Of a DNA stretch of 64,000 nucleotides, positions 1-64,000 are shown piece by piece. The notes beneath the pieces are model-generated. The model was not told where the DNA came from, did no database searches, and was given only the letters and a program-made list of their open reading frames with translations. Every line of letters starts with the position of its first letter. Within the stretch, counting starts at the first letter, position 1. The DNA is from Bacteroidia bacterium (GTDB taxonomy: Bacteria; Bacteroidota; Bacteroidia; JADZBD01). The DNA is taken from NCBI GenBank assembly GCA_020852255.1, contig JADZBD010000023.1:1-64000 (forward strand). The letters run 5' to 3'. Made by a program: the position numbers and the translations under genes.

Positions 1-11
1 ATTGTTTCTGA

Positions 12-3000
12 TCACCGGATCAGACTCACATGACCCACATAGCTGTGTTTCTTTCCGAGAAAGTCGTACACCACAATCTTCCAGACATACACATCTTCCT
101 GCGCAATATCCTTTCCTCCGTTGGCTTTCCCATCCCAGGCCTTGCCCCACTGCTGTGTATACCAGATGTTATTTCCCCAACGATCGAAGATCCACATCTC
201 GAACTTGCTTTCGTCAATGCCTTCTCCCTTGGGGAGGAAGAAATCGTTGCTGCCGTTTCCATCCGGAGTAAACGCGTTGGGAACATACAAGGTGAAGTCG
301 GGCATCACATACACACACTGCGTAATGGAGTCCACACACTGGTATTGTGATGCTACCACCAGCTTCACACAATACATGCCCGTGTCGCTGTACAAATGAC
401 AGGGATTGGCTGCCGTGGAGTTGTTGTTCTGATCCTGAGGATCACCAAAATCCCAGAAGTACGTCATCGCGTTGGTGCTGGTATTGGTAAAGCAGATCTC
501 CGGATCGAGCACCGATACGCTGTCGGGGCTGGGCGTGAAGCCTGCAATGGGGTTGGGATGAACCGTTACTGTGGTAACCGTGGCCGTGGAACTGCAACCA
601 TTGGCATCGGTCACCGTGAGCACCACGTTATAGCTTCCCGGAAGCGCCCAGCATACCTGCGGAGTGGGTGAAGTAGTAGCGGAAGCAGGTGAGCCGCCGC
701 TGAAGGTCCAGTTCCAGGAGGCGGCATTGGGAGTAAGATCGGTAAAGGTGGTGCACAAGGGAGCACATCCCGCACTGGGTGCAATGGTGGGAATCACCGG
801 CGAAGGGTTCACCACAAGCGTTACCGTGGCTGTAGCCGAGGGAGTGTTACAATTGTCGGTGAGCGTAACGGTATAGGTGGTGGTGGCCGTGGGTGTTACG
901 TTGACAGAGTTTCCGTTGAGGTTACCCGGCTGCCAGGTGTAGGTGTAGCCCGTGCCACTGCCGCCAAGACCCGTTGCGGTGAGTGTGGCGGAACTGCCCA
1001 CGCAGATGGCTCCGGGGTTTACCGAAGCAGATACGGAAAGAGGATCGTTCACCGTAACGGTTACCGTTTGCTGCGTGGTGGTGCAGCCGTTGGCATCTGT
1101 TACGTTTACCGTGTACACCGTGGTAACCGTCGGACATACGTTGGGTCCGGCGGGAGCCCAGGTGGTGGTGTAGGTGGGAGTGCCACCCGTGATGTTAGCT
1201 GTGAGCGTTACGCACTGTCCGATACAAATGGGCGCAGGGTTGGTCACCGTAACTAAGAGCTGCGGTGGTTGCGTGATGGTTACCGTGGCCGTGTCAAGAC
1301 ATCCGGACGCATCGGTGACCGTACAGGTATAGGTTCCCGCACAGAGTCCCGTGGCCGTGGCAGTATTCTGAACAGGAACCGTGTTCCATGCATAAGTGTA
1401 AGGACCTACTCCGCCCGTAGCCGTTACCATGGCATCTCCGTTGCAGGCGTTAAAGCAGGTCACGTTGGTGGAAGATGTAAGTGTGAGTACCACTCCCGGT
1501 GCCAGCGGTACCGTGTTGCAGGCCGTGAGCGTACATCCGTTGGCATCGGTAATGGTTACGCAGTACTGTCCCGGAGTGAGTCCCGTGGCACAAGCCGTGG
1601 TTTGTGCAGGAACGGAGTTCCAGTTATAGCTGTAAGGAGAAATACCGCCCGTTACATTAACGCAGACCTCTCCGTCGGGCTGGTTACAATGGGAGGTATC
1701 CACCGTGGTGGTGGCAGCCAGCGCTGCGGGCTGCGATACAATGGCCGTGTCGGTTACCGTACATCCGTTGGCATCGGTGATGAGAACCGTGTAAGTACCG
1801 GCGCAAAGTCCGTTGACCGAGGCCGTGGTGGCATTACCCGGTGTCCACAGAATATTATAAGGCTGTGTGCCCCCGGCCGGAATACATACTACTTGTCCGT
1901 TGCAGGCTCCGTTACACAATGCCGAGAAGCCCGCCGTGGTAAGCGTAAGCTGAGGGGGCTCGGTAATGGTGGCCACACCCGTGGAGGTACATCCGTTGGC
2001 ATCGCTCACCATAACGGTGTAGGTGCCCGGACAAAGTCCCGTGGCGTTAGGGCCATTGCCGCCCGAAGGAGTCCAGCTGTAGGTAAGCGGAGGCGTGCCG
2101 CCCGTTACGCTTGTAGAGATGGTTCCGTCGCAGGCGCCAAAACAGGTTACGTTGGTAGATCCTGTAATGGTAAGTATCGGACTTGCAAAGGAGCTTACTG
2201 TTATTGTTGTGGTTGCCGTACATCCGTTGGCATCGGTAACCGTTACGGTGTAGGTGGCTGGGCCAAGTCCTGTGGCTGTCTGCGTGGTTTGTCCCGAGGA
2301 GGTCCATAAATAAGTATACCCCGGCGTGCCGCCCGAGGCCGTTACCGTGGCCGATCCGTTGTTCTGGTTACAGGTGGCAGGAGTGCTCGTAGCGGAAGCC
2401 GTTACCGCCGTGGGTTGAGTAATGGTATAGGTCTGGGTGCGCGTACATCCGTTGGCATCGCTCACAGTAACGGTATAGTTACCCGCACATAGTCCCGTGG
2501 AGGTTTGCGTGGTTTGTCCGCCCGGTGTCCACAGATAAGTGTATCCCGGCGTGCCGCCCGAGGCGGTGGCCGTGGCGGTTCCCGTACATGCCCCGTTACA
2601 AACCGGGTTGGTTTGTGTGGGCGCGATCTGCAATGCTGTGGGTTGTGTTATGGTATAGCTGCCCGTGGAGGTACAACCTGCTGCATCGGTCACCACTACC
2701 GTGTAGGTTCCCGCACAAAGTCCCGTGGCTGTGGCCGTGGTCTGCGCACTGGGCGTCCATACATAAGTGTAGGGAGCCTGTCCGCCGGTTACAGTCAACG
2801 CAACCGATCCGTTACACTGTCCGTTGCAAAGCACATTGGTGATGGTGGGTGTCAGCGTGAGTCCGCCTCCGGCTGAGGTCACCGTGATGGTAGTAGTGGC
2901 ACTTAAACATCCCGTGGCATCGGTAACAGTAACCGTATAGGTTCCTGCACAAAGTCCCGTAGCGTTTTGAGTAGTTTGATTGGTTGGTGTCCACAAATAA

Positions 3001-4055
3001 GTATAGGGCGCACTGCCTCCCGTAGCCGTCACCGATGCTGAACCATTACAATTGGAACAGGTGGCCGGAACCATACTCGGAGTAAGCGTTAAACTATTGG
3101 GCAAGGGACAGGTTGTACAGGTATTGGTTCGGTAATACAAGCCGGTTACGACCCATAGGTAGCAATCTCCCGGCGCGATCAAACAGTTAACAGTAGCGTT
3201 TGCGGTAGCAGCGGGTACAGTTACCGCGCCCTCGTTGTAGTTCCACCAGTTCCACGGACATGCAAAGTTTGGTCCGAGTGTAGAAGAAATCTGAGTACCT
3301 GCTAGCTGGAAATCTCCGGCCATGATGAACAGACGGGCGTAAATGGAGGTGGCGCATGCGTTGATACCCGTGATTCCGGAAGTAGTATTTCCTCCGATTC
3401 CAACAATGGCTCCATCGTGGATGATCATGTGTCCCTGATAATTTGCGGTAGGATCGGAAAAGATGATGAACAGCGTGGCGCCGTCTGTGTCTTTTTGTGC
3501 AGTGGGAGGGTTGGTCGGGAATCCGCTGACAATGTAATTTCCGTTTCCGGTGATAGCGGTTGTTACGTCTACCCGGATAGAAGTTGATCCACCGTATCCC
3601 CAGCATTTGTCAGCCCCTGTTCCGATGTTTACTGCAGGGAAGGTGAAGGACTGGCTGGCTGGGTTGGTGATGGTTACGTTGAATGCAACGGGGGTTCCTG
3701 TGAGTGAGGCGTAGAGATACGCACGTTCTATGGTTCGGCATACCGGGATTCCGGTGATCGCGTAAGTAGCAGGCTGAGTCACTCCGGCAAGAGATCCTCT
3801 TTTGCCAAGACGCAGTGTGGCTTGCGTGTAGTTCAGTCCGCATTTTGACAAATTGAAGGTCTGCCCATGAGATCCATTACCGTTTTGGGGGCTTGGAGTA
3901 TTGGGAGGGGGTGCCTGAACGGGAACCCCACAGGTTCCAAGGGGAGGAAAATCATCAATTAGTGGCAAATTGGTAACTGATTGAGAAAATGCCAATGAGT
4001 TGATTCCCAGAGCTATAAAAATAGAAAGGAATCTGTTTTTGATGAGGCTTTTCAT
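12..4055 (-). CDS. Giant SprB-repeat surface protein with T9SS type B (gliding-motility) C-terminal domain
   Basis: Predicted secreted adhesin-like protein of about 1,347 aa. I chose the ATG at 4055 because it gives a clean signal peptide (MKSLIKNRF... ending LAFSQ); an upstream GTG at 4139 would add 28 residues before it. Next comes a roughly 300-residue beta-rich head that resembles DUF3344-type domains. About eight SprB-like repeats of 75 aa follow (pattern CNGxCNG, GG..PYTYxW, [17 protein letters not shown]), then two Ig-like units, two PKD domains, and a terminal domain with PNAFTPDGNGSND, FDRWGN and EDVYVWK. That ending is the CHU_C/type B sorting domain recognised by T9SS. In Flavobacterium johnsoniae, SprB repeats occur in the gliding adhesin. 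The many cysteines in repeat positions suggest disulfide-stabilised units after export. Family assignment is confident; a role in motility or attachment is inference. Confidence 0.9.
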   Translation of the reverse strand: MKSLIKNRFLSIFIALGINSLAFSQSVTNLPLIDDFPPLGTCGVPVQAPPPNTPSPQNGNGSHGQTFNLSKCGLNYTQATLRLGKRGSLAGVTQPATYAITGIPVCRTIERAYLYASLTGTPVAFNVTITNPASQSFTFPAVNIGTGADKCWGYGGSTSIRVDVTTAITGNGNYIVSGFPTNPPTAQKDTDGATLFIIFSDPTANYQGHMIIHDGAIVGIGGNTTSGITGINACATSIYARLFIMAGDFQLAGTQISSTLGPNFACPWNWWNYNEGAVTVPAATANATVNCLIAPGDCYLWVVTGLYYRTNTCTTCPLPNSLTLTPSMVPATCSNCNGSASVTATGGSAPYTYLWTPTNQTTQNATGLCAGTYTVTVTDATGCLSATTTITVTSAGGGLTLTPTITNVLCNGQCNGSVALTVTGGQAPYTYVWTPSAQTTATATGLCAGTYTVVVTDAAGCTSTGSYTITQPTALQIAPTQTNPVCNGACTGTATATASGGTPGYTYLWTPGGQTTQTSTGLCAGNYTVTVSDANGCTRTQTYTITQPTAVTASATSTPATCNQNNGSATVTASGGTPGYTYLWTSSGQTTQTATGLGPATYTVTVTDANGCTATTTITVSSFASPILTITGSTNVTCFGACDGTISTSVTGGTPPLTYSWTPSGGNGPNATGLCPGTYTVMVSDANGCTSTGVATITEPPQLTLTTAGFSALCNGACNGQVVCIPAGGTQPYNILWTPGNATTASVNGLCAGTYTVLITDANGCTVTDTAIVSQPAALAATTTVDTSHCNQPDGEVCVNVTGGISPYSYNWNSVPAQTTACATGLTPGQYCVTITDANGCTLTACNTVPLAPGVVLTLTSSTNVTCFNACNGDAMVTATGGVGPYTYAWNTVPVQNTATATGLCAGTYTCTVTDASGCLDTATVTITQPPQLLVTVTNPAPICIGQCVTLTANITGGTPTYTTTWAPAGPNVCPTVTTVYTVNVTDANGCTTTQQTVTVTVNDPLSVSASVNPGAICVGSSATLTATGLGGSGTGYTYTWQPGNLNGNSVNVTPTATTTYTVTLTDNCNTPSATATVTLVVNPSPVIPTIAPSAGCAPLCTTFTDLTPNAASWNWTFSGGSPASATTSPTPQVCWALPGSYNVVLTVTDANGCSSTATVTTVTVHPNPIAGFTPSPDSVSVLDPEICFTNTSTNAMTYFWDFGDPQDQNNNSTAANPCHLYSDTGMYCVKLVVASQYQCVDSITQCVYVMPDFTLYVPNAFTPDGNGSNDFFLPKGEGIDESKFEMWIFDRWGNNIWYTQQWGKAWDGKANGGKDIAQEDVYVWKIVVYDFLGKKHSYVGHVSLIR
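1262..3098 (-). repeat. Array of about eight SprB-type repeats (coding)
   Basis: Eight consecutive units of about 225 bp within the giant T9SS protein. Each encodes a Cys-rich SprB-like unit containing GLCAGTYTV or a variant and a VTDAxGC end. Units differ in sequence but share long identical DNA blocks; for example, the stretches around 2290-2340 and 2510-2580 are near copies. Such arrays expand and contract by recombination, so the copy number in an assembly should be treated with care. Confidence 0.8.
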
Positions 4056-4116
4056 GGGCTTTGAACGATTTAGAACACGCTTTAGGAGTAGACAACTGAC
4101 CGGGACTAAAAGTTGT

Positions 4117-4148
4117 ATTGGGAGATGATAAATTTTCACTTACATTTG
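4117..4148 (+). promoter_or_regulatory. Putative Bacteroidota promoter for rpsF-rpsR-rplI
   Basis: TACATTTG (4141-4148) matches the Bacteroidota -7 consensus TAnnTTTG. ATTG lies 20 bases upstream, where a TTTG-like -33 element is expected. The rpsF start codon is at 4200, leaving a leader of about 45 bases, which could hold a ribosomal-protein autoregulatory site. Confidence 0.55.
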
Positions 4149-4199
4149 CACCCCCATAAAATCAGGGGAACAACATAAAACACTAAAAATCAATCAAAA

Positions 4200-4556
4200 A
4201 TGGCAAACCATTACGAAACCGTCTTCATTTTAACTCCCGTTTTGTCTGATGAGCAGGCAAAGGAGGCGGTAGGTAAGTACAAAAAGCTGCTTACCTCATT
4301 GGGTGCCAAGGTGGTGCACGAAGAGCACTGGGGACTGCGCAAACTGGCGTATTCCATTCAGAAGAAGAATACCGGCTTCTACCACCTTGTACAGTGGGAA
4401 GGTCCGGGTACATTAGTAGACGAACTTGAGCTTCAGTTCCGGCGTGACGAGCGTGTGCTCCGTTACCTGTCGGTAAAGCTGGACCGTTTCTCTCTTGCTT
4501 ATGCGGAGCGAAGAAGGAACCGGCGCAAGGAAGCGAAGGCATCCTCTTCCAATTAA
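4200..4556 (+). CDS. rpsF: 30S ribosomal protein S6
   Basis: 118-aa ribosomal protein S6 of the 30S platform, where it pairs with S18. The N-terminus has the family start (NHYETVFILTP), the GLRKLAYSIxKK segment in the middle, and the RxDERVLRYL region; the tail is basic (RRRNRRKEAK). It is the first gene of an rpsF-rpsR-rplI operon with 18 bases to rpsR. In many bacteria ssb lies between rpsF and rpsR; here it is absent, as is common in Bacteroidota. Length is normal. Confidence 0.97.
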   Translation: MANHYETVFILTPVLSDEQAKEAVGKYKKLLTSLGAKVVHEEHWGLRKLAYSIQKKNTGFYHLVQWEGPGTLVDELELQFRRDERVLRYLSVKLDRFSLAYAERRRNRRKEAKASSSN

Positions 4557-4574
4557 CCCTAAACGAAAAAGAAA

Positions 4575-4841
4575 ATGGCTGATAACTCCGGCATTCGATA
4601 TCTGAACCCTCCTGCAGTGGAGGTTAAGAAAAAAAAGTACTGTCGCTTTAAAAAGGCGGGTATCAAATATATAGATTACAAAGATCCTGATTTTCTGTTG
4701 AAGTTTGTGAACGAGCAGGGTAAGCTTTTGCCCCGTCGTTTAACCGGTACTTCGCTGAAATATCAGCGAAAGGTTTCACAGGCAGTGAAGCGCGCACGGC
4801 ATCTGGCTTTGATGCCTTACGTTGCGGATCTTTTGAAATGA
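4575..4841 (+). CDS. rpsR: 30S ribosomal protein S18
   Basis: 88-aa S18 protein. The diagnostic middle and end are present: [14 protein letters not shown] followed by [35 protein letters not shown]. It binds the 16S rRNA platform with S6 encoded just upstream. There are 26 bases to rplI. The start ATG at 4575 follows an A-rich leader rather than a strong Shine-Dalgarno site, as is typical of the phylum. Confidence 0.97.
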
Positions 4842-4867
4842 ACCCCAATCCCTAAAAACGAAAACAG

Positions 4868-5314
4868 ATGGAAGTAATTCTGAAACAAGACGTCCGTAAG
4901 CTGGGAAGCAAGGACGACGTAGTGAAGGTGAAGGCGGGGTACGGAAGAAATTTTCTTATTCCACGCGGTCTCGCGGTGATGGCAGATGACAACGCCAAAA
5001 AGATTCATGCAGAGGTGTTGAAGCAGCGTGCTCACAAAGAGGCAAGGATTAAAGATGAGGCGGAGAAGTCTGCCGAAAAGCTCAAGGGAATGGTTGTGAA
5101 AGTAGGAGCAAAGGTTGGAGAGTCCGGGAAAATTTTTGGGTCCGTGAATGCCATCCAGCTCGCTGAAGCGATCAAGAAACTTGGCTTTGATGTAGAACGT
5201 AAGAACATCAGCCTCGATGAGGAAGCAATCAAGTCAGTTGGAAGCTATCAGGCCAGCGTCAAGCTGCATAAAGAAGTCATCGCAAAGATCACTTTCGAGG
5301 TGGTGGAAGGATAG
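4868..5314 (+). CDS. rplI: 50S ribosomal protein L9
   Basis: 148-aa L9, a two-domain protein joined by a long helix that binds 23S rRNA near the L1 stalk. The N-terminal signature is clear (VILKQDVRKLGSKDDVVKVKAGYGRNFLIPRGLA). The charged connecting helix follows (HKEARIKDEAEKSAEKL), then the C-terminal domain with FGSVNAIQLAEAIKK. It is the last gene of the operon and is followed 25 bases later by a strong intrinsic terminator. Confidence 0.97.
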   Translation: MEVILKQDVRKLGSKDDVVKVKAGYGRNFLIPRGLAVMADDNAKKIHAEVLKQRAHKEARIKDEAEKSAEKLKGMVVKVGAKVGESGKIFGSVNAIQLAEAIKKLGFDVERKNISLDEEAIKSVGSYQASVKLHKEVIAKITFEVVEG

Positions 5315-5339
5315 AACCCTGCCTCAGATACTGAATGAT

Positions 5340-5369
5340 CCCGGTCAGATTGCTGGCCGGGATTTTTTA
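5340..5369 (+). terminator. Intrinsic terminator of the rpsF-rpsR-rplI operon
   Basis: A nine-pair stem (5340-5348 with 5353-5361, one G-U pair) with a 4-base loop is followed by ATTTTTTA. The T-run overlaps the stop codon of the convergent permease gene. Confidence 0.9.
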
Positions 5370-6608
5370 TTCATATCGTAACGCTTCGATGGGATCCAGT
5401 TTGCTCGCTTTAACAGCGGGATAATATCCGGAGATCACTCCCACAACAAGGCAAAGCAGCGCACCTCCGATCATCCAGTTCCATGGCACCAAAAAATTTC
5501 CTCCCACCATTAGCGCCACTGAATTACCAAGAATAATTCCCAAAACTATACCCGCGATCCCACCTAACTGACAGATAACGATCGCCTCCATTAAGAACTG
5601 ATTCTTGATGGTGTTGCGGGTGGCACCGATTGCTTTACGTGTTCCGATCTCCCGGGTGCGTTCTGTTACGGAAACAAGCATGATGTTCATGAGGCCGATG
5701 GCTGCGCCGGCAAGCGTGATGATGCCAATGATGATCGCCCCCCAGTTGAAGTACGTAAGTTGCTCAATAAGCAACTGCGAAAGGGAATCGCTTTTTGTGA
5801 TCTCAAAATTATCTTCTTCTCCCACCGGCACCTTTCTTACTTTTCTCATTAGTCCGGTAGCCTCACCCACTGCATAATCCAGTTGCATGGCATCCCTGGC
5901 AATTACAGAAATTGTGTAGGACATATTGGGACGGCTGAAATACTGTTTGGCGTTTCCAAGAGGTATGATGCAAATCCGGTCTCCGCCGAATCCGGAGGCA
6001 TTCCCTTTCTCTTTCAAAATACCGATAACGCGGTACTTTCCGGCCCCGACATGGATTACCTGTTCCAGGGGTTTTTCCTTTTTTTTGAAGAGACTTTTAA
6101 TTACATCCTGACCAACAATTACTACGTGTGTGTTGTTCAATATATCCTGGGTGGAAAAATTCCTTCCCGATTCAAGCTCATACCCTGCTGTAGCCAGGTA
6201 ATTTTCATCGCCGCCAATCACCTGGGTGTTGGGATTGCTTTTTACTTCCCCGAATTTTATTGTTGCGTTTCCGGAAGCAAATGTGGAAAGCGATGCGGAT
6301 TGTCCCAGACTAAACTCCCGCACAAAAGTCATTCCTTCATCATATGAAATTGGTCTGTACCGTTTCGGGCGCTTTCCTTTTCGACCGATCCGAACACTCA
6401 TCTCACGGTTCCGGACGGTAAAGGTATTGGCACCCATATTGGTGAAATTGCTGTTAATAGAACCTTTGATGGCATCAATAGCGGTTAAAATTCCCACCAG
6501 TGCCATGATGCCAAATGCAATGATAAAAATCGTTAGCATGGTGCGCAACAGATTGCTTCGGATAGACCGGATCGCAATGCTGATGTTTTCCCTGAAAACG
6601 GCGTTCAT
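5367..6608 (-). CDS. ABC transporter permease, MacB/FtsX family
   Basis: 413-aa inner-membrane permease. The ATG at 6608 (MNAVFRENISIAIRSIRSN) is the usual start of this family; a further upstream reading would add 19 atypical residues. It has one membrane segment near residues 20-45, then a large periplasmic MacB core domain. A C-terminal FtsX domain with three membrane segments contains ERTREIGTRKAIGA and ends DPIEALRYE, both hallmarks of the family. Such proteins work with a separate ATPase and often a membrane-fusion protein in export of lipoproteins, peptides or drugs. Neither partner is adjacent here, so the substrate is unknown. TATTTTGG (minus strand, 6613-6620) could be its -7 element. 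Confidence 0.88.
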   Translation of the reverse strand: MNAVFRENISIAIRSIRSNLLRTMLTIFIIAFGIMALVGILTAIDAIKGSINSNFTNMGANTFTVRNREMSVRIGRKGKRPKRYRPISYDEGMTFVREFSLGQSASLSTFASGNATIKFGEVKSNPNTQVIGGDENYLATAGYELESGRNFSTQDILNNTHVVIVGQDVIKSLFKKKEKPLEQVIHVGAGKYRVIGILKEKGNASGFGGDRICIIPLGNAKQYFSRPNMSYTISVIARDAMQLDYAVGEATGLMRKVRKVPVGEEDNFEITKSDSLSQLLIEQLTYFNWGAIIIGIITLAGAAIGLMNIMLVSVTERTREIGTRKAIGATRNTIKNQFLMEAIVICQLGGIAGIVLGIILGNSVALMVGGNFLVPWNWMIGGALLCLVVGVISGYYPAVKASKLDPIEALRYE

Positions 6609-6728
6609 ATAGCCAAAATAATGGATTTCGAGCTTTCCTTTACTTAATTCGGACGAGCGGTTCAAAGCACATGGGAGGGGGGTACTGTTCCGTTAAACTG
6701 AACCCGTTCGGGACGAACATTTTCCATG

Positions 6729-6736
6729 TATCTTTG
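6729..6736 (+). promoter_or_regulatory. Putative -7 element upstream of the OmpH/Skp-like gene
   Basis: TATCTTTG is a perfect match to TAnnTTTG, 17 bases before the ATG at 6754. TTCG lies 18 bases upstream as a weak -33 candidate. Confidence 0.5.
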
Positions 6737-6753
6737 GATGAAAATACGTTAAT

Positions 6754-7419
6754 ATGAAGAATGCTTCGCTGATCCTGAATGTGTTTCTGACCATTGCAGT
6801 TATTGTCCTGTATGTTCTCCATTTCAATACAGGTACCGGTCCGGAGCCGGAAGGACAAACCAATAGTGTTTCTGTTGAAACTACGCCGGAAAAACTGGCT
6901 TCAGATGTAAAAGTAACCAAAGTACAAGGGGAGGCCGTAATAGTGTATGTGAATATTGACACGCTTCTGGAGAAGTATCAGTATTACCAGGACGTGAGCG
7001 ATGAGATAGAGCGAAATCTTCAAAACATGGAAAACAGCTTCAAGGCACGGGTGATGCGCTATCAGACGGATATGCAGGATTACATCAGCAAAGCGGAGAA
7101 GGGCTTAGTTCCGAAGGAAACAGCTATTGGCATAGAGGAGAAGCTGATGAAGGAGAAGACCAGTATTGAGAATGAGGAGAGAAACATTGGATTAAAGCAG
7201 GAAAAAGAAGCACGAAAGCTTGAGCCGGTGCAGAAGAAGCTGTACGACTTCTTCAAGGAGTTCGTGGCGAAGAACAACTATTCCTGTGTGCTGACCTATA
7301 CTTCTAAAGGTGAAGGCGCTCTCGGAATACGTGACGAGCTTGATGTGACGCGACAGGTTCTGGAGATTCTGAACGAGGACTATACGAAGAATAAAAAGCA
7401 GCCGACACTACCTAAATAA
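6754..7419 (+). CDS. OmpH/Skp-family protein
   Basis: 221-aa protein with an N-terminal hydrophobic segment (residues about 5-22, followed by a Thr/Glu-rich linker), so it is an anchored or exported protein facing the periplasm. From residue 65 there is VIVYVNIDTLLEKYQYY, the typical Skp/OmpH opening, then a long charged coiled coil (about 85-165), then a compact end with YSCVLTYTSKGEGALG. Skp proteins are trimeric periplasmic chaperones that hold unfolded outer-membrane proteins. In Bacteroidota skp copies usually follow bamA; this one stands alone between unrelated genes, so it is probably a paralogue. I see no clear terminator before the convergent LysE gene. Confidence 0.8.
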   Translation: MKNASLILNVFLTIAVIVLYVLHFNTGTGPEPEGQTNSVSVETTPEKLASDVKVTKVQGEAVIVYVNIDTLLEKYQYYQDVSDEIERNLQNMENSFKARVMRYQTDMQDYISKAEKGLVPKETAIGIEEKLMKEKTSIENEERNIGLKQEKEARKLEPVQKKLYDFFKEFVAKNNYSCVLTYTSKGEGALGIRDELDVTRQVLEILNEDYTKNKKQPTLPK

Positions 7420-7451
7420 GCAGGTATCTTTAAGCGGCAAGGGCGTGAATT

Positions 7452-8105
7452 TTACGGCTGTAAGGGAGCAATCAGTCCGTAGGTCCTGTAAACCATCACG
7501 ATTCCCAGTATCACCATTACAATGCCCAGTATTTTGTTCACAACGTTAAAGAACTTGGGTGTAAGCAAGGGTTTGATTTTCCCTGCAGCCAGGGCCTTTC
7601 CGATGTCCGTTGCCAGCACGGTACTTAAGGCAACAGCGAAAAAGATCATCACATGCATAGGTGTGAAATTCTCTTTCCCGGAAATTCCTGCAACCCAGCC
7701 AAACCAGAGCAGGAATACGAAAGGGTTCAGGATGTTCAGCAGAAATCCTTTTATGATGGTAAGAGGAAAGTTCACAGAAGGGATATCAATGTTACCCTCT
7801 TCGTCTGCCTGGGTTTTCTTCTTTTGAAAAAAGGTAACGAAACCGTATACAGCAAGAACAGTGCCGCCGACAATCCCAACAATCAGTTTATTGTTTGGAG
7901 TGTCGAGGATCTTTGCTGCTCCGTACAGCGCCAGTGCTACGCACACCAGATCTGAAATGAATATCCCAATCGCCAGCGCAAGGCCGGAACGAAAGCCTTT
8001 GTTCATGCTGGTTTTCAGCAGTGCAAAGAAGGACGGGCCGAAAGAAAATCCCAGCATCAGACCCAGGCCCGCCCCCTGAAGAATGGCTTCTACCACCGGA
8101 TTCAT
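7452..8105 (-). CDS. LysE-family amino-acid exporter
   Basis: 217-aa membrane protein with about six hydrophobic segments. It shows the LysE/RhtB opening (GLMLGFSFGPSFFALLKTSMNKGFRSGL) and the loop after the third segment near residue 100. Members export amino acids or related small molecules. Its ATG overlaps the stop of the upstream GH3-like gene (ATGA, 8102-8105), which indicates translational coupling. An Asp/Glu-rich insert (ADEEGNID) lies in the cytoplasmic loop. The substrate cannot be told from sequence; the neighbour suggests an amino acid or amino-acid conjugate. Confidence 0.85.
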   Translation of the reverse strand: MNPVVEAILQGAGLGLMLGFSFGPSFFALLKTSMNKGFRSGLALAIGIFISDLVCVALALYGAAKILDTPNNKLIVGIVGGTVLAVYGFVTFFQKKKTQADEEGNIDIPSVNFPLTIIKGFLLNILNPFVFLLWFGWVAGISGKENFTPMHVMIFFAVALSTVLATDIGKALAAGKIKPLLTPKFFNVVNKILGIVMVILGIVMVYRTYGLIAPLQP

Positions 8106-9643
8106 TTCATAGTTTCTTTAGAGTCTTTCAGAAAATCCTTCCATTCACTGACTCTGTTCTTTTTCAGCACTCTGGGAAATTTGTGTTGTCCGCCGATCTT
8201 TCCGATTTTTTCCATGAAACCGTAGAATACTTCGGGCGGATAAATCTTTATGAAAACATCTTTCAATGCGGCAATGCGCTCCACACGGTAGTCATCATTG
8301 AGTGTTTTAAGATTTTCATCCAGACGTGCTTTGAGCACCTTCGGATCCACGGCATCGTTTGTTCCGATGTACCACTGGTGTGCAAACATTCCGGAATGTT
8401 CGATGCCCTCAACAGTGAATTCTTTAATGTCAATATTCATTTCCTGACAGATCATGGAAATGGCCTTATTCATATTGTCCTGAGATAAATGTTCTCCGCA
8501 GAGACTGAGGAAATGTTTGGTGCGGCCGGTGATTACAATCTCATTTCTGTCTGTATCGAGAAACCGGATCGTATCGCCGATAAGATACCTCCATGCTCCT
8601 GAACAGGTAGACATGAGCAGGGCGTATTCGGTATTGGGTTCAATTTCGTTCAGAGTGAGTGCTACCGGATTGGCCACCATGGTTCCGTCAGCATCGAAGT
8701 TATCTGAATTGAAGGGGATGAACTCATAAAAAATCCCGTTGTCGGTTACGAGCCGCATACCTTCCGAATCGGGCCGGTCCTGGTACGCGATAAAGCCTTC
8801 TGAAGCCAGATAGGTCTCCATGTAGATCATTGGTTTTCCCATCAGGCGGTCAAAGCCATTACGGTAGGGTTCGAAGGAGACACCGCCGGTTACGTACACC
8901 CTCAGGTTCGGCCACAGGTCGTGAATCGTTGAGAGATGGTATTCACTAATAATGCGCTCTAGAAGGATCTGGATCCATGCGGGCACTCCGCACACACATG
9001 CGATATCCCACTCCCTGGCATTTCGTACAATCTCTTCCAGTTTATTATTCCAGTCTCGTTCCCTGCTAATCTGTCGTCCGGGTTTGTAAAAGTGCTGAAA
9101 CCAAAATGGAAGATTCCCCGCGGTGATACCGCTCAGATCGCCCTCATAATAACTGCCATTGTAATTCAGGTGAGTGCTTCCTCCGATTAATAATACTCCC
9201 TTTTCGAAGTGGTCGGAGGGCAGATCGTAATGCGCCTGAGATAGAAGCTGCCGGACACTGGTTCGCTGGATAGCTTTCAGCATATCCTTTGTAACCGGGA
9301 TATGTTTACTTGACGATTCAGAGGTGCCTGAACTAAGCGCAAAATACCGGATCTGGCCGGGCCAGCACACAAAGGACTCGCCGTTGAGTGCCCTGTACCA
9401 CCATGATTTAAAAATGGAATTGTAGTCGAATGCAGGAACACTCTTCCGGAATTCGCCGGTATAATCTTTTTCATTAAGAATGCGGGTAAATCCATATTGC
9501 TCGCCGAACGCGGTGTATTCCGCACGCGTCAGAAGCTTTTTCAGCACTTTTTTCTGCTGTTGCCAGGCATCTTTTGGTCCGGGTGACTGAATCCTGTTGC
9601 CGATGTTGATCGTACGCTTAAGGATCTTACCCAGGATAGCCAT
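8102..9643 (-). CDS. GH3-family (auxin-responsive promoter-like) acyl-adenylate synthetase
   Basis: 513-aa member of the GH3 family within the ANL superfamily. Plant GH3 proteins adenylate a carboxylic acid and conjugate it to an amino acid. The ATP-binding loop is seen as ALSSGTSESSSKHIPVT (near residue 105-120), with WPNLRVYVTGGVSFEPYR and IYMETYLASEGFIAYQ in the middle. The C-terminal lid carries DTIRFLD and ITGRTKHFLSLCGEHLS. Full length for bacterial members, which are frequent in Bacteroidota and functionally undefined. It overlaps the LysE exporter by four bases. A role as acid-amido synthetase is inference; it could equally be a plain acyl-AMP enzyme. Confidence 0.85.
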   Translation of the reverse strand: MAILGKILKRTINIGNRIQSPGPKDAWQQQKKVLKKLLTRAEYTAFGEQYGFTRILNEKDYTGEFRKSVPAFDYNSIFKSWWYRALNGESFVCWPGQIRYFALSSGTSESSSKHIPVTKDMLKAIQRTSVRQLLSQAHYDLPSDHFEKGVLLIGGSTHLNYNGSYYEGDLSGITAGNLPFWFQHFYKPGRQISRERDWNNKLEEIVRNAREWDIACVCGVPAWIQILLERIISEYHLSTIHDLWPNLRVYVTGGVSFEPYRNGFDRLMGKPMIYMETYLASEGFIAYQDRPDSEGMRLVTDNGIFYEFIPFNSDNFDADGTMVANPVALTLNEIEPNTEYALLMSTCSGAWRYLIGDTIRFLDTDRNEIVITGRTKHFLSLCGEHLSQDNMNKAISMICQEMNIDIKEFTVEGIEHSGMFAHQWYIGTNDAVDPKVLKARLDENLKTLNDDYRVERIAALKDVFIKIYPPEVFYGFMEKIGKIGGQHKFPRVLKKNRVSEWKDFLKDSKETMK

Positions 9644-9802
9644 AGTGCTGATATTCAGTACAAGGTAAGAAAATCAGGCCGTGTGACATATACCTCCCTT
9701 TGGAGCCGGATAATTTCCGTCCCGGTGTATAAAATGGAGACCCAAAACCACCTCAAAATCAGGCTTTTTTTGCCGGTAGGTGCTGGATATCAAATAATTC
9801 AA

Positions 9803-9810
9803 TAAATTTG
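9803..9810 (+). promoter_or_regulatory. Putative -7 element of the cold-shock gene
   Basis: TAAATTTG matches TAnnTTTG, 28 bases before the start codon. The intergenic stretch 9644-9838 is AT-rich close to the gene. I could not place a good -33 element. Confidence 0.5.
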
Positions 9811-9838
9811 CGAACTAATTTAAAATTCAATTTTTAAA

Positions 9839-10033
9839 ATGAAAACAGGTAAAATTAAATTCTTCAATGTTTCCAAGGGTTATGGTTTCATTGTTGAGGA
9901 CGGAACCGGGCAGGAGTATTTTGTGCATGCCACAGGTCTCGTTGATCAGATCAAACAGAATGACTCTGTTACTTTCGAGGTAACCGAAGGGAAAAAGGGT
10001 CTGAATGCTGTGAACGTTAAGAAGATTTCTTAA
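9839..10033 (+). CDS. Cold-shock protein, CspA family
   Basis: 64-aa single OB-fold cold-shock domain that binds single-stranded RNA and DNA as an RNA chaperone. RNP1 is seen as KGYGFI (residues about 13-18) and RNP2 as EYFVHA (about 26-31), both intact. Length is normal for the family. Monocistronic, with its own upstream -7 element and a strong terminator 19 bases after the stop. Which paralogue it is (cold-induced or constitutive) cannot be told. Confidence 0.95.
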   Translation: MKTGKIKFFNVSKGYGFIVEDGTGQEYFVHATGLVDQIKQNDSVTFEVTEGKKGLNAVNVKKIS

Positions 10034-10052
10034 TACCCCACACATTGATCAC

Positions 10053-10090
10053 CCCCCTGAAGCCGTCGGTTTCAGGGGGTTATTTTTTTT
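10053..10090 (+). terminator. Intrinsic terminator after the cold-shock gene
   Basis: CCCCCTGAA (10053-10061) pairs perfectly with TTCAGGGGG (10071-10079) around a 9-base loop, followed by TTATTTTTTTT. The T-run reaches the stop of the convergent YwqK-like gene. Confidence 0.92.
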
Positions 10091-10818
10091 CAGAGTTTAC
10101 GTTCGCTGGCCACTTCACCTTTACTATACAGGACTTCGGTGACCGCTTTTCCATTCTCGTCATAAACCAGCCATTTTCCTTCGCGCTGGTAATCGCCCGC
10201 TCCTTTGTTGTAAACTACTTTTCCGGCTTCCTTAATGTTTCCGTTGTCGTGATATTCTTTCTTTTCGTAGACCAGTTTCTTTGGTTCGAGTAGTTCGAGC
10301 GTGGAAGTGGGTTTTCCATTCTCATTGTAGAAGTTATTACGGATGAATATCCCGTCCTTATTGTATTCTTCAATGAACTCCATCTGACCGTTCGGGTAAT
10401 AGTCTGCTTCCTTTATCACATTAGCACCGGAGTATTCAATGTCGGCCTTCATCTTCCCATCGCTGTAATAGATCTTCATGCTGGATTTGTTGTAATCAGA
10501 TTTGAAGATACGCTCTACCTGCCCGTTGGAATAAAAATTCTGGTAAGTTTTCAGGGCGCCTTCGGCATAGTAGCCTTTATGAAGAACAGCGCCACCTTCA
10601 TAATAATCCTCGTACCATCCGGTAGCGGAATAACCCTTTTTATCATAGCGAACCGAATCTCCTCCAAGAGAGAAATTCATTTTTTCATACATGACCAGTC
10701 CGTAGGCACTATCATATTTCACCTTAGCCACAGGATACGTGTCGCCCTTCCTGACCTGAGACATGGCTGTCAGGGTAAGAAGAAGTGAAGAGAACAGGAT
10801 CAGACCGGGGCTTGTCAT
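10090..10818 (-). CDS. Exported YwqK/MORN-type repeat protein
   Basis: 242-aa protein with a signal peptide (MTSPGLILFSSLLLTLTAMSQ), which decides the ATG at 10818. The rest consists of about seven repeats of the form YYxNGxx..., for example YSNGQVERIF, YYPNGQMEFIEEY and YDENGKAVTEV. This is the repeat of the 'toxin-antitoxin system YwqK family antitoxin' families; no toxin gene is nearby, so that name is probably uninformative here. It lies 14 bases downstream of trxB in the same direction and may be co-transcribed. Function unknown; an envelope location is likely. Confidence 0.75.
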   Translation of the reverse strand: MTSPGLILFSSLLLTLTAMSQVRKGDTYPVAKVKYDSAYGLVMYEKMNFSLGGDSVRYDKKGYSATGWYEDYYEGGAVLHKGYYAEGALKTYQNFYSNGQVERIFKSDYNKSSMKIYYSDGKMKADIEYSGANVIKEADYYPNGQMEFIEEYNKDGIFIRNNFYNENGKPTSTLELLEPKKLVYEKKEYHDNGNIKEAGKVVYNKGAGDYQREGKWLVYDENGKAVTEVLYSKGEVASERKL

Positions 10819-10832
10819 GAGCAGAATATTCT

Positions 10833-11783
10833 TCAGTGAATTCCTTTTGCAGCCAGATAACGTTCGGCATCCAGCGCCGCCATACAACCGGAACCTGCAG
10901 CGGTTACGGCCTGTCTGTACACTTTGTCCTGTGCATCTCCGGCGGCAAAAACTCCTTCAACATTTGTACGCGAGGTGCCGGGAATGGTTTTAATGTAGCC
11001 GGATTCATCGAGATTTAACCAGTCTTTAAAAACATCAGTGTTTGGTTTGTGACCGATAGCAACAAAGAAGCCGGTAATGGGAATGGATATCTCCTCTTTC
11101 GTCTGAAGATTTTTTACCACCATCCCTTCTACTGCATTCACCCCTGTGATCTCTTTGGTTTCAGAATTCCAAAGCACCTCCAGATTGGGTGTATTCAGCA
11201 CACGGGTCTGCATAGCTTTTGAAGCTCTCAACTGGTCACGACGCACGATCATGTATACTTTTTTACACAGTTTGGCCAGATAAGTTGCTTCTTCTGCTGC
11301 CGTATCTCCTCCTCCCACAATGGCCACTTCCTGCCCTTTGTAAAAAAAACCGTCGCATACGGCACAGGCCGAAACGCCCGAGCCATTCATGCGGTGTTTT
11401 TGTTCAGAGGGTAATCCGAGCCATTTGGCACTCGCACCGGTGGCAATGATGATACTATCGGCATGTATTTCGGTCTTCTCGTCAATAGTCACCTTATGAA
11501 CAGGGCCTTTAAAATCCACCTTTGTTGCTAATCCGGATCTGATTCTTGTACCGAATCGTTCCGCCTGATTTTTCAGGTCCTCCATCAATTGAGAACCATT
11601 GACTCCTGTTGGATAACCCGGAAAATTGTCCACTTCTGTAGTGGTCGTTAGCTGTCCTCCGGGTTCACCTCCCATATACATTACCGGCTGCATATCGGCC
11701 CGGGCGGCGTAAATCGCTGCGGTGTAACCTGCCGGACCGCTGCCTATGATCAGACATTTCAGGTGTTCAATTTTTTCACTCAT
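10833..11783 (-). CDS. trxB: Thioredoxin-disulfide reductase
   Basis: 316-aa flavoprotein that uses NADPH to reduce thioredoxin. The start at 11783 (MSEKIEHLKCLIIGSGPAG) places the FAD-binding motif GSGPAGYTAA at its usual place. The redox-active pair is CAVC near residue 140, within SGVSACAVCDGFF. NADPH binding is shown by VGGGDTAAEEATYLA. The C-terminal FAD motif is GVFAAGDAQDKVYRQAVTAAGSGCMAA. Thioredoxin itself is encoded 6 kb away at 17754-18074. The upstream TATATTTG element supports an independent promoter. Confidence 0.96.
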   Translation of the reverse strand: MSEKIEHLKCLIIGSGPAGYTAAIYAARADMQPVMYMGGEPGGQLTTTTEVDNFPGYPTGVNGSQLMEDLKNQAERFGTRIRSGLATKVDFKGPVHKVTIDEKTEIHADSIIIATGASAKWLGLPSEQKHRMNGSGVSACAVCDGFFYKGQEVAIVGGGDTAAEEATYLAKLCKKVYMIVRRDQLRASKAMQTRVLNTPNLEVLWNSETKEITGVNAVEGMVVKNLQTKEEISIPITGFFVAIGHKPNTDVFKDWLNLDESGYIKTIPGTSRTNVEGVFAAGDAQDKVYRQAVTAAGSGCMAALDAERYLAAKGIH

Positions 11784-11807
11784 ATAAATGATACTTTCTT
11801 GGGGATG

Positions 11808-11838
11808 CAAATATAGGGCAAATAACAGGCTCTTAAAA
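11808..11838 (-). promoter_or_regulatory. Putative Bacteroidota promoter of trxB
   Basis: On the minus strand, TATATTTG (11808-11815) is a perfect -7 match, with TTTT at 11835-11838 after a 19-base spacer as the -33 element. The start codon is at 11783. Confidence 0.55.
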
Positions 11839-11882
11839 CCCAGGAGGAGAACAAAATACCTTGAGGGAAAGGGATTTGAGAC

Positions 11883-12524
11883 TTATCTGACGGCACGCAG
11901 CATTTCCTTCTTTCCCGGAGGGCCTTTGAGTCTGCTGACACTGAATCCGGCTTCGGCCATGCTTCTGCGGGCATTTCCACTGGCACAGTAGGTAGCGAGA
12001 AGGCCGCCGGTTCGCATGATCGAGTAAGTTTTCCTGAACACTTCCGGGGTCCACATATCCGGCTGCCGGCTTGGAGCAAACGCATCAAAATATACAAGGC
12101 TATATTCCGGTTCATGGTTAAAGTCCAGGAGTTTAAGGCAGTGTTTTGTAAGAAAAAATCCGGGAGCAATTTCACATGTTTTCTCAAATTCCTGATTGTG
12201 AATTGTTTCAAAGTGCCCGTTCCGGTTACACGTAAATTGCAGGTTTTCCCATTCGTGCCTTTCCAGCGGATAGGGTTCCAGTGCTGTGTATCGGATGATG
12301 CGGTCGTTCCTGTGCTGCATGGTCAAAAGCACATTTAATGCAGTACCCATTCCCACCTCCAGGATATGCAATGTGCCGCGATCTGTACACTGCCGAAGAC
12401 CATTTTCAATAAACACATACTCCGACTCAGTGACCGCTCCATGACGGGAGTGATAGGTCTCGTTCAATTCAGGTACGAAAAGACTTGGTGATCCATCAGC
12501 TGTGACAATTCTTGTTCTATCCAC
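11883..12524 (-). CDS. mnmD: tRNA (5-methylaminomethyl-2-thiouridine)(34)-methyltransferase MnmD
   Basis: 213-aa SAM-dependent methyltransferase equivalent to the MnmC2 half of MnmC. It makes the last methylation of mnm5s2U34 in tRNA wobble positions. Seen in sequence: LHILEVGMGTALNVLL (SAM-binding glycine loop, about residue 45-60), YTALEPYPL, and the family motif LVYFDAFAPSRQPDMWTPEVF. The only plausible start is GTG at 12524, because no ATG precedes the core. The FAD oxidase half of MnmC is absent, as in other stand-alone MnmD proteins. It is divergent from the TonB receptor, 43 bases away. Confidence 0.88.
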   Translation of the reverse strand: MDRTRIVTADGSPSLFVPELNETYHSRHGAVTESEYVFIENGLRQCTDRGTLHILEVGMGTALNVLLTMQHRNDRIIRYTALEPYPLERHEWENLQFTCNRNGHFETIHNQEFEKTCEIAPGFFLTKHCLKLLDFNHEPEYSLVYFDAFAPSRQPDMWTPEVFRKTYSIMRTGGLLATYCASGNARRSMAEAGFSVSRLKGPPGKKEMLRAVR

Positions 12525-12551
12525 GGCTGAAAATTACAAAACAATAAAGTG

Positions 12552-12559
12552 TAAATTTG
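12552..12559 (+). promoter_or_regulatory. Putative -7 element of the TonB receptor-DUF4249 pair
   Basis: TAAATTTG is a perfect TAnnTTTG match only 8 bases before the ATG at 12568, implying a very short leader. No clear -33 element. Confidence 0.45.
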
Positions 12560-12567
12560 CACCCTCA

Positions 12568-15015
12568 ATGAATTACCTCTGTCAGATTGTGTTTTTATTG
12601 TGCTTGCTGTGCGGCGTGGCAGACGCTCAAAAATTCACAGTTTCCGGATATGTGAAGGAGGCCGCCACCGGAGAAGTACTGCTGGGCGCTCCGGTAGTAA
12701 TCCGTGAACTGGGAAAGGGTGTCAATACCAATTCGTACGGGTTTTATTCCATCACGCTGGATAAAGGAGAATATACTCTGGATGTTTCATATATCGGGTT
12801 CAAAAAGTTTTCAAAAAAGATTGTACTGGATAAAGATCTGCGTTTGAATATCGAGTTGGAGGCAGATGCCATTGTTTCTCAGGAAGTGGAAATCGTAGGG
12901 GAGAAGGAAGATAATAACGTGAAGGGAACAGAGATGGGAACATTTACCGTACAGGTAGATCAGATAAAGAACCTGCCGGCGTTCATGGGGGAAGTGGATA
13001 TTCTAAAAGTGATCCAGCTGTTGCCGGGGGTACAGGGTGCGGGAGACGGAAACTCCGGATTTTACGTGCGGGGAGGCGGTCCTGACCAGAATCTGATCCT
13101 CCTGGATGAGGCCGTTGTGTACAACGCTTCCCATCTGATGGGATTCTTTTCGGTTTTCAACGGCGATGCCGTAAAGGATGTAACGCTGGTAAAAGGTAAT
13201 ATGCCTGCTAATTACGGAGGCCGTCTCTCATCCGTTCTGGATATATCCATGAAGGAAGGGAACCTGAAGAAATTTGTTTTTGAAGGCGGAATCGGGAACA
13301 TCGCCTCCCGCTTTACCATACAGGGCCCGATCAAAAAGGATACATCCTCCTTCATCATCTCCGGCCGCAGAACATACATTGATGTTCTCCTGCAGCCCTT
13401 TCTTGATAAGGACAAACCGCTGGCAGGCACGCGATACTATTTCTATGACCTGAACACCAAGATTAATTACCGGCTTTCAGACAAAGACCGGATTTTCCTG
13501 AGCGGGTATTTCGGAAGAGATAAATTTATTTTCAAGGATAAAGAATCTGACTTCGAAACGGATATTCCATGGGGAAACGCCACCGGCTCATTAAGGTGGA
13601 ACCATTTGTTCAGCGATAAATTATTTATGAATACTTCAGCCATCTTCAGCAATTATACGTTCGAGTTTGGTGCCACGCAAAGTCAGTTCGAGTTCAGGTT
13701 GTTCTCCGGGATACGGGATCTGAATGGGAAATTGGATTTCAGCTGGTTTCCGAATGTGAAGCATAAGGTAAAATTTGGTGCCAATTATATTTATCACACG
13801 TTTACCCCTTCCAATGCCACCGCACGTTCCGGAGACGTTGAATTCAATCTCGGAGACATCGTTCGGTTGTATTCACACGAGGCGGCGGTTTACATTAACG
13901 ATGAATGGGAAGTGTCGGATTTGTTTTCAATCAATGCAGGGATCCGGTTTTCCGGATTTCAGCAAATCGGTCCCTTCAAGAGATATATTAAAGATCTGCA
14001 GGGCAAGATCATGGATTCTGTAGAATATAAAAAGGGCCAGAAAGTAGCGGATTACGGTGGGTTAGAGCCGAGGATTTCAATGCGATATATCATTGATGAG
14101 CATTCCAGCGTGAAAGCAGGATATACCCGGAATTATCAGTACATTCATTTGGCTTCCCTTTCGGGTGTATCACTCCCAACAGACGTGTGGATGCCTTGCA
14201 CTGAAGTGATCAAGCCGCAGATAGGTACTCAGTACTCGGCAGGTTATTTCAAGAACTTTAAAAAGAATATGTATGAGACTTCCGTTGAAGTGTATTATAA
14301 GGACATGCGAAATATGATTGAATATAAGGAGGGAACACAACCGGAGGACGACGTGAAGGATAACCCGGATAACAGCTTTACCTTCGGGGACGGCTGGTCG
14401 TACGGCGCAGAGTTTTTCATAAAAAAGAGATTTGGAAAGATCAACGGATGGATCGGTTATACGCTGGCATGGACGATGCGGCAGTTTGATGAAATCAATG
14501 AAGGAAATGAATTTCCGGCAAAGTACGATCGCAGGCATGATATATCGGTGGTACTCACCTACGATTACAGTCCGCGTTGGACCTTCAGTACGATCTGGGT
14601 TTTTGCTACAGGAAATACCGGTACACTTCCGTCTTCCTTTTATTTTATAGAAGGACATCTCGTCAACGAATACGGGCCTCGCAACTCCTATCGCTTTGTC
14701 CCCTACCACCGCCTGGATGTTTCGGCCACCTTCACGCCTGACAAAGTTAAAAGGCAGCAGCGGCGAAAAGTGCGTGCTGAAAGGCGGACAGTAAAGAAGG
14801 GAAAAACGTTCGATGCGGAAAAATGGACAGCTAAACATCAGCCCTGGGAGACGAGCTGGACATTTGCGCTTTACAATGCATACAACAGAAAAAATCCGTA
14901 TTTCATTTATTTTGAAACCTCCGGAAGTATTTACGATGGCAACCTGAGTATGTCTGCTAAACAGGTCTCGCTTTTCCCTATCCTTCCCAGTGTCACCTGG
15001 AATTTTAAATTCTGA
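12568..15015 (+). CDS. TonB-dependent receptor with carboxypeptidase-like N-terminal domain
   Basis: 815-aa outer-membrane receptor. The ATG at 12568 gives a signal peptide (MNYLCQIVFLLCLLCGVADA). Domains in order: a CarboxypepD_reg-like beta sandwich (about 22-105: VSGYVKEAATGEVLLGAPV, NSYGFYSITLDKGEYTL); a TonB plug (about 120-230: LPGVQGAGDGNSGFYVRGGGPDQNLILLDEAVVYN, PANYGGRLSSVLDI); and a 22-strand barrel ending in ...SVTWNFKF with a terminal Phe, typical of BAM substrates. It imports an unknown ligand using TonB energy. The DUF4249 lipoprotein gene begins 4 bases after its stop, a pairing common in Bacteroidota. No SusD homologue is present, so it is not a classical SusCD pair. Confidence 0.93.
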   Translation: MNYLCQIVFLLCLLCGVADAQKFTVSGYVKEAATGEVLLGAPVVIRELGKGVNTNSYGFYSITLDKGEYTLDVSYIGFKKFSKKIVLDKDLRLNIELEADAIVSQEVEIVGEKEDNNVKGTEMGTFTVQVDQIKNLPAFMGEVDILKVIQLLPGVQGAGDGNSGFYVRGGGPDQNLILLDEAVVYNASHLMGFFSVFNGDAVKDVTLVKGNMPANYGGRLSSVLDISMKEGNLKKFVFEGGIGNIASRFTIQGPIKKDTSSFIISGRRTYIDVLLQPFLDKDKPLAGTRYYFYDLNTKINYRLSDKDRIFLSGYFGRDKFIFKDKESDFETDIPWGNATGSLRWNHLFSDKLFMNTSAIFSNYTFEFGATQSQFEFRLFSGIRDLNGKLDFSWFPNVKHKVKFGANYIYHTFTPSNATARSGDVEFNLGDIVRLYSHEAAVYINDEWEVSDLFSINAGIRFSGFQQIGPFKRYIKDLQGKIMDSVEYKKGQKVADYGGLEPRISMRYIIDEHSSVKAGYTRNYQYIHLASLSGVSLPTDVWMPCTEVIKPQIGTQYSAGYFKNFKKNMYETSVEVYYKDMRNMIEYKEGTQPEDDVKDNPDNSFTFGDGWSYGAEFFIKKRFGKINGWIGYTLAWTMRQFDEINEGNEFPAKYDRRHDISVVLTYDYSPRWTFSTIWVFATGNTGTLPSSFYFIEGHLVNEYGPRNSYRFVPYHRLDVSATFTPDKVKRQQRRKVRAERRTVKKGKTFDAEKWTAKHQPWETSWTFALYNAYNRKNPYFIYFETSGSIYDGNLSMSAKQVSLFPILPSVTWNFKF

Positions 15016-15019
15016 AAAC

Positions 15020-15880
15020 ATGATCAAGTATTTATTATTCTTTCTCCCCTTCACCATACTCCTCACCTCTTGCGTGAAGGATATAGAAGTGGATGTGCCG
15101 GAGTACAGCGAGAAACTCTGCGTGGACGGCAGAATTGAGCAGGGCCAAACGGCATGGGTAGTCCTCACGCGTAACGCCGCATTCTTCGGCGATTACGACC
15201 TTAATAATTTATTGAATTACATTGTCACCGATGCATTTGTTACGGTCAGCAACGGTGTTACCACCGACACGCTTACTCACTTTATGTATGGTCTTTATGC
15301 GGGAAGTACAATCACCGGGCAGGTAGGAACAACCTATACACTGAATATTTCCTGGAATAATAAGGTTTATACCTCTACTACTACGATACCCGGCCCGGTA
15401 CCACTGGACTCGCTCTGGTTCAAGGTACAGGGCACCATGGATTCTTTGGGATATGTATGGGCGAATTTTCAGGAACCTCAAGGAACCGGAAACGCTTACC
15501 GGTGGTTTGCGAAGAGACTCAACAAGGATCAGGATTTTATCGCTCCATTCGGTTCCGCGTTTGAGGATAAATTTATTGACGGACAGGATTTTGATTTTGC
15601 GTACAACCGCGGGCAGCTACCCGATTCAGATGCACCGGACGATAATAATGAGGAGGCGTACTATTTTAAGAAGGATGATACCATTGTGGTGAAGTTTACG
15701 AGTATTGACGATCCCTCTTACCAGTTTTGGCGTTCATATGAAACGCAGGTGCTCAGCGGGGGAAATCCGTTTGCTGCCCCCGGAAATGTAAAGTCAAATA
15801 TTCTTCCGAAGGGAGAAGCCCTGGGAGTGTTCTGCGGGTATGGTGTTTTTCTCGATACATTGATCACGAATGTCCCATAG
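15020..15880 (+). CDS. DUF4249 lipoprotein paired with the TonB receptor
   Basis: 286-aa lipoprotein. The ATG at 15020 gives a signal peptide with lipobox LLTSC (lipidated Cys18). It continues VKDIEVDVPEYSEKLCVDGRIEQGQ, the characteristic DUF4249 opening, then beta-rich sequence with TYTLNISWNNKVYTSTTTIP. DUF4249 proteins are encoded directly after TonB-dependent receptors in many Bacteroidota and probably act as the surface lipoprotein partner; the ligand is unknown. The 4-base gap indicates one transcript. The protein ends shortly after GVFCGYGVF, near the usual family end. Confidence 0.85.
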   Translation: MIKYLLFFLPFTILLTSCVKDIEVDVPEYSEKLCVDGRIEQGQTAWVVLTRNAAFFGDYDLNNLLNYIVTDAFVTVSNGVTTDTLTHFMYGLYAGSTITGQVGTTYTLNISWNNKVYTSTTTIPGPVPLDSLWFKVQGTMDSLGYVWANFQEPQGTGNAYRWFAKRLNKDQDFIAPFGSAFEDKFIDGQDFDFAYNRGQLPDSDAPDDNNEEAYYFKKDDTIVVKFTSIDDPSYQFWRSYETQVLSGGNPFAAPGNVKSNILPKGEALGVFCGYGVFLDTLITNVP

Positions 15881-15985
15881 GGAAGAAAGTAGGATATTAT
15901 CTATCTGAAAGTCAATGTATTAAAATAGAATTGGTAAGACAGGATTATTTTGCTTTTTTTGTAATGCGAGATCAATCAGAGATTT

Positions 15986-16807
15986 ATGAGAAAATTGTTT
16001 ACCCTGCTGGTATGGATGGTCCTTACGGGCATTGCGGCACAGAGCCAGACCACAGGCGGACCCTTGTATAGCATTAAGCTGAAAGAGGCGGGTGGTGTTT
16101 TTTTCTTTGAAGGGAAGCTGAAATATAAGGAACACACCATTGAGGCTTATTTTGTTTTTGATACGGGCACGGAAACGGTGGTGCTTTCCAGGGAACTTTC
16201 CGATAAGGTAGGATATTCAGAGGACAGTTATTTTTCTGTTGAGATTTCTGATAAAAAAACAACAGGTATCAACGCTGTCATTGAAAAGGAGCCTTCCGTT
16301 CATGCAGGAATGTCCGGACAGTTTGGTGGAAAGATATACGGGGGGAAGATCGGATTATACCCTGTATTCAGGAACAACTACCTGATTGTTGACTTTAAGA
16401 AGTCTTCGATAGATGTTTACACCACTAAGGGAGGAGCAAGCAATATCGGGTCTGACGCGGCGATAGACGCAAAGGTGGCAGGTAGTATGTTTTACAGTAG
16501 CATCACTGTAAATGGGAAGGACGGGCTTTATTTTTCCTTTTCTTCCGGCGTGAGCGGATCGCACATTGTTTCGAAGTATGGTGCGAAAAAGGGAAAGATT
16601 AAGAATAATTCCAGACGGAGCGTTCAGGTTGGAGAATATACTCAGAATGATCAGCTGTTCACGGTAATCAAAGGAAAGGACTTCTCCACGGAGGATACAA
16701 AGTCCATGAAATTCAAGGTATGCGGTACCATCGGTATTGATTATATGAGGAACTACCAGTGGCACTTCGATTGCATGAACCGGAAGATGGGCGTCAAAAA
16801 AGTCTGA
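15986..16807 (+). CDS. Secreted retropepsin-like aspartyl protease candidate
   Basis: 273-aa protein with a signal peptide (MRKLFTLLVWMVLTGIAAQSQ). Residues 56-68 read YFVFDTGTETVVLS, the hydrophobic-hydrophobic-DTG-x pattern of pepsin-like and retropepsin-like active sites (Asp59). A single DTG suggests a homodimer or a one-domain fold. The family's later hydrophobic-Gly signature may correspond to GTIGIDYMRNYQWHFDC near the C-terminus, which resembles 'ILGxDFL' of such folds. A 105-base gap upstream and 4 bases to the convergent DUF58 gene make it monocistronic. Protease activity is inference. Confidence 0.6.
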   Translation: MRKLFTLLVWMVLTGIAAQSQTTGGPLYSIKLKEAGGVFFFEGKLKYKEHTIEAYFVFDTGTETVVLSRELSDKVGYSEDSYFSVEISDKKTTGINAVIEKEPSVHAGMSGQFGGKIYGGKIGLYPVFRNNYLIVDFKKSSIDVYTTKGGASNIGSDAAIDAKVAGSMFYSSITVNGKDGLYFSFSSGVSGSHIVSKYGAKKGKIKNNSRRSVQVGEYTQNDQLFTVIKGKDFSTEDTKSMKFKVCGTIGIDYMRNYQWHFDCMNRKMGVKKV

Positions 16808-16811
16808 CAGA

Positions 16812-17732
16812 TCACATCCTCAATCTTTTCTGCAAATACGTCATCAGTACCTGATTAAATCCATCGTGGATGTCGGCTTCTACGAGGTCGATCCGGTATT
16901 GAGCGGCATGTAACTTCAATTGTTTACGAAAAGCCTGCATGCTCCGGATATAATTTTCTTTTACCTCTGCGGGATTGGCGCGTACTTCTTCCCCCGTTTC
17001 CGTATCAATGAAGCGGTAGGGTCTCTTTTCATATTCAAAATCCAGCTCTCGCTTTTTATCGGTTACGTGGAACAGCACTACTTCGTGTTTATTGTGTCTG
17101 AGATGCTGCAGTGCAGAAAACAACTCTTCCGTATGTTCACTGCTTTCGAACATGTCTGAAAAGATCATTACGAGGCTTCGTCGGTGTACAGCATCAGCGA
17201 TCTGGTGCAGCGCTTTGATGGCAAAAGTTTTTCGCCGGTCGCTTACTGCAGCGAGTACCTTTTCCAATTCGTGATAGATCATCCGGATGTGCAGCTGCCC
17301 GGATCGGGAAGGCGTATGTAGTTCAACCTCTTCAGAAAAAACGGAAAGGCCAACAGCGTCGCGCTGGCGCCTTAGCAGTTCGGTTAGAGCGGCGGCACAG
17401 TGAACAGAGAAACTGATTTTATTAAAGGTGCCGGGGGCAAGATCCACTGTGGGAGGAAAGTACATGGAAGAGGAATCATCCAGTATAATCTGGCAACGCA
17501 GATTCGTTTCCTCCTCATAGCGTTTTACAAAAAGTTTGTCTGTACGCCCAAACAGCTTCCAGTCAATATGCCGGGTACTTTCACCTGTATTATACAAGCG
17601 GTGTTCTGCGAATTCCACGGAGAATCCGTGAAACGGACTCTTATGTAATCCGGTGATGAAACCCTCCACCACCTGCCGGGCCAGCAATTCCAGGCCGGAG
17701 AAAGGGCGTACCAACTGTTGATCGATCGCCAC
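16812..17732 (-). CDS. DUF58 (VWA-like) domain protein
   Basis: 306-aa protein with the DUF58 signature: EFAEHRLYNTGESTRHIDWKLFGRTDKLFVKRYEEET (about residue 41-77) followed by a MIDAS-like IILDDSSSMYFP. The core then follows the von Willebrand A fold, with VMIFSDMFESS. In Bacteroidota such genes often cluster with MoxR ATPase and BatA/BatB genes; those are not in this window. The start is GTG at 17732; the first ATG would cut into the domain. It lies 21 bases after trxA and is probably co-transcribed with it. Molecular role unknown, possibly envelope stress or complex assembly. Confidence 0.85.
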   Translation of the reverse strand: MAIDQQLVRPFSGLELLARQVVEGFITGLHKSPFHGFSVEFAEHRLYNTGESTRHIDWKLFGRTDKLFVKRYEEETNLRCQIILDDSSSMYFPPTVDLAPGTFNKISFSVHCAAALTELLRRQRDAVGLSVFSEEVELHTPSRSGQLHIRMIYHELEKVLAAVSDRRKTFAIKALHQIADAVHRRSLVMIFSDMFESSEHTEELFSALQHLRHNKHEVVLFHVTDKKRELDFEYEKRPYRFIDTETGEEVRANPAEVKENYIRSMQAFRKQLKLHAAQYRIDLVEADIHDGFNQVLMTYLQKRLRM

Positions 17733-17753
17733 CTGTTCTGAACGTAAAAAGGG

Positions 17754-18074
17754 TTACTTTAATTGTGCTTCCAGCTTCCCGGCCAGCACACTTTTCGGAA
17801 CAGCGCCAACCTGCTTATCCACCACTTGTCCTCCTTTGAAGAATAAAAGTGTCGGAATATTGCGAATTCCGAATTGCGCAGAAATAGCAGGGTTGTTATC
17901 CACATTTACCTTTCCTACCACCACTTTCCCGTCATATTCTTTGGAAAGTTCCTCTACTACCGGACCAACCATGCGGCAGGGTCCGCACCATTCTGCCCAG
18001 AAATCTACCAATACAGGCTTATCTGACTTGATAACCAGTTGATCAAAGTTTGAATCTGTTAATTCGAGTGCCAT
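17754..18074 (-). CDS. trxA: Thioredoxin
   Basis: 106-aa thioredoxin with active site WCGPC (Cys30 and Cys33) in [13 protein letters not shown], the cis-proline loop [10 protein letters not shown], and the C-terminal helix. General cytoplasmic disulfide reductant, re-reduced by TrxB (10833-11783). It sits 65 bases downstream of dnaE on the same strand but has its own TAACTTTG element, and precedes the DUF58 gene by 21 bases. Confidence 0.97.
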
Positions 18075-18116
18075 ATTCAGTTGTTTATTGTTCAGTAGTC
18101 AATTTGCTTGCCACCC

Positions 18117-18124
18117 CAAAGTTA
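18117..18124 (-). promoter_or_regulatory. Putative -7 element of trxA
   Basis: TAACTTTG on the minus strand, 42 bases before the trxA ATG. It matches TAnnTTTG and lies just downstream of the dnaE stop, so trxA-DUF58 can be expressed separately from dnaE. No clear -33 element. Confidence 0.5.
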
Positions 18125-18139
18125 ATGACAATTTGACAT

Positions 18140-21100
18140 TTAGCGATTGAAACTATAGCCCGCGTTTTTATCCTTTTCAATTATGTCAATAAGCTCATTA
18201 TCAGGATAAACACGGAATTTTCTTGAAGGGAAATCCACGAATAAGTTATCATCGGGGTCGGTGATCGAAATCCGGAGCTGGCAATTTCGCTGCTTGTGCT
18301 TTTTGATATTTTGCTGAATTCCTTCCAGCAGGCTATTGATGGAATCTTCCGACAGCGTACCCGCCGGGAATGTAATGGTTAAATGCTTGGCAAATTTTTC
18401 CCTTACATCATTCAGGAGCTGGCAATGGATCACTTTGGCCTCGAACTGATCCGGCTGATTAAATCGGTTCTGAACTCTCACTCTCATGTGTAAAAAATAT
18501 CCCTCATTCAGATACCCTTTGTTGCGTACATAGTCATCACCGAACAACGCAAATTCCATAGCCTCTGTGAAATCTTCCAGTATGAATGAACCAAAGGGCT
18601 TTCCGGCCTTCGTAACACGATGGGAGGCACTGCTTACCAGACCTGCAATCACCAGTTCGCGACCTTTCAGTTTTGGAAGGTCTTTCAGATCCTGAATACG
18701 GTTCGGAGTGAAATGTTTCAGTTCCATCCGGTAATTATCGAGGGGGTGACCAGACAGGTAGAATCCGATTACATCCTTTTCAAGTTTTAATTGCTGAAGG
18801 GATCCCCATGGTTCACATTTGGGAAATTCCGGCTTTGGAATACTTACTTCAACGGAATTGCCGAAAAGGGAATTCTGGGATTGCCTTGAACCTTCCTGTG
18901 TAAGGGTGCCGAATCGCAGAAGTTTTTCGAGAAAGATACTGCCGTCGGGCGCCGGATGGAAAAAGCTGCTTCGCTGGTGATTGCCCATATTATCGAATGC
19001 ACCTGAAACAGCGAGGGATTCAAATGTTTTCTTGTTCGCAGATCGGAGATTGATCCGGCAAACCAAATCAAACATATCCTTGAAGGGTCCATTCGCCTTT
19101 CGTTCGTTGACGATAGCCTCCACGGCTGCCTCACCCACACCTTTAATGGCTCCCAGTCCGAATCGGATCTCCCCTTTTTTATTCACTGAAAAACGCAACT
19201 CGCTTTCATTGATATCCGGTCCCTGCACCTGGAGCCCCATTCTCCTGCATTCTTCCATGAAGAACGTGATCTTATCAATATTGCCTACGTGGTGAGTAAG
19301 CACCGAAGCCATATATTCGGCAGGGTAGTGTGCTTTCAACCATGCGGTTTGAAACGCTACATAGGCATAACAGGTAGAATGTGATTTGTTGAACGCATAT
19401 TGCGCGAAGGCTTCCCAGTCTGTCCAAATCTTGCTGAGTTTATCCTCCGGATGTCCTTTTTCTGTGGCCCCTCTGATGAATTTCTCCTTCATTTTGTCCA
19501 GCACATCCTTTTGCTTTTTCCCCATCGCCTTTCTCAACGTGTCGGCATCTCCTTTTGTGAACCCGGCCAGCTTTTGTGAAAGCAGCATTACCTGTTCCTG
19601 ATAAACGGTGATGCCGTACGTATCCTTCAGATATTCCTCCATTTCCGGAAGTTCGAAATTGACTTTTTCCCTGCCATGTTTCCGGTTGATGTAATTGGGA
19701 ATGTAAGCAAGCGGACCCGGCCGGAAAAGTGCGTTCATTGCGATGAGATCATCGAACTTGTCCGGTTTTAGGTCGCGGAGATATTTCTGCATTCCGGGCG
19801 ATTCAAACTGGAATGTTCCGTTGGTATCGGCACGCTGATACAATTCGAGCGTTTTTTTGTCATCCAGCGGAATGGTGTCCAGATCTATTTCCTTTCCGTG
19901 ATTCTCGCGAATAAGAGCCAACGCATCTTTCAGGATACTAAGCGTCTTCAGCCCCAGAAAATCCATTTTGATTACACCGGCCTCTTCAATGATTCCGCCT
20001 TCAAACTGGGTGATGAGCAATTCAGTATCCTTCGAAGCGCAAACAGGAATAATATCACTCAGATCCGTTGGTGCGATGATTATTCCGGCTGCATGAATTC
20101 CTGTTCCGCGAACGGATCCTTCCAGCACTTCCGCCTCATGGAGTACCTGCGATTCCAGATTAGATCCTTCATAAATGCTGCGGAGGCGTTTAACATTTTC
20201 GATCTCATCCGACTGAAGATTTTCTTTTGTTTCCAGCGAATTTTCACCTTTTACCGGTGCGTGCAATACCCGATGCAGTTTAATACCCGGACGTTCCGGC
20301 ACCAATTTCGCCAATGCGTTGGAATCGTTCAGTGGAAGGTCCAGTACGCGCGCCACATCTTTGATGCTCATTTTGGCTGCCATGGTGCCGTAGGTCACAA
20401 TATGCGCTACCTGGTTCCGTCCGTATTTGTTTACTACATAATCAATCACCTTTTGCCGGCCGGTGTCATCAAAATCAGTATCAATATCCGGCATGCTCTT
20501 CCGGTCAGGATTCAGAAATCGCTCAAAGAGCAGATTGTATTTGATGGGATCGATGTTCGTGATACCAATGCAGTAAGCTACGGCACTTCCGGCGGCGCTT
20601 CCGCGGCCCGGGCCTACAAATACGCCCAGGTCTCGCCCCGCTGCTATAAAATCAGCAACAATGAGAAAATAGCCGGCGAAGCCCATCGTCTTGACTGTGA
20701 ACAATTCAAAATTCAACCGTTCTTCAATGTCTGGCGTGATGTCGCGGTATCGTTTCTTCGCCCCTTCGAAGGTGAGATGCCGTAGATAGGCATCCATGTC
20801 TCCGTATCCGTCCGGTACCTGAAAGTGCGGCAGTAGAATATCTCTTTTCAGTTTCAACGTCTCGATCTTTCCAATCACCTCGTTGGTGTTCTCTATGGCG
20901 GCCGGAACATCTTGAAACAGTGCCGTCATCTGGGAGGTTGACTTAAAAAAGAACTGATCGTTAAAAAATGCAAATCGCTTTCCCCTTGATGAATTGTCGT
21001 CATCTGTGAATTCTTTCGAACTGGGCGTGCTTTGCTTTTCGCCCGTATTGATACAGAGAAGAATATCATGAGCGTTGGAATCCTCCTGATCAACGTAATG

Positions 21101-21721
21101 GGAGTCGTTGGTGGCAATCACCTTCACCTTGTACTTTTCGGCCCAGCGCAGGAGAATTTCATTCACACGGTCCTGTTCCTTCATTCCATGTCGCTGTAAC
21201 TCGATATAATAGTCCTCCCCGAACAGATCAAGCCACCACTTGAATTCCTGTTCTGCTTCGGATTCCCCCTTCCGGAGGATCGTGCGCGGTACCATGGCTC
21301 CCAAACAGCAGGTAGTAGCAATCAGTCCTTTGTGGTACTGCAGCACCAGTTCCTTATCAATGCGCGGGTATTTGCTGTAAAGGCCCTCTGTGTAACCAAG
21401 CGAGCAGAGTTTCACGAGATTTTTATATCCCTCAGCGTTTTTAGCGAGAAAAAGCTGGTGGTACCTCTTGTCGCGTTCATCCTTGGTGAATTGTTTTTTA
21501 TGACGGTCCTCTACCACGTAGAATTCGCAACCTACTATGGGCTTGATTCCCGCTTTGCCGGCCTGTGCCACAAATTCGAAAACACCGAACATGTTGCCGT
21601 GATCTGTGATGGCCACGGCAGGCATGTTGTCTTCCTTCGCCTTACGGATTAACTCGGAAATACCGGCTGCTCCGTCAAGCAGTGAATACTGCGTGTGAAC
21701 GTGAAGGTGAGAGAAATTCAT
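18140..21721 (-). CDS. dnaE: DNA polymerase III subunit alpha
   Basis: 1,193-aa replicative polymerase. Domains in order: PHP domain from residue 1 (SHLHVHTQYSLLDGAAG, AITDHGNMFG); the palm with GVFVGPGRGSAAGSAVAY and the catalytic aspartates in PDIDTDFDD (about residues 412-420); thumb and fingers including FQFESPGMQKYLRDLKP, RPGPLAYIPNYINRKHG and YGITVYQEQVMLLSQKLAGF; a helix-hairpin-helix region (IRFGLGAIKGVGEAAVEAI); and an OB domain (ELVIAGLVSSASHRVTKAGKPFGSFILED). The PHP metal ligands look intact, but it is DnaE-type, without the internal exonuclease of PolC. Size is normal for Bacteroidota DnaE. Confidence 0.97.
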   Translation of the reverse strand: MNFSHLHVHTQYSLLDGAAGISELIRKAKEDNMPAVAITDHGNMFGVFEFVAQAGKAGIKPIVGCEFYVVEDRHKKQFTKDERDKRYHQLFLAKNAEGYKNLVKLCSLGYTEGLYSKYPRIDKELVLQYHKGLIATTCCLGAMVPRTILRKGESEAEQEFKWWLDLFGEDYYIELQRHGMKEQDRVNEILLRWAEKYKVKVIATNDSHYVDQEDSNAHDILLCINTGEKQSTPSSKEFTDDDNSSRGKRFAFFNDQFFFKSTSQMTALFQDVPAAIENTNEVIGKIETLKLKRDILLPHFQVPDGYGDMDAYLRHLTFEGAKKRYRDITPDIEERLNFELFTVKTMGFAGYFLIVADFIAAGRDLGVFVGPGRGSAAGSAVAYCIGITNIDPIKYNLLFERFLNPDRKSMPDIDTDFDDTGRQKVIDYVVNKYGRNQVAHIVTYGTMAAKMSIKDVARVLDLPLNDSNALAKLVPERPGIKLHRVLHAPVKGENSLETKENLQSDEIENVKRLRSIYEGSNLESQVLHEAEVLEGSVRGTGIHAAGIIIAPTDLSDIIPVCASKDTELLITQFEGGIIEEAGVIKMDFLGLKTLSILKDALALIRENHGKEIDLDTIPLDDKKTLELYQRADTNGTFQFESPGMQKYLRDLKPDKFDDLIAMNALFRPGPLAYIPNYINRKHGREKVNFELPEMEEYLKDTYGITVYQEQVMLLSQKLAGFTKGDADTLRKAMGKKQKDVLDKMKEKFIRGATEKGHPEDKLSKIWTDWEAFAQYAFNKSHSTCYAYVAFQTAWLKAHYPAEYMASVLTHHVGNIDKITFFMEECRRMGLQVQGPDINESELRFSVNKKGEIRFGLGAIKGVGEAAVEAIVNERKANGPFKDMFDLVCRINLRSANKKTFESLAVSGAFDNMGNHQRSSFFHPAPDGSIFLEKLLRFGTLTQEGSRQSQNSLFGNSVEVSIPKPEFPKCEPWGSLQQLKLEKDVIGFYLSGHPLDNYRMELKHFTPNRIQDLKDLPKLKGRELVIAGLVSSASHRVTKAGKPFGSFILEDFTEAMEFALFGDDYVRNKGYLNEGYFLHMRVRVQNRFNQPDQFEAKVIHCQLLNDVREKFAKHLTITFPAGTLSEDSINSLLEGIQQNIKKHKQRNCQLRISITDPDDNLFVDFPSRKFRVYPDNELIDIIEKDKNAGYSFNR

Positions 21722-21817
21722 AGGGGGTTGAAGCTCCCCTAAATTACAGGAAACAACCGGTTTTTATTCCCTGATTTATTAAGGAATATGAACAAGGGAA
21801 GGGTTAATTTCTCCGGA

Positions 21818-22636
21818 CTAGTACGGGTTGAAGATCACCGTGCTGGTGTCTTTAGCGGGTCGCAGGGAAAGAACGGGAATGGCTGAATCATCCACTATCT
21901 TCTGAGCTGTGGTACCTACCAGGAATTCCTTGAAATTGAGCTCCGCCTTCGTCATGATCATAATTAGATCTGCCTCAATTTTGTCGGCATACGCCACAAC
22001 GGTCTCTGCAATATCCTCCGAAGCCAGTGATTTATTCGTGCAGGGTATGCCTTTGGATTTAATGTAGGCTTTCACCTGATGGGAGTAAGCCAGAATTTTA
22101 TTTTCATACTCTGCATCCTTCAATGAGAAAACAGAGAGAATACGTATGGCTGCGTTGAAATATTTAGCGAATTCGATTGCTTTGTCCACTTTTTGGCGGG
22201 TTTCCTTTGTGAGGTCAAGGGGAAGTAGAATGTTCTCACAGCCGTCGCGGTGATCTGTTCCGCGGATTGAAATCACCGGATGCTTCGATTCACGAATGAA
22301 TTTGGATGCACTCTGGCCAATCATGTCTTTGGTAGACATATGAGAGGTTAGTCCCAGCACAATCAGAACCGGTTCAAGTTCATCGGCGATTTTAATGGTC
22401 TCATTAAAAACATTTCCTGAAGCATAGCGCACCTTTACAGATAAACCAGACTCCTTTTCCACTTCCTTTGCCAGATTCTGCATGTACTCAACCTCCCGTG
22501 TCTCGTCCTTCTCAAATACATGCAGCATCACGATTTCTGAATGGGTATAGCGGGCCAGGTTGTAAGATTGTTTCAGGGCAACAATGGTTTGTTCGGTCGA
22601 ATCGATCGGAACAAGGATGTAGTTCTTCTTTGGCAT
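21818..22636 (-). CDS. Universal stress protein with two Usp domains
   Basis: 272-aa protein made of two tandem UspA folds. The ATG at 22636 gives MPKKNYILVPIDSTEQT, the normal Usp opening. Domain 1 covers about residues 1-140 and ends in ASKFIRESKHPVISIRG; domain 2 begins CENILLPLDLT and ends AQKIVDDSAIPVLSLRP. The ATP-binding GxxGx9G(S/T) motif is degenerate in both halves (LGLTSHMSTKDMIGQSAS; TKAELNFKEFLVGTTAQ), so nucleotide binding is uncertain. Monocistronic with its own promoter. Such proteins respond to stress; the target is unknown. Confidence 0.88.
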   Translation of the reverse strand: MPKKNYILVPIDSTEQTIVALKQSYNLARYTHSEIVMLHVFEKDETREVEYMQNLAKEVEKESGLSVKVRYASGNVFNETIKIADELEPVLIVLGLTSHMSTKDMIGQSASKFIRESKHPVISIRGTDHRDGCENILLPLDLTKETRQKVDKAIEFAKYFNAAIRILSVFSLKDAEYENKILAYSHQVKAYIKSKGIPCTNKSLASEDIAETVVAYADKIEADLIMIMTKAELNFKEFLVGTTAQKIVDDSAIPVLSLRPAKDTSTVIFNPY

Positions 22637-22663
22637 AGCTGGGACTGTTATTAGATAGGGGTG

Positions 22664-22694
22664 CAAAGATAGAATTCTGGTCTAAAACCATAAA
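22664..22694 (-). promoter_or_regulatory. Putative promoter of the universal stress gene
   Basis: TATCTTTG (minus strand, 22664-22671) with TTTA after a 19-base spacer (22691-22694). The start codon lies 27 bases downstream at 22636. Confidence 0.5.
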
Positions 22695-22753
22695 ATAAAT
22701 AGGTTAAATTACTGAAAAAGAGCATATTATTGTATTCAGAAGCCTCAAATTTA

Positions 22754-22785
22754 TTTGCCGGTGACCTGTTTTTTTTCGATCTTCG
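22754..22785 (+). promoter_or_regulatory. Possible promoter of rpsP
   Basis: TTTG (22754-22757), a 20-base spacer and GATCTTCG (22778-22785), a weak variant of TAnnTTTG. The leader to the ATG at 22823 is A-rich. Confidence 0.35.
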
Positions 22786-22822
22786 CAGTCCTTTTAAAAA
22801 AAACAAGTAAAAAAAAGCTACA

Positions 22823-23362
22823 ATGCCTGTAAAAATCAGATTGCAGAGACACGGGAAAAAGGCCTTCGCCTATTTCCATATTGTCGTAGCGGACGGTCGT
22901 GCACCGCGTGATGGGAAGTTCATCGAAAAAATAGGCACGTATAATCCAAACACCAATCCGGCTACGATTGAGCTGGAGACGAACAAAGCACTCTCCTGGC
23001 TGGAATCCGGAGCGCAGCCAACCGACACCTGTAAGGCTATTCTGTCCTACAAGGGTGTGATGTTCAAGCATCACCTCAACAAGGGAGTTAAGAAAGGTGC
23101 ACTTACGCAGGAACAGGCGGATGCACGCCATGCTAAGTGGCTTCAGGAGAAGGAATCACGAATCCTCGGTAAAGTGACAAAAATCGCAGAAGCCCGGAAA
23201 GAAGTGAATAAGAAGCGTTATGAGTCGGAGATCGCCGCAAACTCTTCCCGAGCCGCCAAGCTCGCTGCGAAGAAGGCTGCAGCTACTGAGACTGCTGAAA
23301 CTGCTGCTCCTGCTGCAGAGACCAATACTGCCCCTGCTGCGGAGGAGAGCACACCGCAGTAA
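22823..23362 (+). CDS. rpsP: 30S ribosomal protein S16 with Ala-rich C-terminal extension
   Basis: 179-aa protein. The first 85 residues are canonical S16: MPVKIRLQRHGKKAFAYFHIVVADGRAPRDGKFIEKIGTYNP. The rest is an extension found in Bacteroidota S16: a charged helix (LQEKESRILGKVTKIAEARKEVNKKRY), then a low-complexity Ala/Thr/Glu tail ending in AAEESTPQ. S16 is needed for 30S assembly. It precedes rimM, but an intrinsic terminator lies between them. Function of the tail is unknown. Confidence 0.95.
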   Translation: MPVKIRLQRHGKKAFAYFHIVVADGRAPRDGKFIEKIGTYNPNTNPATIELETNKALSWLESGAQPTDTCKAILSYKGVMFKHHLNKGVKKGALTQEQADARHAKWLQEKESRILGKVTKIAEARKEVNKKRYESEIAANSSRAAKLAAKKAAATETAETAAPAAETNTAPAAEESTPQ

Positions 23363-23384
23363 TCGTTTTCTGCTAATATTTAAG

Positions 23385-23416
23385 GACGGGAGGTCAACAC
23401 CTTCCGTCTTTTTTTT
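23385..23416 (+). terminator. Intrinsic terminator/attenuator between rpsP and rimM
   Basis: GACGGGAGGT (23385-23394) pairs with ACCTTCCGTC (23399-23408, one G-U) around loop CAAC, followed by eight T. It ends only 3 bases before the rimM ATG at 23420, so rimM is either read through or translated from a transcript starting within the hairpin. Confidence 0.88.
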
Positions 23417-23419
23417 GAG

Positions 23420-23935
23420 ATGAACAAGGAAGAAGCTTTTGAGTTGGGTACTGTTCTGAAACCGGATGGTTTCGACGGGAGCATATTGATCACATTAGAC
23501 ACAGACTCCACAGAGAAGTACCGGAAGCTCTCAAGCGTATGGCTCGGTGCAGCAGCACCTGAACAGGAGTTTCGTGTGCTTCGGATTGATGTGCACAAAG
23601 ATTTTTCTGCCACTGTTTGGCTGGAAGGCATTACCAGCGAGGAGGCAGCTGACAAACTGAGAAAGCAGAGCGTGTGGCTGCCGCTGGACTTTCTTCCCAC
23701 TCCGGAAGGAAATATGTTCTACCTCCATGAAGTGAGTGGATACGAAGTGGTGGAGGAAGGGAAAATAACAGGCGTTGTGAAAGGCGTCATGGAGTTACCG
23801 CATCAGAAACTACTTGAAATTGATATAGATGGGAAGGAGGTACTGCTACCGTTACTGCCCGAATTCTATCTCGGGATAGACAGGGAGAAGCGACAGATTA
23901 TTGTTAGGATACCTGACGGACTGCGCGATCTCTAA
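23420..23935 (+). CDS. rimM: Ribosome maturation factor RimM
   Basis: 171-aa 16S rRNA processing factor that assists assembly of the 30S head by binding S19. The N-terminal beta-barrel runs from ELGTVLKPDGFDGSILITLD to about residue 90. The second PRC-like barrel contains EVVEEGKITGVVKGVMELPHQKLLEIDIDGKEVLLPLLPEF. The family's usual G-x-hGxx-KP-h-G opening is slightly divergent (LGTVLKPDGFDG). Gene order after rpsP is conserved in bacteria. The start ATG sits directly behind a terminator hairpin. Next gene trmN6 begins 62 bases on. Confidence 0.9.
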   Translation: MNKEEAFELGTVLKPDGFDGSILITLDTDSTEKYRKLSSVWLGAAAPEQEFRVLRIDVHKDFSATVWLEGITSEEAADKLRKQSVWLPLDFLPTPEGNMFYLHEVSGYEVVEEGKITGVVKGVMELPHQKLLEIDIDGKEVLLPLLPEFYLGIDREKRQIIVRIPDGLRDL

Positions 23936-23997
23936 GCGCTGGTTTGAAGATTCGCCGCGAATTGCTTAACTTTAGTTGGCCGACCCGGAGGGTGTCT

Positions 23998-24714
23998 ATG
24001 TCAGTAGCCAGCTTTGCCTTTAAACAGTTTGTTGTAAAACAGGATCGAAGCGCCATGAAGGTGGGTACCGATGCTGTTCTTCTGGGATCCTGGGCAGATG
24101 TCTGCGGGGCTTTGCATGTTCTGGATATCGGAACCGGTACCGGAGTAATTGCACTGATGCTTGCACAGCGCTCTGAGGCAAGTATTGATGCCATTGATAT
24201 TGATGAGATCAGTTGCAGGGAGGCAGAGGAAAATGTACGATCCTCCAGGTGGGATAGCCGGATCAGTGTGCGACACACTTCTTTTCAGGATTTTGCAAAA
24301 AAGGAGCAGCGGCGTTTTGACCTGATTGTGAGTAATCCTCCTTATTTTTCCCGTTCATCTAAAGCAAGTTTTCTGGGACGTACGCTTGCGCGGCATACGG
24401 ATCTTTTGCCGTTCGAAGAGCTTGTTGCAGGGGTGAGTCTCCTGCTGCGCGACTGCGGCCGCTTTTGCCTGATCCTTCCTCAAAAGGAGGCAGCACTTTT
24501 CAGGGATATCGCTGTGCTTCACAAATTGTATCTTACCAGGGTAACCCGAGTGAGAACTACTCCGGAAAAGGCAACTGAGAAACGTTGGCTCATGCAGTTC
24601 CAGAAAAAACCTACCTGTTTTAAGGAGGATCTTCTTGTGATTGAGCAGGGCGGGAGGCATTCGTATTCGGAGGAATACAGGAACCTGACCCGCGATTTCT
24701 ATCTTGCCTTCTGA
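23998..24714 (+). CDS. tRNA1(Val) (adenine(37)-N6)-methyltransferase, TrmN6/YfiC type
   Basis: 238-aa SAM-dependent methyltransferase. I took the ATG at 23998 (MSVASFAFKQFVVKQDRSAMKVGTDAVLLGSW), which matches the normal YfiC opening; a reading from 23944 adds 18 unusual residues. The SAM loop is VLDIGTGTGVIALMLAQR and the adenine N6-methyltransferase motif is SNPPYF (about residue 111-116). Probable product: m6A37 in tRNA-Val, or another N6 adenine target. Its 3' end overlaps the convergent saccharopine dehydrogenase gene by 16 bases. Confidence 0.87.
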   Translation: MSVASFAFKQFVVKQDRSAMKVGTDAVLLGSWADVCGALHVLDIGTGTGVIALMLAQRSEASIDAIDIDEISCREAEENVRSSRWDSRISVRHTSFQDFAKKEQRRFDLIVSNPPYFSRSSKASFLGRTLARHTDLLPFEELVAGVSLLLRDCGRFCLILPQKEAALFRDIAVLHKLYLTRVTRVRTTPEKATEKRWLMQFQKKPTCFKEDLLVIEQGGRHSYSEEYRNLTRDFYLAF

Positions 24715-26033
24715 ATCTTTTCCTTTTCTATAAAGCGGATACCTAAGGTTGCCAGCTCTTTCAGAATCGGCCTGTAAATCTCTTCTGTTACCGGTATCAA
24801 AACACCTCTCTGACGGATCTGCCCCTTTAAAATCATTCCGGCTGAGATGGCGAGCGGAATTCCAACCGTTTGAGCCATGGCAGTCTGAACAGGGTTTTTC
24901 CCTTTTAAAACCAAGGAGGAAGTGAGTTGATACTTCTTTCCTCTATAGGAATAGTGAAATTCGTGGTACATCACCACCATATCTTTGTCGTGCGCACCTA
25001 ATTTCCACTTGCGTTCCAGCAAAGCCTGAAGATATTGGGCCGGTGTGCCTCTTTTCAGCTTTGTGGCCGTTTTCCCGAAAATGCCTAACCAATCCAGTTT
25101 TTTGAGTACGGAAGGTGTAGTGTGTAGAAATTTTGCTGTACGATACCGGAGGGTACCTTTTCCCGCGGGAACAAAGGAGGAAAGCAGATCGTCCCAGTAT
25201 TTGTATTTCCCTTCCGGCAGCTGCCAGCTGTCATCTGTTAGTCCGAGCTGAACAAGGGCGTCCCATGCTTTGCAGAATCCGTCTGCACGAAGAGTGCCCC
25301 GGAGAATATCCTGTACGTCTTCAATTCCGTACTGTGGGAGATAGGATAAGGAGTCCCTGTTAGCATAAGCATCAAATTTCCCAAAGTCGGGAACCTGAAC
25401 GGATTTAGCTGATGAGAATAGCCGGGAATAAGGCAGAAATCGAATCCGGCCATTTTCCCGGAACCGGGCGGTGCCTTGCCCGGCAAGGATCACATTCCTC
25501 GGGTTCCATGAAAATTTATATCCCCAGGGATTTGTATCCGATTCCGGCGCCACCAGTCCTCCGCAATACGATCGGAATGCAAGCAGCCTGCAGCCCTTTT
25601 TTTTAAGCCGGTGAATGACCTCCATGGCACTCATATGATCAATTCCGGGGTCGAGTCCGATCTCATTCATGAATACCAGGCCTCTCGCTTTTACCGCCTC
25701 ATCCAGTTTTTTCATCTCCGGCGAAACGTAACTGGCGGTGGCCAGGTGAACTCCTTTCTGCAAGCACTCCATTGCAACGATCTGGTGCAGTGAAGCCGGC
25801 AGCATGGAGATGACAATGTCTTTTCCTTCGATGAGCCGGGCACGTTCTTCCGCATTCATTGCATCCAGTACAACGGCCCGTGCGCGCGGATGTTTCCCCG
25901 TTTTCATGAGCGCATTCTCCATTGAAATATCCGCAACTGTAATGATCCAGTCCTCTCTTTCCGCGTGTTCAAGAAGATAATTGATCAGTGAAGACGACGA
26001 ACGGCCGGCACCAAGGATAAGAATGTTCTTCAT
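24699..26033 (-). CDS. Saccharopine dehydrogenase (L-glutamate-forming type)
   Basis: 444-aa NAD(P)-dependent enzyme of the Lys9/AASS C-terminal type, which interconverts saccharopine with glutamate and aminoadipate semialdehyde. Rossmann loop LILGAGRSSSSLINYLL at the N-terminus; ISMLPASLHQIVAMECLQKGVHLATASYV; the diagnostic NEIGLDPGIDHMSAMEVI (about residue 122-140); and FRSYCGGLVAPE followed by NPWGYKFSWNPRNV. Length matches the family. A TAACTTTG element lies 7 bases before the ATG, so the transcript may be nearly leaderless. A lysine degradation role is the usual assignment in Bacteroidota; a polyamine-related role cannot be excluded. Confidence 0.87.
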   Translation of the reverse strand: MKNILILGAGRSSSSLINYLLEHAEREDWIITVADISMENALMKTGKHPRARAVVLDAMNAEERARLIEGKDIVISMLPASLHQIVAMECLQKGVHLATASYVSPEMKKLDEAVKARGLVFMNEIGLDPGIDHMSAMEVIHRLKKKGCRLLAFRSYCGGLVAPESDTNPWGYKFSWNPRNVILAGQGTARFRENGRIRFLPYSRLFSSAKSVQVPDFGKFDAYANRDSLSYLPQYGIEDVQDILRGTLRADGFCKAWDALVQLGLTDDSWQLPEGKYKYWDDLLSSFVPAGKGTLRYRTAKFLHTTPSVLKKLDWLGIFGKTATKLKRGTPAQYLQALLERKWKLGAHDKDMVVMYHEFHYSYRGKKYQLTSSLVLKGKNPVQTAMAQTVGIPLAISAGMILKGQIRQRGVLIPVTEEIYRPILKELATLGIRFIEKEKIQKAR

Positions 26034-26040
26034 AGGTGCT

Positions 26041-26048
26041 CAAAGTTA
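26041..26048 (-). promoter_or_regulatory. -7 element directly before the saccharopine dehydrogenase start
   Basis: TAACTTTG on the minus strand ends 7 bases before the ATG at 26033. Its upstream part overlaps the neighbouring terminator, so termination and new initiation are packed into about 60 bases. Confidence 0.5.
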
Positions 26049-26056
26049 ATCAAAAG

Positions 26057-26095
26057 AAAAAGCCCGGTTCCGAAGGAAGCCGGGCTTTTTCTTTT
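26057..26095 (-). terminator. Strong intrinsic terminator after the subtilase gene
   Basis: AAAAAGCCCGG (26057-26067) pairs with CCGGGCTTTTT (26080-26090). An inner TTCC/GGAA extends the stem. A and T runs flank both sides, so it can stop transcription from either direction. Confidence 0.92.
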
Positions 26096-26109
26096 ACCAG
26101 GTGGTACGT

Positions 26110-28971
26110 TTATTTGCTGATCACGACCTTCTGCACAACCTTTTCTCCTCCTGCTGTTAGTTCAATAAAGTAAGTACCGTTAGGTATATTCCGTGTGTCT
26201 ACCTTGAACAGATGCTTTCCGGACGCAAGATTTTCATCTGCCACCACCATTACTTCCTGTCCGATCACATTGAACATTTTGAGCGTGGCCTGGCTGTTCT
26301 CAGGTATGTTAACGTTCAGATAAAGTTCCTGTCCTGCAGGATTCGGGAACGCTCCCACACTCAGCTGATTTTGCAACGCCAGAAGGTGAGAACCGGTGAG
26401 GATACCATCGTAGGTTACCTGCGCGTTGGAGGCACTGTTGGAAAGATCCGTAAGATTGTCTCCTGCCAGCAGTGCAAATGCAACCACCACCGAATCACCG
26501 GGAGCGATGCTGAAGGGGCCGGAGGAAACGCAATCCATTACGTCATTTCCGTTTCCTGTGGTTCCCGCCTGTGCTCTTTGTGTAGAAAGCACGGTGTATT
26601 TTTCGCCCGTGTCAAATGCAGGTGTTCCGGCGGTAGGGTCTATGCCTCCTCCTCCTCCTGCGATGTTATCTACTGCGTAGTGCACGAAAGGAGCTGTTGT
26701 AGTAAGAAGTTTTGTTCCTGCATACAATCCGTTTGTTTGCGTGCTGTATACGTAGCCCAGCCTCAGTGAGGTGTTCTGGTTGGCCTTGTTCAGGGAATAA
26801 TTCATAACATCCCAGTCGGTAATAATACCGCAGTAAAGATTGCTGACGGCTGTGCTATTTGTGTTCTTGAGCACATACTCTACAATCACATATTTTGTAT
26901 TGCCCGGCGTTGTCCATGCCCATCCCTTATGGTGTGTTTGGATGCCAATGGGTGAGGGGGCTACTGCGTCGTTGAAACGGCCGTCCACATCAAAAGCGGA
27001 TACCTGTGAAGGCACTACCTGGTATACGCGCAGGAGCGTGGCATTGTCCACGTCCATGCTGGCACCACCGCGGAACATGTCAGAAACTTTCGTGTTGGAA
27101 CTTCCGAGCATCATGGACGACTCATACATCAGGTTGGAATCAAGATACTGGAACCCGAGTCCCTGCTGCTGTCCGTCGGCATTATATCCTATTCTTCCGC
27201 GGGAAGTAATAGTGGTTTTAATGTCGTTGACAGTAATATTGATGTAATCCACATTCAGGGTGAGGTTGAAATATATTACTGTGCTCCAGGGTGCATCGCT
27301 GATGGTGAGTGTGAAAGGTACAATAGCGTTGGTAGGACAACTGGGCAGAATTTTAATTTCAAACGGATCTCCTGAATTCGGATTTGTTCCCAGCGTAGCA
27401 AGTGCTCCGATAGGGTAAGATGCGTCGAGGATCTGGACATCACTGGAAGTAGTTGCCAATGTGGCGGTGGTAGCCGAACTAACCGAAGAAAGCATATTGG
27501 TGAAAGTTCCGGTTAAACGTACCGTGTCATTCGTGATGAAAATATCATCGTTATTATCTGTGAGAACCTGACTGAGGTAGAGAACGGATTTAAGATTGGA
27601 CATGGTCATCGCATTTCCGAGATCAATCCGTCCGGTTCCCAACTTATTAATATAGGAACCGTTGGCAGGAATGGAATAGATATTGTCCGTAGTGGCTTTC
27701 AGGTGTTCTCCTACCTGGAGCGCGTTGTACGACATAAACTGGGACTGAATGATCCCGCAGGCTCCCGCAGCAACCGGAGAGGCCATAGATGTTCCGCTCA
27801 TGCCACCATAGGTGTTACCAGGCAGAGTGGAGGTAATGTTATTGCCGGGGGCAGATACGTCTACGCTGTAATTGTAGTTGGAGAAACTGGCTTTAACATC
27901 GCTGGAATTATTTGTGGCTGCCACACTGATAACATAGTTCAGGGAAGATGGGTAGAACATCTGATCCAGATTGTTATTTCCGGCAGCAGCAACAACCAGA
28001 GCATCCTTATTGATGGTAACATAATCTATCACCAGCTGTTCCATAGGTCCTCCTCCGGTTCCGCCCCAGGAACAGTTAATGATGGCACAACCATGATCCG
28101 CGGCATAGGTAATTCCCTGATAGGCGGCCACAAGTGCGCCACTGGCATCAGCAATTTTAACAGGCAGAAATTTGCAGTTGAATCCTGTAGAGGAAACACC
28201 TACACTGTTGTTAGTTTGTGCCGCAGCGCATCCGGATACGTGAACACCGTGGTTATTGGCCTGCCAGGTAGGATCGTTGTCGTTCATACCCACATCCCAT
28301 CCGCGGTAGTTGTCCACGTATCCGTCTCCGTCATCGTCGGATCCGTTGATCGGATCGGCTGTGTTATACTTAATTTGGTTGGTAAGATCCTGGTGATTAA
28401 GATCCGTTCCGGTGTCAGTGATACCAATCACAACATTGGTATTGCCCTGCTGAGTATTCCAACCGGTCACCGCATCCATTCTGGTGGTTCCGAAAATGGC
28501 AGATTGGTACTGAGGATCATTCGGGGTGAAGGTGGTCTTTGGGATATAATAGGGCTGAACAAATTCGAACATGCCCAGACTGTAAAGCATATTCACCATT
28601 TCTTCCACCGATTGGCCGGAGGTGTATTTCAGCGTATAAACTGTGGTGAGGTCCACCAGTTTTAATCCCATGTTATTGTACTCCCGGTCCGGAGACTTTA
28701 CCATTGGAAACATCTTTTGCAAATCAGACGCTCCTATGTTCTGGAAGGTGAAATCCAGTGAGGAAAAGTTAATGATCGCGTTGGGCTGGCAGTTTTGTTT
28801 GAACTCCGGCTTCACTTTAATGATAACCGTTTTTGCCATGTAATCTTCAGCGGTCACATAAGGTGACATTGCGAAGTAACGCTTTGTTGGTTTTGGCAGT
28901 GTGTTTCCGCCTGCAAAAGTCAGGGCGGAAAACATCAGGGCTGCAGGGAAAAGGAGAATAGATCTTTTCAT
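26110..28971 (-). CDS. S8 subtilisin-like serine protease with T9SS type A sorting domain
   Basis: 953-aa secreted protease. Signal peptide residues 1-20; an N-terminal propeptide-like region (about 40-145, VQPYYIPKTTF); a subtilase domain with catalytic Asp186 (VIGITDTGTD), His241 (NNHGVHVSG) and Ser394 (SGTSMASPVAAG), plus the oxyanion Asn331 in AAAGNN; a large beta-rich region (about 460-860); and a C-terminal T9SS type A domain with FPNPAGQELYLNV and NGTYFIELTAGGEKVVQKVVI. It contains an Asp-rich SDDDGDGYVDNY stretch that may bind calcium. Probably cell-surface or extracellular protein degradation. Good promoter upstream and strong terminator downstream, so monocistronic. Confidence 0.94.
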   Translation of the reverse strand: MKRSILLFPAALMFSALTFAGGNTLPKPTKRYFAMSPYVTAEDYMAKTVIIKVKPEFKQNCQPNAIINFSSLDFTFQNIGASDLQKMFPMVKSPDREYNNMGLKLVDLTTVYTLKYTSGQSVEEMVNMLYSLGMFEFVQPYYIPKTTFTPNDPQYQSAIFGTTRMDAVTGWNTQQGNTNVVIGITDTGTDLNHQDLTNQIKYNTADPINGSDDDGDGYVDNYRGWDVGMNDNDPTWQANNHGVHVSGCAAAQTNNSVGVSSTGFNCKFLPVKIADASGALVAAYQGITYAADHGCAIINCSWGGTGGGPMEQLVIDYVTINKDALVVAAAGNNNLDQMFYPSSLNYVISVAATNNSSDVKASFSNYNYSVDVSAPGNNITSTLPGNTYGGMSGTSMASPVAAGACGIIQSQFMSYNALQVGEHLKATTDNIYSIPANGSYINKLGTGRIDLGNAMTMSNLKSVLYLSQVLTDNNDDIFITNDTVRLTGTFTNMLSSVSSATTATLATTSSDVQILDASYPIGALATLGTNPNSGDPFEIKILPSCPTNAIVPFTLTISDAPWSTVIYFNLTLNVDYINITVNDIKTTITSRGRIGYNADGQQQGLGFQYLDSNLMYESSMMLGSSNTKVSDMFRGGASMDVDNATLLRVYQVVPSQVSAFDVDGRFNDAVAPSPIGIQTHHKGWAWTTPGNTKYVIVEYVLKNTNSTAVSNLYCGIITDWDVMNYSLNKANQNTSLRLGYVYSTQTNGLYAGTKLLTTTAPFVHYAVDNIAGGGGGIDPTAGTPAFDTGEKYTVLSTQRAQAGTTGNGNDVMDCVSSGPFSIAPGDSVVVAFALLAGDNLTDLSNSASNAQVTYDGILTGSHLLALQNQLSVGAFPNPAGQELYLNVNIPENSQATLKMFNVIGQEVMVVADENLASGKHLFKVDTRNIPNGTYFIELTAGGEKVVQKVVISK

Positions 28972-29008
28972 GGTGGTTTGGTTTGGTCCTCAGTGGTTTT
29001 GAGAACTG

Positions 29009-29039
29009 CCAAGATAGAAAAACCGCACATACATTCAAA
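29009..29039 (-). promoter_or_regulatory. Promoter of the subtilase gene
   Basis: Minus strand: TTTG (29036-29039), a 19-base spacer, then TATCTTGG (29009-29016). This is the best-spaced -33/-7 pair in the window, with one mismatch in the -7 element. Leader of about 35 bases to the ATG at 28971. Confidence 0.6.
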
Positions 29040-29065
29040 TAGGGTGACGTGAGAATTATTATTAC

Positions 29066-29512
29066 TCATTCACATTCCGGAATTTCCTTAAGAAACTCAA
29101 AACCAGCACTTTCCCAGCTTATCCGGCAACAGAAATGTTCTATACCATTGGTTATTACAAGTAGGGGGACTTTTAACGTCATATTATACCGGGCCGTTTG
29201 ATCAAAAGCGGCCTGGGTGATCCTGATCTCCGGTGCCTTACATTCAACAATCATCTCGGGTGTTCCGCTCCGGTTATAATACACTATATCGCACCGGCGC
29301 TGCATCCCATTGAGTAGAATCTGTTTTTCAACAGCCAGTCTGGATCCTGGGTAACCTTTAATATCAGTCAGGTAACGAATGATGTTTTGTCTGACCCATT
29401 CTTCCGGGGTGAGAGCCACATTTTTTTTTCGGATGGGATCAAAAATAACGAGGGCACCCGCTGTTTTGGTGATCCGGTGTTCAAAAGCCGGTAGATTAAG
29501 TTCCGGAAGCAT
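29066..29512 (-). CDS. Small HsdR-N-like PD-(D/E)XK nuclease-fold protein
   Basis: 148-aa protein resembling the N-terminal nuclease domain of type I restriction subunit HsdR (HSDR_N_2). Candidate metal site: Glu62, Asp75 (RRCDIVYY) and Glu90-Cys91-Lys92 (MIVECKAPE), which is the D-x(n)-ExK pattern. It lacks the helicase and other HsdR domains, and no HsdM or HsdS is nearby, so it is not a restriction system. Its start is 28 bases from the divergent holA start. Frequent next to holA in Bacteroidota to my knowledge, which hints at a role in DNA maintenance. Nuclease activity is inference. Confidence 0.78.
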   Translation of the reverse strand: MLPELNLPAFEHRITKTAGALVIFDPIRKKNVALTPEEWVRQNIIRYLTDIKGYPGSRLAVEKQILLNGMQRRCDIVYYNRSGTPEMIVECKAPEIRITQAAFDQTARYNMTLKVPLLVITNGIEHFCCRISWESAGFEFLKEIPECE

Positions 29513-29525
29513 CAGGCAAGATAAT

Positions 29526-29533
29526 TATTTTTG
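29526..29533 (+). promoter_or_regulatory. Putative -7 element of holA
   Basis: TATTTTTG matches TAnnTTTG and ends 7 bases before the holA ATG, inside the 28-base divergent gap. The -33 region would lie within the 5' end of the nuclease-like gene. Confidence 0.4.
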
Positions 29534-29540
29534 AAGCCTC

Positions 29541-30608
29541 ATGAGTGATTTCAATTCCATTGCCGCAGACCTCAAAGCCAGGAAGTTCAAACCGGTGTAT
29601 TTCCTGACCGGGGAAGAGACCTATTATATTGACCTGCTGGCGGAGCAGTTTGAGAAAAAGGTATTGGAGGAGTCGGAAAGGGAATTTAATCTGACAGTAT
29701 TGTATGGCAACGAAGCAGATATTCCCCGCATTCTGTCGGAAGCCAAACGTTTCCCGATGATGGGAGACTACACTGTAGTGATAGTGAAGGAAGCCCAGCA
29801 TATCCGGGCACTGAGCCGGTCTGAAAAACTGGAGGAAGACAACGGTGCCGGCGAGGAGGAGAAAAAGAAGGGGGGGGGAGCGGTCGCATTGCTGCAAACG
29901 TATGTTGAGCATCCGCAGCTGCAGACGATCCTGGTTTTCTGTTATAAATATAAGAAGCTGGACAAGCGTACCTCCCTCTACAAATCATTGCAAAAGCACG
30001 GAGTATTGTTCGAAGCCGGGAAGATGTACGACGATAAACTGCCAGGATGGATCACTGATTATTTTAAGAAGGCAGGATACGGAACGGATCCAAAAGCCGC
30101 CGTGCTGATGGCGGAGTATCTGGGGAATGATCTCGCGAAGATTGCAAACGAAGCCGGAAAGCTGATGATCAATATCCCGCCCGGTTCAACCATCTCGCCG
30201 GATCACATTCAGCATTTTATTGGCATCAGTAAAGAGTATAATTCCTTTGAGCTCAATGGGGCTCTTTCAAAAAAGGATGTGCTCAGGGCTAACCGGATCG
30301 TGAACCATTTTTCCGCAAACCCGAAGGACAATCCGCTGATAATGGTGATATCTACTTTGTTCGGGCATTTTAATAAGGTACTGACATATCATCATCTTCC
30401 GGACAAATCAAAAGCAGCGGCGGAGCTGAAAGTGAACCCTTTTTTTGTGCGGGAATATGAAGCCGCCGCGCGGAATTATTCCTTACGCAAAACCGAGGAG
30501 ATCATGGGATACCTGCGGGAGTATGATCTGAGATCAAAAGGATATTTAACCGGCCAGGCAGGGGAGGGAGAACTACTGAAGGAACTCGTCTTTAAGATAC
30601 TGCACTAA
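29541..30608 (+). CDS. holA: DNA polymerase III subunit delta
   Basis: 355-aa clamp-loader subunit that opens the beta clamp. Opening: FKPVYFLTGEETYYIDLLAEQFEKKVL; then ATPase-like fold with FPMMGDYTVVIVKEAQHIR; a lid region (AEYLGNDLAKIANEAGKLMI); and a C-terminal collar (NPFFVREYEAAARNYS). A run of nine G (29870-29878) encodes part of a charged KKKGGG loop after EEDNGAGEEE. The frame stays open through it, but the tract is a slippage or sequencing risk. Divergent from the nuclease-like gene. Length is normal. Confidence 0.92.
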   Translation: MSDFNSIAADLKARKFKPVYFLTGEETYYIDLLAEQFEKKVLEESEREFNLTVLYGNEADIPRILSEAKRFPMMGDYTVVIVKEAQHIRALSRSEKLEEDNGAGEEEKKKGGGAVALLQTYVEHPQLQTILVFCYKYKKLDKRTSLYKSLQKHGVLFEAGKMYDDKLPGWITDYFKKAGYGTDPKAAVLMAEYLGNDLAKIANEAGKLMINIPPGSTISPDHIQHFIGISKEYNSFELNGALSKKDVLRANRIVNHFSANPKDNPLIMVISTLFGHFNKVLTYHHLPDKSKAAAELKVNPFFVREYEAAARNYSLRKTEEIMGYLREYDLRSKGYLTGQAGEGELLKELVFKILH

Positions 30609-30728
30609 AGGTGAAAGCAGGAGCAGTGTCCTTTGATGGAAGAAGAAAATAGTACGGCAAGGCCTGAAAATGAGCCGGTTCCTGACGGGAGAATATGACA
30701 GGCGGTGGATAAAGTTTAACTTTATTAG

Positions 30729-30736
30729 TATCTTTG
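30729..30736 (+). promoter_or_regulatory. Putative -7 element of the second TonB receptor
   Basis: TATCTTTG, perfect match to TAnnTTTG, 37 bases before the ATG at 30774. The remaining gap 30609-30728 shows no terminator or other feature. Confidence 0.45.
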
Positions 30737-30773
30737 AGGTTCACAACATCCCTCTTACCAGTATAGTACCTGT

Positions 30774-33119
30774 ATGAAGTATATTACGGCGGCGCTTCTG
30801 GGGATTTTGCTCCCCATTGCAGTCTTTTCACAGCAAACGGCGACCCTAAGAGGGTTTGTGTATGACAAAGCGAACGGAGAACCTATTCCCTCCGTTAATA
30901 TCCAGCTCAGAGGAACAAAAATTCACGTGATGACCGATGTGAACGGATTTTATTCCGTTTCAGGTCTCCAGCCCGGCAGCTATACGCTCGTGGCCAGTTT
31001 CATAGGATATGATACAATCCGGATTACCGTCAGCCTTAAGCCCGGTGATATCGTTAGCAAGAAGATTTATCTGTCGGAATCCGCCACATTGCTCGGAGAT
31101 GTTGATATTACGGCGCAGCAGGAGCAGAAGACCAAAGAGGTTAATATCTCGATCATTCCCGTTACCGTGGAAGATATTAACCGCGTTCCCTCCGTTGGCG
31201 GAGAACCGGATATTGCCCAGTACCTCCAGATTCTGCCCGGGGTTAATTTTACAGGCGATCAGGGGGGGCAACTCTATATAAGGGGTGGAACACCTGTGCA
31301 AAACAAGGTGATTCTTGATGGAATGACAGTGTACAATCCTTTTCATTCTATTGGCCTCTTTTCGGTATTCGATGCTGACATTATCCGTTCGGCCGATGTT
31401 TATACCGGTGGCTTCAATGCCAAATTCGGCGGGCGGATATCTTCTATTATGGATATCACCACCCGCGACGGGAACAAAAAACGCTTCGCCGGAAAGGTTA
31501 GCGCTTCACCGTTTATCGGAAAAGCGCTGCTTGAAGGTCCTTTGAAAAAGCAAACAGAGGAAGGCGGAAGTTCTTCGTACCTGATTTCCTGCAAGTCCTC
31601 CTACCTCGACAGGAGTTCCAAATTGTTTTACACTTATATCGACGAGAAAGGATTGCCGTATAATTTTCTGGACCTCTACGGTAAAACCTCGTTTCACTCC
31701 GCCACCGGTTCTAAACTCAATCTGTACGGCTTTAGCTTTAACGATCATGTCAAGTATCAGCATGTGACAGATCTTAAGTGGGGAGCGTTGGGAGGCGGTT
31801 CCAATTTTGTGCTTGTTCCCAGCAATTCACCACTGCTGATTGAGGGCGCGGTGGCCTATTCCGATTATGAAATCGTGATGACAGAGGGCGACAGTTTGCC
31901 CCGATCATCCAAAATCAAAGGATTCAATATGGGAACCGACTTCTCTTATTACCGAGGAAATAATGAGATTAAATATGGCGTTGAGGTGAATTATTTTACA
32001 ACCGACTTCGACTTCTATAATGCGGTACACCGCCACATTGAGCAGAAAGAAAACACAACGGAATTATCCGGATTTGTTAAAGCAAAGCTGATCACTTCGA
32101 ACAAGAAACTGATTTTTGAACCCAGCATCCGGCTGCATTACTATGCCGCCCTCCGTGATTTCTCGCCCGAACCGCGTCTTGGAATGAAATACAATATCAC
32201 CGATAAGCTACGCGCGAAATTTGCCGGCGGGTTTTATTCTCAGAACCTTATTTCTGCAACAAGCGACAGGGATGTGGTAAATCTTTTTTATGGATTCTTG
32301 TCCGGCTCCGATAACCTGCAGGACAATTTTACAAATGAAAACGGAGAGGTGGAGCAAGTGAAGCATCACCTTCAGAAGGCATGGCATGCCATCGGTGGAA
32401 TAGAGATCGATGTGCACAAGCGCGTGGATGTGAACATCGAGTTTTACTGGAAACAATTTACTCAGCTGACTAACATCAACCGGAATAAACTCTTTGATGA
32501 CGATGAGCAGCATGCGGATATATCAGATCAGCTCAAGAAAGATTTCATTATTGAAACTGGGGTGGCCAAAGGGGCAGATATTCTGATAAAATATGATTAC
32601 AAGCGTCTTTACATATGGGCAGTGTATTCCCTGGGATTTGTAGAGCGCTGGGACGGCATTGTTTCTTATACGCCGCATTTCGACCGACGGCACAACGTAA
32701 ATCTGGTGGTCGCTTACCAGTGGGGAAAGGACCGCGATTGGGAATTCGACGCAAGGTGGAATTATGGGTCGGGCTTTCCTTTTACACAAACTGCCGGATT
32801 CTACGAGAACATTGTTTTCAACGGAGGAATTAATACTAATTACACCAATACCAACTACGATCCCAGCAATCCGCAATCGAACAGTCAGTTAGGAATCCTT
32901 TATGGAGACCTGAATGCCGCCCGTCTGCCTTATTATCACCGCCTGGACATCACGATCAAGAAGAAATTTGAGATCTCGGAGCATTCTACCATCGAGGCCT
33001 CCGCCGGAGCAACAAATGTTTACGACCGGGCCAATATTTTCTACTTTGACAGGGTTCGGTTCACACGGGTAAACCAATTGCCTATTTTACCCAGTGTATC
33101 CATGAATTGGTCGTTTTAG
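30774..33119 (+). CDS. TonB-dependent receptor with carboxypeptidase-like N-terminal domain
   Basis: 781-aa outer-membrane receptor. Signal peptide (MKYITAALLGILLPIAVFSQ); CarboxypepD_reg-like domain (TLRGFVYDKANGEPIPSVNIQLRGTK, about 24-105); plug domain with LPGVNFTGDQGGQLYIRGGTPVQNKVILDGMTVYNP and NAKFGGRISSIMDI; then the barrel, ending in VSMNWSF with a C-terminal Phe. Similar in layout to the receptor at 12568 but clearly a separate paralogue. No DUF4249, SusD or other obvious partner follows; rpoD is 108 bases on. Ligand unknown. Confidence 0.93.
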   Translation: MKYITAALLGILLPIAVFSQQTATLRGFVYDKANGEPIPSVNIQLRGTKIHVMTDVNGFYSVSGLQPGSYTLVASFIGYDTIRITVSLKPGDIVSKKIYLSESATLLGDVDITAQQEQKTKEVNISIIPVTVEDINRVPSVGGEPDIAQYLQILPGVNFTGDQGGQLYIRGGTPVQNKVILDGMTVYNPFHSIGLFSVFDADIIRSADVYTGGFNAKFGGRISSIMDITTRDGNKKRFAGKVSASPFIGKALLEGPLKKQTEEGGSSSYLISCKSSYLDRSSKLFYTYIDEKGLPYNFLDLYGKTSFHSATGSKLNLYGFSFNDHVKYQHVTDLKWGALGGGSNFVLVPSNSPLLIEGAVAYSDYEIVMTEGDSLPRSSKIKGFNMGTDFSYYRGNNEIKYGVEVNYFTTDFDFYNAVHRHIEQKENTTELSGFVKAKLITSNKKLIFEPSIRLHYYAALRDFSPEPRLGMKYNITDKLRAKFAGGFYSQNLISATSDRDVVNLFYGFLSGSDNLQDNFTNENGEVEQVKHHLQKAWHAIGGIEIDVHKRVDVNIEFYWKQFTQLTNINRNKLFDDDEQHADISDQLKKDFIIETGVAKGADILIKYDYKRLYIWAVYSLGFVERWDGIVSYTPHFDRRHNVNLVVAYQWGKDRDWEFDARWNYGSGFPFTQTAGFYENIVFNGGINTNYTNTNYDPSNPQSNSQLGILYGDLNAARLPYYHRLDITIKKKFEISEHSTIEASAGATNVYDRANIFYFDRVRFTRVNQLPILPSVSMNWSF

Positions 33120-33227
33120 ACCTCGGATTCGTCTTAACTTGTTAATAATCTGAATTTTCCGGCATTTTTTCGCAACCCCGGAAGGGGATGCTTCGTATAA
33201 GAGTGCAAACCAAAGCACGGCGTTCTT

Positions 33228-34097
33228 ATGAGGCAGTTAAAAATCACGAAGCAAGTCACCAACCGGGAAACCGCGTCCCTCGACAAGTATTTGCAGGAGA
33301 TCGGTAAAATGGAGTTGATAACTGCAGATGAGGAAGTGGAGTTAGCCCGTCGAATTAAACAGGGTGACCAACTTGCACTTGAAAAGCTCACGAAGGCTAA
33401 TCTTCGGTTTGTGATCTCGGTTTCGAAGCAATATCAGAATCAGGGACTGAGTCTGCCAGATCTTATTAACGAGGGAAACCTTGGACTCATAAAAGCGGCT
33501 CAGCGTTTTGATGAAACCCGCGGGTTCAAGTTTATTTCATATGCCGTTTGGTGGATCCGCCAGAGCATTCTGCAGGCATTGGCCGAACAGTCAAGGATCG
33601 TACGCCTTCCCCTGAATAAAATCGGATCACTGAATAAGATCAATAAAACATTTGCCCGACTGGAGCAGGAGTATGAGCGGGAGCCGAGTGCCGAGGAAAT
33701 CGCCAAGGCCCTGGAGTTGACCGAAACGGATGTAAAAGAGGGCATGAAGAATAACGGAAGACACGTGAGCATGGATGCGCCGATCACTTCCTCCGACGAC
33801 AGTGCCAGTACGATGTACGAACTGATGGAGAATCAGGATACTCCCAGCCCGGAGAATACCTTGCTGAATGAGAGCTTGCGCAGGGAAATTGAGCGGGCAC
33901 TGAATACACTTACACAGCGGGAAGCGGATGTTGTCCGACTTTATTTCGGTCTTAACGGAGAACATGCCCTTTCACTGGAAGAGATCGGTGAAAAATTCGA
34001 CCTTACCCGTGAACGGGTCCGGCAAATCAAAGAAAAAGCAGTCCGCCGGTTAAAACATACCTCGAGGAGCAAATTGCTGAAAGCATACCTGGGCTGA
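33228..34097 (+). CDS. rpoD: Primary RNA polymerase sigma factor (short Bacteroidota type)
   Basis: 289-aa sigma-70. It lacks region 1.1, as Bacteroidota primary sigma factors do. Region 1.2 ([27 protein letters not shown]); region 2 with [38 protein letters not shown] and the -10 reading helix [17 protein letters not shown]; region 3; and region 4 with [16 protein letters not shown] and the helix-turn-helix [18 protein letters not shown]. It should recognise the TTTG/TAnnTTTG promoters seen across the window. Followed by its own terminator. Confidence 0.95.
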
Positions 34098-34122
34098 TGA
34101 ATTTGGGTTAATTTGGTTTGGG

Positions 34123-34150
34123 AAAGCCCCGGCGGAAGCCGGGGTTTTTT
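34123..34150 (+). terminator. Intrinsic terminator of rpoD
   Basis: CCCCGG (34127-34132) and CCGGGG (34139-34144) with loop CGGAAG, followed by six T. It ends 19 bases before the rpe ATG. Confidence 0.88.
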
Positions 34151-34168
34151 GTTAATTTTACAATCAAT

Positions 34169-34822
34169 ATGAAAGCTCCCATTATTTCCCCTTCATTGCT
34201 TTCAGCGGACTTCGGAAACCTGCAACGGGATATCGACATGGTGAACGGAAGCAGTGCAGATTGGTTCCATGTAGACATTATGGACGGGGTGTTTGTGCCG
34301 AATATCTCCTTTGGTTTTCCTGTATTAAATGCCATCCGAAAGCATGCTACGAAGCCGCTGGATGTGCATCTGATGATCGCGGATGCGGATAAGTACCTCC
34401 AGGCATTCCGTGATGCCGGCGCCGCGAATCTCTCTGTTCATATTGAAGCATGTTCTCATCTTCACCGTACAATTCAGGAGATACGCTCTCTCGGAATGAA
34501 AGCCGGTGTGGCTATTAATCCCCACACGCCTGTGAGTAGCCTTGAATCGATCCTCAGCGAGCTGGATCTGGTGATTGTAATGAGTGTAAATCCGGGCTTC
34601 GGCGGACAAAAATTTATTGATTCAACGTTTAAGAAAGTCAGCGTACTGCGCGAAATGATCAAAGTCTCCGGATCAAAGGCACTCATAGAAGTAGATGGTG
34701 GAGTGAGCCTGGAAAATGCACCGCTGCTCCTGAAAGCGGGGGCCGATGCGCTGGTAGCCGGTAATACCGTTTTTGCCTCGGCCGACCCTGTGAAGACGAT
34801 CGGGGCTCTAAAGTCGTCCTGA
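34169..34822 (+). CDS. rpe: Ribulose-phosphate 3-epimerase
   Basis: 217-aa TIM-barrel enzyme that interconverts ribulose-5-phosphate and xylulose-5-phosphate in the pentose phosphate pathway. The start at 34169 (MKAPIISPSLLSADFGNL) is the canonical one. Active-site segments are complete: FHVDIMDGVFVPN, DVHLMI, VNPGFGGQKFI, EVDGGV and VAGNTVF. This complete set is a useful reference for the divergent epimerase-like fusion at 38548. The next gene begins 4 bases after its stop, suggesting an operon with the two hypothetical genes. Confidence 0.96.
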   Translation: MKAPIISPSLLSADFGNLQRDIDMVNGSSADWFHVDIMDGVFVPNISFGFPVLNAIRKHATKPLDVHLMIADADKYLQAFRDAGAANLSVHIEACSHLHRTIQEIRSLGMKAGVAINPHTPVSSLESILSELDLVIVMSVNPGFGGQKFIDSTFKKVSVLREMIKVSGSKALIEVDGGVSLENAPLLLKAGADALVAGNTVFASADPVKTIGALKSS

Positions 34823-34826
34823 CCTC

Positions 34827-35732
34827 ATGCTTCGTTTCCTTACTTACCTGGTATTGTTTCTTCCCTTTGTTCTTACGGCACAACTTCCGGACACAGAGAT
34901 ATGGCTCATCGCACTGGAGGATTCAGCCGGCCGACCCGTACTCCGGCACCCTTTAAATATTACAAGCCGGGTAGGTTATGATAATCAGCCTTCCTTCAGT
35001 CCTGACAGTAAAAGTATCTTCTATTCATCCGTTCAGGATACACAGGCTGATATTTATAAGTATGATATACGGTCGAAGAAAACATCCCGTTTAACTTTTA
35101 CGCCGGAAAGTGAATATTCCCCAACTGTGATGCCCGGTGCGCAGTACTATTCCGTTGTAAGAGTGGAGATGGACTCTACTCAGCGATTATGGAAGTTTCC
35201 TCTCAGTGGAAAGGGTGAACCGGTATTGGTAATGGAAAAGATCAAGGGTGTGGGATATCATGCATGGCTGAAACAGGACAGCGTAGCTGTTTTTCTTCTG
35301 ACGGAGCCCTTCAGCCTGCAAACTTGCCACACCGGAAAGCAGGAGTTAAAGTTTATCTCTGCCAATCCGGGACGGGCCTTTGCGCGTTTGCCCATGTTCA
35401 ATTTTATTTACCTGGAAAAACAAAATTCACAAAGTATTCCGGATACCATTCACCTGTATTCTTCTGCTTCCGGAAAAGTCTATGCCAATATCCCGGCGCT
35501 CAGCGGTGCGGAAGATTTTGCTGTTGTTACATTCTGGGATGAAAAGAAAAATCCTTTTAACGCGGTATTCATGTGCAGCGGGTCGGTTGTCTATATGCAG
35601 TGGATCGGAGAAAAAAGTAAGAAGTGGCTTCCTGTGGGAGACCTTTCCGGGATGGGGATTAGCCATATTACCCGGGTAGCCGTGAGCCCCGACCGAAAGT
35701 GGATCGCAGTTGTATCGAATCATAAGAAATGA
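34827..35732 (+). CDS. Exported TolB/PD40-like beta-propeller protein
   Basis: 301-aa protein with signal peptide (MLRFLTYLVLFLPFVLTAQ). One clear PD40-type blade: QPSFSPDSKSIFYSSVQDTQADIYKYDIRSKKTSRLT, followed by a second YSPTVMPGAQYYSVVRV. A final HITRVAVSPDRKWIAVVSNHKK repeats the pattern, so a WD40-like propeller is likely. No sorting domain or lipobox, so probably periplasmic. It overlaps the next gene by four bases (ATGA) and follows rpe by 4. No specific function can be given. Confidence 0.7.
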   Translation: MLRFLTYLVLFLPFVLTAQLPDTEIWLIALEDSAGRPVLRHPLNITSRVGYDNQPSFSPDSKSIFYSSVQDTQADIYKYDIRSKKTSRLTFTPESEYSPTVMPGAQYYSVVRVEMDSTQRLWKFPLSGKGEPVLVMEKIKGVGYHAWLKQDSVAVFLLTEPFSLQTCHTGKQELKFISANPGRAFARLPMFNFIYLEKQNSQSIPDTIHLYSSASGKVYANIPALSGAEDFAVVTFWDEKKNPFNAVFMCSGSVVYMQWIGEKSKKWLPVGDLSGMGISHITRVAVSPDRKWIAVVSNHKK

Positions 35733-36598
35733 ATACTGGCCACAGACCGGATGTTTCGGGAGAAAAGCCGGGGTACGATGCGACCCGGGAAGGGGAGGAA
35801 GAGCGCCGGTTTTGGCCACTGGGAGTTACCATCCTTCGTGGTTTTTTCTTTTTATTAGCTATTTCCTTTACTTGTGCCTCCCTGATCTATGTGCATTCGG
35901 GAAATGAAATGAATGCCAATATCATCTTCGGAGCATGTATCACCGGTATGCTGGTGATCACAATAGCCGGATGGTTGAGAGGTACTGTTTTCGATGCCAT
36001 CCTGATGATGCTGATAACCCTTGTAATGCTTTCACTGATCCGATTCGAGTATATGGATGATATCGGCCTGCTGCGGAATCCCGAATCTGTTCGTGATAGC
36101 GTGTCAGTGTCTTCCTTACCTCAGGATGATTCTGCACGTAGCGTACGGTTTCTTGATGCCAGAGTGGTGATCTCCGATACCTTAATTGTCAGTGAGTGGG
36201 TAGATGACTACCGTTCGTACCTCGTGATTGCACCGGTTTATGACACATGGCGCGATACCCTGCGTGGAGATAGTACCTATGGGTTCGCAGTGGGATATAG
36301 TTTTGAAGAAGATCACGTTTCTCTCATCTCCTCATGGGAGGATACCTGCCGCAGTGCCAGTATTTTGCGGGACGATTACAGCCGAGATCAATACCTTCCC
36401 CTGATTGAGAACTGGACCACGCGTTCCGGTCGCGGAGTGGTTAGTAATCCGGTGCTTCTGAATTTCACCTGTACCCCGCCTCTTAATAACGGCGAAGCGA
36501 CCTGGGAGCTGCTGGCGGTTTTTTTCGGACTTATAATTCCCTGGATAGTGATTATAAGTATTGTCAGGGGCATTTCGGCACTGGTGCGAAAGAACTAA
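35729..36598 (+). CDS. Uncharacterised four-segment membrane protein
   Basis: 289-aa protein not recognised as a known family. Hydrophobic segments near residues 30-53, 58-80, 82-102 and 262-285 enclose a soluble domain (about 105-260) rich in Asp and Ser with DTWRDTLRGDSTYGFAVGYSFEEDHVSLIS. The hydrophilic N-terminus (about 28 residues, EKPGYDATREGEEERR) is probably cytoplasmic, which places the large domain inside as well if all segments span. Translationally coupled to the upstream propeller protein. Its stop codon directly abuts that of the convergent LTA-synthase-like gene. Confidence 0.6.
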   Translation: MNTGHRPDVSGEKPGYDATREGEEERRFWPLGVTILRGFFFLLAISFTCASLIYVHSGNEMNANIIFGACITGMLVITIAGWLRGTVFDAILMMLITLVMLSLIRFEYMDDIGLLRNPESVRDSVSVSSLPQDDSARSVRFLDARVVISDTLIVSEWVDDYRSYLVIAPVYDTWRDTLRGDSTYGFAVGYSFEEDHVSLISSWEDTCRSASILRDDYSRDQYLPLIENWTTRSGRGVVSNPVLLNFTCTPPLNNGEATWELLAVFFGLIIPWIVIISIVRGISALVRKN

Positions 36599-38464
36599 TC
36601 ACTTTTCCAGGTATTCTTCCCACAGGATCTGCAGGTAGCTCTTTCCCTCCTTTAGTAAAGTCATGCGCCGCCCGGCACTCGCACTACGGTCTCTCCAAAG
36701 ATCCTTCATTGCAGGTGACCATACCACATGCTCTCCGGGACGGATCCATCCGAAGCCGTCAGTGTTCTCAAAGAAGGCAAACTCCGGTGTATAGGGATTA
36801 AAGAGATTCTTGCTCCAGTGAAATTCAGAATAATCAATACCATATTGTGCAAGTAAGGTGGCCGCCAGATCTGTCTGAGAGGATATGCGATGCAGAGTTC
36901 TGCCCCTCAGGCTATCGTTCAGAACTTCTCCCCAAAGCAGAAAAGGTATGCGCCGGTATTCTGCCATATATCTTTCCGTACCCTTTGGTGTGCGGTGACT
37001 GTGGTCGGAGATAAACACAAAAAGTGTATTGTTGAACCAGGGTTCTTTCCTGGCGCTCTCTATAAACTTCTTCAGTTCCTGATCGAAATAGTGTACAGAA
37101 TGTACATAGCGGGATTCTTCATGTTCTCCCGTGTAGGGAGCGGCAACAGGCGGATGATCATATGGTGAGTGTGTGCTGCCTGTAAACAGGGTGTTGAACC
37201 AGGGTGATGGAGAGGATTGACATACCTTCAGCAATTCGCGGAACATCTCTCCGTCGTGAATGCCTAACTTTCCCCTTGGAAGTCCGGGAAAATCACGCGA
37301 TTCAAGAACCCTGTCAAATTCGTTCCACATCATGTACGCGCGGATATTACCATAGGTAAGTTCACCTCCGAAAAGAAAGGTGCTGTGGAATCCTACTGCT
37401 TTCATTTTTTTATTCAACGAAGGCAGCATGCCGAATTTGTCAGGTTGTGAAGTAATCGAAACATGAGGTTGTGCGGGAAATCCGCTGAAAATGCTGCTCA
37501 TGCCCTGATCGCTGAGATTACCGGAAGCATAGAGACTGTCGAAGAGAAGCCCCTCCCGGCATAATTGGTCAAAGTAAGGTGTAATCCCGTCAATGCCACC
37601 CAGGGCTCCCACAACTTCCGAGGATATTCCTTCCATGATGATCAGTACTATATTCGGGTGCTCTTTATTCAGGATAAATTGTGTGCTGTCCCTTTCGGTC
37701 TGATGTATTTTCTGTACCGTTTGTTCCGCATCCGGATAAAAGTGAAAGGAGTTGGACATCATGACTTTTCTGTTTTCCATGATGCCGGACATGAGCTGCC
37801 AGGTGGTGTTGGTGGCTGCAACATTCAGGAACTGGTTCTTAGAGAAATAAACATCACTGACCTGCACCGGAATGGGAGCCCAGCCGCCCCGTATACCGAG
37901 AAAGAGCAGGGGGGGTGTAAGAAAAATAAAGAGCGCCGGCAGTAAGTAAGACCGGGGGGCGGTTCCTGCCTCGTGGTCTTGACGGTAACGGTGAATTTTG
38001 TTTATGATCAGGTGAGTAGCCAGGCCTACAACAGACAGAACAAGAACGGAGGCCAGGAGAAAGGAGGTACGTACGGTTTCCAGCGCCTCTGCAGGATGTT
38101 CCAGAAACAGTATAGCCCTTACATTCACCTTTACTCCCCACTCCGCATAGAGTTCTAAATCAGCGAGGCTTAGAGCTGACGTGATTAGAGCTGCCAGAAT
38201 GAAATAAACGCGGAGAATTGAGAGGAGAAAATCCTTGCAGATAAACAAATAAAATGAAAGTAAAATAAAGGGAAGGCACAGCAAATATCCGGTCATGGAA
38301 ATATCATGCACCAGACCATAAAAAAACGCCCCGGCAATTTCAGTCCCGCGGGAATCCGATGCCATACCAAAATGACACAGAACGAAGAGCAGGCGCTGGA
38401 TGGAAAAAACACCCATCCAGAAGAGGAGATAAACAAATAAAATACGAATGACCCGCCTTAACAT
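36599..38464 (-). CDS. LTA-synthase-like membrane phosphatase/phosphotransferase (sulfatase fold)
   Basis: 621-aa protein with about five N-terminal membrane segments and a periplasmic alkaline-phosphatase-superfamily domain from about residue 265. Metal and active-site motifs: NIVLIIMEGISSE (Glu278), YASGNLSDQGMSSIFSGFPAQP, LGIHDGEMF and FVFISDHSHRTP. In LtaS/OpgB/EptA relatives the nucleophile in the second motif is usually Thr; here the aligned residue seems to be Ser (about 318). ATG at 38464 is preferred over a TTG two codons upstream. It would transfer a phospho-polar headgroup in the envelope; substrate unknown. TAACTTTG ends 3 bases before the ATG, so the message may be leaderless. 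Confidence 0.85.
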   Translation of the reverse strand: MLRRVIRILFVYLLFWMGVFSIQRLLFVLCHFGMASDSRGTEIAGAFFYGLVHDISMTGYLLCLPFILLSFYLFICKDFLLSILRVYFILAALITSALSLADLELYAEWGVKVNVRAILFLEHPAEALETVRTSFLLASVLVLSVVGLATHLIINKIHRYRQDHEAGTAPRSYLLPALFIFLTPPLLFLGIRGGWAPIPVQVSDVYFSKNQFLNVAATNTTWQLMSGIMENRKVMMSNSFHFYPDAEQTVQKIHQTERDSTQFILNKEHPNIVLIIMEGISSEVVGALGGIDGITPYFDQLCREGLLFDSLYASGNLSDQGMSSIFSGFPAQPHVSITSQPDKFGMLPSLNKKMKAVGFHSTFLFGGELTYGNIRAYMMWNEFDRVLESRDFPGLPRGKLGIHDGEMFRELLKVCQSSPSPWFNTLFTGSTHSPYDHPPVAAPYTGEHEESRYVHSVHYFDQELKKFIESARKEPWFNNTLFVFISDHSHRTPKGTERYMAEYRRIPFLLWGEVLNDSLRGRTLHRISSQTDLAATLLAQYGIDYSEFHWSKNLFNPYTPEFAFFENTDGFGWIRPGEHVVWSPAMKDLWRDRSASAGRRMTLLKEGKSYLQILWEEYLEK

Positions 38465-38467
38465 ACC

Positions 38468-38475
38468 CAAAGTTA
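38468..38475 (-). promoter_or_regulatory. -7 element abutting the LTA-synthase-like start
   Basis: TAACTTTG on the minus strand, 3 bases from the ATG. With the transcription start normally a few bases beyond the -7 element, the message would have essentially no leader. Confidence 0.45.
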
Positions 38476-38532
38476 TTAAAACTGTCTGATTTACTGATAG
38501 TTCTGACTGACCTACCCTCCTTATTTTTATAG

Positions 38533-38540
38533 TAACTTTG
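38533..38540 (+). promoter_or_regulatory. -7 element of the epimerase-CBS operon
   Basis: TAACTTTG, 7 bases before the ATG at 38548, in an 83-base divergent region shared with the LTA-synthase-like gene. No convincing -33 element. Confidence 0.5.
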
Positions 38541-38547
38541 TCGCTTC

Positions 38548-39552
38548 ATGAAGGTTTCAGCCTCGGTTTATTCGAACAAAAAGAAGTCGCTGCGGGATCT
38601 AGTGCGGGAACTGGATGAATTCATTGTGGACTTCCTTCACATGGACTGTAACGATGAGCCCGCCGTATTCGATGATATACGAGAAATCCGGGAATTCAGC
38701 AAAACGCCGATTGACCTCCACATCATCACCTCTGATCCTGAAAAGTATTTTGATGGTATTCGCGAAACCCGACCGGAGCTCGTCACCTTCCAGTATGAAA
38801 ATTTGAAAAAGGGGTGGAATATTCCTTCTGACCTTGGTTGCCGCCTTGGTCTGGCTATCGTCAGCGATACACCGGTCTCCGTTTTTGAACCGGTGGCAGC
38901 TCGTTTTGATTTCATCCTGTTCATGACCACCACACCAGGAAAAAGCGGTGGAACCTTTAATAAGGAGAATTTCGCCAAGATCCGGGAGTTCAGGAAAAGA
39001 TTCCCGGACAAAAAAGTACATGTGGATGGTGGAGTAACCGCTGATATTTCTTTCGTGCTTCGCAATATGGGCGTGTATGCAGCGGTTTCGGGATCCTACC
39101 TTGTTAATTCGGAAGGCATGGGAAACGCGATGCATAACCTTCGCAGCAATTATTATGTTCCGTCAGGAACGCATGTGAAAGATTTTATGTTGGGAAATGG
39201 AGAAGTTCCGAGAATTACCGAATCAGCAGGATTGATGGAGATACTTAAAAGCATTGAAGAGTTCAATTTGGGATTTACCAATGTGGTGAATGCCGGCGGA
39301 GAACTGCTCGGGCTCATCAGCAACGCAGATGTCCGGAGAGGGATTTTAAAGAATCCGGGAAAGGTAGAGAGCCTGAAAGCGTCGGATATGATCAATCGAA
39401 ATCCTGTGTGCGCACATTCCGAAATGCTGATAGGAGAAATGCTGGAAATGATCCGCAATACCGGCGCCAGTATCCTCTACCTGCCGGTGGTAGGGCGAGG
39501 CAAAAAGCTGGAGGGAGTTGTTTCATTCACCAATCTTATTAAAGGAGAATAA
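38548..39552 (+). CDS. Ribulose-phosphate-epimerase-like barrel fused to a CBS-domain pair
   Basis: 334-aa fusion. Residues 1-200 resemble ribulose-phosphate epimerase. Equivalents of all four metal ligands are kept: His31 and Asp33 (FLHMDCND), His58 (DLHII), Asp160 (HVDGGV). The Met of HxDIMDG is replaced (Asn35), and VNPGFGGQ is replaced by TTPGKSGG (129-135). Residues about 208-332 are two CBS domains (DFMLGNGEVPRI, LISNADVRRGIL, NRNPVCAHS, VVSFTNLI), arranged like those of arabinose-5-phosphate isomerase KdsD, whose catalytic domain is instead a SIS fold. First gene of a packed operon with DAHP-synthase-like and KdsC-like genes. I infer a sugar-phosphate epimerase or isomerase regulated by a nucleotide-sugar ligand; the substrate is unknown. 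Confidence 0.82.
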   Translation: MKVSASVYSNKKKSLRDLVRELDEFIVDFLHMDCNDEPAVFDDIREIREFSKTPIDLHIITSDPEKYFDGIRETRPELVTFQYENLKKGWNIPSDLGCRLGLAIVSDTPVSVFEPVAARFDFILFMTTTPGKSGGTFNKENFAKIREFRKRFPDKKVHVDGGVTADISFVLRNMGVYAAVSGSYLVNSEGMGNAMHNLRSNYYVPSGTHVKDFMLGNGEVPRITESAGLMEILKSIEEFNLGFTNVVNAGGELLGLISNADVRRGILKNPGKVESLKASDMINRNPVCAHSEMLIGEMLEMIRNTGASILYLPVVGRGKKLEGVVSFTNLIKGE

Positions 39553-39553
39553 T

Positions 39554-40555
39554 ATGATCATTCGTCTTCAATCGAACATGAGCGATGCCCGTGTGGAGGA
39601 ACTGGGAAAAGAGTACCGTGTGATCGCGGTAAAAGATACGGATGGCTGGTTGCTGGTGTCTCCCACGAAAATGAAGGAAGTGCCGGAAGGACTAAAAAAG
39701 CACACAAAGGAGTTTTTTGTATTCCAGGATGATATTCAGCTGGCCAGCAAGAAATTTATTAATGGAACACGGGAAGTCAGGATTGGCAAGGAACTCAAGA
39801 TCGGCGGCACAACAAGGAATACATTAATGATCACAGGCCCTTGTTCGGTAGAATCGGAAGAACAACTGGATGCTTCAGCGCAGCTGTGTGTTAAATTGGG
39901 AGTAAAGGTGCTCCGGGCCGGAGCGTTCAAGCCCAGAACTTCTCCTTATACATTTCAGGGAATGGGAGTGGAAGGACTGAAGCTGCTGGATAAAATGAGA
40001 AAAAAATACGGGCTGTATATTATATCGGAGGTACGTGACAGTACACATGTTCAGGATATTATTGAGTTCGCAGATATTATTCAGATCGGGGCGAAATCCA
40101 TGTATGATCATGGTATTCTCAAAGCGAGCGCAAGGGCAGGAAAACCGGTACTGCTCAAGCGGGGTTTTGGAACTACACTGCAGGAGTTTGTTCAGGCAGC
40201 GGAGTTCATTCTTTCGGGTGGAAATCCGGACGTGATTTTATGTGAGCGTGGCCTCCGGACATTTGAGACCAAAACCCGTTTCACACTGGATCTTTGTGGT
40301 GTGGCGTGGCTCAAGGAGCACGTCAATCTTCCTATCATTCTCGATCCGTCGCATGCAATCGGTTATGCGTATGGTGTACCCGATCTTACCCGTGCCTGCC
40401 TCGCCATGGGCGTTGATGGCCTTCTGATCGAAACGCATCCCACACCGGAAAAGGCACTCTCGGATGCTTCGCAACAGCTGAATTTTGATCAATTCACACA
40501 ATTATACCGCTCCCTGCCTCCGCTGGCAGCTGCGATCGGAAGACAAATCATCTGA
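39554..40555 (+). CDS. Divergent DAHP-synthase-like enzyme (type I-beta)
   Basis: 333-aa enzyme with an N-terminal ferredoxin-like regulatory domain (1-65) and a DAHP/KDO8P-synthase barrel that condenses PEP with an aldose phosphate. Metal ligands are present: Cys97 (ITGPCSVESEEQ), His267, Glu293 (ETHP), Asp304. FKPRTSPYTFQG (125-136) is as in DAHP synthases. Two conserved stretches differ: the usual GARN is GAKS (179-182), and the usual SHSxGRRDL is SHAIGYAYGVPDL (266-278), losing the paired arginines. ATG at 39554 follows AAAGGAG, a good ribosome site, one base after the upstream stop. It could be the shikimate-pathway enzyme, but the neighbours and pocket changes favour another acceptor sugar. 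Confidence 0.85.
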   Translation: MIIRLQSNMSDARVEELGKEYRVIAVKDTDGWLLVSPTKMKEVPEGLKKHTKEFFVFQDDIQLASKKFINGTREVRIGKELKIGGTTRNTLMITGPCSVESEEQLDASAQLCVKLGVKVLRAGAFKPRTSPYTFQGMGVEGLKLLDKMRKKYGLYIISEVRDSTHVQDIIEFADIIQIGAKSMYDHGILKASARAGKPVLLKRGFGTTLQEFVQAAEFILSGGNPDVILCERGLRTFETKTRFTLDLCGVAWLKEHVNLPIILDPSHAIGYAYGVPDLTRACLAMGVDGLLIETHPTPEKALSDASQQLNFDQFTQLYRSLPPLAAAIGRQII

Positions 40556-41229
40556 TGGACTATTTGAAGAAAAATCTGCAATGGCTGATTGAAAAAGGAA
40601 GGCTCGACAGCGGGAAGCTGGCCGCAGACCTTTCTCTCCCAACTTCCTCGATCGTAAAAGCAGACGTCAGATATATTGAAAACTGGCTTCGCATTGCGGA
40701 ACTGAGCGGATTTTCCCTCGATATTCTGGCACATATTGATCTCTCCGCACGCGACATGGCTTCAGGGAAGGGAATAAAATTGCTCACCCTGGATGTGGAT
40801 GGTGTAATGACAGAGGGCGGGATGTTTTACAGTGAAGACGGGAATGAATATAAGCGGTTTAATACCCGCGACGGAATCGGAATCCGCCTGGCCCTGGCAG
40901 CTGGCGTTAAGGTCGGATTTATATCGCACGGAAAAAATAACGGATTGATTAGTTCCCGTGCAAAACACCTTGGAGTTGATCTTGTTTATACAGGCAAGGA
41001 TAGCAAACTCGGTATAATCGGGGAATGGGCGAAACAAGCCGGACTGGGATTAGAGGCTTGTGCACATGTTGGAGATGATATCAACGACCTGGAGGTGATG
41101 GATAAGGTTGGCTTGAGTGCATGCCCCGCGGATGCCGTAGACATCATGAAGAAGCATGCGCGTGTTGTTTTGAGGAAAAAGGGCGGCGAAGGCTGTGTGA
41201 GAGAATTTATTGAATCGTATCTCGTATGA
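40555..41229 (+). CDS. KdsC-like HAD phosphatase with HTH-like N-terminal extension
   Basis: 224-aa protein. Residues 75-224 form a KdsC-type HAD phosphatase: LTLDVDGVMTEGGMFY (nucleophile Asp80, acid Asp82), KRFNTRDGIGI, FISHGKNNGLISSRAKHLGV (motif II, with Ser124 where TGRES is usual) and HVGDDINDLEVM (motif IV, 171-182). KdsC removes phosphate from KDO-8-phosphate. Residues 1-66 are an extra domain with XRE-like features: NLQWLIEKGRLDSGKLAADL, then IENWLRIAELSGFSLDIL, the spacing of a Cro/C1 helix-turn-helix followed by its dimer helix. Typical KdsC has no such extension. TGATG start/stop overlap with the upstream synthase gene. Confidence 0.85.
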   Translation: MDYLKKNLQWLIEKGRLDSGKLAADLSLPTSSIVKADVRYIENWLRIAELSGFSLDILAHIDLSARDMASGKGIKLLTLDVDGVMTEGGMFYSEDGNEYKRFNTRDGIGIRLALAAGVKVGFISHGKNNGLISSRAKHLGVDLVYTGKDSKLGIIGEWAKQAGLGLEACAHVGDDINDLEVMDKVGLSACPADAVDIMKKHARVVLRKKGGEGCVREFIESYLV

Positions 41230-41633
41230 ACGGAATCTCACGGAAGTGGTTCATCATGGCTTCTTTATCCGGTGCAGCGGCGGTCGGATTAGGTGCTTTC
41301 GGGGCACACGGACTCAAAGGGGTATTGACAGATTACGGTCTGGCGATCTGGGAGAAAGCCGTATTGTACCAGTTTGTTCACACCATCGGAATTGCAATCG
41401 TTGGGGTTGTTCTAACCATTGAAGGGTGGGAGAAAATAAGATGGGCCGGCTGGTTCTGGATGGTGGGTATAGTCCTTTTTTCCGGGTCACTGTATCTGCT
41501 CGCACTGAAGGATCATTTCCAGTGGATAAAGACAGGAGTGCTCGGACCGATTACGCCCTTAGGAGGACTTTGTTTCATTGCCGGATGGCTAATGTTTTTT
41601 GTAGCGGCAGTATCCGGGAAAAAATCAAAATGA
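41226..41633 (+). CDS. DUF423 membrane protein
   Basis: 135-aa protein with four hydrophobic segments. DUF423 features: an N-terminal segment with GAAAVGLGAFGAHGLK, then WEKAVLYQFVHTIGIAIVG, a pattern with conserved His in and after the first helices, and ending in a GWLMFFVAAVS helix. Function of DUF423 is unknown. It overlaps the KdsC-like gene by four bases (ATGA) and precedes the M32 peptidase gene by one base, so it belongs to the same transcript. Confidence 0.88.
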   Translation: MNGISRKWFIMASLSGAAAVGLGAFGAHGLKGVLTDYGLAIWEKAVLYQFVHTIGIAIVGVVLTIEGWEKIRWAGWFWMVGIVLFSGSLYLLALKDHFQWIKTGVLGPITPLGGLCFIAGWLMFFVAAVSGKKSK

Positions 41634-41634
41634 T

Positions 41635-43140
41635 ATGACAACATACGAACGTTACAGGAGTTTTATGCGGAAGATAGCGGATCTGAATTACGCTTCCGCC
41701 GTGCTGAACTGGGATCAGGAGTGTTATATGCCGGAAGGAGGTGCCGCATTCAGGGCACAACAGCTTTCCACCCTTGCGGGTATGGCCCATGATCTGTGTG
41801 TGAGCGATGAACTGGGCGAGTGTTTAGCCAAACTTGAGAAAGAAAGCAACCTTACGGCCATAGAAAGAAAGAATGTGGAATGGACCATGAAGGATTTCCG
41901 CCGCCATAAAAGGTATACAACAGTATTTGTTGAGGAAATGAGTCATGCGGTCTCCGAGGCGTTCCAGTCCTGGCAAAAAGCCAAAGAGCAAAAGAAATTC
42001 TCCCTTTTCGCCCCGCGCCTTGAGAAACTGCTGGATCTGAAAAGGAAAGAGTGTGAACTTCTGGGATATAAGGATCATCCCTATGATGCCATGTTGGATC
42101 TGTATGAGCCGGGCGCAACAACTGCCGGCCTGAATAAGTTATTCGGCGACGTTCGGAAAGAGCTCGTAGGTTTTGTAAGGGAGATTAATAGCTGTCCTCC
42201 GCCGGAAGACGCATTCATGTTCCGAACCTTCGCAAAAGACAAGCAGTGGGATTTCGGCCTTACCTTGCTCAAGCAGATGGGATTTGATTTTAATTCGGGC
42301 CGTCAGGACATCTCTTCCCATCCCTTCACCACAAATTTTAGCCCGCAGGATGTTCGGGTTACAACAAGAATCAATGAAAAGGATCTTCATGAAATGATCT
42401 GGTCCTGTGTTCATGAGGGAGGGCATGCACTCTATGAGCAAGGCTTGCCGGAAGAACAATATGGCCTGCCCTGCGGAGAATATATCTCACTGGGCATCCA
42501 TGAATCACAATCCAGGCTCTGGGAAAATAATGTGGGAAGATCGCTTGCATACTGGAGGCATCACTTTCCCAGACTGAAGGAACTTTTCCCCCTGGAGTTG
42601 GGGAAGGTGAATGTGGTGGATTTCTATAAGGCCATGAATCTTGTAAAGCCCTCTTTAATCCGTACCTCGGCGGATGAACTCACATACCATTTTCATGTGA
42701 TGGTGCGTTTCGAAATTGAGAAGGAACTTATAGAGGGAAAACTGAAGGTCTCCGACCTGCCGGACAAGTGGAACGCCCGGTATATGGAATACCTTGGGGT
42801 TAAAGCAGAGAACGACAGTCTGGGTGTTCTTCAGGATATTCACTGGAGTCATGGCAGTTTTGGCTATTTTCCTACTTATTCTCTGGGCAGCTTTTATGCC
42901 GCTCAGTTTTTCCGCCAGGCATGTAAAGAGATTATTGGTTTGGAGAAAAAAATCGAGGACGGAAATCTGAACGACCTTCTGAATTGGTTGAGAGAAAAGA
43001 TTCACCGTCACGGGAAGTTCTTTACTGCTTCAGAGCTCTGTCTCAGGATCACAGGAGAGGAACTGAACTTTAAATACTTTATGGAGTATGCCCGGAAAAA
43101 GTATGGAGAGATTTATGAATTGCGATCCGTTTCTGCTTGA
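41635..43140 (+). CDS. Carboxypeptidase M32 (thermostable carboxypeptidase 1 family)
   Basis: 501-aa cytosolic metallocarboxypeptidase. The zinc site is HEGGH at residues 260-264 in SCVHEGGHALYEQGLP, with the third ligand in IHESQSRLWEN (about residue 285-295). The family opening is seen in LNYASAVLNWDQECYMPEGG, and the later DELTYHFHVMVRFEIE and GSFGYFPTYSLGSFYAAQFF are also hallmarks. Full length. It removes C-terminal amino acids from peptides. The last gene of the packed operon from 38548; a link to the sugar enzymes is not evident. Confidence 0.94.
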   Translation: MTTYERYRSFMRKIADLNYASAVLNWDQECYMPEGGAAFRAQQLSTLAGMAHDLCVSDELGECLAKLEKESNLTAIERKNVEWTMKDFRRHKRYTTVFVEEMSHAVSEAFQSWQKAKEQKKFSLFAPRLEKLLDLKRKECELLGYKDHPYDAMLDLYEPGATTAGLNKLFGDVRKELVGFVREINSCPPPEDAFMFRTFAKDKQWDFGLTLLKQMGFDFNSGRQDISSHPFTTNFSPQDVRVTTRINEKDLHEMIWSCVHEGGHALYEQGLPEEQYGLPCGEYISLGIHESQSRLWENNVGRSLAYWRHHFPRLKELFPLELGKVNVVDFYKAMNLVKPSLIRTSADELTYHFHVMVRFEIEKELIEGKLKVSDLPDKWNARYMEYLGVKAENDSLGVLQDIHWSHGSFGYFPTYSLGSFYAAQFFRQACKEIIGLEKKIEDGNLNDLLNWLREKIHRHGKFFTASELCLRITGEELNFKYFMEYARKKYGEIYELRSVSA

Positions 43141-43198
43141 TATTCAATATATTAAACTTTTTGGCTCAGAATTTGAAAAACACTATAAAACGATATTT

Positions 43199-43627
43199 AT
43201 GAAATGGCTAATCTTCTTCTTCGTGCCCCTCTGCCTGCTGCTGGTGTCCTGCAAGGGCGAACAAAAAGTTACCCAAAAGGAAATTGTGCAGACCCCTCCT
43301 CCTCCTCCTCCCCCTCCCTCGGGTGGATCTGAAGATGCTACAAACGAACCGGTAAACTATCGTTTGGTGCTGAGCTTCTATTCCATAGGAAGCGGGATTG
43401 ATAACGCCCATCATGAGAAATGGGTAGAGTTGCTTAATAAGCACAGTCCGGTACTGCTGTATGATAAGGCCGGATGGGGCAGGGAAGGTGAGGTGGATTA
43501 TTGTTTGATGCTGAAGGAACTGAAGCCGGACGAGCAGGTGAAGTTTATAGCCAGTGTTAAGGAATTGCTCGTCAAATGTGAATGGGTTCACATCGAAGAA
43601 TACAAGCCCTGCAAGAATAAAAAGTAG
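43199..43627 (+). CDS. Small proline-rich lipoprotein
   Basis: 142-aa lipoprotein. The ATG at 43199 gives MKWLIFFFVPLCLLLVSC with lipidated Cys18; readings from further upstream would bury the signal. A seven-proline run (TPPPPPPPPSGG, about residues 33-45) acts as a spacer, followed by a compact domain of about 90 residues with RLVLSFYSIGSGIDNAHHEKWVELL. The domain is not recognised. Separate from the M32 gene by 58 bases. Confidence 0.72.
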   Translation: MKWLIFFFVPLCLLLVSCKGEQKVTQKEIVQTPPPPPPPPSGGSEDATNEPVNYRLVLSFYSIGSGIDNAHHEKWVELLNKHSPVLLYDKAGWGREGEVDYCLMLKELKPDEQVKFIASVKELLVKCEWVHIEEYKPCKNKK

Positions 43628-43644
43628 GCAGAATCACGCTGGTT

Positions 43645-43676
43645 TTACCCCCTGTAAGCTATTAGTTTGCAGGGGT
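43645..43676 (+). terminator. Possible terminator after the lipoprotein gene
   Basis: CCCCTGTAA and TTGCAGGGG can pair (one G-U) around a loop of about 9 bases. The T-run after it is short (TTTAC), so termination may be weak. Confidence 0.5.
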
Positions 43677-43766
43677 TTACAATTTATTAACAGGGACTTA
43701 AGTCCGTCTTCAATTTGGTTAACTTCGCAGCACTTTCAAGGCACATTCACTTAAACCTATGGGCAC

Positions 43767-45383
43767 ATGATCGAATCAGGATTGAAGGCAGAAAAGGCAA
43801 ACCTGGCAGAGCTGGGACTTGGCGAAGTGGCTACTGCATGGTGGAATCTTACTCCGGCGGAACTGGTTGAAAAAACACTTCTTTCAGGGCAGGGAACACT
43901 GGCCGACAGCGGAGGACTGGTAGTGGACACAGGCGAGTTCACCGGGAGATCGCCCAAGGACAAGTTTGTGGTGATGGACGATGTGACCCGTGACACAATA
44001 TGGTGGGGGGATGTGAATTTCAAATTTGACCGCGAGAAGTTTGATACCGTTTACGGAAGGGTGTGTGAGTATTTTGCAGGGAAGGAAGTGTTTGTACGCG
44101 ATTCCTATGCTTGTGCAGATCCCAAATACCGGCTTAATATCCGGGTAGTCACAGAATTGCCATGGAGTAATCTGTTTGCGAACAATCTGTTTCTGCGTCC
44201 GACCGAAAAGGAAATAAAGAACTTCAAACCCGACTGGCACATCATCTGTGCCCCCGGATTTAAAGCTGATCCCAGAGTGGATGGCACACGCCAACACAAC
44301 TTTGCCATCCTGAATCTTTCCAAGCGGATCATTCTGATTGGCGGAACTGCCTACACGGGAGAAATCAAAAAGGGAATATTTACACTGCTGAATTATATTC
44401 TTCCTCATGAGAAGGGCGTGCTCTCCATGCATTGTTCTGCCAACATTGGAAAGAAAGGCGATACCGCTATTTTCTTCGGACTTTCGGGTACCGGCAAGAC
44501 CACTCTTTCTGCAGATCCGGAGCGGGGACTGATTGGTGATGATGAACACGGTTGGGCAGATGGCTCCATTTTCAATTTCGAGGGAGGATGTTATGCAAAG
44601 TGCGTAGATCTTTCCAGAGAGAAGGAACCCCAGATATGGGATGCGATCAAATTCGGCGCGTTGGTGGAGAATACCGGATATATCCCGGGAACACGTTCCG
44701 TTGATTTTACGAATATAAGCAAGACTGAAAACACAAGGGTAGCCTATCCTATCCACCATATCGGTAACGCTGTAGAACCCAGTGTGGGTGGAGATCCGAA
44801 GAATATTTTCTTTCTCACCTGCGACGCATTTGGTGTTCTGCCGCCAATATCTAAACTCGACCCCGGACAAGCCATGTATCACTTCATCAGTGGTTATACC
44901 GCTAAGGTGGCTGGAACCGAAATGGGAATTACGGAACCAACTTTGACTTTTTCTGCCTGCTTTGGAAAAGCATTTCTTCCTCTTCATCCGGCACGGTATG
45001 CAGAACTTCTTGGAAAAAAACTAAAAGATCATAAAGTGAATGTGTGGCTGGTGAATACCGGATGGACCGGTGGCTCATATGGAGTGGGAAGCCGCATTAA
45101 ACTCAGTATTACCCGCGCGCTCATTACCGCAGCACTGGAGGGTAGTCTGGAGAAAGCACAATTCAAAACACTCCCTGTATTCAATCTTTCGTATCCCACG
45201 TCTTGTGCCGGCGTTGCCGCTGAGATCCTGAATCCCAGAGACACCTGGAAGGATAAAGAGGCTTATGATACAAAAGCCAACTCTCTGGCAGCGGCATTTG
45301 TTAAGAATTTTGCCCAGTACGCAGAGGGAACCGGTAAAGAAATACTGGATGCTGCTCCTGTTGTGGCCGAAAAAGTAGGATGA
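43767..45383 (+). CDS. pckA: Phosphoenolpyruvate carboxykinase (ATP)
   Basis: 538-aa enzyme converting oxaloacetate and ATP to PEP, the first step of gluconeogenesis. The phosphate-binding loop FFGLSGTGKTTLSAD lies near residue 236-250. The oxaloacetate-binding region is GEFTGRSPKDKFVV near the N-terminus, the metal site is ADGSIFNFEGGCYAKC, and SCFGK and RTRSVDF-type arginines are in place. Full length. TAACTTCG (43720-43727) upstream is a weak -7 candidate. The rsmE gene overlaps its stop by four bases. Confidence 0.97.
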   Translation: MIESGLKAEKANLAELGLGEVATAWWNLTPAELVEKTLLSGQGTLADSGGLVVDTGEFTGRSPKDKFVVMDDVTRDTIWWGDVNFKFDREKFDTVYGRVCEYFAGKEVFVRDSYACADPKYRLNIRVVTELPWSNLFANNLFLRPTEKEIKNFKPDWHIICAPGFKADPRVDGTRQHNFAILNLSKRIILIGGTAYTGEIKKGIFTLLNYILPHEKGVLSMHCSANIGKKGDTAIFFGLSGTGKTTLSADPERGLIGDDEHGWADGSIFNFEGGCYAKCVDLSREKEPQIWDAIKFGALVENTGYIPGTRSVDFTNISKTENTRVAYPIHHIGNAVEPSVGGDPKNIFFLTCDAFGVLPPISKLDPGQAMYHFISGYTAKVAGTEMGITEPTLTFSACFGKAFLPLHPARYAELLGKKLKDHKVNVWLVNTGWTGGSYGVGSRIKLSITRALITAALEGSLEKAQFKTLPVFNLSYPTSCAGVAAEILNPRDTWKDKEAYDTKANSLAAAFVKNFAQYAEGTGKEILDAAPVVAEKVG

Positions 45384-46069
45384 GTCTTTTCTTCGTCCCC
45401 GGGATTTCCGGAGATCGCATTCAGCTGGATCGTGATGAATCGCGACACCTGGTGCGTGTACTTCGCTTCAAATCCGGCGATGCCGTAAAGGTGACGGACG
45501 GGAAGGGAACATTGTATCATTGTATTCTTCTGAGTGATTCTGCTTCGGGTTGTGAACTGCTCATCGACTCCACAGAGTCACATGAGGAACCCGGGCCTTT
45601 TCTCGCCCTGGCGGTAGCACTAACAAAGAACCGGGAACGGACGGAATGGCTGATCGAAAAAGCCGTGGAAATAGGAATTCAGGTTTTTATTCCTATGATG
45701 TGCAGGCATTCGGAGCGTGAGTTGCTTAACCGAGACCGTACAGAGCGTATCATGGCATCTGCCATGAAGCAAAGTCTTCGGTATCACCTTCCCACATTGG
45801 CCCCGCTCACCCCATTCGAAGAGGTAGTAAAACTTTTTCCGCAGCGACGCAGGATCATCGCACATGCCGGGGCAAAACAGTCAATGAACCGGATTCTTCC
45901 CGCCGGCGAAGATGCATTGATCCTCATCGGACCTGAAGGTGATTTTTCAACGGATGAATTGGCAACAGCCAATGCCGAAGGCTTCATCTCTGCTCATCTG
46001 GGGAAAGCCCGGCTTCGCACTGAAACCGCGGCGCTGACTGCCGTGGCCGCCTTTGCCATGATACAGTAA
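45380..46069 (+). CDS. rsmE: 16S rRNA (uracil(1498)-N3)-methyltransferase
   Basis: 229-aa SPOUT methyltransferase that makes m3U1498 in the decoding region of 16S rRNA. An N-terminal PUA-like domain (DESRHLVRVLRFKSGDAVKVTDGKG) is followed by the knot with KNRERTEWLIEKAVEIGIQVFIPM and LIGPEGDFSTDEL (about residue 177-189), ending ARLRTETAALTAVAAF. Coupled to pckA through ATGA. Confidence 0.95.
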   Translation: MSLFFVPGISGDRIQLDRDESRHLVRVLRFKSGDAVKVTDGKGTLYHCILLSDSASGCELLIDSTESHEEPGPFLALAVALTKNRERTEWLIEKAVEIGIQVFIPMMCRHSERELLNRDRTERIMASAMKQSLRYHLPTLAPLTPFEEVVKLFPQRRRIIAHAGAKQSMNRILPAGEDALILIGPEGDFSTDELATANAEGFISAHLGKARLRTETAALTAVAAFAMIQ

Positions 46070-46080
46070 TTTCTCTTTTG

Positions 46081-46088
46081 TAACTTTG
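46081..46088 (+). promoter_or_regulatory. -7 element abutting the DUF4159 start
   Basis: TAACTTTG ends 3 bases before the ATG at 46092; a leaderless message is likely if it is active. Confidence 0.4.
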
Positions 46089-46091
46089 AAC

Positions 46092-46760
46092 ATGCGCACA
46101 CTGATCATCTTGCTTGCCATGCTGCTCACCGGGTTGGCGTTTAGGGCACCCACTTACCAGATAGCCCGTGTAAAATATAGTGGGGGAGGTGACTGGTATG
46201 TGGGTCCGACGGCTCTTCCTAATCTGATGGAATTTTGCAACAAGAACCTGGGAACTAATTTCGGTCCTGAGGAAGCCATTGTTGAAGTGGGCGGCAAGGA
46301 TCTGTTCAACTATCCCTTCCTCTTCATGACAGGACATGGAAACGTAATATTCAACAACCAGGAGGCTGATAATCTGAGGAAGTACCTCCTCGGCGGCGGT
46401 TTTCTATATATCAATGACAGTTATGGAATGGAAAAGTTTATCCGTCCCCAGATGAAAAAAGTGTTCCCTGAACTGGATTTTGTGGAACTTCCGTTTTCCC
46501 ATCCTATCTACCACCAGAAGTTTGACTTTCCGGGCGGACTTCCGAAAATCCATGAGCACGATGGTAAGCCGGCGCAGGGATTCGGATTGGTGTATGAAGG
46601 CCGGGTTGTTTGCTTTTTTGCTTATGAATCTGATATTGGTGACGGATGGGAAGATCCTGAAGTGCACAAAGATCCCGAAGAAAAAAGAACCAAGGCACTC
46701 CAGATGGGAGCGAATTTGGTTCAGTATGCCATGATGGGGAGCGGGAAATCTTCAGACTAA
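46092..46760 (+). CDS. DUF4159 protein
   Basis: 222-aa exported protein. The ATG at 46092 gives a signal peptide (MRTLIILLAMLLTGLAFR). The DUF4159 core follows: YSGGGDWYVGPTALPNLMEFCN, PFLFMTGHGNV, NLRKYLLGGGFLYINDSYG and HPIYHQKFDFPGGLPKIHEHDGKPAQGFGLVYEGRV. The fold is expected to resemble class I glutamine-amidotransferase/ThuA-like domains; its activity is unknown. In Bacteroidota it is often close to rsmE, as here (22 bases). Convergent with the small secreted protein gene. Confidence 0.88.
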   Translation: MRTLIILLAMLLTGLAFRAPTYQIARVKYSGGGDWYVGPTALPNLMEFCNKNLGTNFGPEEAIVEVGGKDLFNYPFLFMTGHGNVIFNNQEADNLRKYLLGGGFLYINDSYGMEKFIRPQMKKVFPELDFVELPFSHPIYHQKFDFPGGLPKIHEHDGKPAQGFGLVYEGRVVCFFAYESDIGDGWEDPEVHKDPEEKRTKALQMGANLVQYAMMGSGKSSD

Positions 46761-46769
46761 CCTGAGTAA

Positions 46770-47024
46770 TCAGTGTTTGGGTGGAACTGTAGACGGCTGT
46801 TCCAGGCTGATTCTCACTTCCTTTCCGGTCAGACTGTCAATGATCACACGTTCCGGCTTTTCCGTAAAGACAATGCTTTTCTTCTTTTTTTCGTCCACCG
46901 TCTTTTTTTCAGAATTCTGTGTATTGACAGCTCCGGGATCAGAGGAGTGAGTGGATTTCCTGTTCTCCTGAGCCCAAATGAGGGCCGGAAATAAAAAGAC
47001 AGATATATAAAATACGTTTTTCAT
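46770..47024 (-). CDS. Small secreted hypothetical protein
   Basis: 84-aa protein with a convincing signal peptide (MKNVFYISVFLFPALIWAQ) and a short charged mature part (EKKTVDEKKKKS, then IDSLTGKEVRISLEQP). No family recognised. The gene starts 4 bases after the collagen-like gene on the same strand, which supports it being real and co-transcribed. Confidence 0.55.
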   Translation of the reverse strand: MKNVFYISVFLFPALIWAQENRKSTHSSDPGAVNTQNSEKKTVDEKKKKSIVFTEKPERVIIDSLTGKEVRISLEQPSTVPPKH

Positions 47025-47028
47025 AGAT

Positions 47029-48144
47029 CTATTCCATAATGATCAGAGAACGGTTTGCGTTCGTTTGTGTAGCGGCATTGATGTGGATCGTATTAGCTAC
47101 CAGCGACTGGTAATTCCAGTCAATAGAGATGGTAACCGGAACACTGGGCGTTACACTTAAGGGTACAAAAAAGGAACCCGCCCATGCATTACATGAACCA
47201 TCCCAGTCATCATATTCGCCCACAATTGGCGCGCAGCCTTTGCCATTCTGAGGTGTTCCATTCACAAGCAGGCGAAAAATACAGAATTGCCCGGGGCTGA
47301 CGGTTCCGGAATAAGTTCCTGAAGCTGAGAATGAAACAAATACAACCGGCTTGGTGGGAGTGAAGGTGATTGTCATTTGGGAAAGTGCAGCTGCCCCGGA
47401 ATTCGCTGCCCTGTTCACGTCTGTTGTTCCGGCTGCATAGTAGAAGTTAGCAACCCCCGTAGGTCCTGTCGGCCCTGTAGCTCCATTAGCACCGGTAGGT
47501 CCCGTTGGCCCGATGGGTCCCTGTGGTCCTTGAGCTCCCTGTGGACCCTGAGGTCCTGTTGGTCCTTGTGCACCGGTAGGTCCCGTTGGGCCGATAGGTC
47601 CCTGAGGTCCTGTTGGTCCTTGTGCACCGGTAGGTCCCGTTGGGCCGATAGGTCCCTGAGGTCCTGTTGGTCCTTGTGCACCGGTAGGCCCAGTTGGTCC
47701 GATGGGTCCCTGAGGTCCTGTTGCTCCGGTAGGTCCTTGGGCTCCGGTTGCTCCCTGAGGTCCCGTGGCTCCTGTTGCACCATTGGCACCCGTTGGGCCT
47801 GTAGGTCCCTGTGCTCCTGTGGCTCCATTCGGACCGGTAGGACCGGTTGGTCCTGTGGCTCCGTTTCCTCCGGCCCGGCACAAATTCACCCATTGTCCGG
47901 GAACGGTCTGATAGAACATGTAACAATTGGTATCCGTATCAAATACGATCAGAGAATTGGCAGGGGTTGTAATCGCCAGACGCTGCACCGCTGTCATCCG
48001 CGGTATAAGAAGTCCTTTGTTGCTGGAAAGAATTTCAAGAATGGCCGTCGCATCCGGTGTGTTTGTGCCTATTCCTACGTTGTCTTGTGAAAATGATCCC
48101 AGACTAATCGTCAGGAATGCTAAAGAGAGAAGTAGTTTGAACAT
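47029..48144 (-). CDS. Secreted collagen-like (Gly-X-Y) repeat protein
   Basis: 371-aa protein. The ATG at 48144 gives signal peptide [20 protein letters not shown]. Next is a short head ([31 protein letters not shown]) typical of Bacteroidota surface and tail-fibre-like proteins, then about 46 Gly-X-Y triplets (GPTGPTG, GPQGPIG), then a globular C-terminal domain of about 120 residues with [17 protein letters not shown]. The triplets predict a trimeric collagen-like helix. Three almost identical 54-bp tandem units lie inside. There is no T9SS sorting domain, so the export route past the periplasm is unclear. Confidence 0.85.
47546..47707 (-). repeat. 54-bp tandem repeat, three near-identical copies
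   Basis: Three head-to-tail copies start at 47546, 47600 and 47654, with a diverging fourth at 47708. Each encodes six Gly-X-Y triplets ([18 protein letters not shown]). Length variation by slippage or recombination is expected. Confidence 0.9.
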
Positions 48145-48166
48145 GCTAGAACGTGTTAAAGACCCG

Positions 48167-48174
48167 CAAATATA
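48167..48174 (-). promoter_or_regulatory. Putative -7 element of the collagen-like gene
   Basis: TATATTTG on the minus strand, a perfect TAnnTTTG match, 22 bases before the ATG at 48144. It separates this gene from the giant gene upstream. Confidence 0.5.
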
Positions 48175-48217
48175 ATTAAAAGACCTGAATAATTTCGTCT
48201 CAGGAGTCATCCGTCCG

Positions 48218-51200
48218 TCAGCGAATCACACTAACATGACCAACGTACTGATGCAGAAGTTTGAAATTATCCTTAAGTACTACCTTCCAAACGTAAACGT
48301 CCTCTTGCACTATTGAACTACCGGTATTGTCTACCCGCCCGTTCCATCCCAGCGTAGGATTCGTGGTGTTAAAAATCAGATTTCCCCAACGGTCGTAAAT
48401 ATATAGTTCATAGGATGTGTTATCCCAGTGAACGCCTTCCGGCAACCAAACATCATTGTAGCCATCATTGTTGGGCGTAAAAGCATTGGGTGCGTAAAAA
48501 GTAAAGTCGGGTTTGATCTCCACCACTTGCGTAATGCTGTCCAGGCAACCCTCCGGACTGGTAACAACCAGCGTTACCTGGTAGAAACCGCTGTCTGTGT
48601 AGGTATAGGATGGATTCTGACTTGTGGAAGTGCCATTAACCTGATCAAAAGGATTCAGTGTCCAGAACCATGTGTTTGCATTGATCGAAAGGTCCGTAAA
48701 GAACACCTGAGAATTGAGTACTGTAGCGTTGGTTGGACTCCAGCTGAAATTCGCCACAGGATTTGAGAACACAGTGACCATGCCGTTCGTTGTTGCACTG
48801 GCAGTACAGCCGTTTGCGTCAGTTACTGTTAAAGTGACATCATAGGTGCCCGCAGAGTTAAAGCAGATCGGTCCGGGATTCTGTCCAGTGGCGGTGGAAG
48901 GTGTACCACCCTGGAAAGACCAGTTGAAGCTGGTACCTGTACTGGTGCTGCTAAAGCTTGTACAGAACGCGGGGCTTTCGCATCCGGAAGGATCAGGGGT
49001 ACTCATATTTACAGTCGGTGGTGTATTTACCGTAATAGTTACCGTGCCGGTTGCGGATGGTGTTGTGCAATTGTCTGTAACAGTCACGGTGTAGGTAGTG
49101 GTGATGGTAGGACATGCCTGAACAGAATTCCCGTTCATATTTCCGGGCATCCAGGTGTAAGTGTATGGTCCACCGTTTCCGCCCATTCCAAGTGCGTTAA
49201 GGGTGGTACAGGCACCCGGACAGACACTTGCCGCTACCGAACTGGCGTTTACTGAGAGTGGCGGTCGGACCGTTACTGTAACCGTAGTTGTTACGGTACA
49301 ATTATTCGCGTCGGTAACAAGAACGGTGTAGGTTGTGGTTGCGGTAGGACAAACATTTACAGATGTTCCCTGCTGGTTCACCGGCTGCCAGTCAATGACA
49401 GGAACTCCGGTACCTCCTGCAACAGTTGCGGTAAGCGTGGTACAGGCTCCTGCGCAAATGGTGACAGAGGGAATGTTTGCAATCGTCAGCTGCGGAGGCT
49501 GAGTAATTGTAACAATAGCGGTATCTGTACAACCGTTCGCATCGGTAACCAAAACGGTATAAGTACCTGCGCAAAGTCCGGAAGCACTGGCCAGAGTTCC
49601 GCCAGAAGGAGACCACATGTAATTGAAAGGACCTGTTCCGCCCACAACGGCACATGTAGCCGCTCCGTCACAATAACCAAAGCAGGTGACCACGTTGAAG
49701 TTAGAAATCGAAACCTGAACGCCGGCGTTGTTCGCAACGTTTACACAGGCAGAATCAGTGCAGCCATTTGCATCCGTAACGATCACGCAATAGGTTCCGG
49801 AATTAATGTTATTTACAGTGGAGGTGGTATAACCGCCGGGGGTCCATGCATAAGAGTATGGTCCTACTCCGCCACTGGCGATAACATTCATGCTTCCGTC
49901 GGGCTGACCGCAGTTCGAAGGAGTGGAACTGATGACCAGGTTGATCGCAGAGGGAGAGGAGACGATTGCGGTGTCGGTGGCGGTGCATCCCCAGGCATCG
50001 GTTACGGTAACAGTATATGTACCCTGGCAGAGGCCGGTTATGTTTGCACCGGTGGCCGCATTGGACCAGGTGTAACTAAAAGGACCATTACCGCCTGCAA
50101 CGATGGTTGTGGCCTGGCCGGTGCAGTTACCATTACACAAAGTTGGGAAGCCGGCAGTGGTGAGCGTTAATTGGTTTCCGACAAAAACAGTTACCTGGTC
50201 AGTGCCCGTACATCCGTTGGCATCTGTCACAGTAACCGTATAAGTAGTGGTTACAGTTGGATTTGCAGTTGGGTTGGCAATATTAGGGTTGCTCAATCCG
50301 GTGGTGGGAGTCCATAGATACTGCACACCGCCTGAAGCATTGAGAATGGTGCTGCCGTTATAACAAATGGTATCATCAGGTCCCGCATTCGCATTCTGCA
50401 GGGAAGTAATATTTATTGTTACTGTTGCCGTACCTGAACATACTCCGTCGGATACTGTCACTGTATAGGTAGTGGTGACGGTGGGCGTAGCAATGGGATT
50501 GGCAATGTTGGGGTTATTTAAGAAAGTTGCAGGCGACCAGCTGTATGAAATCGCTCCTACGGCTGAGGCGTTCAGCTGCACCTGCTGCCCGGAGCAGATG
50601 GTGGTAGATGCCGGGTTCACGTTCACCGCCAGAGTGTTCACATTAACGGTAACCTGGTCGGTCACGGTTACTGTGGAATTATTACAGTTAGTATGGGTAA
50701 CCACTGCAGTATAGGTAGTAGTTACCGTCGGGCAAACGTTAATGGTTAGTCCTGTACCGATCAGGGTGGGGCCATTATACCAGGATACGGTATAAGTGGC
50801 AGCTCCGGCAGGGGTGTATCGCCTTCCTTCGTTGTTGGCAGTCCACTGGGTCGGGCTGTTTCTTCCGGGAACAACAGTTGCCAGCGTTCCGGCAGCGTTA
50901 TGTAATCCCTGTATGGCTTTTCCACCATTCCATCCGGCACAAAGTGGTTTTACGTTTAAAAAATTATCAATGATGTTGGTTGTTTCATAGAGTACAATCT
51001 GCTGCGTAGCCGGTGTTCCGCAGGAATACATTGGAACCTGGTACCAGGATACCACCAAACGGCGGCAAGGTGTGGCCCCATAAACCTGGTAGCGAACCTG
51101 TCCTCCAACACCCGGATTTATATCCTGCCAGGGCCCCATGATACAATTTCTCGGCGATGAACCTGAAGCATCAGGAATTGGATTCGTGATCACCCAGGTG

Positions 51201-51544
51201 GAGGTGGTGGCACTGAATCCTACCCACCCATTGGAGCCAATAACAAAAGTGTTGTAAACCGTACCGTAATAACAGAAAGGAAAGGGCAAGGGTATTAAAC
51301 CGGTCTGGGAATCATCCGTAAGGGCCACTGCGGTACCCACGTTGAAGGGGTCCGGGGCGTAGGGTATGATTGCCTGCGTATAGCTGGTGGTTTGATTACT
51401 GGGAACCGGAGTTGCGGTTAACGTAGTGCAGTTTGGAGCACAAATCGTTACATCCGGTCCTGCATTCACGGTAACACATGTTTGTGCTACACCCAAAGAG
51501 GAATAAAGTAGCACAACAGAAAGAACAATCAGGGGCCTTAACAT
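48218..51544 (-). CDS. Giant PKD/Ig/SprB-repeat surface protein with T9SS type B C-terminal domain
   Basis: 1,108-aa secreted protein. Signal peptide ([21 protein letters not shown]); an N-terminal head (about 35-265, with [25 protein letters not shown] and GNIIDNF-like beta structure, a nidogen/adhesin-like region); Ig-like units; about five SprB-like repeats ([17 protein letters not shown] and similar); two PKD domains ([20 protein letters not shown]); and a type B sorting domain ([30 protein letters not shown]). The C-terminal half is clearly paralogous to the protein at 12-4055. Probably a surface adhesin exported by T9SS. No clear promoter seen in 51545-51694. Confidence 0.9.
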
Positions 51545-51694
51545 TTCTTCTTTTTCTTAACTTAGCAAACGTGTTTCTCCTATAAGACCCTAATAATCAA
51601 TACAAAGTTGCATATTTATTCTGAAATAAGGTGCTTCGGCAAAGACATTTATTTCTTCGACTGAATCATGTTTTTTAACGATTAAAGACCAAAA

Positions 51695-51925
51695 ATGATT
51701 ACAGCGATCAGGGATTGGTTTGAGGTGCATGCCTTCGGGGTATGTACCTGGTTGGGAGGAAAACTGGGGATCCGGACCACCCGGATCAGGATGTATTTTA
51801 TATATCTCACGTTTTTTACAGTGGGTTCGCCCATCCTTATCTACTTCATGCTTGCCTTTTTATTGGAACACCGGGAGTATTTTCGTCCCCTGCGTACCCG
51901 GCGCAAAACAGTTTGGGATATTTAA
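51695..51925 (+). CDS. PspC-domain-like small membrane protein
   Basis: 76-aa protein similar to the PspC family: FEVHAFGVCTWLGGKLGIRTTRIRMYFIYLTFFTVGSPILIYFMLAFLLEH. One or two hydrophobic segments. PspC proteins sense membrane stress in enterobacteria; in Bacteroidota the role is not established. The K+ channel gene begins 9 bases later, so the two are probably co-transcribed. Confidence 0.8.
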   Translation: MITAIRDWFEVHAFGVCTWLGGKLGIRTTRIRMYFIYLTFFTVGSPILIYFMLAFLLEHREYFRPLRTRRKTVWDI

Positions 51926-51934
51926 ACCCTGTCC

Positions 51935-52948
51935 TTGACCAAGAGCCTCAAACATTTTCACAAGTTTTATATTGCTGTCGGGCTGCTATTGCTGATTGTG
52001 GTTATCGGCATTTCAGGATACATGATCATTGAGGATTTCTCCTTCCTGGATGCTCTTTATATGACAATCATTACAGTGGCTACAGTTGGTTTCCGGGAGG
52101 TCCATCCGTTGGGCGATGGGGGAATGATTTTCACGGTGATTCTCATCATCATAAGTTTTGGTACATTCGCCTATGCCATTACTTCGCTGACAACGTATGT
52201 AATGGATGGAGAGTTCAACAGGTATTTTCAGGAAAGGAAAATGAGTAAAGCCATAGATGCTCTGGAGGGTCATGTGATTATTTGTGGTTACGGCCGTAAC
52301 GGCCGCCAGGCAGCACATGTATTAAAAAAGCACGACAAGCGATTTGTTGTGATTGAGAGCAAGAAGGAGTTAACGGAATCACTGACCCACCGGTATACTG
52401 ATCTGGTAATTTGCGAGGATGCCACCAAAGATGAAACGCTGGAGAAAGCCGGAATCCGCAAAGCAAGCGCACTCATTACCACCTTGCCCATGGATGCGGA
52501 TAATCTGTTCATTGTTTTATCTGCACGGGCGCTGAATCAGGGGTTGTGTATTATCAGCAGGGCGTCGGATGACAATTCTGATAAAAAACTGAAGACGGCT
52601 GGCGCGAACAATGTGATCATGCCGGACAGAATAGGCGGCGCACACATGGCCTCCCTTGTGCTTAAACCGGACGTTATTGAGTTTATTGATGTGATCACAG
52701 GTCAGGGGGGCGATACCATCAACCTCGAGGAAATTACATTTGATAACCTGCCGGAGCATTTACGCAATCACAGCATTAAGGATCTGGAAGTACGCAACCG
52801 CTCAGGTGCGAATATCATTGGCTTCAAGACGGGCTCAGGCGACTATGTCATTAATCCCTCAGCCGAAACAAAGATTATCCCCGGTGCTAAATTGTTTGTC
52901 CTCGGAACTTCGGAGCAGATCAGGAAGCTGAGAGAAATTCTTTCCTGA
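51935..52948 (+). CDS. Potassium channel with RCK (TrkA-N/TrkA-C) domain
   Basis: 337-aa two-helix channel subunit. Membrane helices near 11-32 and 65-88 flank a pore loop with filter TVGFRE (residues 50-55), where TVGYGD is canonical. A cytoplasmic RCK domain follows: GHVIICGYGRNGRQAAHVL (about 112-130), ATKDETLEKAGIRKA, then a TrkA-C part from about 245 (NHSIKDLEVRNRSGANIIG). It would form an MthK-like tetramer gated by a cytoplasmic ligand. The start is a TTG at 51935; the next ATG would remove the first helix. Nine bases after the PspC-like gene. Confidence 0.85.
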   Translation: MTKSLKHFHKFYIAVGLLLLIVVIGISGYMIIEDFSFLDALYMTIITVATVGFREVHPLGDGGMIFTVILIIISFGTFAYAITSLTTYVMDGEFNRYFQERKMSKAIDALEGHVIICGYGRNGRQAAHVLKKHDKRFVVIESKKELTESLTHRYTDLVICEDATKDETLEKAGIRKASALITTLPMDADNLFIVLSARALNQGLCIISRASDDNSDKKLKTAGANNVIMPDRIGGAHMASLVLKPDVIEFIDVITGQGGDTINLEEITFDNLPEHLRNHSIKDLEVRNRSGANIIGFKTGSGDYVINPSAETKIIPGAKLFVLGTSEQIRKLREILS

Positions 52949-52950
52949 GT

Positions 52951-53883
52951 ATGCTGCATGGCAAGAGGGTGCTGATTACCGGATCAAACGGGCTGCTGGG
53001 TCAAAAGCTGGTCTATCGTTTGCTTGACGAAGGGCATAAGAACATTCATGCATGTGCACGTGGTGAAAACAGGTTACTGAGAACCGGGGGGTACGAGTTT
53101 CATTCCCTGGATATCGGAAATGCTAAAGAAGTGATGAATGCCTTTAGCAGTGTTTTGCCGGATGTAGTCATCAATACGGCCGCAATGACGAATGTGGATG
53201 CCTGCGAAACAGAGAAGGAGGCCTGCGACTACGCTAATGTTACTGGTGTGGAGAACCAGCTGATGGCCCTTTCGGCTCTGCGCGGATCGCATCCGGGGTA
53301 TGAGCCGCACTATATTCATCTTTCCACTGATTTTGTTTTCGATGGTGCAGCCGGACCTTACAGCGAGGAGGATTCACCGAACCCCTTGTCCTATTACGCT
53401 CTTTCTAAATGGAAGGCGGAACAGCTGATCAGTACCAGCGGCGTCAGATGGGCCATTGCCCGAACCATTATCATTTACGGTGTAACGGATAATATGAGCC
53501 GCAGTAATGTGGTGCTATGGGCGAAACAATCGCTCTCCGCAGGACAAACCATCCGTGTAGTTGATGATCAGTTTCGGTCACCAACATTGGCGGAGGATCT
53601 GGCGGAGGGATGTTTGCTTATCGCAGAAAAGGGCGCCACTGGCATCTATCACCTATCAGGTCCGGATACCATGAGTATTCTGGAACTGGTACAAAAGGTA
53701 GCCGATTTCTGGAAGCTGGACCGCCGCCTTATTCAGCCTGTTCAGACTGCATTACTAAATCAGCCTGCGATACGTCCGCCACGAACCGGTTTTATTCTTG
53801 ATAAAGCGCGGAAAGAACTCGGGTACTCGCCCCGGACATTCGAGGAGGGTCTGCAGGTGGTGGATCAACAGCTTTCCATTTAA
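52951..53883 (+). CDS. RmlD-like sugar-nucleotide reductase (extended SDR)
   Basis: 310-aa NAD(P)-dependent enzyme resembling dTDP-4-dehydrorhamnose reductase. Rossmann loop ITGSNGLLGQKLV; VINTAAMTNVDACE (RmlD hallmark); STDFVFDG; catalytic YYALSKWKAE (Tyr about 147, Lys about 151); PNPLSYYA; and a C-terminal PPRTGFILDKARKELGY. rmlA, rmlB and rmlC are absent nearby, so the substrate may differ from dTDP-rhamnose. Three bases after the channel gene's stop. Confidence 0.85.
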   Translation: MLHGKRVLITGSNGLLGQKLVYRLLDEGHKNIHACARGENRLLRTGGYEFHSLDIGNAKEVMNAFSSVLPDVVINTAAMTNVDACETEKEACDYANVTGVENQLMALSALRGSHPGYEPHYIHLSTDFVFDGAAGPYSEEDSPNPLSYYALSKWKAEQLISTSGVRWAIARTIIIYGVTDNMSRSNVVLWAKQSLSAGQTIRVVDDQFRSPTLAEDLAEGCLLIAEKGATGIYHLSGPDTMSILELVQKVADFWKLDRRLIQPVQTALLNQPAIRPPRTGFILDKARKELGYSPRTFEEGLQVVDQQLSI

Positions 53884-53891
53884 CAGCTGGC

Positions 53892-55076
53892 TCAGACAAA
53901 ACCCGGATCTTCAAAATCGCGGTACAAGATTTTTTTGCTTTCCGCCCCCAGCCAACGTTCCAGAATTCCGGCGTAAATACATCTGAAGTCCATCCGGAAT
54001 TTAAGATCTCCTCCATCGTCAAGATTTTTCAGGTCCGGACCTTCGTTGAGTATTCCTTTTTTTCGAAGTGCCCCTCCCAGCAATAAAACGTTTCCGGCTG
54101 TGCCGTGGTCCGTTCCTCCGCTGGCATTTGCTGCCACCCTTCTTCCGAATTCAGAGAAGATCATGATAAGGGTATCTTTCCAGCGGTTCTGACTGCGCAA
54201 ATCTTTGATGAATGCCTGCAGTGCCTCGTCCAGTTGTCCGAGAAGCCGTGCATGTGTACCTGCCTGTGAAACATGTGTATCATAACCGGTCTGGGCTACA
54301 TAATAAACAGCCGTTTCAAGTCCTGAACCAATGAACATAGAAGTACTTTTCAACTGTTTCCCCAGCGGCGTGGCAGGATATTCGGCTTTGACTTGATGCA
54401 ATTTTGTTTTCTCCTGAATATACTGCGCTGAAGCGGCTGTTTCGGTCAATGTACGGTAGAGGTAAAATAGATTTTGCTGTTGTTCATTCTCATGATCCTG
54501 AGACAGAGAGGCAAAGAGATCTTCTGTGGTCATCAGATAAAATTGTTTCGGGTCTGTGAGCGCAATCGCTTTTCTGGTTTCGCCTTTCACGGCCAGCGAA
54601 AGACTGGAATCCGTTTCTATGATATCATGTGCTGTTTTTCCGTTCTGGTCCAGGTATCTCCCGAGCCAGCCGGTACTTAGGAACTCCGAGGCATCCGATG
54701 CGGAGTGCCATATATCTGTAGACCGGAAGTGGGAGCGGTCGGGATTAGGATATCCTACGTTATTCACGATGGTCAAATCTCCGCTGCGGAAACATTCCTG
54801 CAAAAACTTCAGTGAGGGGTGAAGAGCAAGTTCATCCGTGAGAGGTAACACCTCTTTTTCCGGAAGCGCCAGCTTCTTCCTCAGTTTATAATACAGGTCA
54901 TTCTTGTACGGTATTACGGTGTTCAGCCCGTCATTCCCTCCTGAAAGCTGGATCACCACCAGTTTTTTTCCGGCAGACATTTCCGGAAGCAGGCGGCTTC
55001 CTGCCTTGAGAAAATCCGGAGTCATTACAAGTCCGGTGGCCAGGGCGGAAGCCCGTATGAAGTCGCGTCTTTTCAT
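53892..55076 (-). CDS. DUF1501 protein with Tat-like signal
   Basis: 394-aa protein of the DUF1501 family, related to sulfatase/alkaline-phosphatase-like hydrolases. The N-terminus MKRRDFIRASALATGLV carries twin arginines in a Tat-like signal. Family core: LVVIQLSGGNDGLNTVIPY, TDIWHSASDASEFLSTGWLGRYLD, TGYDTHVSQAGTHARLLGQLDEALQAF and IMIFSEFGRRVAANASGGTDHGTAGNVLLLGG. Directly adjoins the DUF1800 gene (no gap). The pair is widespread in Bacteroidota and other phyla; the activity is undefined. Confidence 0.93.
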   Translation of the reverse strand: MKRRDFIRASALATGLVMTPDFLKAGSRLLPEMSAGKKLVVIQLSGGNDGLNTVIPYKNDLYYKLRKKLALPEKEVLPLTDELALHPSLKFLQECFRSGDLTIVNNVGYPNPDRSHFRSTDIWHSASDASEFLSTGWLGRYLDQNGKTAHDIIETDSSLSLAVKGETRKAIALTDPKQFYLMTTEDLFASLSQDHENEQQQNLFYLYRTLTETAASAQYIQEKTKLHQVKAEYPATPLGKQLKSTSMFIGSGLETAVYYVAQTGYDTHVSQAGTHARLLGQLDEALQAFIKDLRSQNRWKDTLIMIFSEFGRRVAANASGGTDHGTAGNVLLLGGALRKKGILNEGPDLKNLDDGGDLKFRMDFRCIYAGILERWLGAESKKILYRDFEDPGFV

Positions 55077-56465
55077 TTAGCCAAGTTGAAATTCAGGAAA
55101 AGATAACAGCACAATGGCCTGCCCTTTGTAATCCCGTTCCCGTATACTGTACATAATCTCTTTGGCCGTGGTGCTTTGGATCTCTCCAATGATGTGATCG
55201 GCATGGGCGATTAGATTCGTCCCCGGAAAATCGAGCTGAAAGGCCTCCCAGTTGGCTTTCGCTCCAAATTTCCGGCGGATCCGCGCTTTCACTTTTTCCG
55301 GCAGTGTGTTTTCTGCGTCATCTTTCTCGTCATTCCATTCGATTTCACCGCTGTTCAGCAACAGAGAGGCCAGTCGCATACGGGTCATCAGCCGGGAACT
55401 GTCGATCCAATGTTTTCCTCCCGGCCAGCCCGCTACATTTGGCGGATAGAAAAGCACCTGTCCGAGCATGTGCTGAATCAGTAGCATTGTTTTATCATCC
55501 TCATAGGTGATTTTGAATTTCCGGTGAAGATTAACAAGAATCTCAACGGGAGAGCGTATCAGCGCACAATAATGAACAGAATTAAAAAACCATTCGGCAC
55601 GAAACAGGAAGCGAAACAGGGTGTCTATATTGTAATCGGAGTTGAAGAAAACCTCCGCCATTTCGGAAATTCTGCTGTTGTCCGGCGTTTCATTTACAAA
55701 ATGACGATATATTTTCCCACAGATAAACTGGGCGGTTTCTTTCCGGGAAAGAAGGATGTTGATAATGTCATCGCCGGACCAGTTTCCCTTTTTTTCCATG
55801 AATTCCTTTTCACCCTCATCGTGCCATTCCTGACTCACCGTAAACGTTCCTTCTCCGGATAGGGTGTGTCCTGTAAAGGCGCGGGCGGCTTCGCGTACGT
55901 CTTTTTCCGAATAATTTCCACGGCCAATTGTAAAAAGCTCCATCAGTTCCCGGGCAAAATTTTCATTGGGATGATCCTTCCGGTTCTGCCGGTTATTCAG
56001 AAAGTCCAGCATGGCAGGCTCCCGGGACAGGGCGATAACCATTTCGCGAAAGCTTCCCAGTGCATGCTTGCGCAGCGTATTGATATACGAGAGAACGAAG
56101 GCGGGATGATTATGGCGGCAGGCAAAATGCCCGTGCCAGAAAAGGGCCACTTTCTCTCGAAACATCGCTTCGTCCTTTTCCATCCGACGGATCCACGATA
56201 TATTCAGCTTACTGATCTTGTCTCTGCTGGTTTCCCGGTATTGCTTGCGGACAGATTTTGACATTTTCTTCAGTTCCGACAGGGTTGGATCAGGGGAAGA
56301 AAGAACCAGCGGCTCGTAGTTTGCGTGAAGGGTGAATAAATCATTAACCAACCCATCCATGTTTAATCCATCCCCGTATTTTTTGCAAAAAGGTACTGTA
56401 ACCCCGAATCCTGCACGGTTCATGAGGTGAAGTAATTTTCCCAGCGAGCTGCCTTTTTTGTTCAT
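55077..56465 (-). CDS. DUF1800 protein
   Basis: 462-aa protein of family DUF1800. Recognised by HLMNRAGFGVT near the start, ALFWHGHFACR-type motif (VALFWHGHFACR), LDFLNNRQNRKDHPNENFARELMELFTIGRGNYSEKDVREAARAFTGHTL, and PPNVAGWPGGKHWIDSSRLMTRM. No clear signal peptide, unlike its partner. The stop codon touches the ATG of the DUF1501 gene, implying tight coupling. Function unknown; the two probably form a complex. Confidence 0.93.
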   Translation of the reverse strand: MNKKGSSLGKLLHLMNRAGFGVTVPFCKKYGDGLNMDGLVNDLFTLHANYEPLVLSSPDPTLSELKKMSKSVRKQYRETSRDKISKLNISWIRRMEKDEAMFREKVALFWHGHFACRHNHPAFVLSYINTLRKHALGSFREMVIALSREPAMLDFLNNRQNRKDHPNENFARELMELFTIGRGNYSEKDVREAARAFTGHTLSGEGTFTVSQEWHDEGEKEFMEKKGNWSGDDIINILLSRKETAQFICGKIYRHFVNETPDNSRISEMAEVFFNSDYNIDTLFRFLFRAEWFFNSVHYCALIRSPVEILVNLHRKFKITYEDDKTMLLIQHMLGQVLFYPPNVAGWPGGKHWIDSSRLMTRMRLASLLLNSGEIEWNDEKDDAENTLPEKVKARIRRKFGAKANWEAFQLDFPGTNLIAHADHIIGEIQSTTAKEIMYSIRERDYKGQAIVLLSFPEFQLG

Positions 56466-56471
56466 TCCCTG

Positions 56472-59400
56472 TTAGATGTGTGCTGTACCTGCAAGTTTAA
56501 TGCCGATAATTAGGATGTCATCCACTTGTTCCAGGTCACCCATCCATTCTTTCAGGTGGGAACGAAGTGATTCCTCCTGGCGATCCATCGGTTGCATGCG
56601 CAGTGACAATAGGAGTTCCTTGAGCCGGTTGTATTTGAATTTTTTTCCGCCCTGCTTCGCGGATCCACCGAATTGGTCGGCATAGCCGTCTGTAAAAATA
56701 TAAAGGAGATCGCCATCCCGAACGTCCAGACGTTTTGTCCTGAAGGGAATATTCTCCCCTTTATACGATCCAATGGGATGTTTATCTCCTTTTACTTCTT
56801 CCAGTGAAGCAGTTCCGGCACGCACGATCCAGCAGGGATTGTTCGCTCCTGCAAAATGTACTTCCTGCATCACATCATCAAAGCAAAGGATGGCCATATC
56901 CATCCCGTCACGATTCTCGCCGGCAGCTCCTGTCTGTTTGAGAGACTTCACTACCATTTTCCGCAGTTCATTCAGAATATCCCCCGGGTCGGTTATTTTT
57001 TTCTCCAGCACAATTTCGTTCAGAAACGCATTTCCGATCATGCTCATAAAGGCACCCGGTACTCCATGTCCTGTACAGTCTACTGCTGCAATGAGCCGTT
57101 TTTGGCCGAGTTGTGCAAACCAGTAAAAATCACCGCTGACAATATCGCGAGGGTGAAGGAAGATGAAGGTGTGGGGAAACAATCGGTACTTTTCTTCTCT
57201 GGCAGGCAATATGGCTTCCTGAATTCGTGCAGCATAGTTGATGCTGTCAGTGATATCTTTGTTTTTTTCTTCAATGATCTCCTTTTGCCGGACAACTTCG
57301 GCGGTGCGTTCTGTTACTTTTTCCTCCAGCGCCCTCTTATCTCTTTCCAGTTTCTGTGTGCGGTACCGGAATAAAGCTCCTGCGCCTGCACCCAGCAGGG
57401 CTGCAATGCAAAGGTAAAACCAGGCGGTCTGGTAATAGGGCGCTGAGATGGTAAAGGAATAGACCAGGGGATCCGGTGTCCATATGCCTTCATTGTTGCT
57501 GGCGATAATGTGCAATGTATAATGCCCGGGCTTCAATCCGGAGTAGGTGATGGTACCGCTTTCTGATTCCGGAGACCATTTTTCTTCCGCCCCTTCCAGC
57601 ATATGCTTGAATCGCACTTTCTCCGGCGCACTCATACAAATACCGGTAAAGGAAAATGTGAGATGATTCTGATAATAAGCGAAAACAGGCTCAATCGGAA
57701 GGTCGTTTTCCGGTCCCACCCTGAATCCGAGTGAATCCCAGTTTTGATTTTCAAAAAACAATTGAAGGGAAGTCAGAAGAGGGGTAACAGCCAGGGGATT
57801 ATTGTTTAACGAAACCGGATCCAGGCATACCAGGTTTTTTTTGTTCGAGAACCAAATTCGTCCGTCCGGGTCTGCATATCCGGAGGCTGGAAGACAGTCG
57901 ATGTCATTCAGGCCTTCCGCCTTACCGAAATTTTTTATTTCCGGCATTTCTGCTTTCCCGACATCGCTGATACGGACGCGGGACAGTCCTTTAGTGGTTC
58001 CCACCCAGGCGTAATCTCCTGACACCACTATGAAAACAATCACATCATGCACGAGTCCATGCCGGTGATCCACTGTAATAAATTGTTTCCCGTCATAAAC
58101 AGATAAACCGGAACCGTAAGTCCCTATCCACAAACGGCCGAGTGCATCTTCTGCAACACAGTTGACATAATCATTCGGCAGACTATCGCTTTTCCTGATA
58201 TTCCGGATTTTTCCATCGGACATAATACCACATAAACCATGATCCCATGTGCCAAACCACTTATTATTCTTGCTGTCTATATAGATTCCGTTGAGGTAAT
58301 CGCAGCAGAATCCGTTTTCCGGCAGGAAACCTTCATAGATACCTTCCCGGAATTTGCCTGCGCCATGCCCCCAGGATGAAGCCCAGTAGAACCCATCCCG
58401 GTCCTGCAGAAAATATTTGACATTGGCCGTGTTCATTCCGTTCTTCTTATTCCACTCTACAGTTTTTCCGGGATGTTCTTCGATTAGTGTGGTGCCGGCA
58501 TAAATCGTCAACTGTCCGTCGGGTCTTGTAAATACCCGGTAATTCTTTTCGGGAAATCGCTCGTCACGTACAAACTTTTTCGCAACGGAATCAAACTGCA
58601 GGAGACCTCCCGAAGTTCCGGCCCAGAAGGAACCGTCAGATTTCCGTGTTACGGCATTCACCAGAAGATCTTCCAATCCCGATTCTTTTCCGAAATTTAC
58701 GATGGCGTCGCCGCGGTACCGGGTAATGCCGAAGCCCCAGAGACTCATCCAAAGATTGTTCTCGCGATCCACAATCAGGTGGTATACATTATTTGTCTGC
58801 AGCCCGTGCATTGTTTTCTTATTCATCAATTGCCCGTTCTTCCTGATAAGCACCAGACCCTGCTGATTGGTGCCTACCCAAAGTCCTTCGCGTGGATCCC
58901 AGAAGAGGCAATTGATGAATTGCTGGTCAAGTACCGGATTCATTGGTACTTTTTTTGCCCGCAGCTTTCCTGATTCCATCCATAATTCCGAAACGCCGTG
59001 AGCCGTAGCGGAAAATATTTTCCCTTCCGCTGTAATTACTGTATACATGATGGTATCCGATGTGAGACCGTCGCTGCGCTGAACGCGGTAAGTTGTTTCG
59101 CCATCAATCATGTATACACCTCCGGCCCAGCTGGAAGCCCATATCCTGCCCTGGTCATCAGCGTGGATATGCATGAAGGGAATCGCATCGATGTGCTTAT
59201 CCGGACCGAAGTACCGGGTGCGTTTCCCATCGTACATATAGATGCCGCTGTCGGTAGCAAGCCAAAGCTGATCTTTCTTGTCGATGTCGAGGGAATATAC
59301 TCTCTTCGAGGAGGGTAAGAGGCTGTCGTACCAGTTTGTAATTCGTTTTCCGTCGTACATAAAAACACCTCCGCCCAGGGAACCGAACCAGATCCTGCCG

Positions 59401-59693
59401 CGACTGTCTTCTGCGGTACCTCGTGTGATGTTACCGCTTACTCCGTCAGCTTCTCCGAAATTTCGGAAGGTCCTCCCGTCAAACCGCGAAATGCCGCCAC
59501 CAAACGTGGTGACCCAGATGTATCCTTTAGAATCCTGAAATAAGGAGTTGACCTGTGAGTGTGAAAGCCCTTCATCTATCGAGTAGTTCTTTAAAAAGGA
59601 AACCTGTGAAAACGAGACCTGAATTCCCGCCATAACGGCAAGAAAAAAAACAGTGCGCTTTTTCCGATGGAATATGTGAAGGAGATTACGCAC
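56472..59693 (-). CDS. Two-component-propeller sensor with SpoIIE-type phosphatase output
   Basis: 1,073-aa membrane protein. I chose GTG at 59693, because it overlaps the upstream stop (TAGTG) and gives a signal sequence (MRNLLHIFHRKKRTVFFLAVMAG); a GTG at 59750 is possible. An extracytoplasmic region holds a dozen or more 'two-component regulator propeller' repeats (DSKGYIWVTTFGGGISRFDG, DSRGRIWFGSLGGGVFMYDG). A Y_Y_Y domain lies near 678-745, a membrane helix near 758-778, a coiled coil (TERTAEVVRQKEIIEEKNKDI), and a SpoIIE/PP2C domain from about 845 with DIVSGDFYWF, DCTGHGVPGAFMSMIG, GMDMAILCFD and DGYADQFGG. It senses an unknown periplasmic ligand and dephosphorylates a protein, probably an anti-anti-sigma-like factor. 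Confidence 0.9.
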   Translation of the reverse strand: MRNLLHIFHRKKRTVFFLAVMAGIQVSFSQVSFLKNYSIDEGLSHSQVNSLFQDSKGYIWVTTFGGGISRFDGRTFRNFGEADGVSGNITRGTAEDSRGRIWFGSLGGGVFMYDGKRITNWYDSLLPSSKRVYSLDIDKKDQLWLATDSGIYMYDGKRTRYFGPDKHIDAIPFMHIHADDQGRIWASSWAGGVYMIDGETTYRVQRSDGLTSDTIMYTVITAEGKIFSATAHGVSELWMESGKLRAKKVPMNPVLDQQFINCLFWDPREGLWVGTNQQGLVLIRKNGQLMNKKTMHGLQTNNVYHLIVDRENNLWMSLWGFGITRYRGDAIVNFGKESGLEDLLVNAVTRKSDGSFWAGTSGGLLQFDSVAKKFVRDERFPEKNYRVFTRPDGQLTIYAGTTLIEEHPGKTVEWNKKNGMNTANVKYFLQDRDGFYWASSWGHGAGKFREGIYEGFLPENGFCCDYLNGIYIDSKNNKWFGTWDHGLCGIMSDGKIRNIRKSDSLPNDYVNCVAEDALGRLWIGTYGSGLSVYDGKQFITVDHRHGLVHDVIVFIVVSGDYAWVGTTKGLSRVRISDVGKAEMPEIKNFGKAEGLNDIDCLPASGYADPDGRIWFSNKKNLVCLDPVSLNNNPLAVTPLLTSLQLFFENQNWDSLGFRVGPENDLPIEPVFAYYQNHLTFSFTGICMSAPEKVRFKHMLEGAEEKWSPESESGTITYSGLKPGHYTLHIIASNNEGIWTPDPLVYSFTISAPYYQTAWFYLCIAALLGAGAGALFRYRTQKLERDKRALEEKVTERTAEVVRQKEIIEEKNKDITDSINYAARIQEAILPAREEKYRLFPHTFIFLHPRDIVSGDFYWFAQLGQKRLIAAVDCTGHGVPGAFMSMIGNAFLNEIVLEKKITDPGDILNELRKMVVKSLKQTGAAGENRDGMDMAILCFDDVMQEVHFAGANNPCWIVRAGTASLEEVKGDKHPIGSYKGENIPFRTKRLDVRDGDLLYIFTDGYADQFGGSAKQGGKKFKYNRLKELLLSLRMQPMDRQEESLRSHLKEWMGDLEQVDDILIIGIKLAGTAHI

Positions 59694-61894
59694 TATATTT
59701 TTATCAAAATTACGCACACATCGTCCATTTGCTCCAGACTGCCTCGCCACGCTTCAAATTCCCGGCCGAGATCGGCGGCTATTTTTCCTGTTGTGTTTTT
59801 ACTGAGGGAGAGCATCAGATTTTTAAACTCTTTTGTCATCAGTTTTTTACCTCCTGTCTTTGGACCCTTTCCGCCGAATTGATCAGCATAGCCATCTGAG
59901 CTTAGTATGAAGAGGTCACCCTTGCGCGCATCAGTCCGGTGAAGTGAATAAACCGTATCCTGATTCCCGGAAGCACTGATGGGTATCTTATCGCCTTTCC
60001 ATTCTTCCAAATTTTCTTCTCTTATTTTCCATAAAGGTCGTTGTGCGCCGGCAAATTCCAAGGTACCAGCCAGTGGATCATAAGCGATGACCGCAATATC
60101 CATACCGTCCTGCACCCGTGTTGCAGACTGTTCTCCCGCACCGGAATGTTTAAGAGCAAGGGGAAACTGTTGCTGGATATTATTCAAAATCAGATGCGGT
60201 GCTGTCACTCCCCTTTCCAGAATAGCCTGATGCAGGAGATTGCTTCCTATCATACTGAGCAGTGCGCCGGGAACTCCGTGCCCGGTGCAATCCGCGCATG
60301 CGGCGATGTGTTTATTGTCGCGGCTGCCGAACCAGTAGAAATCACCGCTCACGATATCTTTCGGCCGGAACAGGACTGAGCAATCCGGGAATGTGGCGCT
60401 TATCAGATCCGGACCAGGCAGAATCGAATCCTGGATTCTTTTGGCATATAATATGGAGTCGGTGATATCTTTATTTTTTTCCTCGATTATTTTCTTCTGT
60501 TCTACAATTTCCGCTGTGCGTTCTTTTACCTGGAATTCCAGCATTTCCTTTTGCCCTTCCAGTATCCGCTGCCGTTCCTTTTCCTGCTCAATAGTAATAG
60601 CGCTCAGTTTTTCCACTTCGTGCAGTTTTTTTTCAAGACTTCTGCTGGTGACGGAGAAATTATAAGCCAGGTAGAGGCTCATTGAGATAGGTACACAAAG
60701 CATGAGGATCAGCAATATGACGGAAAAGATGGGGTGGCTGACTGAAATATGCAGTCCATTGTTCCCACCATAAAATAGAAGTGAGAGTAATCCGAAAATA
60801 AAGAGGGCAAACAACACAATGCTTGCGCCAAGAATTCGTGATCCCGGTTTGTTGTTTTTGATTGCACGGAAGGTGCCCAGGATCATGGAGATGACCGTGA
60901 AAACGGTAAGCCAGACTCCACTCATAGAATAAATGCCCATGCCGAACCATCCAAACAGCACATACCCCAGGCTGAGAACTGCACTCAGAACAGCCAGCCA
61001 GGCGATTTTTGGGAATCCGTTTCCATGAACGCGGTAAACAAACATCAGAAGAGAGAAGAAGAGAATAGGATTAGCCAATGCCATCAGGGCCATATCAGTC
61101 CATCGGGTGATCTCAGGCTGGGTTTGCCATGTGCTCATGCCTGCTAAACCGAAAATAGCGGCATAGCATAAGGCAAAAATGGAGAAGAACAGGTTTTCAC
61201 CGGCCCTGCGGTAGAATAAATAGAGCAGAAAATGAATTAATGACAAGGTGGCGAGAAAAGCCGCAATAATATTTGTGACCAGCATGGTACTCCTCCTGCT
61301 GGTGTCTTCCAGCTGGGCCTGTGTTGCCGTGCTTACAGATAATTTGAATCCGGGAGGATAGTCTTTTATGAGCTCACTGAAGTCTGTGAAGGACGTAAAG
61401 GAATAGCGCACCGCAAGGACATGCATTTTGCGCGGATCCGGTGTAAAATGGATCGGCAGGAGTGACGGATTCATCAGCACCTCCTTGCCGGCCTCGGCGG
61501 ACACTACTCCGTACTTTGCAAGCAATATGCCATCAAGATAAATTTCCGATGCGCCAAAATGATCGAGCCGGAGGGCGAAGGGTTGAGTGGTACGGAGCAG
61601 GGAAGGACCAAACCGCAAACGAAACCAGGCCGGCCGGCCGGAATAATCTTCCGGCAGACTGTCGGTTCTGATAGTGGTCCAGTTACTGTCGTTTAATTCA
61701 GGGTCGGCTCCCTCAGGAGTATCTTCTGCGCTGAATTTCCACCCGCTGTTTAAAATAATTTTGTCCGGTGCATCTTTGTTTCGCCCTTCCTCGAAATGCT
61801 GCTGCCCCAGGTCGTTGATCCACCAGAAATAAAAGAACAGAACCACAAAGGATCCTACGGACCATAAAACCCATTTCAGAATAGCTGACTTCAC
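59693..61894 (-). CDS. 7TM-DISM receptor with SpoIIE-type phosphatase output
   Basis: 733-aa protein. N-terminal membrane anchor (about 6-26); an extracytoplasmic jelly-roll domain (about 45-190, NSGWKFSAEDTPEGADPELNDSNW, LRLDHFGASEIYLDGILLAKYG); seven membrane helices (about 205-420) of the 7TM-DISM type; a coiled coil (KERTAEIVEQKKIIEEKNKDI); and a SpoIIE/PP2C domain with DIVSGDFYWF, DCTGHGVPGALLSMIG, DGMDIAVIAYD and DGYADQFGG. GTG start at 61894 is preceded by AGGTGG. The phosphatase and linker are close relatives of those in the next gene, so the two receptors share an output but have different sensors. Confidence 0.88.
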   Translation of the reverse strand: MKSAILKWVLWSVGSFVVLFFYFWWINDLGQQHFEEGRNKDAPDKIILNSGWKFSAEDTPEGADPELNDSNWTTIRTDSLPEDYSGRPAWFRLRFGPSLLRTTQPFALRLDHFGASEIYLDGILLAKYGVVSAEAGKEVLMNPSLLPIHFTPDPRKMHVLAVRYSFTSFTDFSELIKDYPPGFKLSVSTATQAQLEDTSRRSTMLVTNIIAAFLATLSLIHFLLYLFYRRAGENLFFSIFALCYAAIFGLAGMSTWQTQPEITRWTDMALMALANPILFFSLLMFVYRVHGNGFPKIAWLAVLSAVLSLGYVLFGWFGMGIYSMSGVWLTVFTVISMILGTFRAIKNNKPGSRILGASIVLFALFIFGLLSLLFYGGNNGLHISVSHPIFSVILLILMLCVPISMSLYLAYNFSVTSRSLEKKLHEVEKLSAITIEQEKERQRILEGQKEMLEFQVKERTAEIVEQKKIIEEKNKDITDSILYAKRIQDSILPGPDLISATFPDCSVLFRPKDIVSGDFYWFGSRDNKHIAACADCTGHGVPGALLSMIGSNLLHQAILERGVTAPHLILNNIQQQFPLALKHSGAGEQSATRVQDGMDIAVIAYDPLAGTLEFAGAQRPLWKIREENLEEWKGDKIPISASGNQDTVYSLHRTDARKGDLFILSSDGYADQFGGKGPKTGGKKLMTKEFKNLMLSLSKNTTGKIAADLGREFEAWRGSLEQMDDVCVILIKI

Positions 61895-61930
61895 CCACCT
61901 AAGTTAAAAGGTTCAGAGCATTTGGCGAAA

Positions 61931-63232
61931 TTAAAGAACGGTGGGGAATAGCGCATGCTGAAGAATATACGCCCCAACACCTGCGAAATAGCCCAGTGCT
62001 GCGAGCCAGCCGATGTTTTTCAGATACCAGAAGAAGTCTATTTTCTCCATTCCCATTGCCGCCACGCCCGCGGCAGAGCCTATGATCAGTATGCTGCCGC
62101 CGGTGCCGGCACAATACGCGAGAAATTCCCATAGGTAGTGGTCCATGGGATACATCCCGATATCGTACATGCCCATGGAGGCAGCTACCAGCGGAACGTT
62201 GTCAATGATGGCGGAAAGAAGGCCAATGGAGGTGACAATGATATTAAGATTTCCGATCGTGTCATTCATCCAGGTCGCCAGTTCGCTTAACAACCCGGTG
62301 GATTGAAGCGCAGACACGGCTAAAAGAATACCAAGGAAGAAGAGAATACTGGGCATATCTATCTTCCGGAGCGCATGAAGCACCGAATACGCACCTTTGT
62401 CTTCATCATCCTTCTGGTAGTGAATGATCTCTGTTACAATCCAAAGCAGCCCGAGGCCGAACAAAATGCCCATATAAGGGGGCAGATGGGTAACGGTTTT
62501 AAATACCGGCACAAATAGTAACATAGCGATGCCGAAATAGAAAACAAAATTTCGCTCAAACGGCGTGGTGGGGCTTCCGCTTGGATCCTCCCGTCTGTTG
62601 TCGAGGGCCGCAAATTCACCTTTCATCCGCAGAGAAGTTACAATCAGGGGGGCGAGCAGGCATAGCATGGAGGGAAAAATGAGCTTTGAGATAATTGCCC
62701 CGGTACTCAATTGTCCGCCGATCCACAGCATGGTGGTGGTAACGTCTCCGATGGGACTCCAGGCACCGCCGGCGTTGGCTGCAATCACAATCATTCCGGC
62801 GAAGAACAGACGCTGCTTTTGTTCAGGTACAAGTTTTCTGATCAGGGAAATCATAACAATTGTGGTGGTGAGATTGTCCAGTACAGCGGAGAGGAAAAAG
62901 CTAAGCAGAGATACAATCCACAGCAGCCGCGATTTTTTTCTTGTTTTGATCCGGGAGGTGATTACCTCGAAGCCGTCGTGCGCGTCAATAAGTTCCACGA
63001 TGGTCATGGCACCCATCAGAAAAAACAGAATACCGGCGAGTTCACCCAGGTGATGATGAAGATTACTTTCTACCATTCCCTTCCCGGCCGGTTCCGCCTG
63101 AAATAGAATATATATCGTCCAGCACAGAACACCGGTCAGAAGAGCGCTTGCGGCCTTGTTTATTTTCAGGGAATGCTCGAAGGCAATACAGGCATATCCT
63201 GCAATAAAAAGAATAATGATCAGCGTTTCCAT
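61931..63232 (-). CDS. nhaD: NhaD-type Na+/H+ antiporter
   Basis: 433-aa inner-membrane antiporter with about 11-12 hydrophobic segments. NhaD features: VELIDAHDGFEVITSRI, SFFLSAVLDNLTTTIVMISLI, ANAGGAWSPIGDVTTTMLWI (paired with the N-terminal half), and AIIDNVPLVAASMGMYD with the conserved Asp-Asn. It exchanges Na+ for H+ and supports pH and salt homeostasis. Thirty-one bases after the ClC channel gene and 36 before the first SpoIIE receptor gene, all on one strand. Confidence 0.93.
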   Translation of the reverse strand: METLIIILFIAGYACIAFEHSLKINKAASALLTGVLCWTIYILFQAEPAGKGMVESNLHHHLGELAGILFFLMGAMTIVELIDAHDGFEVITSRIKTRKKSRLLWIVSLLSFFLSAVLDNLTTTIVMISLIRKLVPEQKQRLFFAGMIVIAANAGGAWSPIGDVTTTMLWIGGQLSTGAIISKLIFPSMLCLLAPLIVTSLRMKGEFAALDNRREDPSGSPTTPFERNFVFYFGIAMLLFVPVFKTVTHLPPYMGILFGLGLLWIVTEIIHYQKDDEDKGAYSVLHALRKIDMPSILFFLGILLAVSALQSTGLLSELATWMNDTIGNLNIIVTSIGLLSAIIDNVPLVAASMGMYDIGMYPMDHYLWEFLAYCAGTGGSILIIGSAAGVAAMGMEKIDFFWYLKNIGWLAALGYFAGVGAYILQHALFPTVL

Positions 63233-63263
63233 TACCTAAATATACAACCTTTAGTCAGTGATA

Positions 63264-64000
63264 TTATTTTTTTTGCTTCATCTCCTCCATGTAGGTGTGG
63301 AGAATATCCCGTGAGCGGATATAGCCGAGCAGGGTGCCATTTTCCACCACGGCTACTTTATCATAATCATTTTCAAGCATGATCCGCATCGCTTTCCCCA
63401 GCGAATCCGGCTTTTCTACAAAGGCGGCACGGGTGTTTACCAGACTGGCAATGGGTAATTGATGGTCTTCACCCTGTTCTACCGATACTTTCCTGAGTGA
63501 CAACATTCCGCAGAATTCTCCTTTTCTTCCCTTCACAACAAAGTCGCCTGCATGAATGGAGGCTGAAAGTTTCAGCACGTCGTCCATGGATTGGTCAATG
63601 TGCAGGGTAGCCAGGTTGCGAGGCTGGGGGAATTTTTCTCCCACTTTCAGCCTGTCCATAATGTCGCTTTTCATATCCCATAGGTGGGCCGGACTCTGAA
63701 ACCGGTTTTCAACCTGATTCTTGTAAATTGAGAATCGTTTGGATAGTATAAACGTGAAGATGGAAACGATGATCAGGGGCGGGAGCAGTGAATAGGAGCC
63801 GGTCATCTCGCAGATCATGACAATACCCGCGATCGGTGCTTTTGCCACCCCCGCATAGAAGGCGCCCATTCCTACCACAACATAAGACCCTACATTAATA
63901 TAAACACCGGGTAAAATCCATGAGGCCAGATATCCTACCGCGGCTCCCAGCATGCCTCCGATAAAAAGGGAGGGACCGAATATTCCCGCGGAACCACCTG
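63264..64000 (-). CDS. ClC-type chloride channel/antiporter with CBS domains (5' end outside the window)
   Basis: C-terminal 245 residues of a ClC protein; the gene continues beyond position 64000. The window edge begins in GGSAGIFGPSLFIGGMLGAA, the GxFxP anion-binding motif. Further membrane helices with YVVVGMGAFYAGVAKAPIAGIVMICEMTGSY follow, where the extracytoplasmic gate region is as in ClC proteins. A cytoplasmic CBS pair (about 125-240) ends GTLLGYIRSRDILHTYMEEM. First visible gene of the minus-strand run, followed by nhaD after 31 bases. Confidence 0.9.
   Translation of the reverse strand, partial: GGSAGIFGPSLFIGGMLGAAVGYLASWILPGVYINVGSYVVVGMGAFYAGVAKAPIAGIVMICEMTGSYSLLPPLIIVSIFTFILSKRFSIYKNQVENRFQSPAHLWDMKSDIMDRLKVGEKFPQPRNLATLHIDQSMDDVLKLSASIHAGDFVVKGRKGEFCGMLSLRKVSVEQGEDHQLPIASLVNTRAAFVEKPDSLGKAMRIMLENDYDKVAVVENGTLLGYIRSRDILHTYMEEMKQKK

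Follow-up and report, generated by a model that had tools for sequence, protein, structure and literature searches.

A CBS-tailed RPE-type barrel, a DAHP synthase relative and a KdsC-type phosphatase as a candidate second version of the early Kdo pathway

Introduction

Kdo is the sugar that links lipid A to the remainder of the outer-membrane lipopolysaccharide. To our knowledge, its synthesis is usually regarded as a single universal Gram-negative route, and two of its enzymes, KdsA and KdsD, are antibacterial targets. A 64,000-nucleotide stretch of DNA from a Bacteroidia bacterium (the window; contig JADZBD010000023.1) raises the question of whether this route has a second form. Three abutting genes in the window follow the series KdsD–KdsA–KdsC, with an RPE-type barrel and a DAHP synthase relative in the first two positions (Table 1). 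The initial annotation had already recognized the abutting genes and the parallel, and both are borne out by the open reading frame coordinates and the family assignments. It had read the operon as a source of an additional 3-deoxy sugar acid, and we here ask whether the cassette adds to Kdo synthesis or takes the place of its early steps. A prior description of such a cassette was not found in the open-licence literature.

Results

The cassette and its surroundings

The start of CDS2 was taken as the ATG at 39554, and the mechanical open reading frame start at 39518 is probably wrong; CDS2 and CDS3 overlap by one base. Downstream, a DUF423 membrane protein gene overlaps CDS3 by four bases, and a DUF423-like protein is also encoded downstream of the cassette in the relatives G016 and G001. 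Upstream lies a divergently transcribed sulfatase/LTA-synthase-like gene, and G016, G001 and G030 have a gene of similar size and place by the cassette, whereas distant relatives do not. The divergent gene that the initial annotation had cited for an envelope role is real, but it adjoins the cassette only in close relatives and is outside the conserved unit.

Table 1. Positions of the cassette, of its neighbours and of related features. Positions refer to the window unless a locus is named.
Feature	Position	Strand	Basis or remark
CDS1, RPE-like barrel and KdsD-type CBS pair, 334 aa	38548..39552	+	Pfam PF00834, PF00571; AlphaFold; Foldseek
CDS1 catalytic-residue codons (metal ligands/acid-base)	38638..39027	+	Invariance across family alignment
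His31 codon	38638-38640	+	In CDS1
Asp33 codon	38644-38646	+	In CDS1
His58 codon	38719-38721	+	In CDS1
Asp160 codon	39025-39027	+	In CDS1
CDS1 CBS pair, residues 201-334, putative CMP-Kdo/CMP-analogue sensor	39148..39549	+	4o9k is top match
CDS2, DAHP-synthase-family (type I-beta), 333 aa, putative PEP-condensing Kdo-8-phosphate synthase	39554..40555	+	TIGR01361, clade, motifs
CDS3, KdsC/YrbI-family phosphatase with ~65-residue N-terminal helical domain	40555..41229	+	TIGR01670; Foldseek
N-terminal extension of the phosphatase	40555-40752		
Ordinary RPE	34118-34822		
Sulfatase/LTA-synthase-like gene	36599-38470	-	
DUF423 membrane protein gene	41226-41633		
Transaldolase-CBS examples	L062:5451-6458; L061:5209-6228; L069:11782-12840	-	Plus about 47 further genomes

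CDS1 joins an RPE-type barrel to a KdsD-type CBS pair

Residues 2-185 of CDS1 match the RPE family in Pfam (PF00834, 95.9 bits, cut-off 21.1), and this score together with all four metal ligands places the protein in the RPE superfamily. His31, Asp33, His58 and Asp160 are invariant in CDS1 and 17 relatives (18 family members) and are also found in the ordinary RPE encoded elsewhere in the window. The loop behind Asp33 is six residues shorter in CDS1 than in RPE, and the RPE equivalog model TIGR01163 reached only 82 bits with a cut-off of 212.6; judged by its sequence, CDS1 is not an ordinary RPE. The C-terminal part gave a CBS match of 45.7 bits (PF00571) and aligns to the C-terminal, CBS positions of the KpsF/KdsD models, and the KdsD/KpsF model TIGR00393 scored 39.2 bits on this part only (cut-off 203.7), as a SIS domain is missing.

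The AlphaFold model of CDS1 (mean pLDDT 89.5) agrees with this bipartite architecture. Foldseek matched human RPE (3ovp, E 2.8e-14), with residues 1-204 reaching a Z of about 27 against RPE, and 4o9k, a structure of the KdsD CBS pair containing CMP-Kdo (E 3.8e-10), which is the first CBS match among solved structures by sequence and also the first by fold. The retained metal ligands, the differing loops and the KdsD-like CBS pair on a swapped catalytic fold, all of which had been claimed at the outset, were therefore confirmed, the last of them also by the comparison of a predicted structure with RPE and the KdsD CBS pair that had been suggested. By analogy with 4o9k, we propose the CBS pair as a candidate sensor of CMP-Kdo or of a CMP-analogue end product.

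CDS2 belongs to a distinct clade of DAHP synthases, and CDS3 is a KdsC-type phosphatase

CDS2 scored 307.7 bits with the DAHP synthase model TIGR01361 (cut-off 267.75), 116.2 bits with the KdsA model TIGR01362 (cut-off 314), and only 27.9 bits with the NeuB Pfam family. In a tree without KdsA, the cassette enzymes form one clade with 100% SH-aLRT support, separate from 20 ordinary I-beta enzymes of the same class. When KdsA was added, it fell within this clade on a long branch of 8.3 changes per column; given the single clade recovered without it, this nesting was rejected as a long-branch artefact. The clade replaces GARNxQNFxLL by GAKSMYDHGIL and DPSHG(I/T)G by DPSHA(I/M)GYxYG. From knowledge of the family, we take these segments to sit at the active site, so that they fit a changed acceptor, and the segments with the catalytic Cys, His, Glu and Asp are retained. 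The motif KPRTS is present in CDS2 and all cassette relatives, and the KANRSS-type motif of KdsA is absent. KPRTS accompanies acceptors of 2R configuration, erythrose-4-phosphate among them, but arabinose-5-phosphate is 2S; the unchanged motif therefore demands caution with arabinose-5-phosphate as acceptor of CDS2. The genomic context argues for an acceptor other than erythrose-4-phosphate.

CDS3 exceeds the cut-off of the KdsC family (TIGR01670, 143.2 bits, cut-off 106.95), and its top Foldseek match, at 40% identity, is 3i6b, an E. coli KdsC structure that contains Kdo and phosphate. AlphaFold predicts short helices for residues 2-60. A helix-turn-helix assignment of this N-terminal domain found no Pfam match, and the Foldseek matches listed were phosphatases only; the extension is missing in the relatives G016, G059, G010, G054 and G037.

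The genome lacks KdsA and KdsD matches and retains KdsB and WaaA

In the genome of the window, no protein exceeded the KdsA cut-off (TIGR01362), and matches to the KdsD model TIGR00393 were confined to the CBS regions of other proteins. A hidden divergent KdsA or KdsD was also considered and rejected, as searches with PF00793, TIGR01362 and kpsF returned DAHP synthase-type, one weak NeuB-type and CBS-only matches. The CMP-Kdo synthetase KdsB (223.4 bits, cut-off 155.2) and the Kdo transferase WaaA are both present. Besides the ordinary RPE, there are two further DAHP synthases (G000:C18:127267 and G000:C9:155786). CDS2 is therefore not the sole DAHP synthase of the organism, so that the circumstance which the initial annotation had named beforehand as speaking against its reading does not apply, and CDS1 as a plain extra RPE was ruled out on score and context. 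The suggested check of the genome for normal kdsD, kdsA and a separate shikimate DAHP synthase has thus been carried out. At another locus (L088, G000:C18:29687-30719), a weak NeuB-type synthase match lies beside a weak cytidylyltransferase match, possibly sialic or pseudaminic-type sugar acid genes, as far as can be told from these matches.

The fusion and KdsA exclude each other

The RPE-like gene was found in 16 of 60 relatives, the sample in which KdsB and WaaA were searched, and all 16 lack KdsA and SIS-KdsD. KdsB is present in 15 of them and WaaA in 14; the two without WaaA are G037, which is 69% complete and also lacks KdsB, and G020, which has kept KdsB. A larger sample comprised 295 genomes of the class, many of them fragmented assemblies. 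The fusion occurs in 65 of these, a count that takes in family f3 genomes whose RPE-like gene aligned over the barrel only, and KdsA in 209; none has both, and 21 have neither (Fisher p 2.8e-47, a value overstated by genome kinship). As both states are found inside 11 families and four genera (g17, g22, g25 and g46), repeated exchange is indicated and the kinship problem is lessened. The absence of a gene in a single genome is weak evidence, but the pattern of matches across 65 genomes is not.

The co-occurrence search proposed with the initial annotation gave a clear answer: a cassette-type DAHP synthase is present in 64 of the 65 fusion genomes and adjoins the fusion in 63, with the fusion at a contig end in the exceptions (G167 and G238). 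The linkage is far beyond chance. Elsewhere, G235 and G024 were the only genomes with this type of DAHP synthase. In 206 of 209 genomes, KdsA is accompanied by a first enzyme of KdsD type, either SIS or transaldolase-CBS, and an intact one was found in none of the 65 fusion genomes, G149 giving one SIS match under the cut-off. In G025, kdsB is two genes away from the cassette. G024 has a cassette DAHP synthase and phosphatase (L194:3729-5445, minus strand; L195:753-2140, plus strand), with the fusion gene missing at the syntenic place, and encodes KdsA and a SIS protein of 196 aa on a different contig. This genome counts against the replacement reading, but it may represent a transitional state, or else result from a binning error or contamination.

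A transaldolase-type domain carries the same kind of CBS pair

Where KdsA is present but SIS-KdsD is not, a CBS pair of this kind is joined to a transaldolase/FSA-type domain (PF00923). Among the 209 KdsA genomes, SIS-KdsD occurs in 160 and the transaldolase-CBS protein in 48, with both in 2 and neither in 3, and the transaldolase-CBS gene adjoins kdsA, a phosphatase gene or kdsB in most sampled cases. E. coli FSA enzymes form arabinose-5-phosphate from glycolaldehyde and glyceraldehyde-3-phosphate (PMC6298115). With this chemistry, the transaldolase-CBS protein could feed arabinose-5-phosphate to an ordinary KdsA, and by analogy it is a candidate arabinose-5-phosphate aldolase that could stand in for KdsD. 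The variant strengthens the case for the CBS pair as the constant, pathway-marking part, combined with interchangeable catalytic domains. In family f3, the CBS part of the RPE-like gene is reduced or lost (L071:3889-4890, minus strand, in G049; similar in G085, G118, G149 and G207). Several f3 genomes have kept a divergent transaldolase-CBS protein (37-42% identity) despite KdsA loss, and perhaps the sensor survives there as a separate protein.

Discussion

As KdsA and KdsD are absent, KdsB and WaaA are kept, and the fusion and KdsA are mutually exclusive, the cassette most likely fills the Kdo position. We are highly confident that it is a non-orthologous replacement of KdsD–KdsA. That its product is Kdo itself is probable, if clearly less certain, and for arabinose-5-phosphate as the shared intermediate we see about even chances. 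On balance we favor the complete reading, in which the cassette works in place of the early Kdo pathway via arabinose-5-phosphate and Kdo-8-phosphate. A wider proposal, to which we give an evenly divided judgement, is that of a second, independently assembled Kdo route, in which a DAHP synthase-derived Kdo-8-phosphate synthase and an RPE-family barrel that forms an aldose phosphate by a new activity have been exchanged as a cassette with kdsD–kdsA among genomes of Bacteroidia type. The CBS sensor of KdsD type would have been kept throughout, on SIS, transaldolase/FSA-like and RPE-like domains.

RPE moves a proton at the carbon beside the C2 ketone via a metal-stabilized enediolate and two aspartates, and in the wider barrel superfamily HisA and TrpF carry out 1,2 shifts. 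If C1–C2 of a pentose phosphate were placed at the usual C2–C3 position, the metal site and the acid-base pair Asp33/Asp160 could act one carbon over, through a 1,2-enediolate, and arabinose-5-phosphate would result either from 2-epimerization of ribose-5-phosphate or from isomerization of ribulose-5-phosphate. We know of no RPE-family enzyme that forms arabinose-5-phosphate, and this counts against our explanation. CDS2 would then join the aldose phosphate and PEP to Kdo-8-phosphate, and CDS3 would, as expected for its family, strip the phosphate. Activation of the free sugar and its transfer to lipid A would fall to the ordinary KdsB and WaaA, with feedback from the CMP-sugar end product exerted through the CBS pair.

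The most serious alternative, which we nevertheless consider rather unlikely, is that the cassette yields a Kdo substitute tolerated by KdsB and WaaA. Erythrose-4-phosphate could give a C7 3-deoxy-heptulosonic acid, for example, and a different pentose phosphate an 8-carbon isomer such as the C5-epimer. The retained KPRTS motif and a synthase clade unlike KdsA throughout agree with such a substitute, and the strict separation of fusion and KdsA would be natural if KdsA could not use the intermediate. However, swaps inside genera speak against a different product, and the erythrose-4-phosphate variant leaves no role for the conserved epimerase-CBS gene. Moreover, a product far removed from Kdo should have left cassette-specific residues in KdsB or WaaA, and none was found, as the best separating columns were matched or exceeded in 54 of 200 and 144 of 200 random splits, respectively. 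This points to Kdo or a close analogue, although it is a weak test for differences of one carbon or one epimer.

Much less probable are two explanations that leave Kdo synthesis aside. The genes could serve ordinary metabolism, with the fusion as a regulated ribulose-5-phosphate epimerase, CDS2 as an extra shikimate DAHP synthase and the phosphatase co-located by chance, and indeed CDS2 exceeds the curated DAHP synthase cut-off and CDS1 retains the RPE metal ligands. We regard this as very improbable: a normal RPE and two further DAHP synthases are already encoded in the genome, CDS1 is far under the RPE equivalog cut-off, and the strict KdsA exclusion over 295 genomes is left unexplained, as is the KdsC-type phosphatase, since the phosphate of DAHP must stay for the next shikimate enzyme. 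Equally doubtful is the initially annotated reading, in which normal Kdo is made and a further 3-deoxy sugar acid serves a different envelope polymer. The operon anatomy would suit it, and the parallel to KdsD–KdsA–KdsC with a swapped first fold stands, but the missing KdsA and KdsD, the retained KdsB and WaaA, and the exclusion over 295 genomes speak against an addition to normal Kdo.

A replacement of KdsD–KdsA would thus seem to be an undescribed second version of the essential Kdo pathway, with novelty judged within the open-licence literature. About one fifth of the sampled genomes in one class are without KdsA and intact KdsD, and almost all of those checked retain Kdo-using enzymes. If our reading is true, annotation pipelines overlook the Kdo pathway in cassette bacteria, KdsA and KdsD inhibitors would be without action on them, and CDS1 and CDS2 would represent two new enzyme activities. 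The cassette would also offer a clear natural example of the wholesale exchange of a core pathway with retention of its presumed feedback domain.

The cassette can be compared with several known systems. With ribulose-phosphate 3-epimerase, CDS1 shares the fold, the four metal ligands and the phosphate-loop segments PGxSGG and DGGV, but it is only ~25% identical, has the six-residue deletion after Asp33 and the added CBS pair, and remains under the Rpe equivalog cut-off. CDS2 resembles type I-beta DAHP synthases (TIGR01361) in score, KPRTS motif and catalytic segments, whereas the cassette enzymes form their own clade with two substituted segments. Routes of the KDN-9-phosphate and sialic acid type likewise proceed from a sugar phosphate through PEP condensation to a YrbI/KdsC-family phosphatase, but their synthase is of the NeuB family and that of the cassette is of the DAHP synthase family. 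With the canonical KdsD–KdsA–KdsC–KdsB–WaaA pathway, the cassette shares a CBS-tailed sugar-phosphate enzyme, a PEP-condensing barrel and a KdsC-family phosphatase in the same order and with the same KdsB and WaaA downstream; it differs in that the first enzyme has an RPE-type barrel for the SIS domain, and the second is a type I-beta DAHP synthase relative in place of KdsA.
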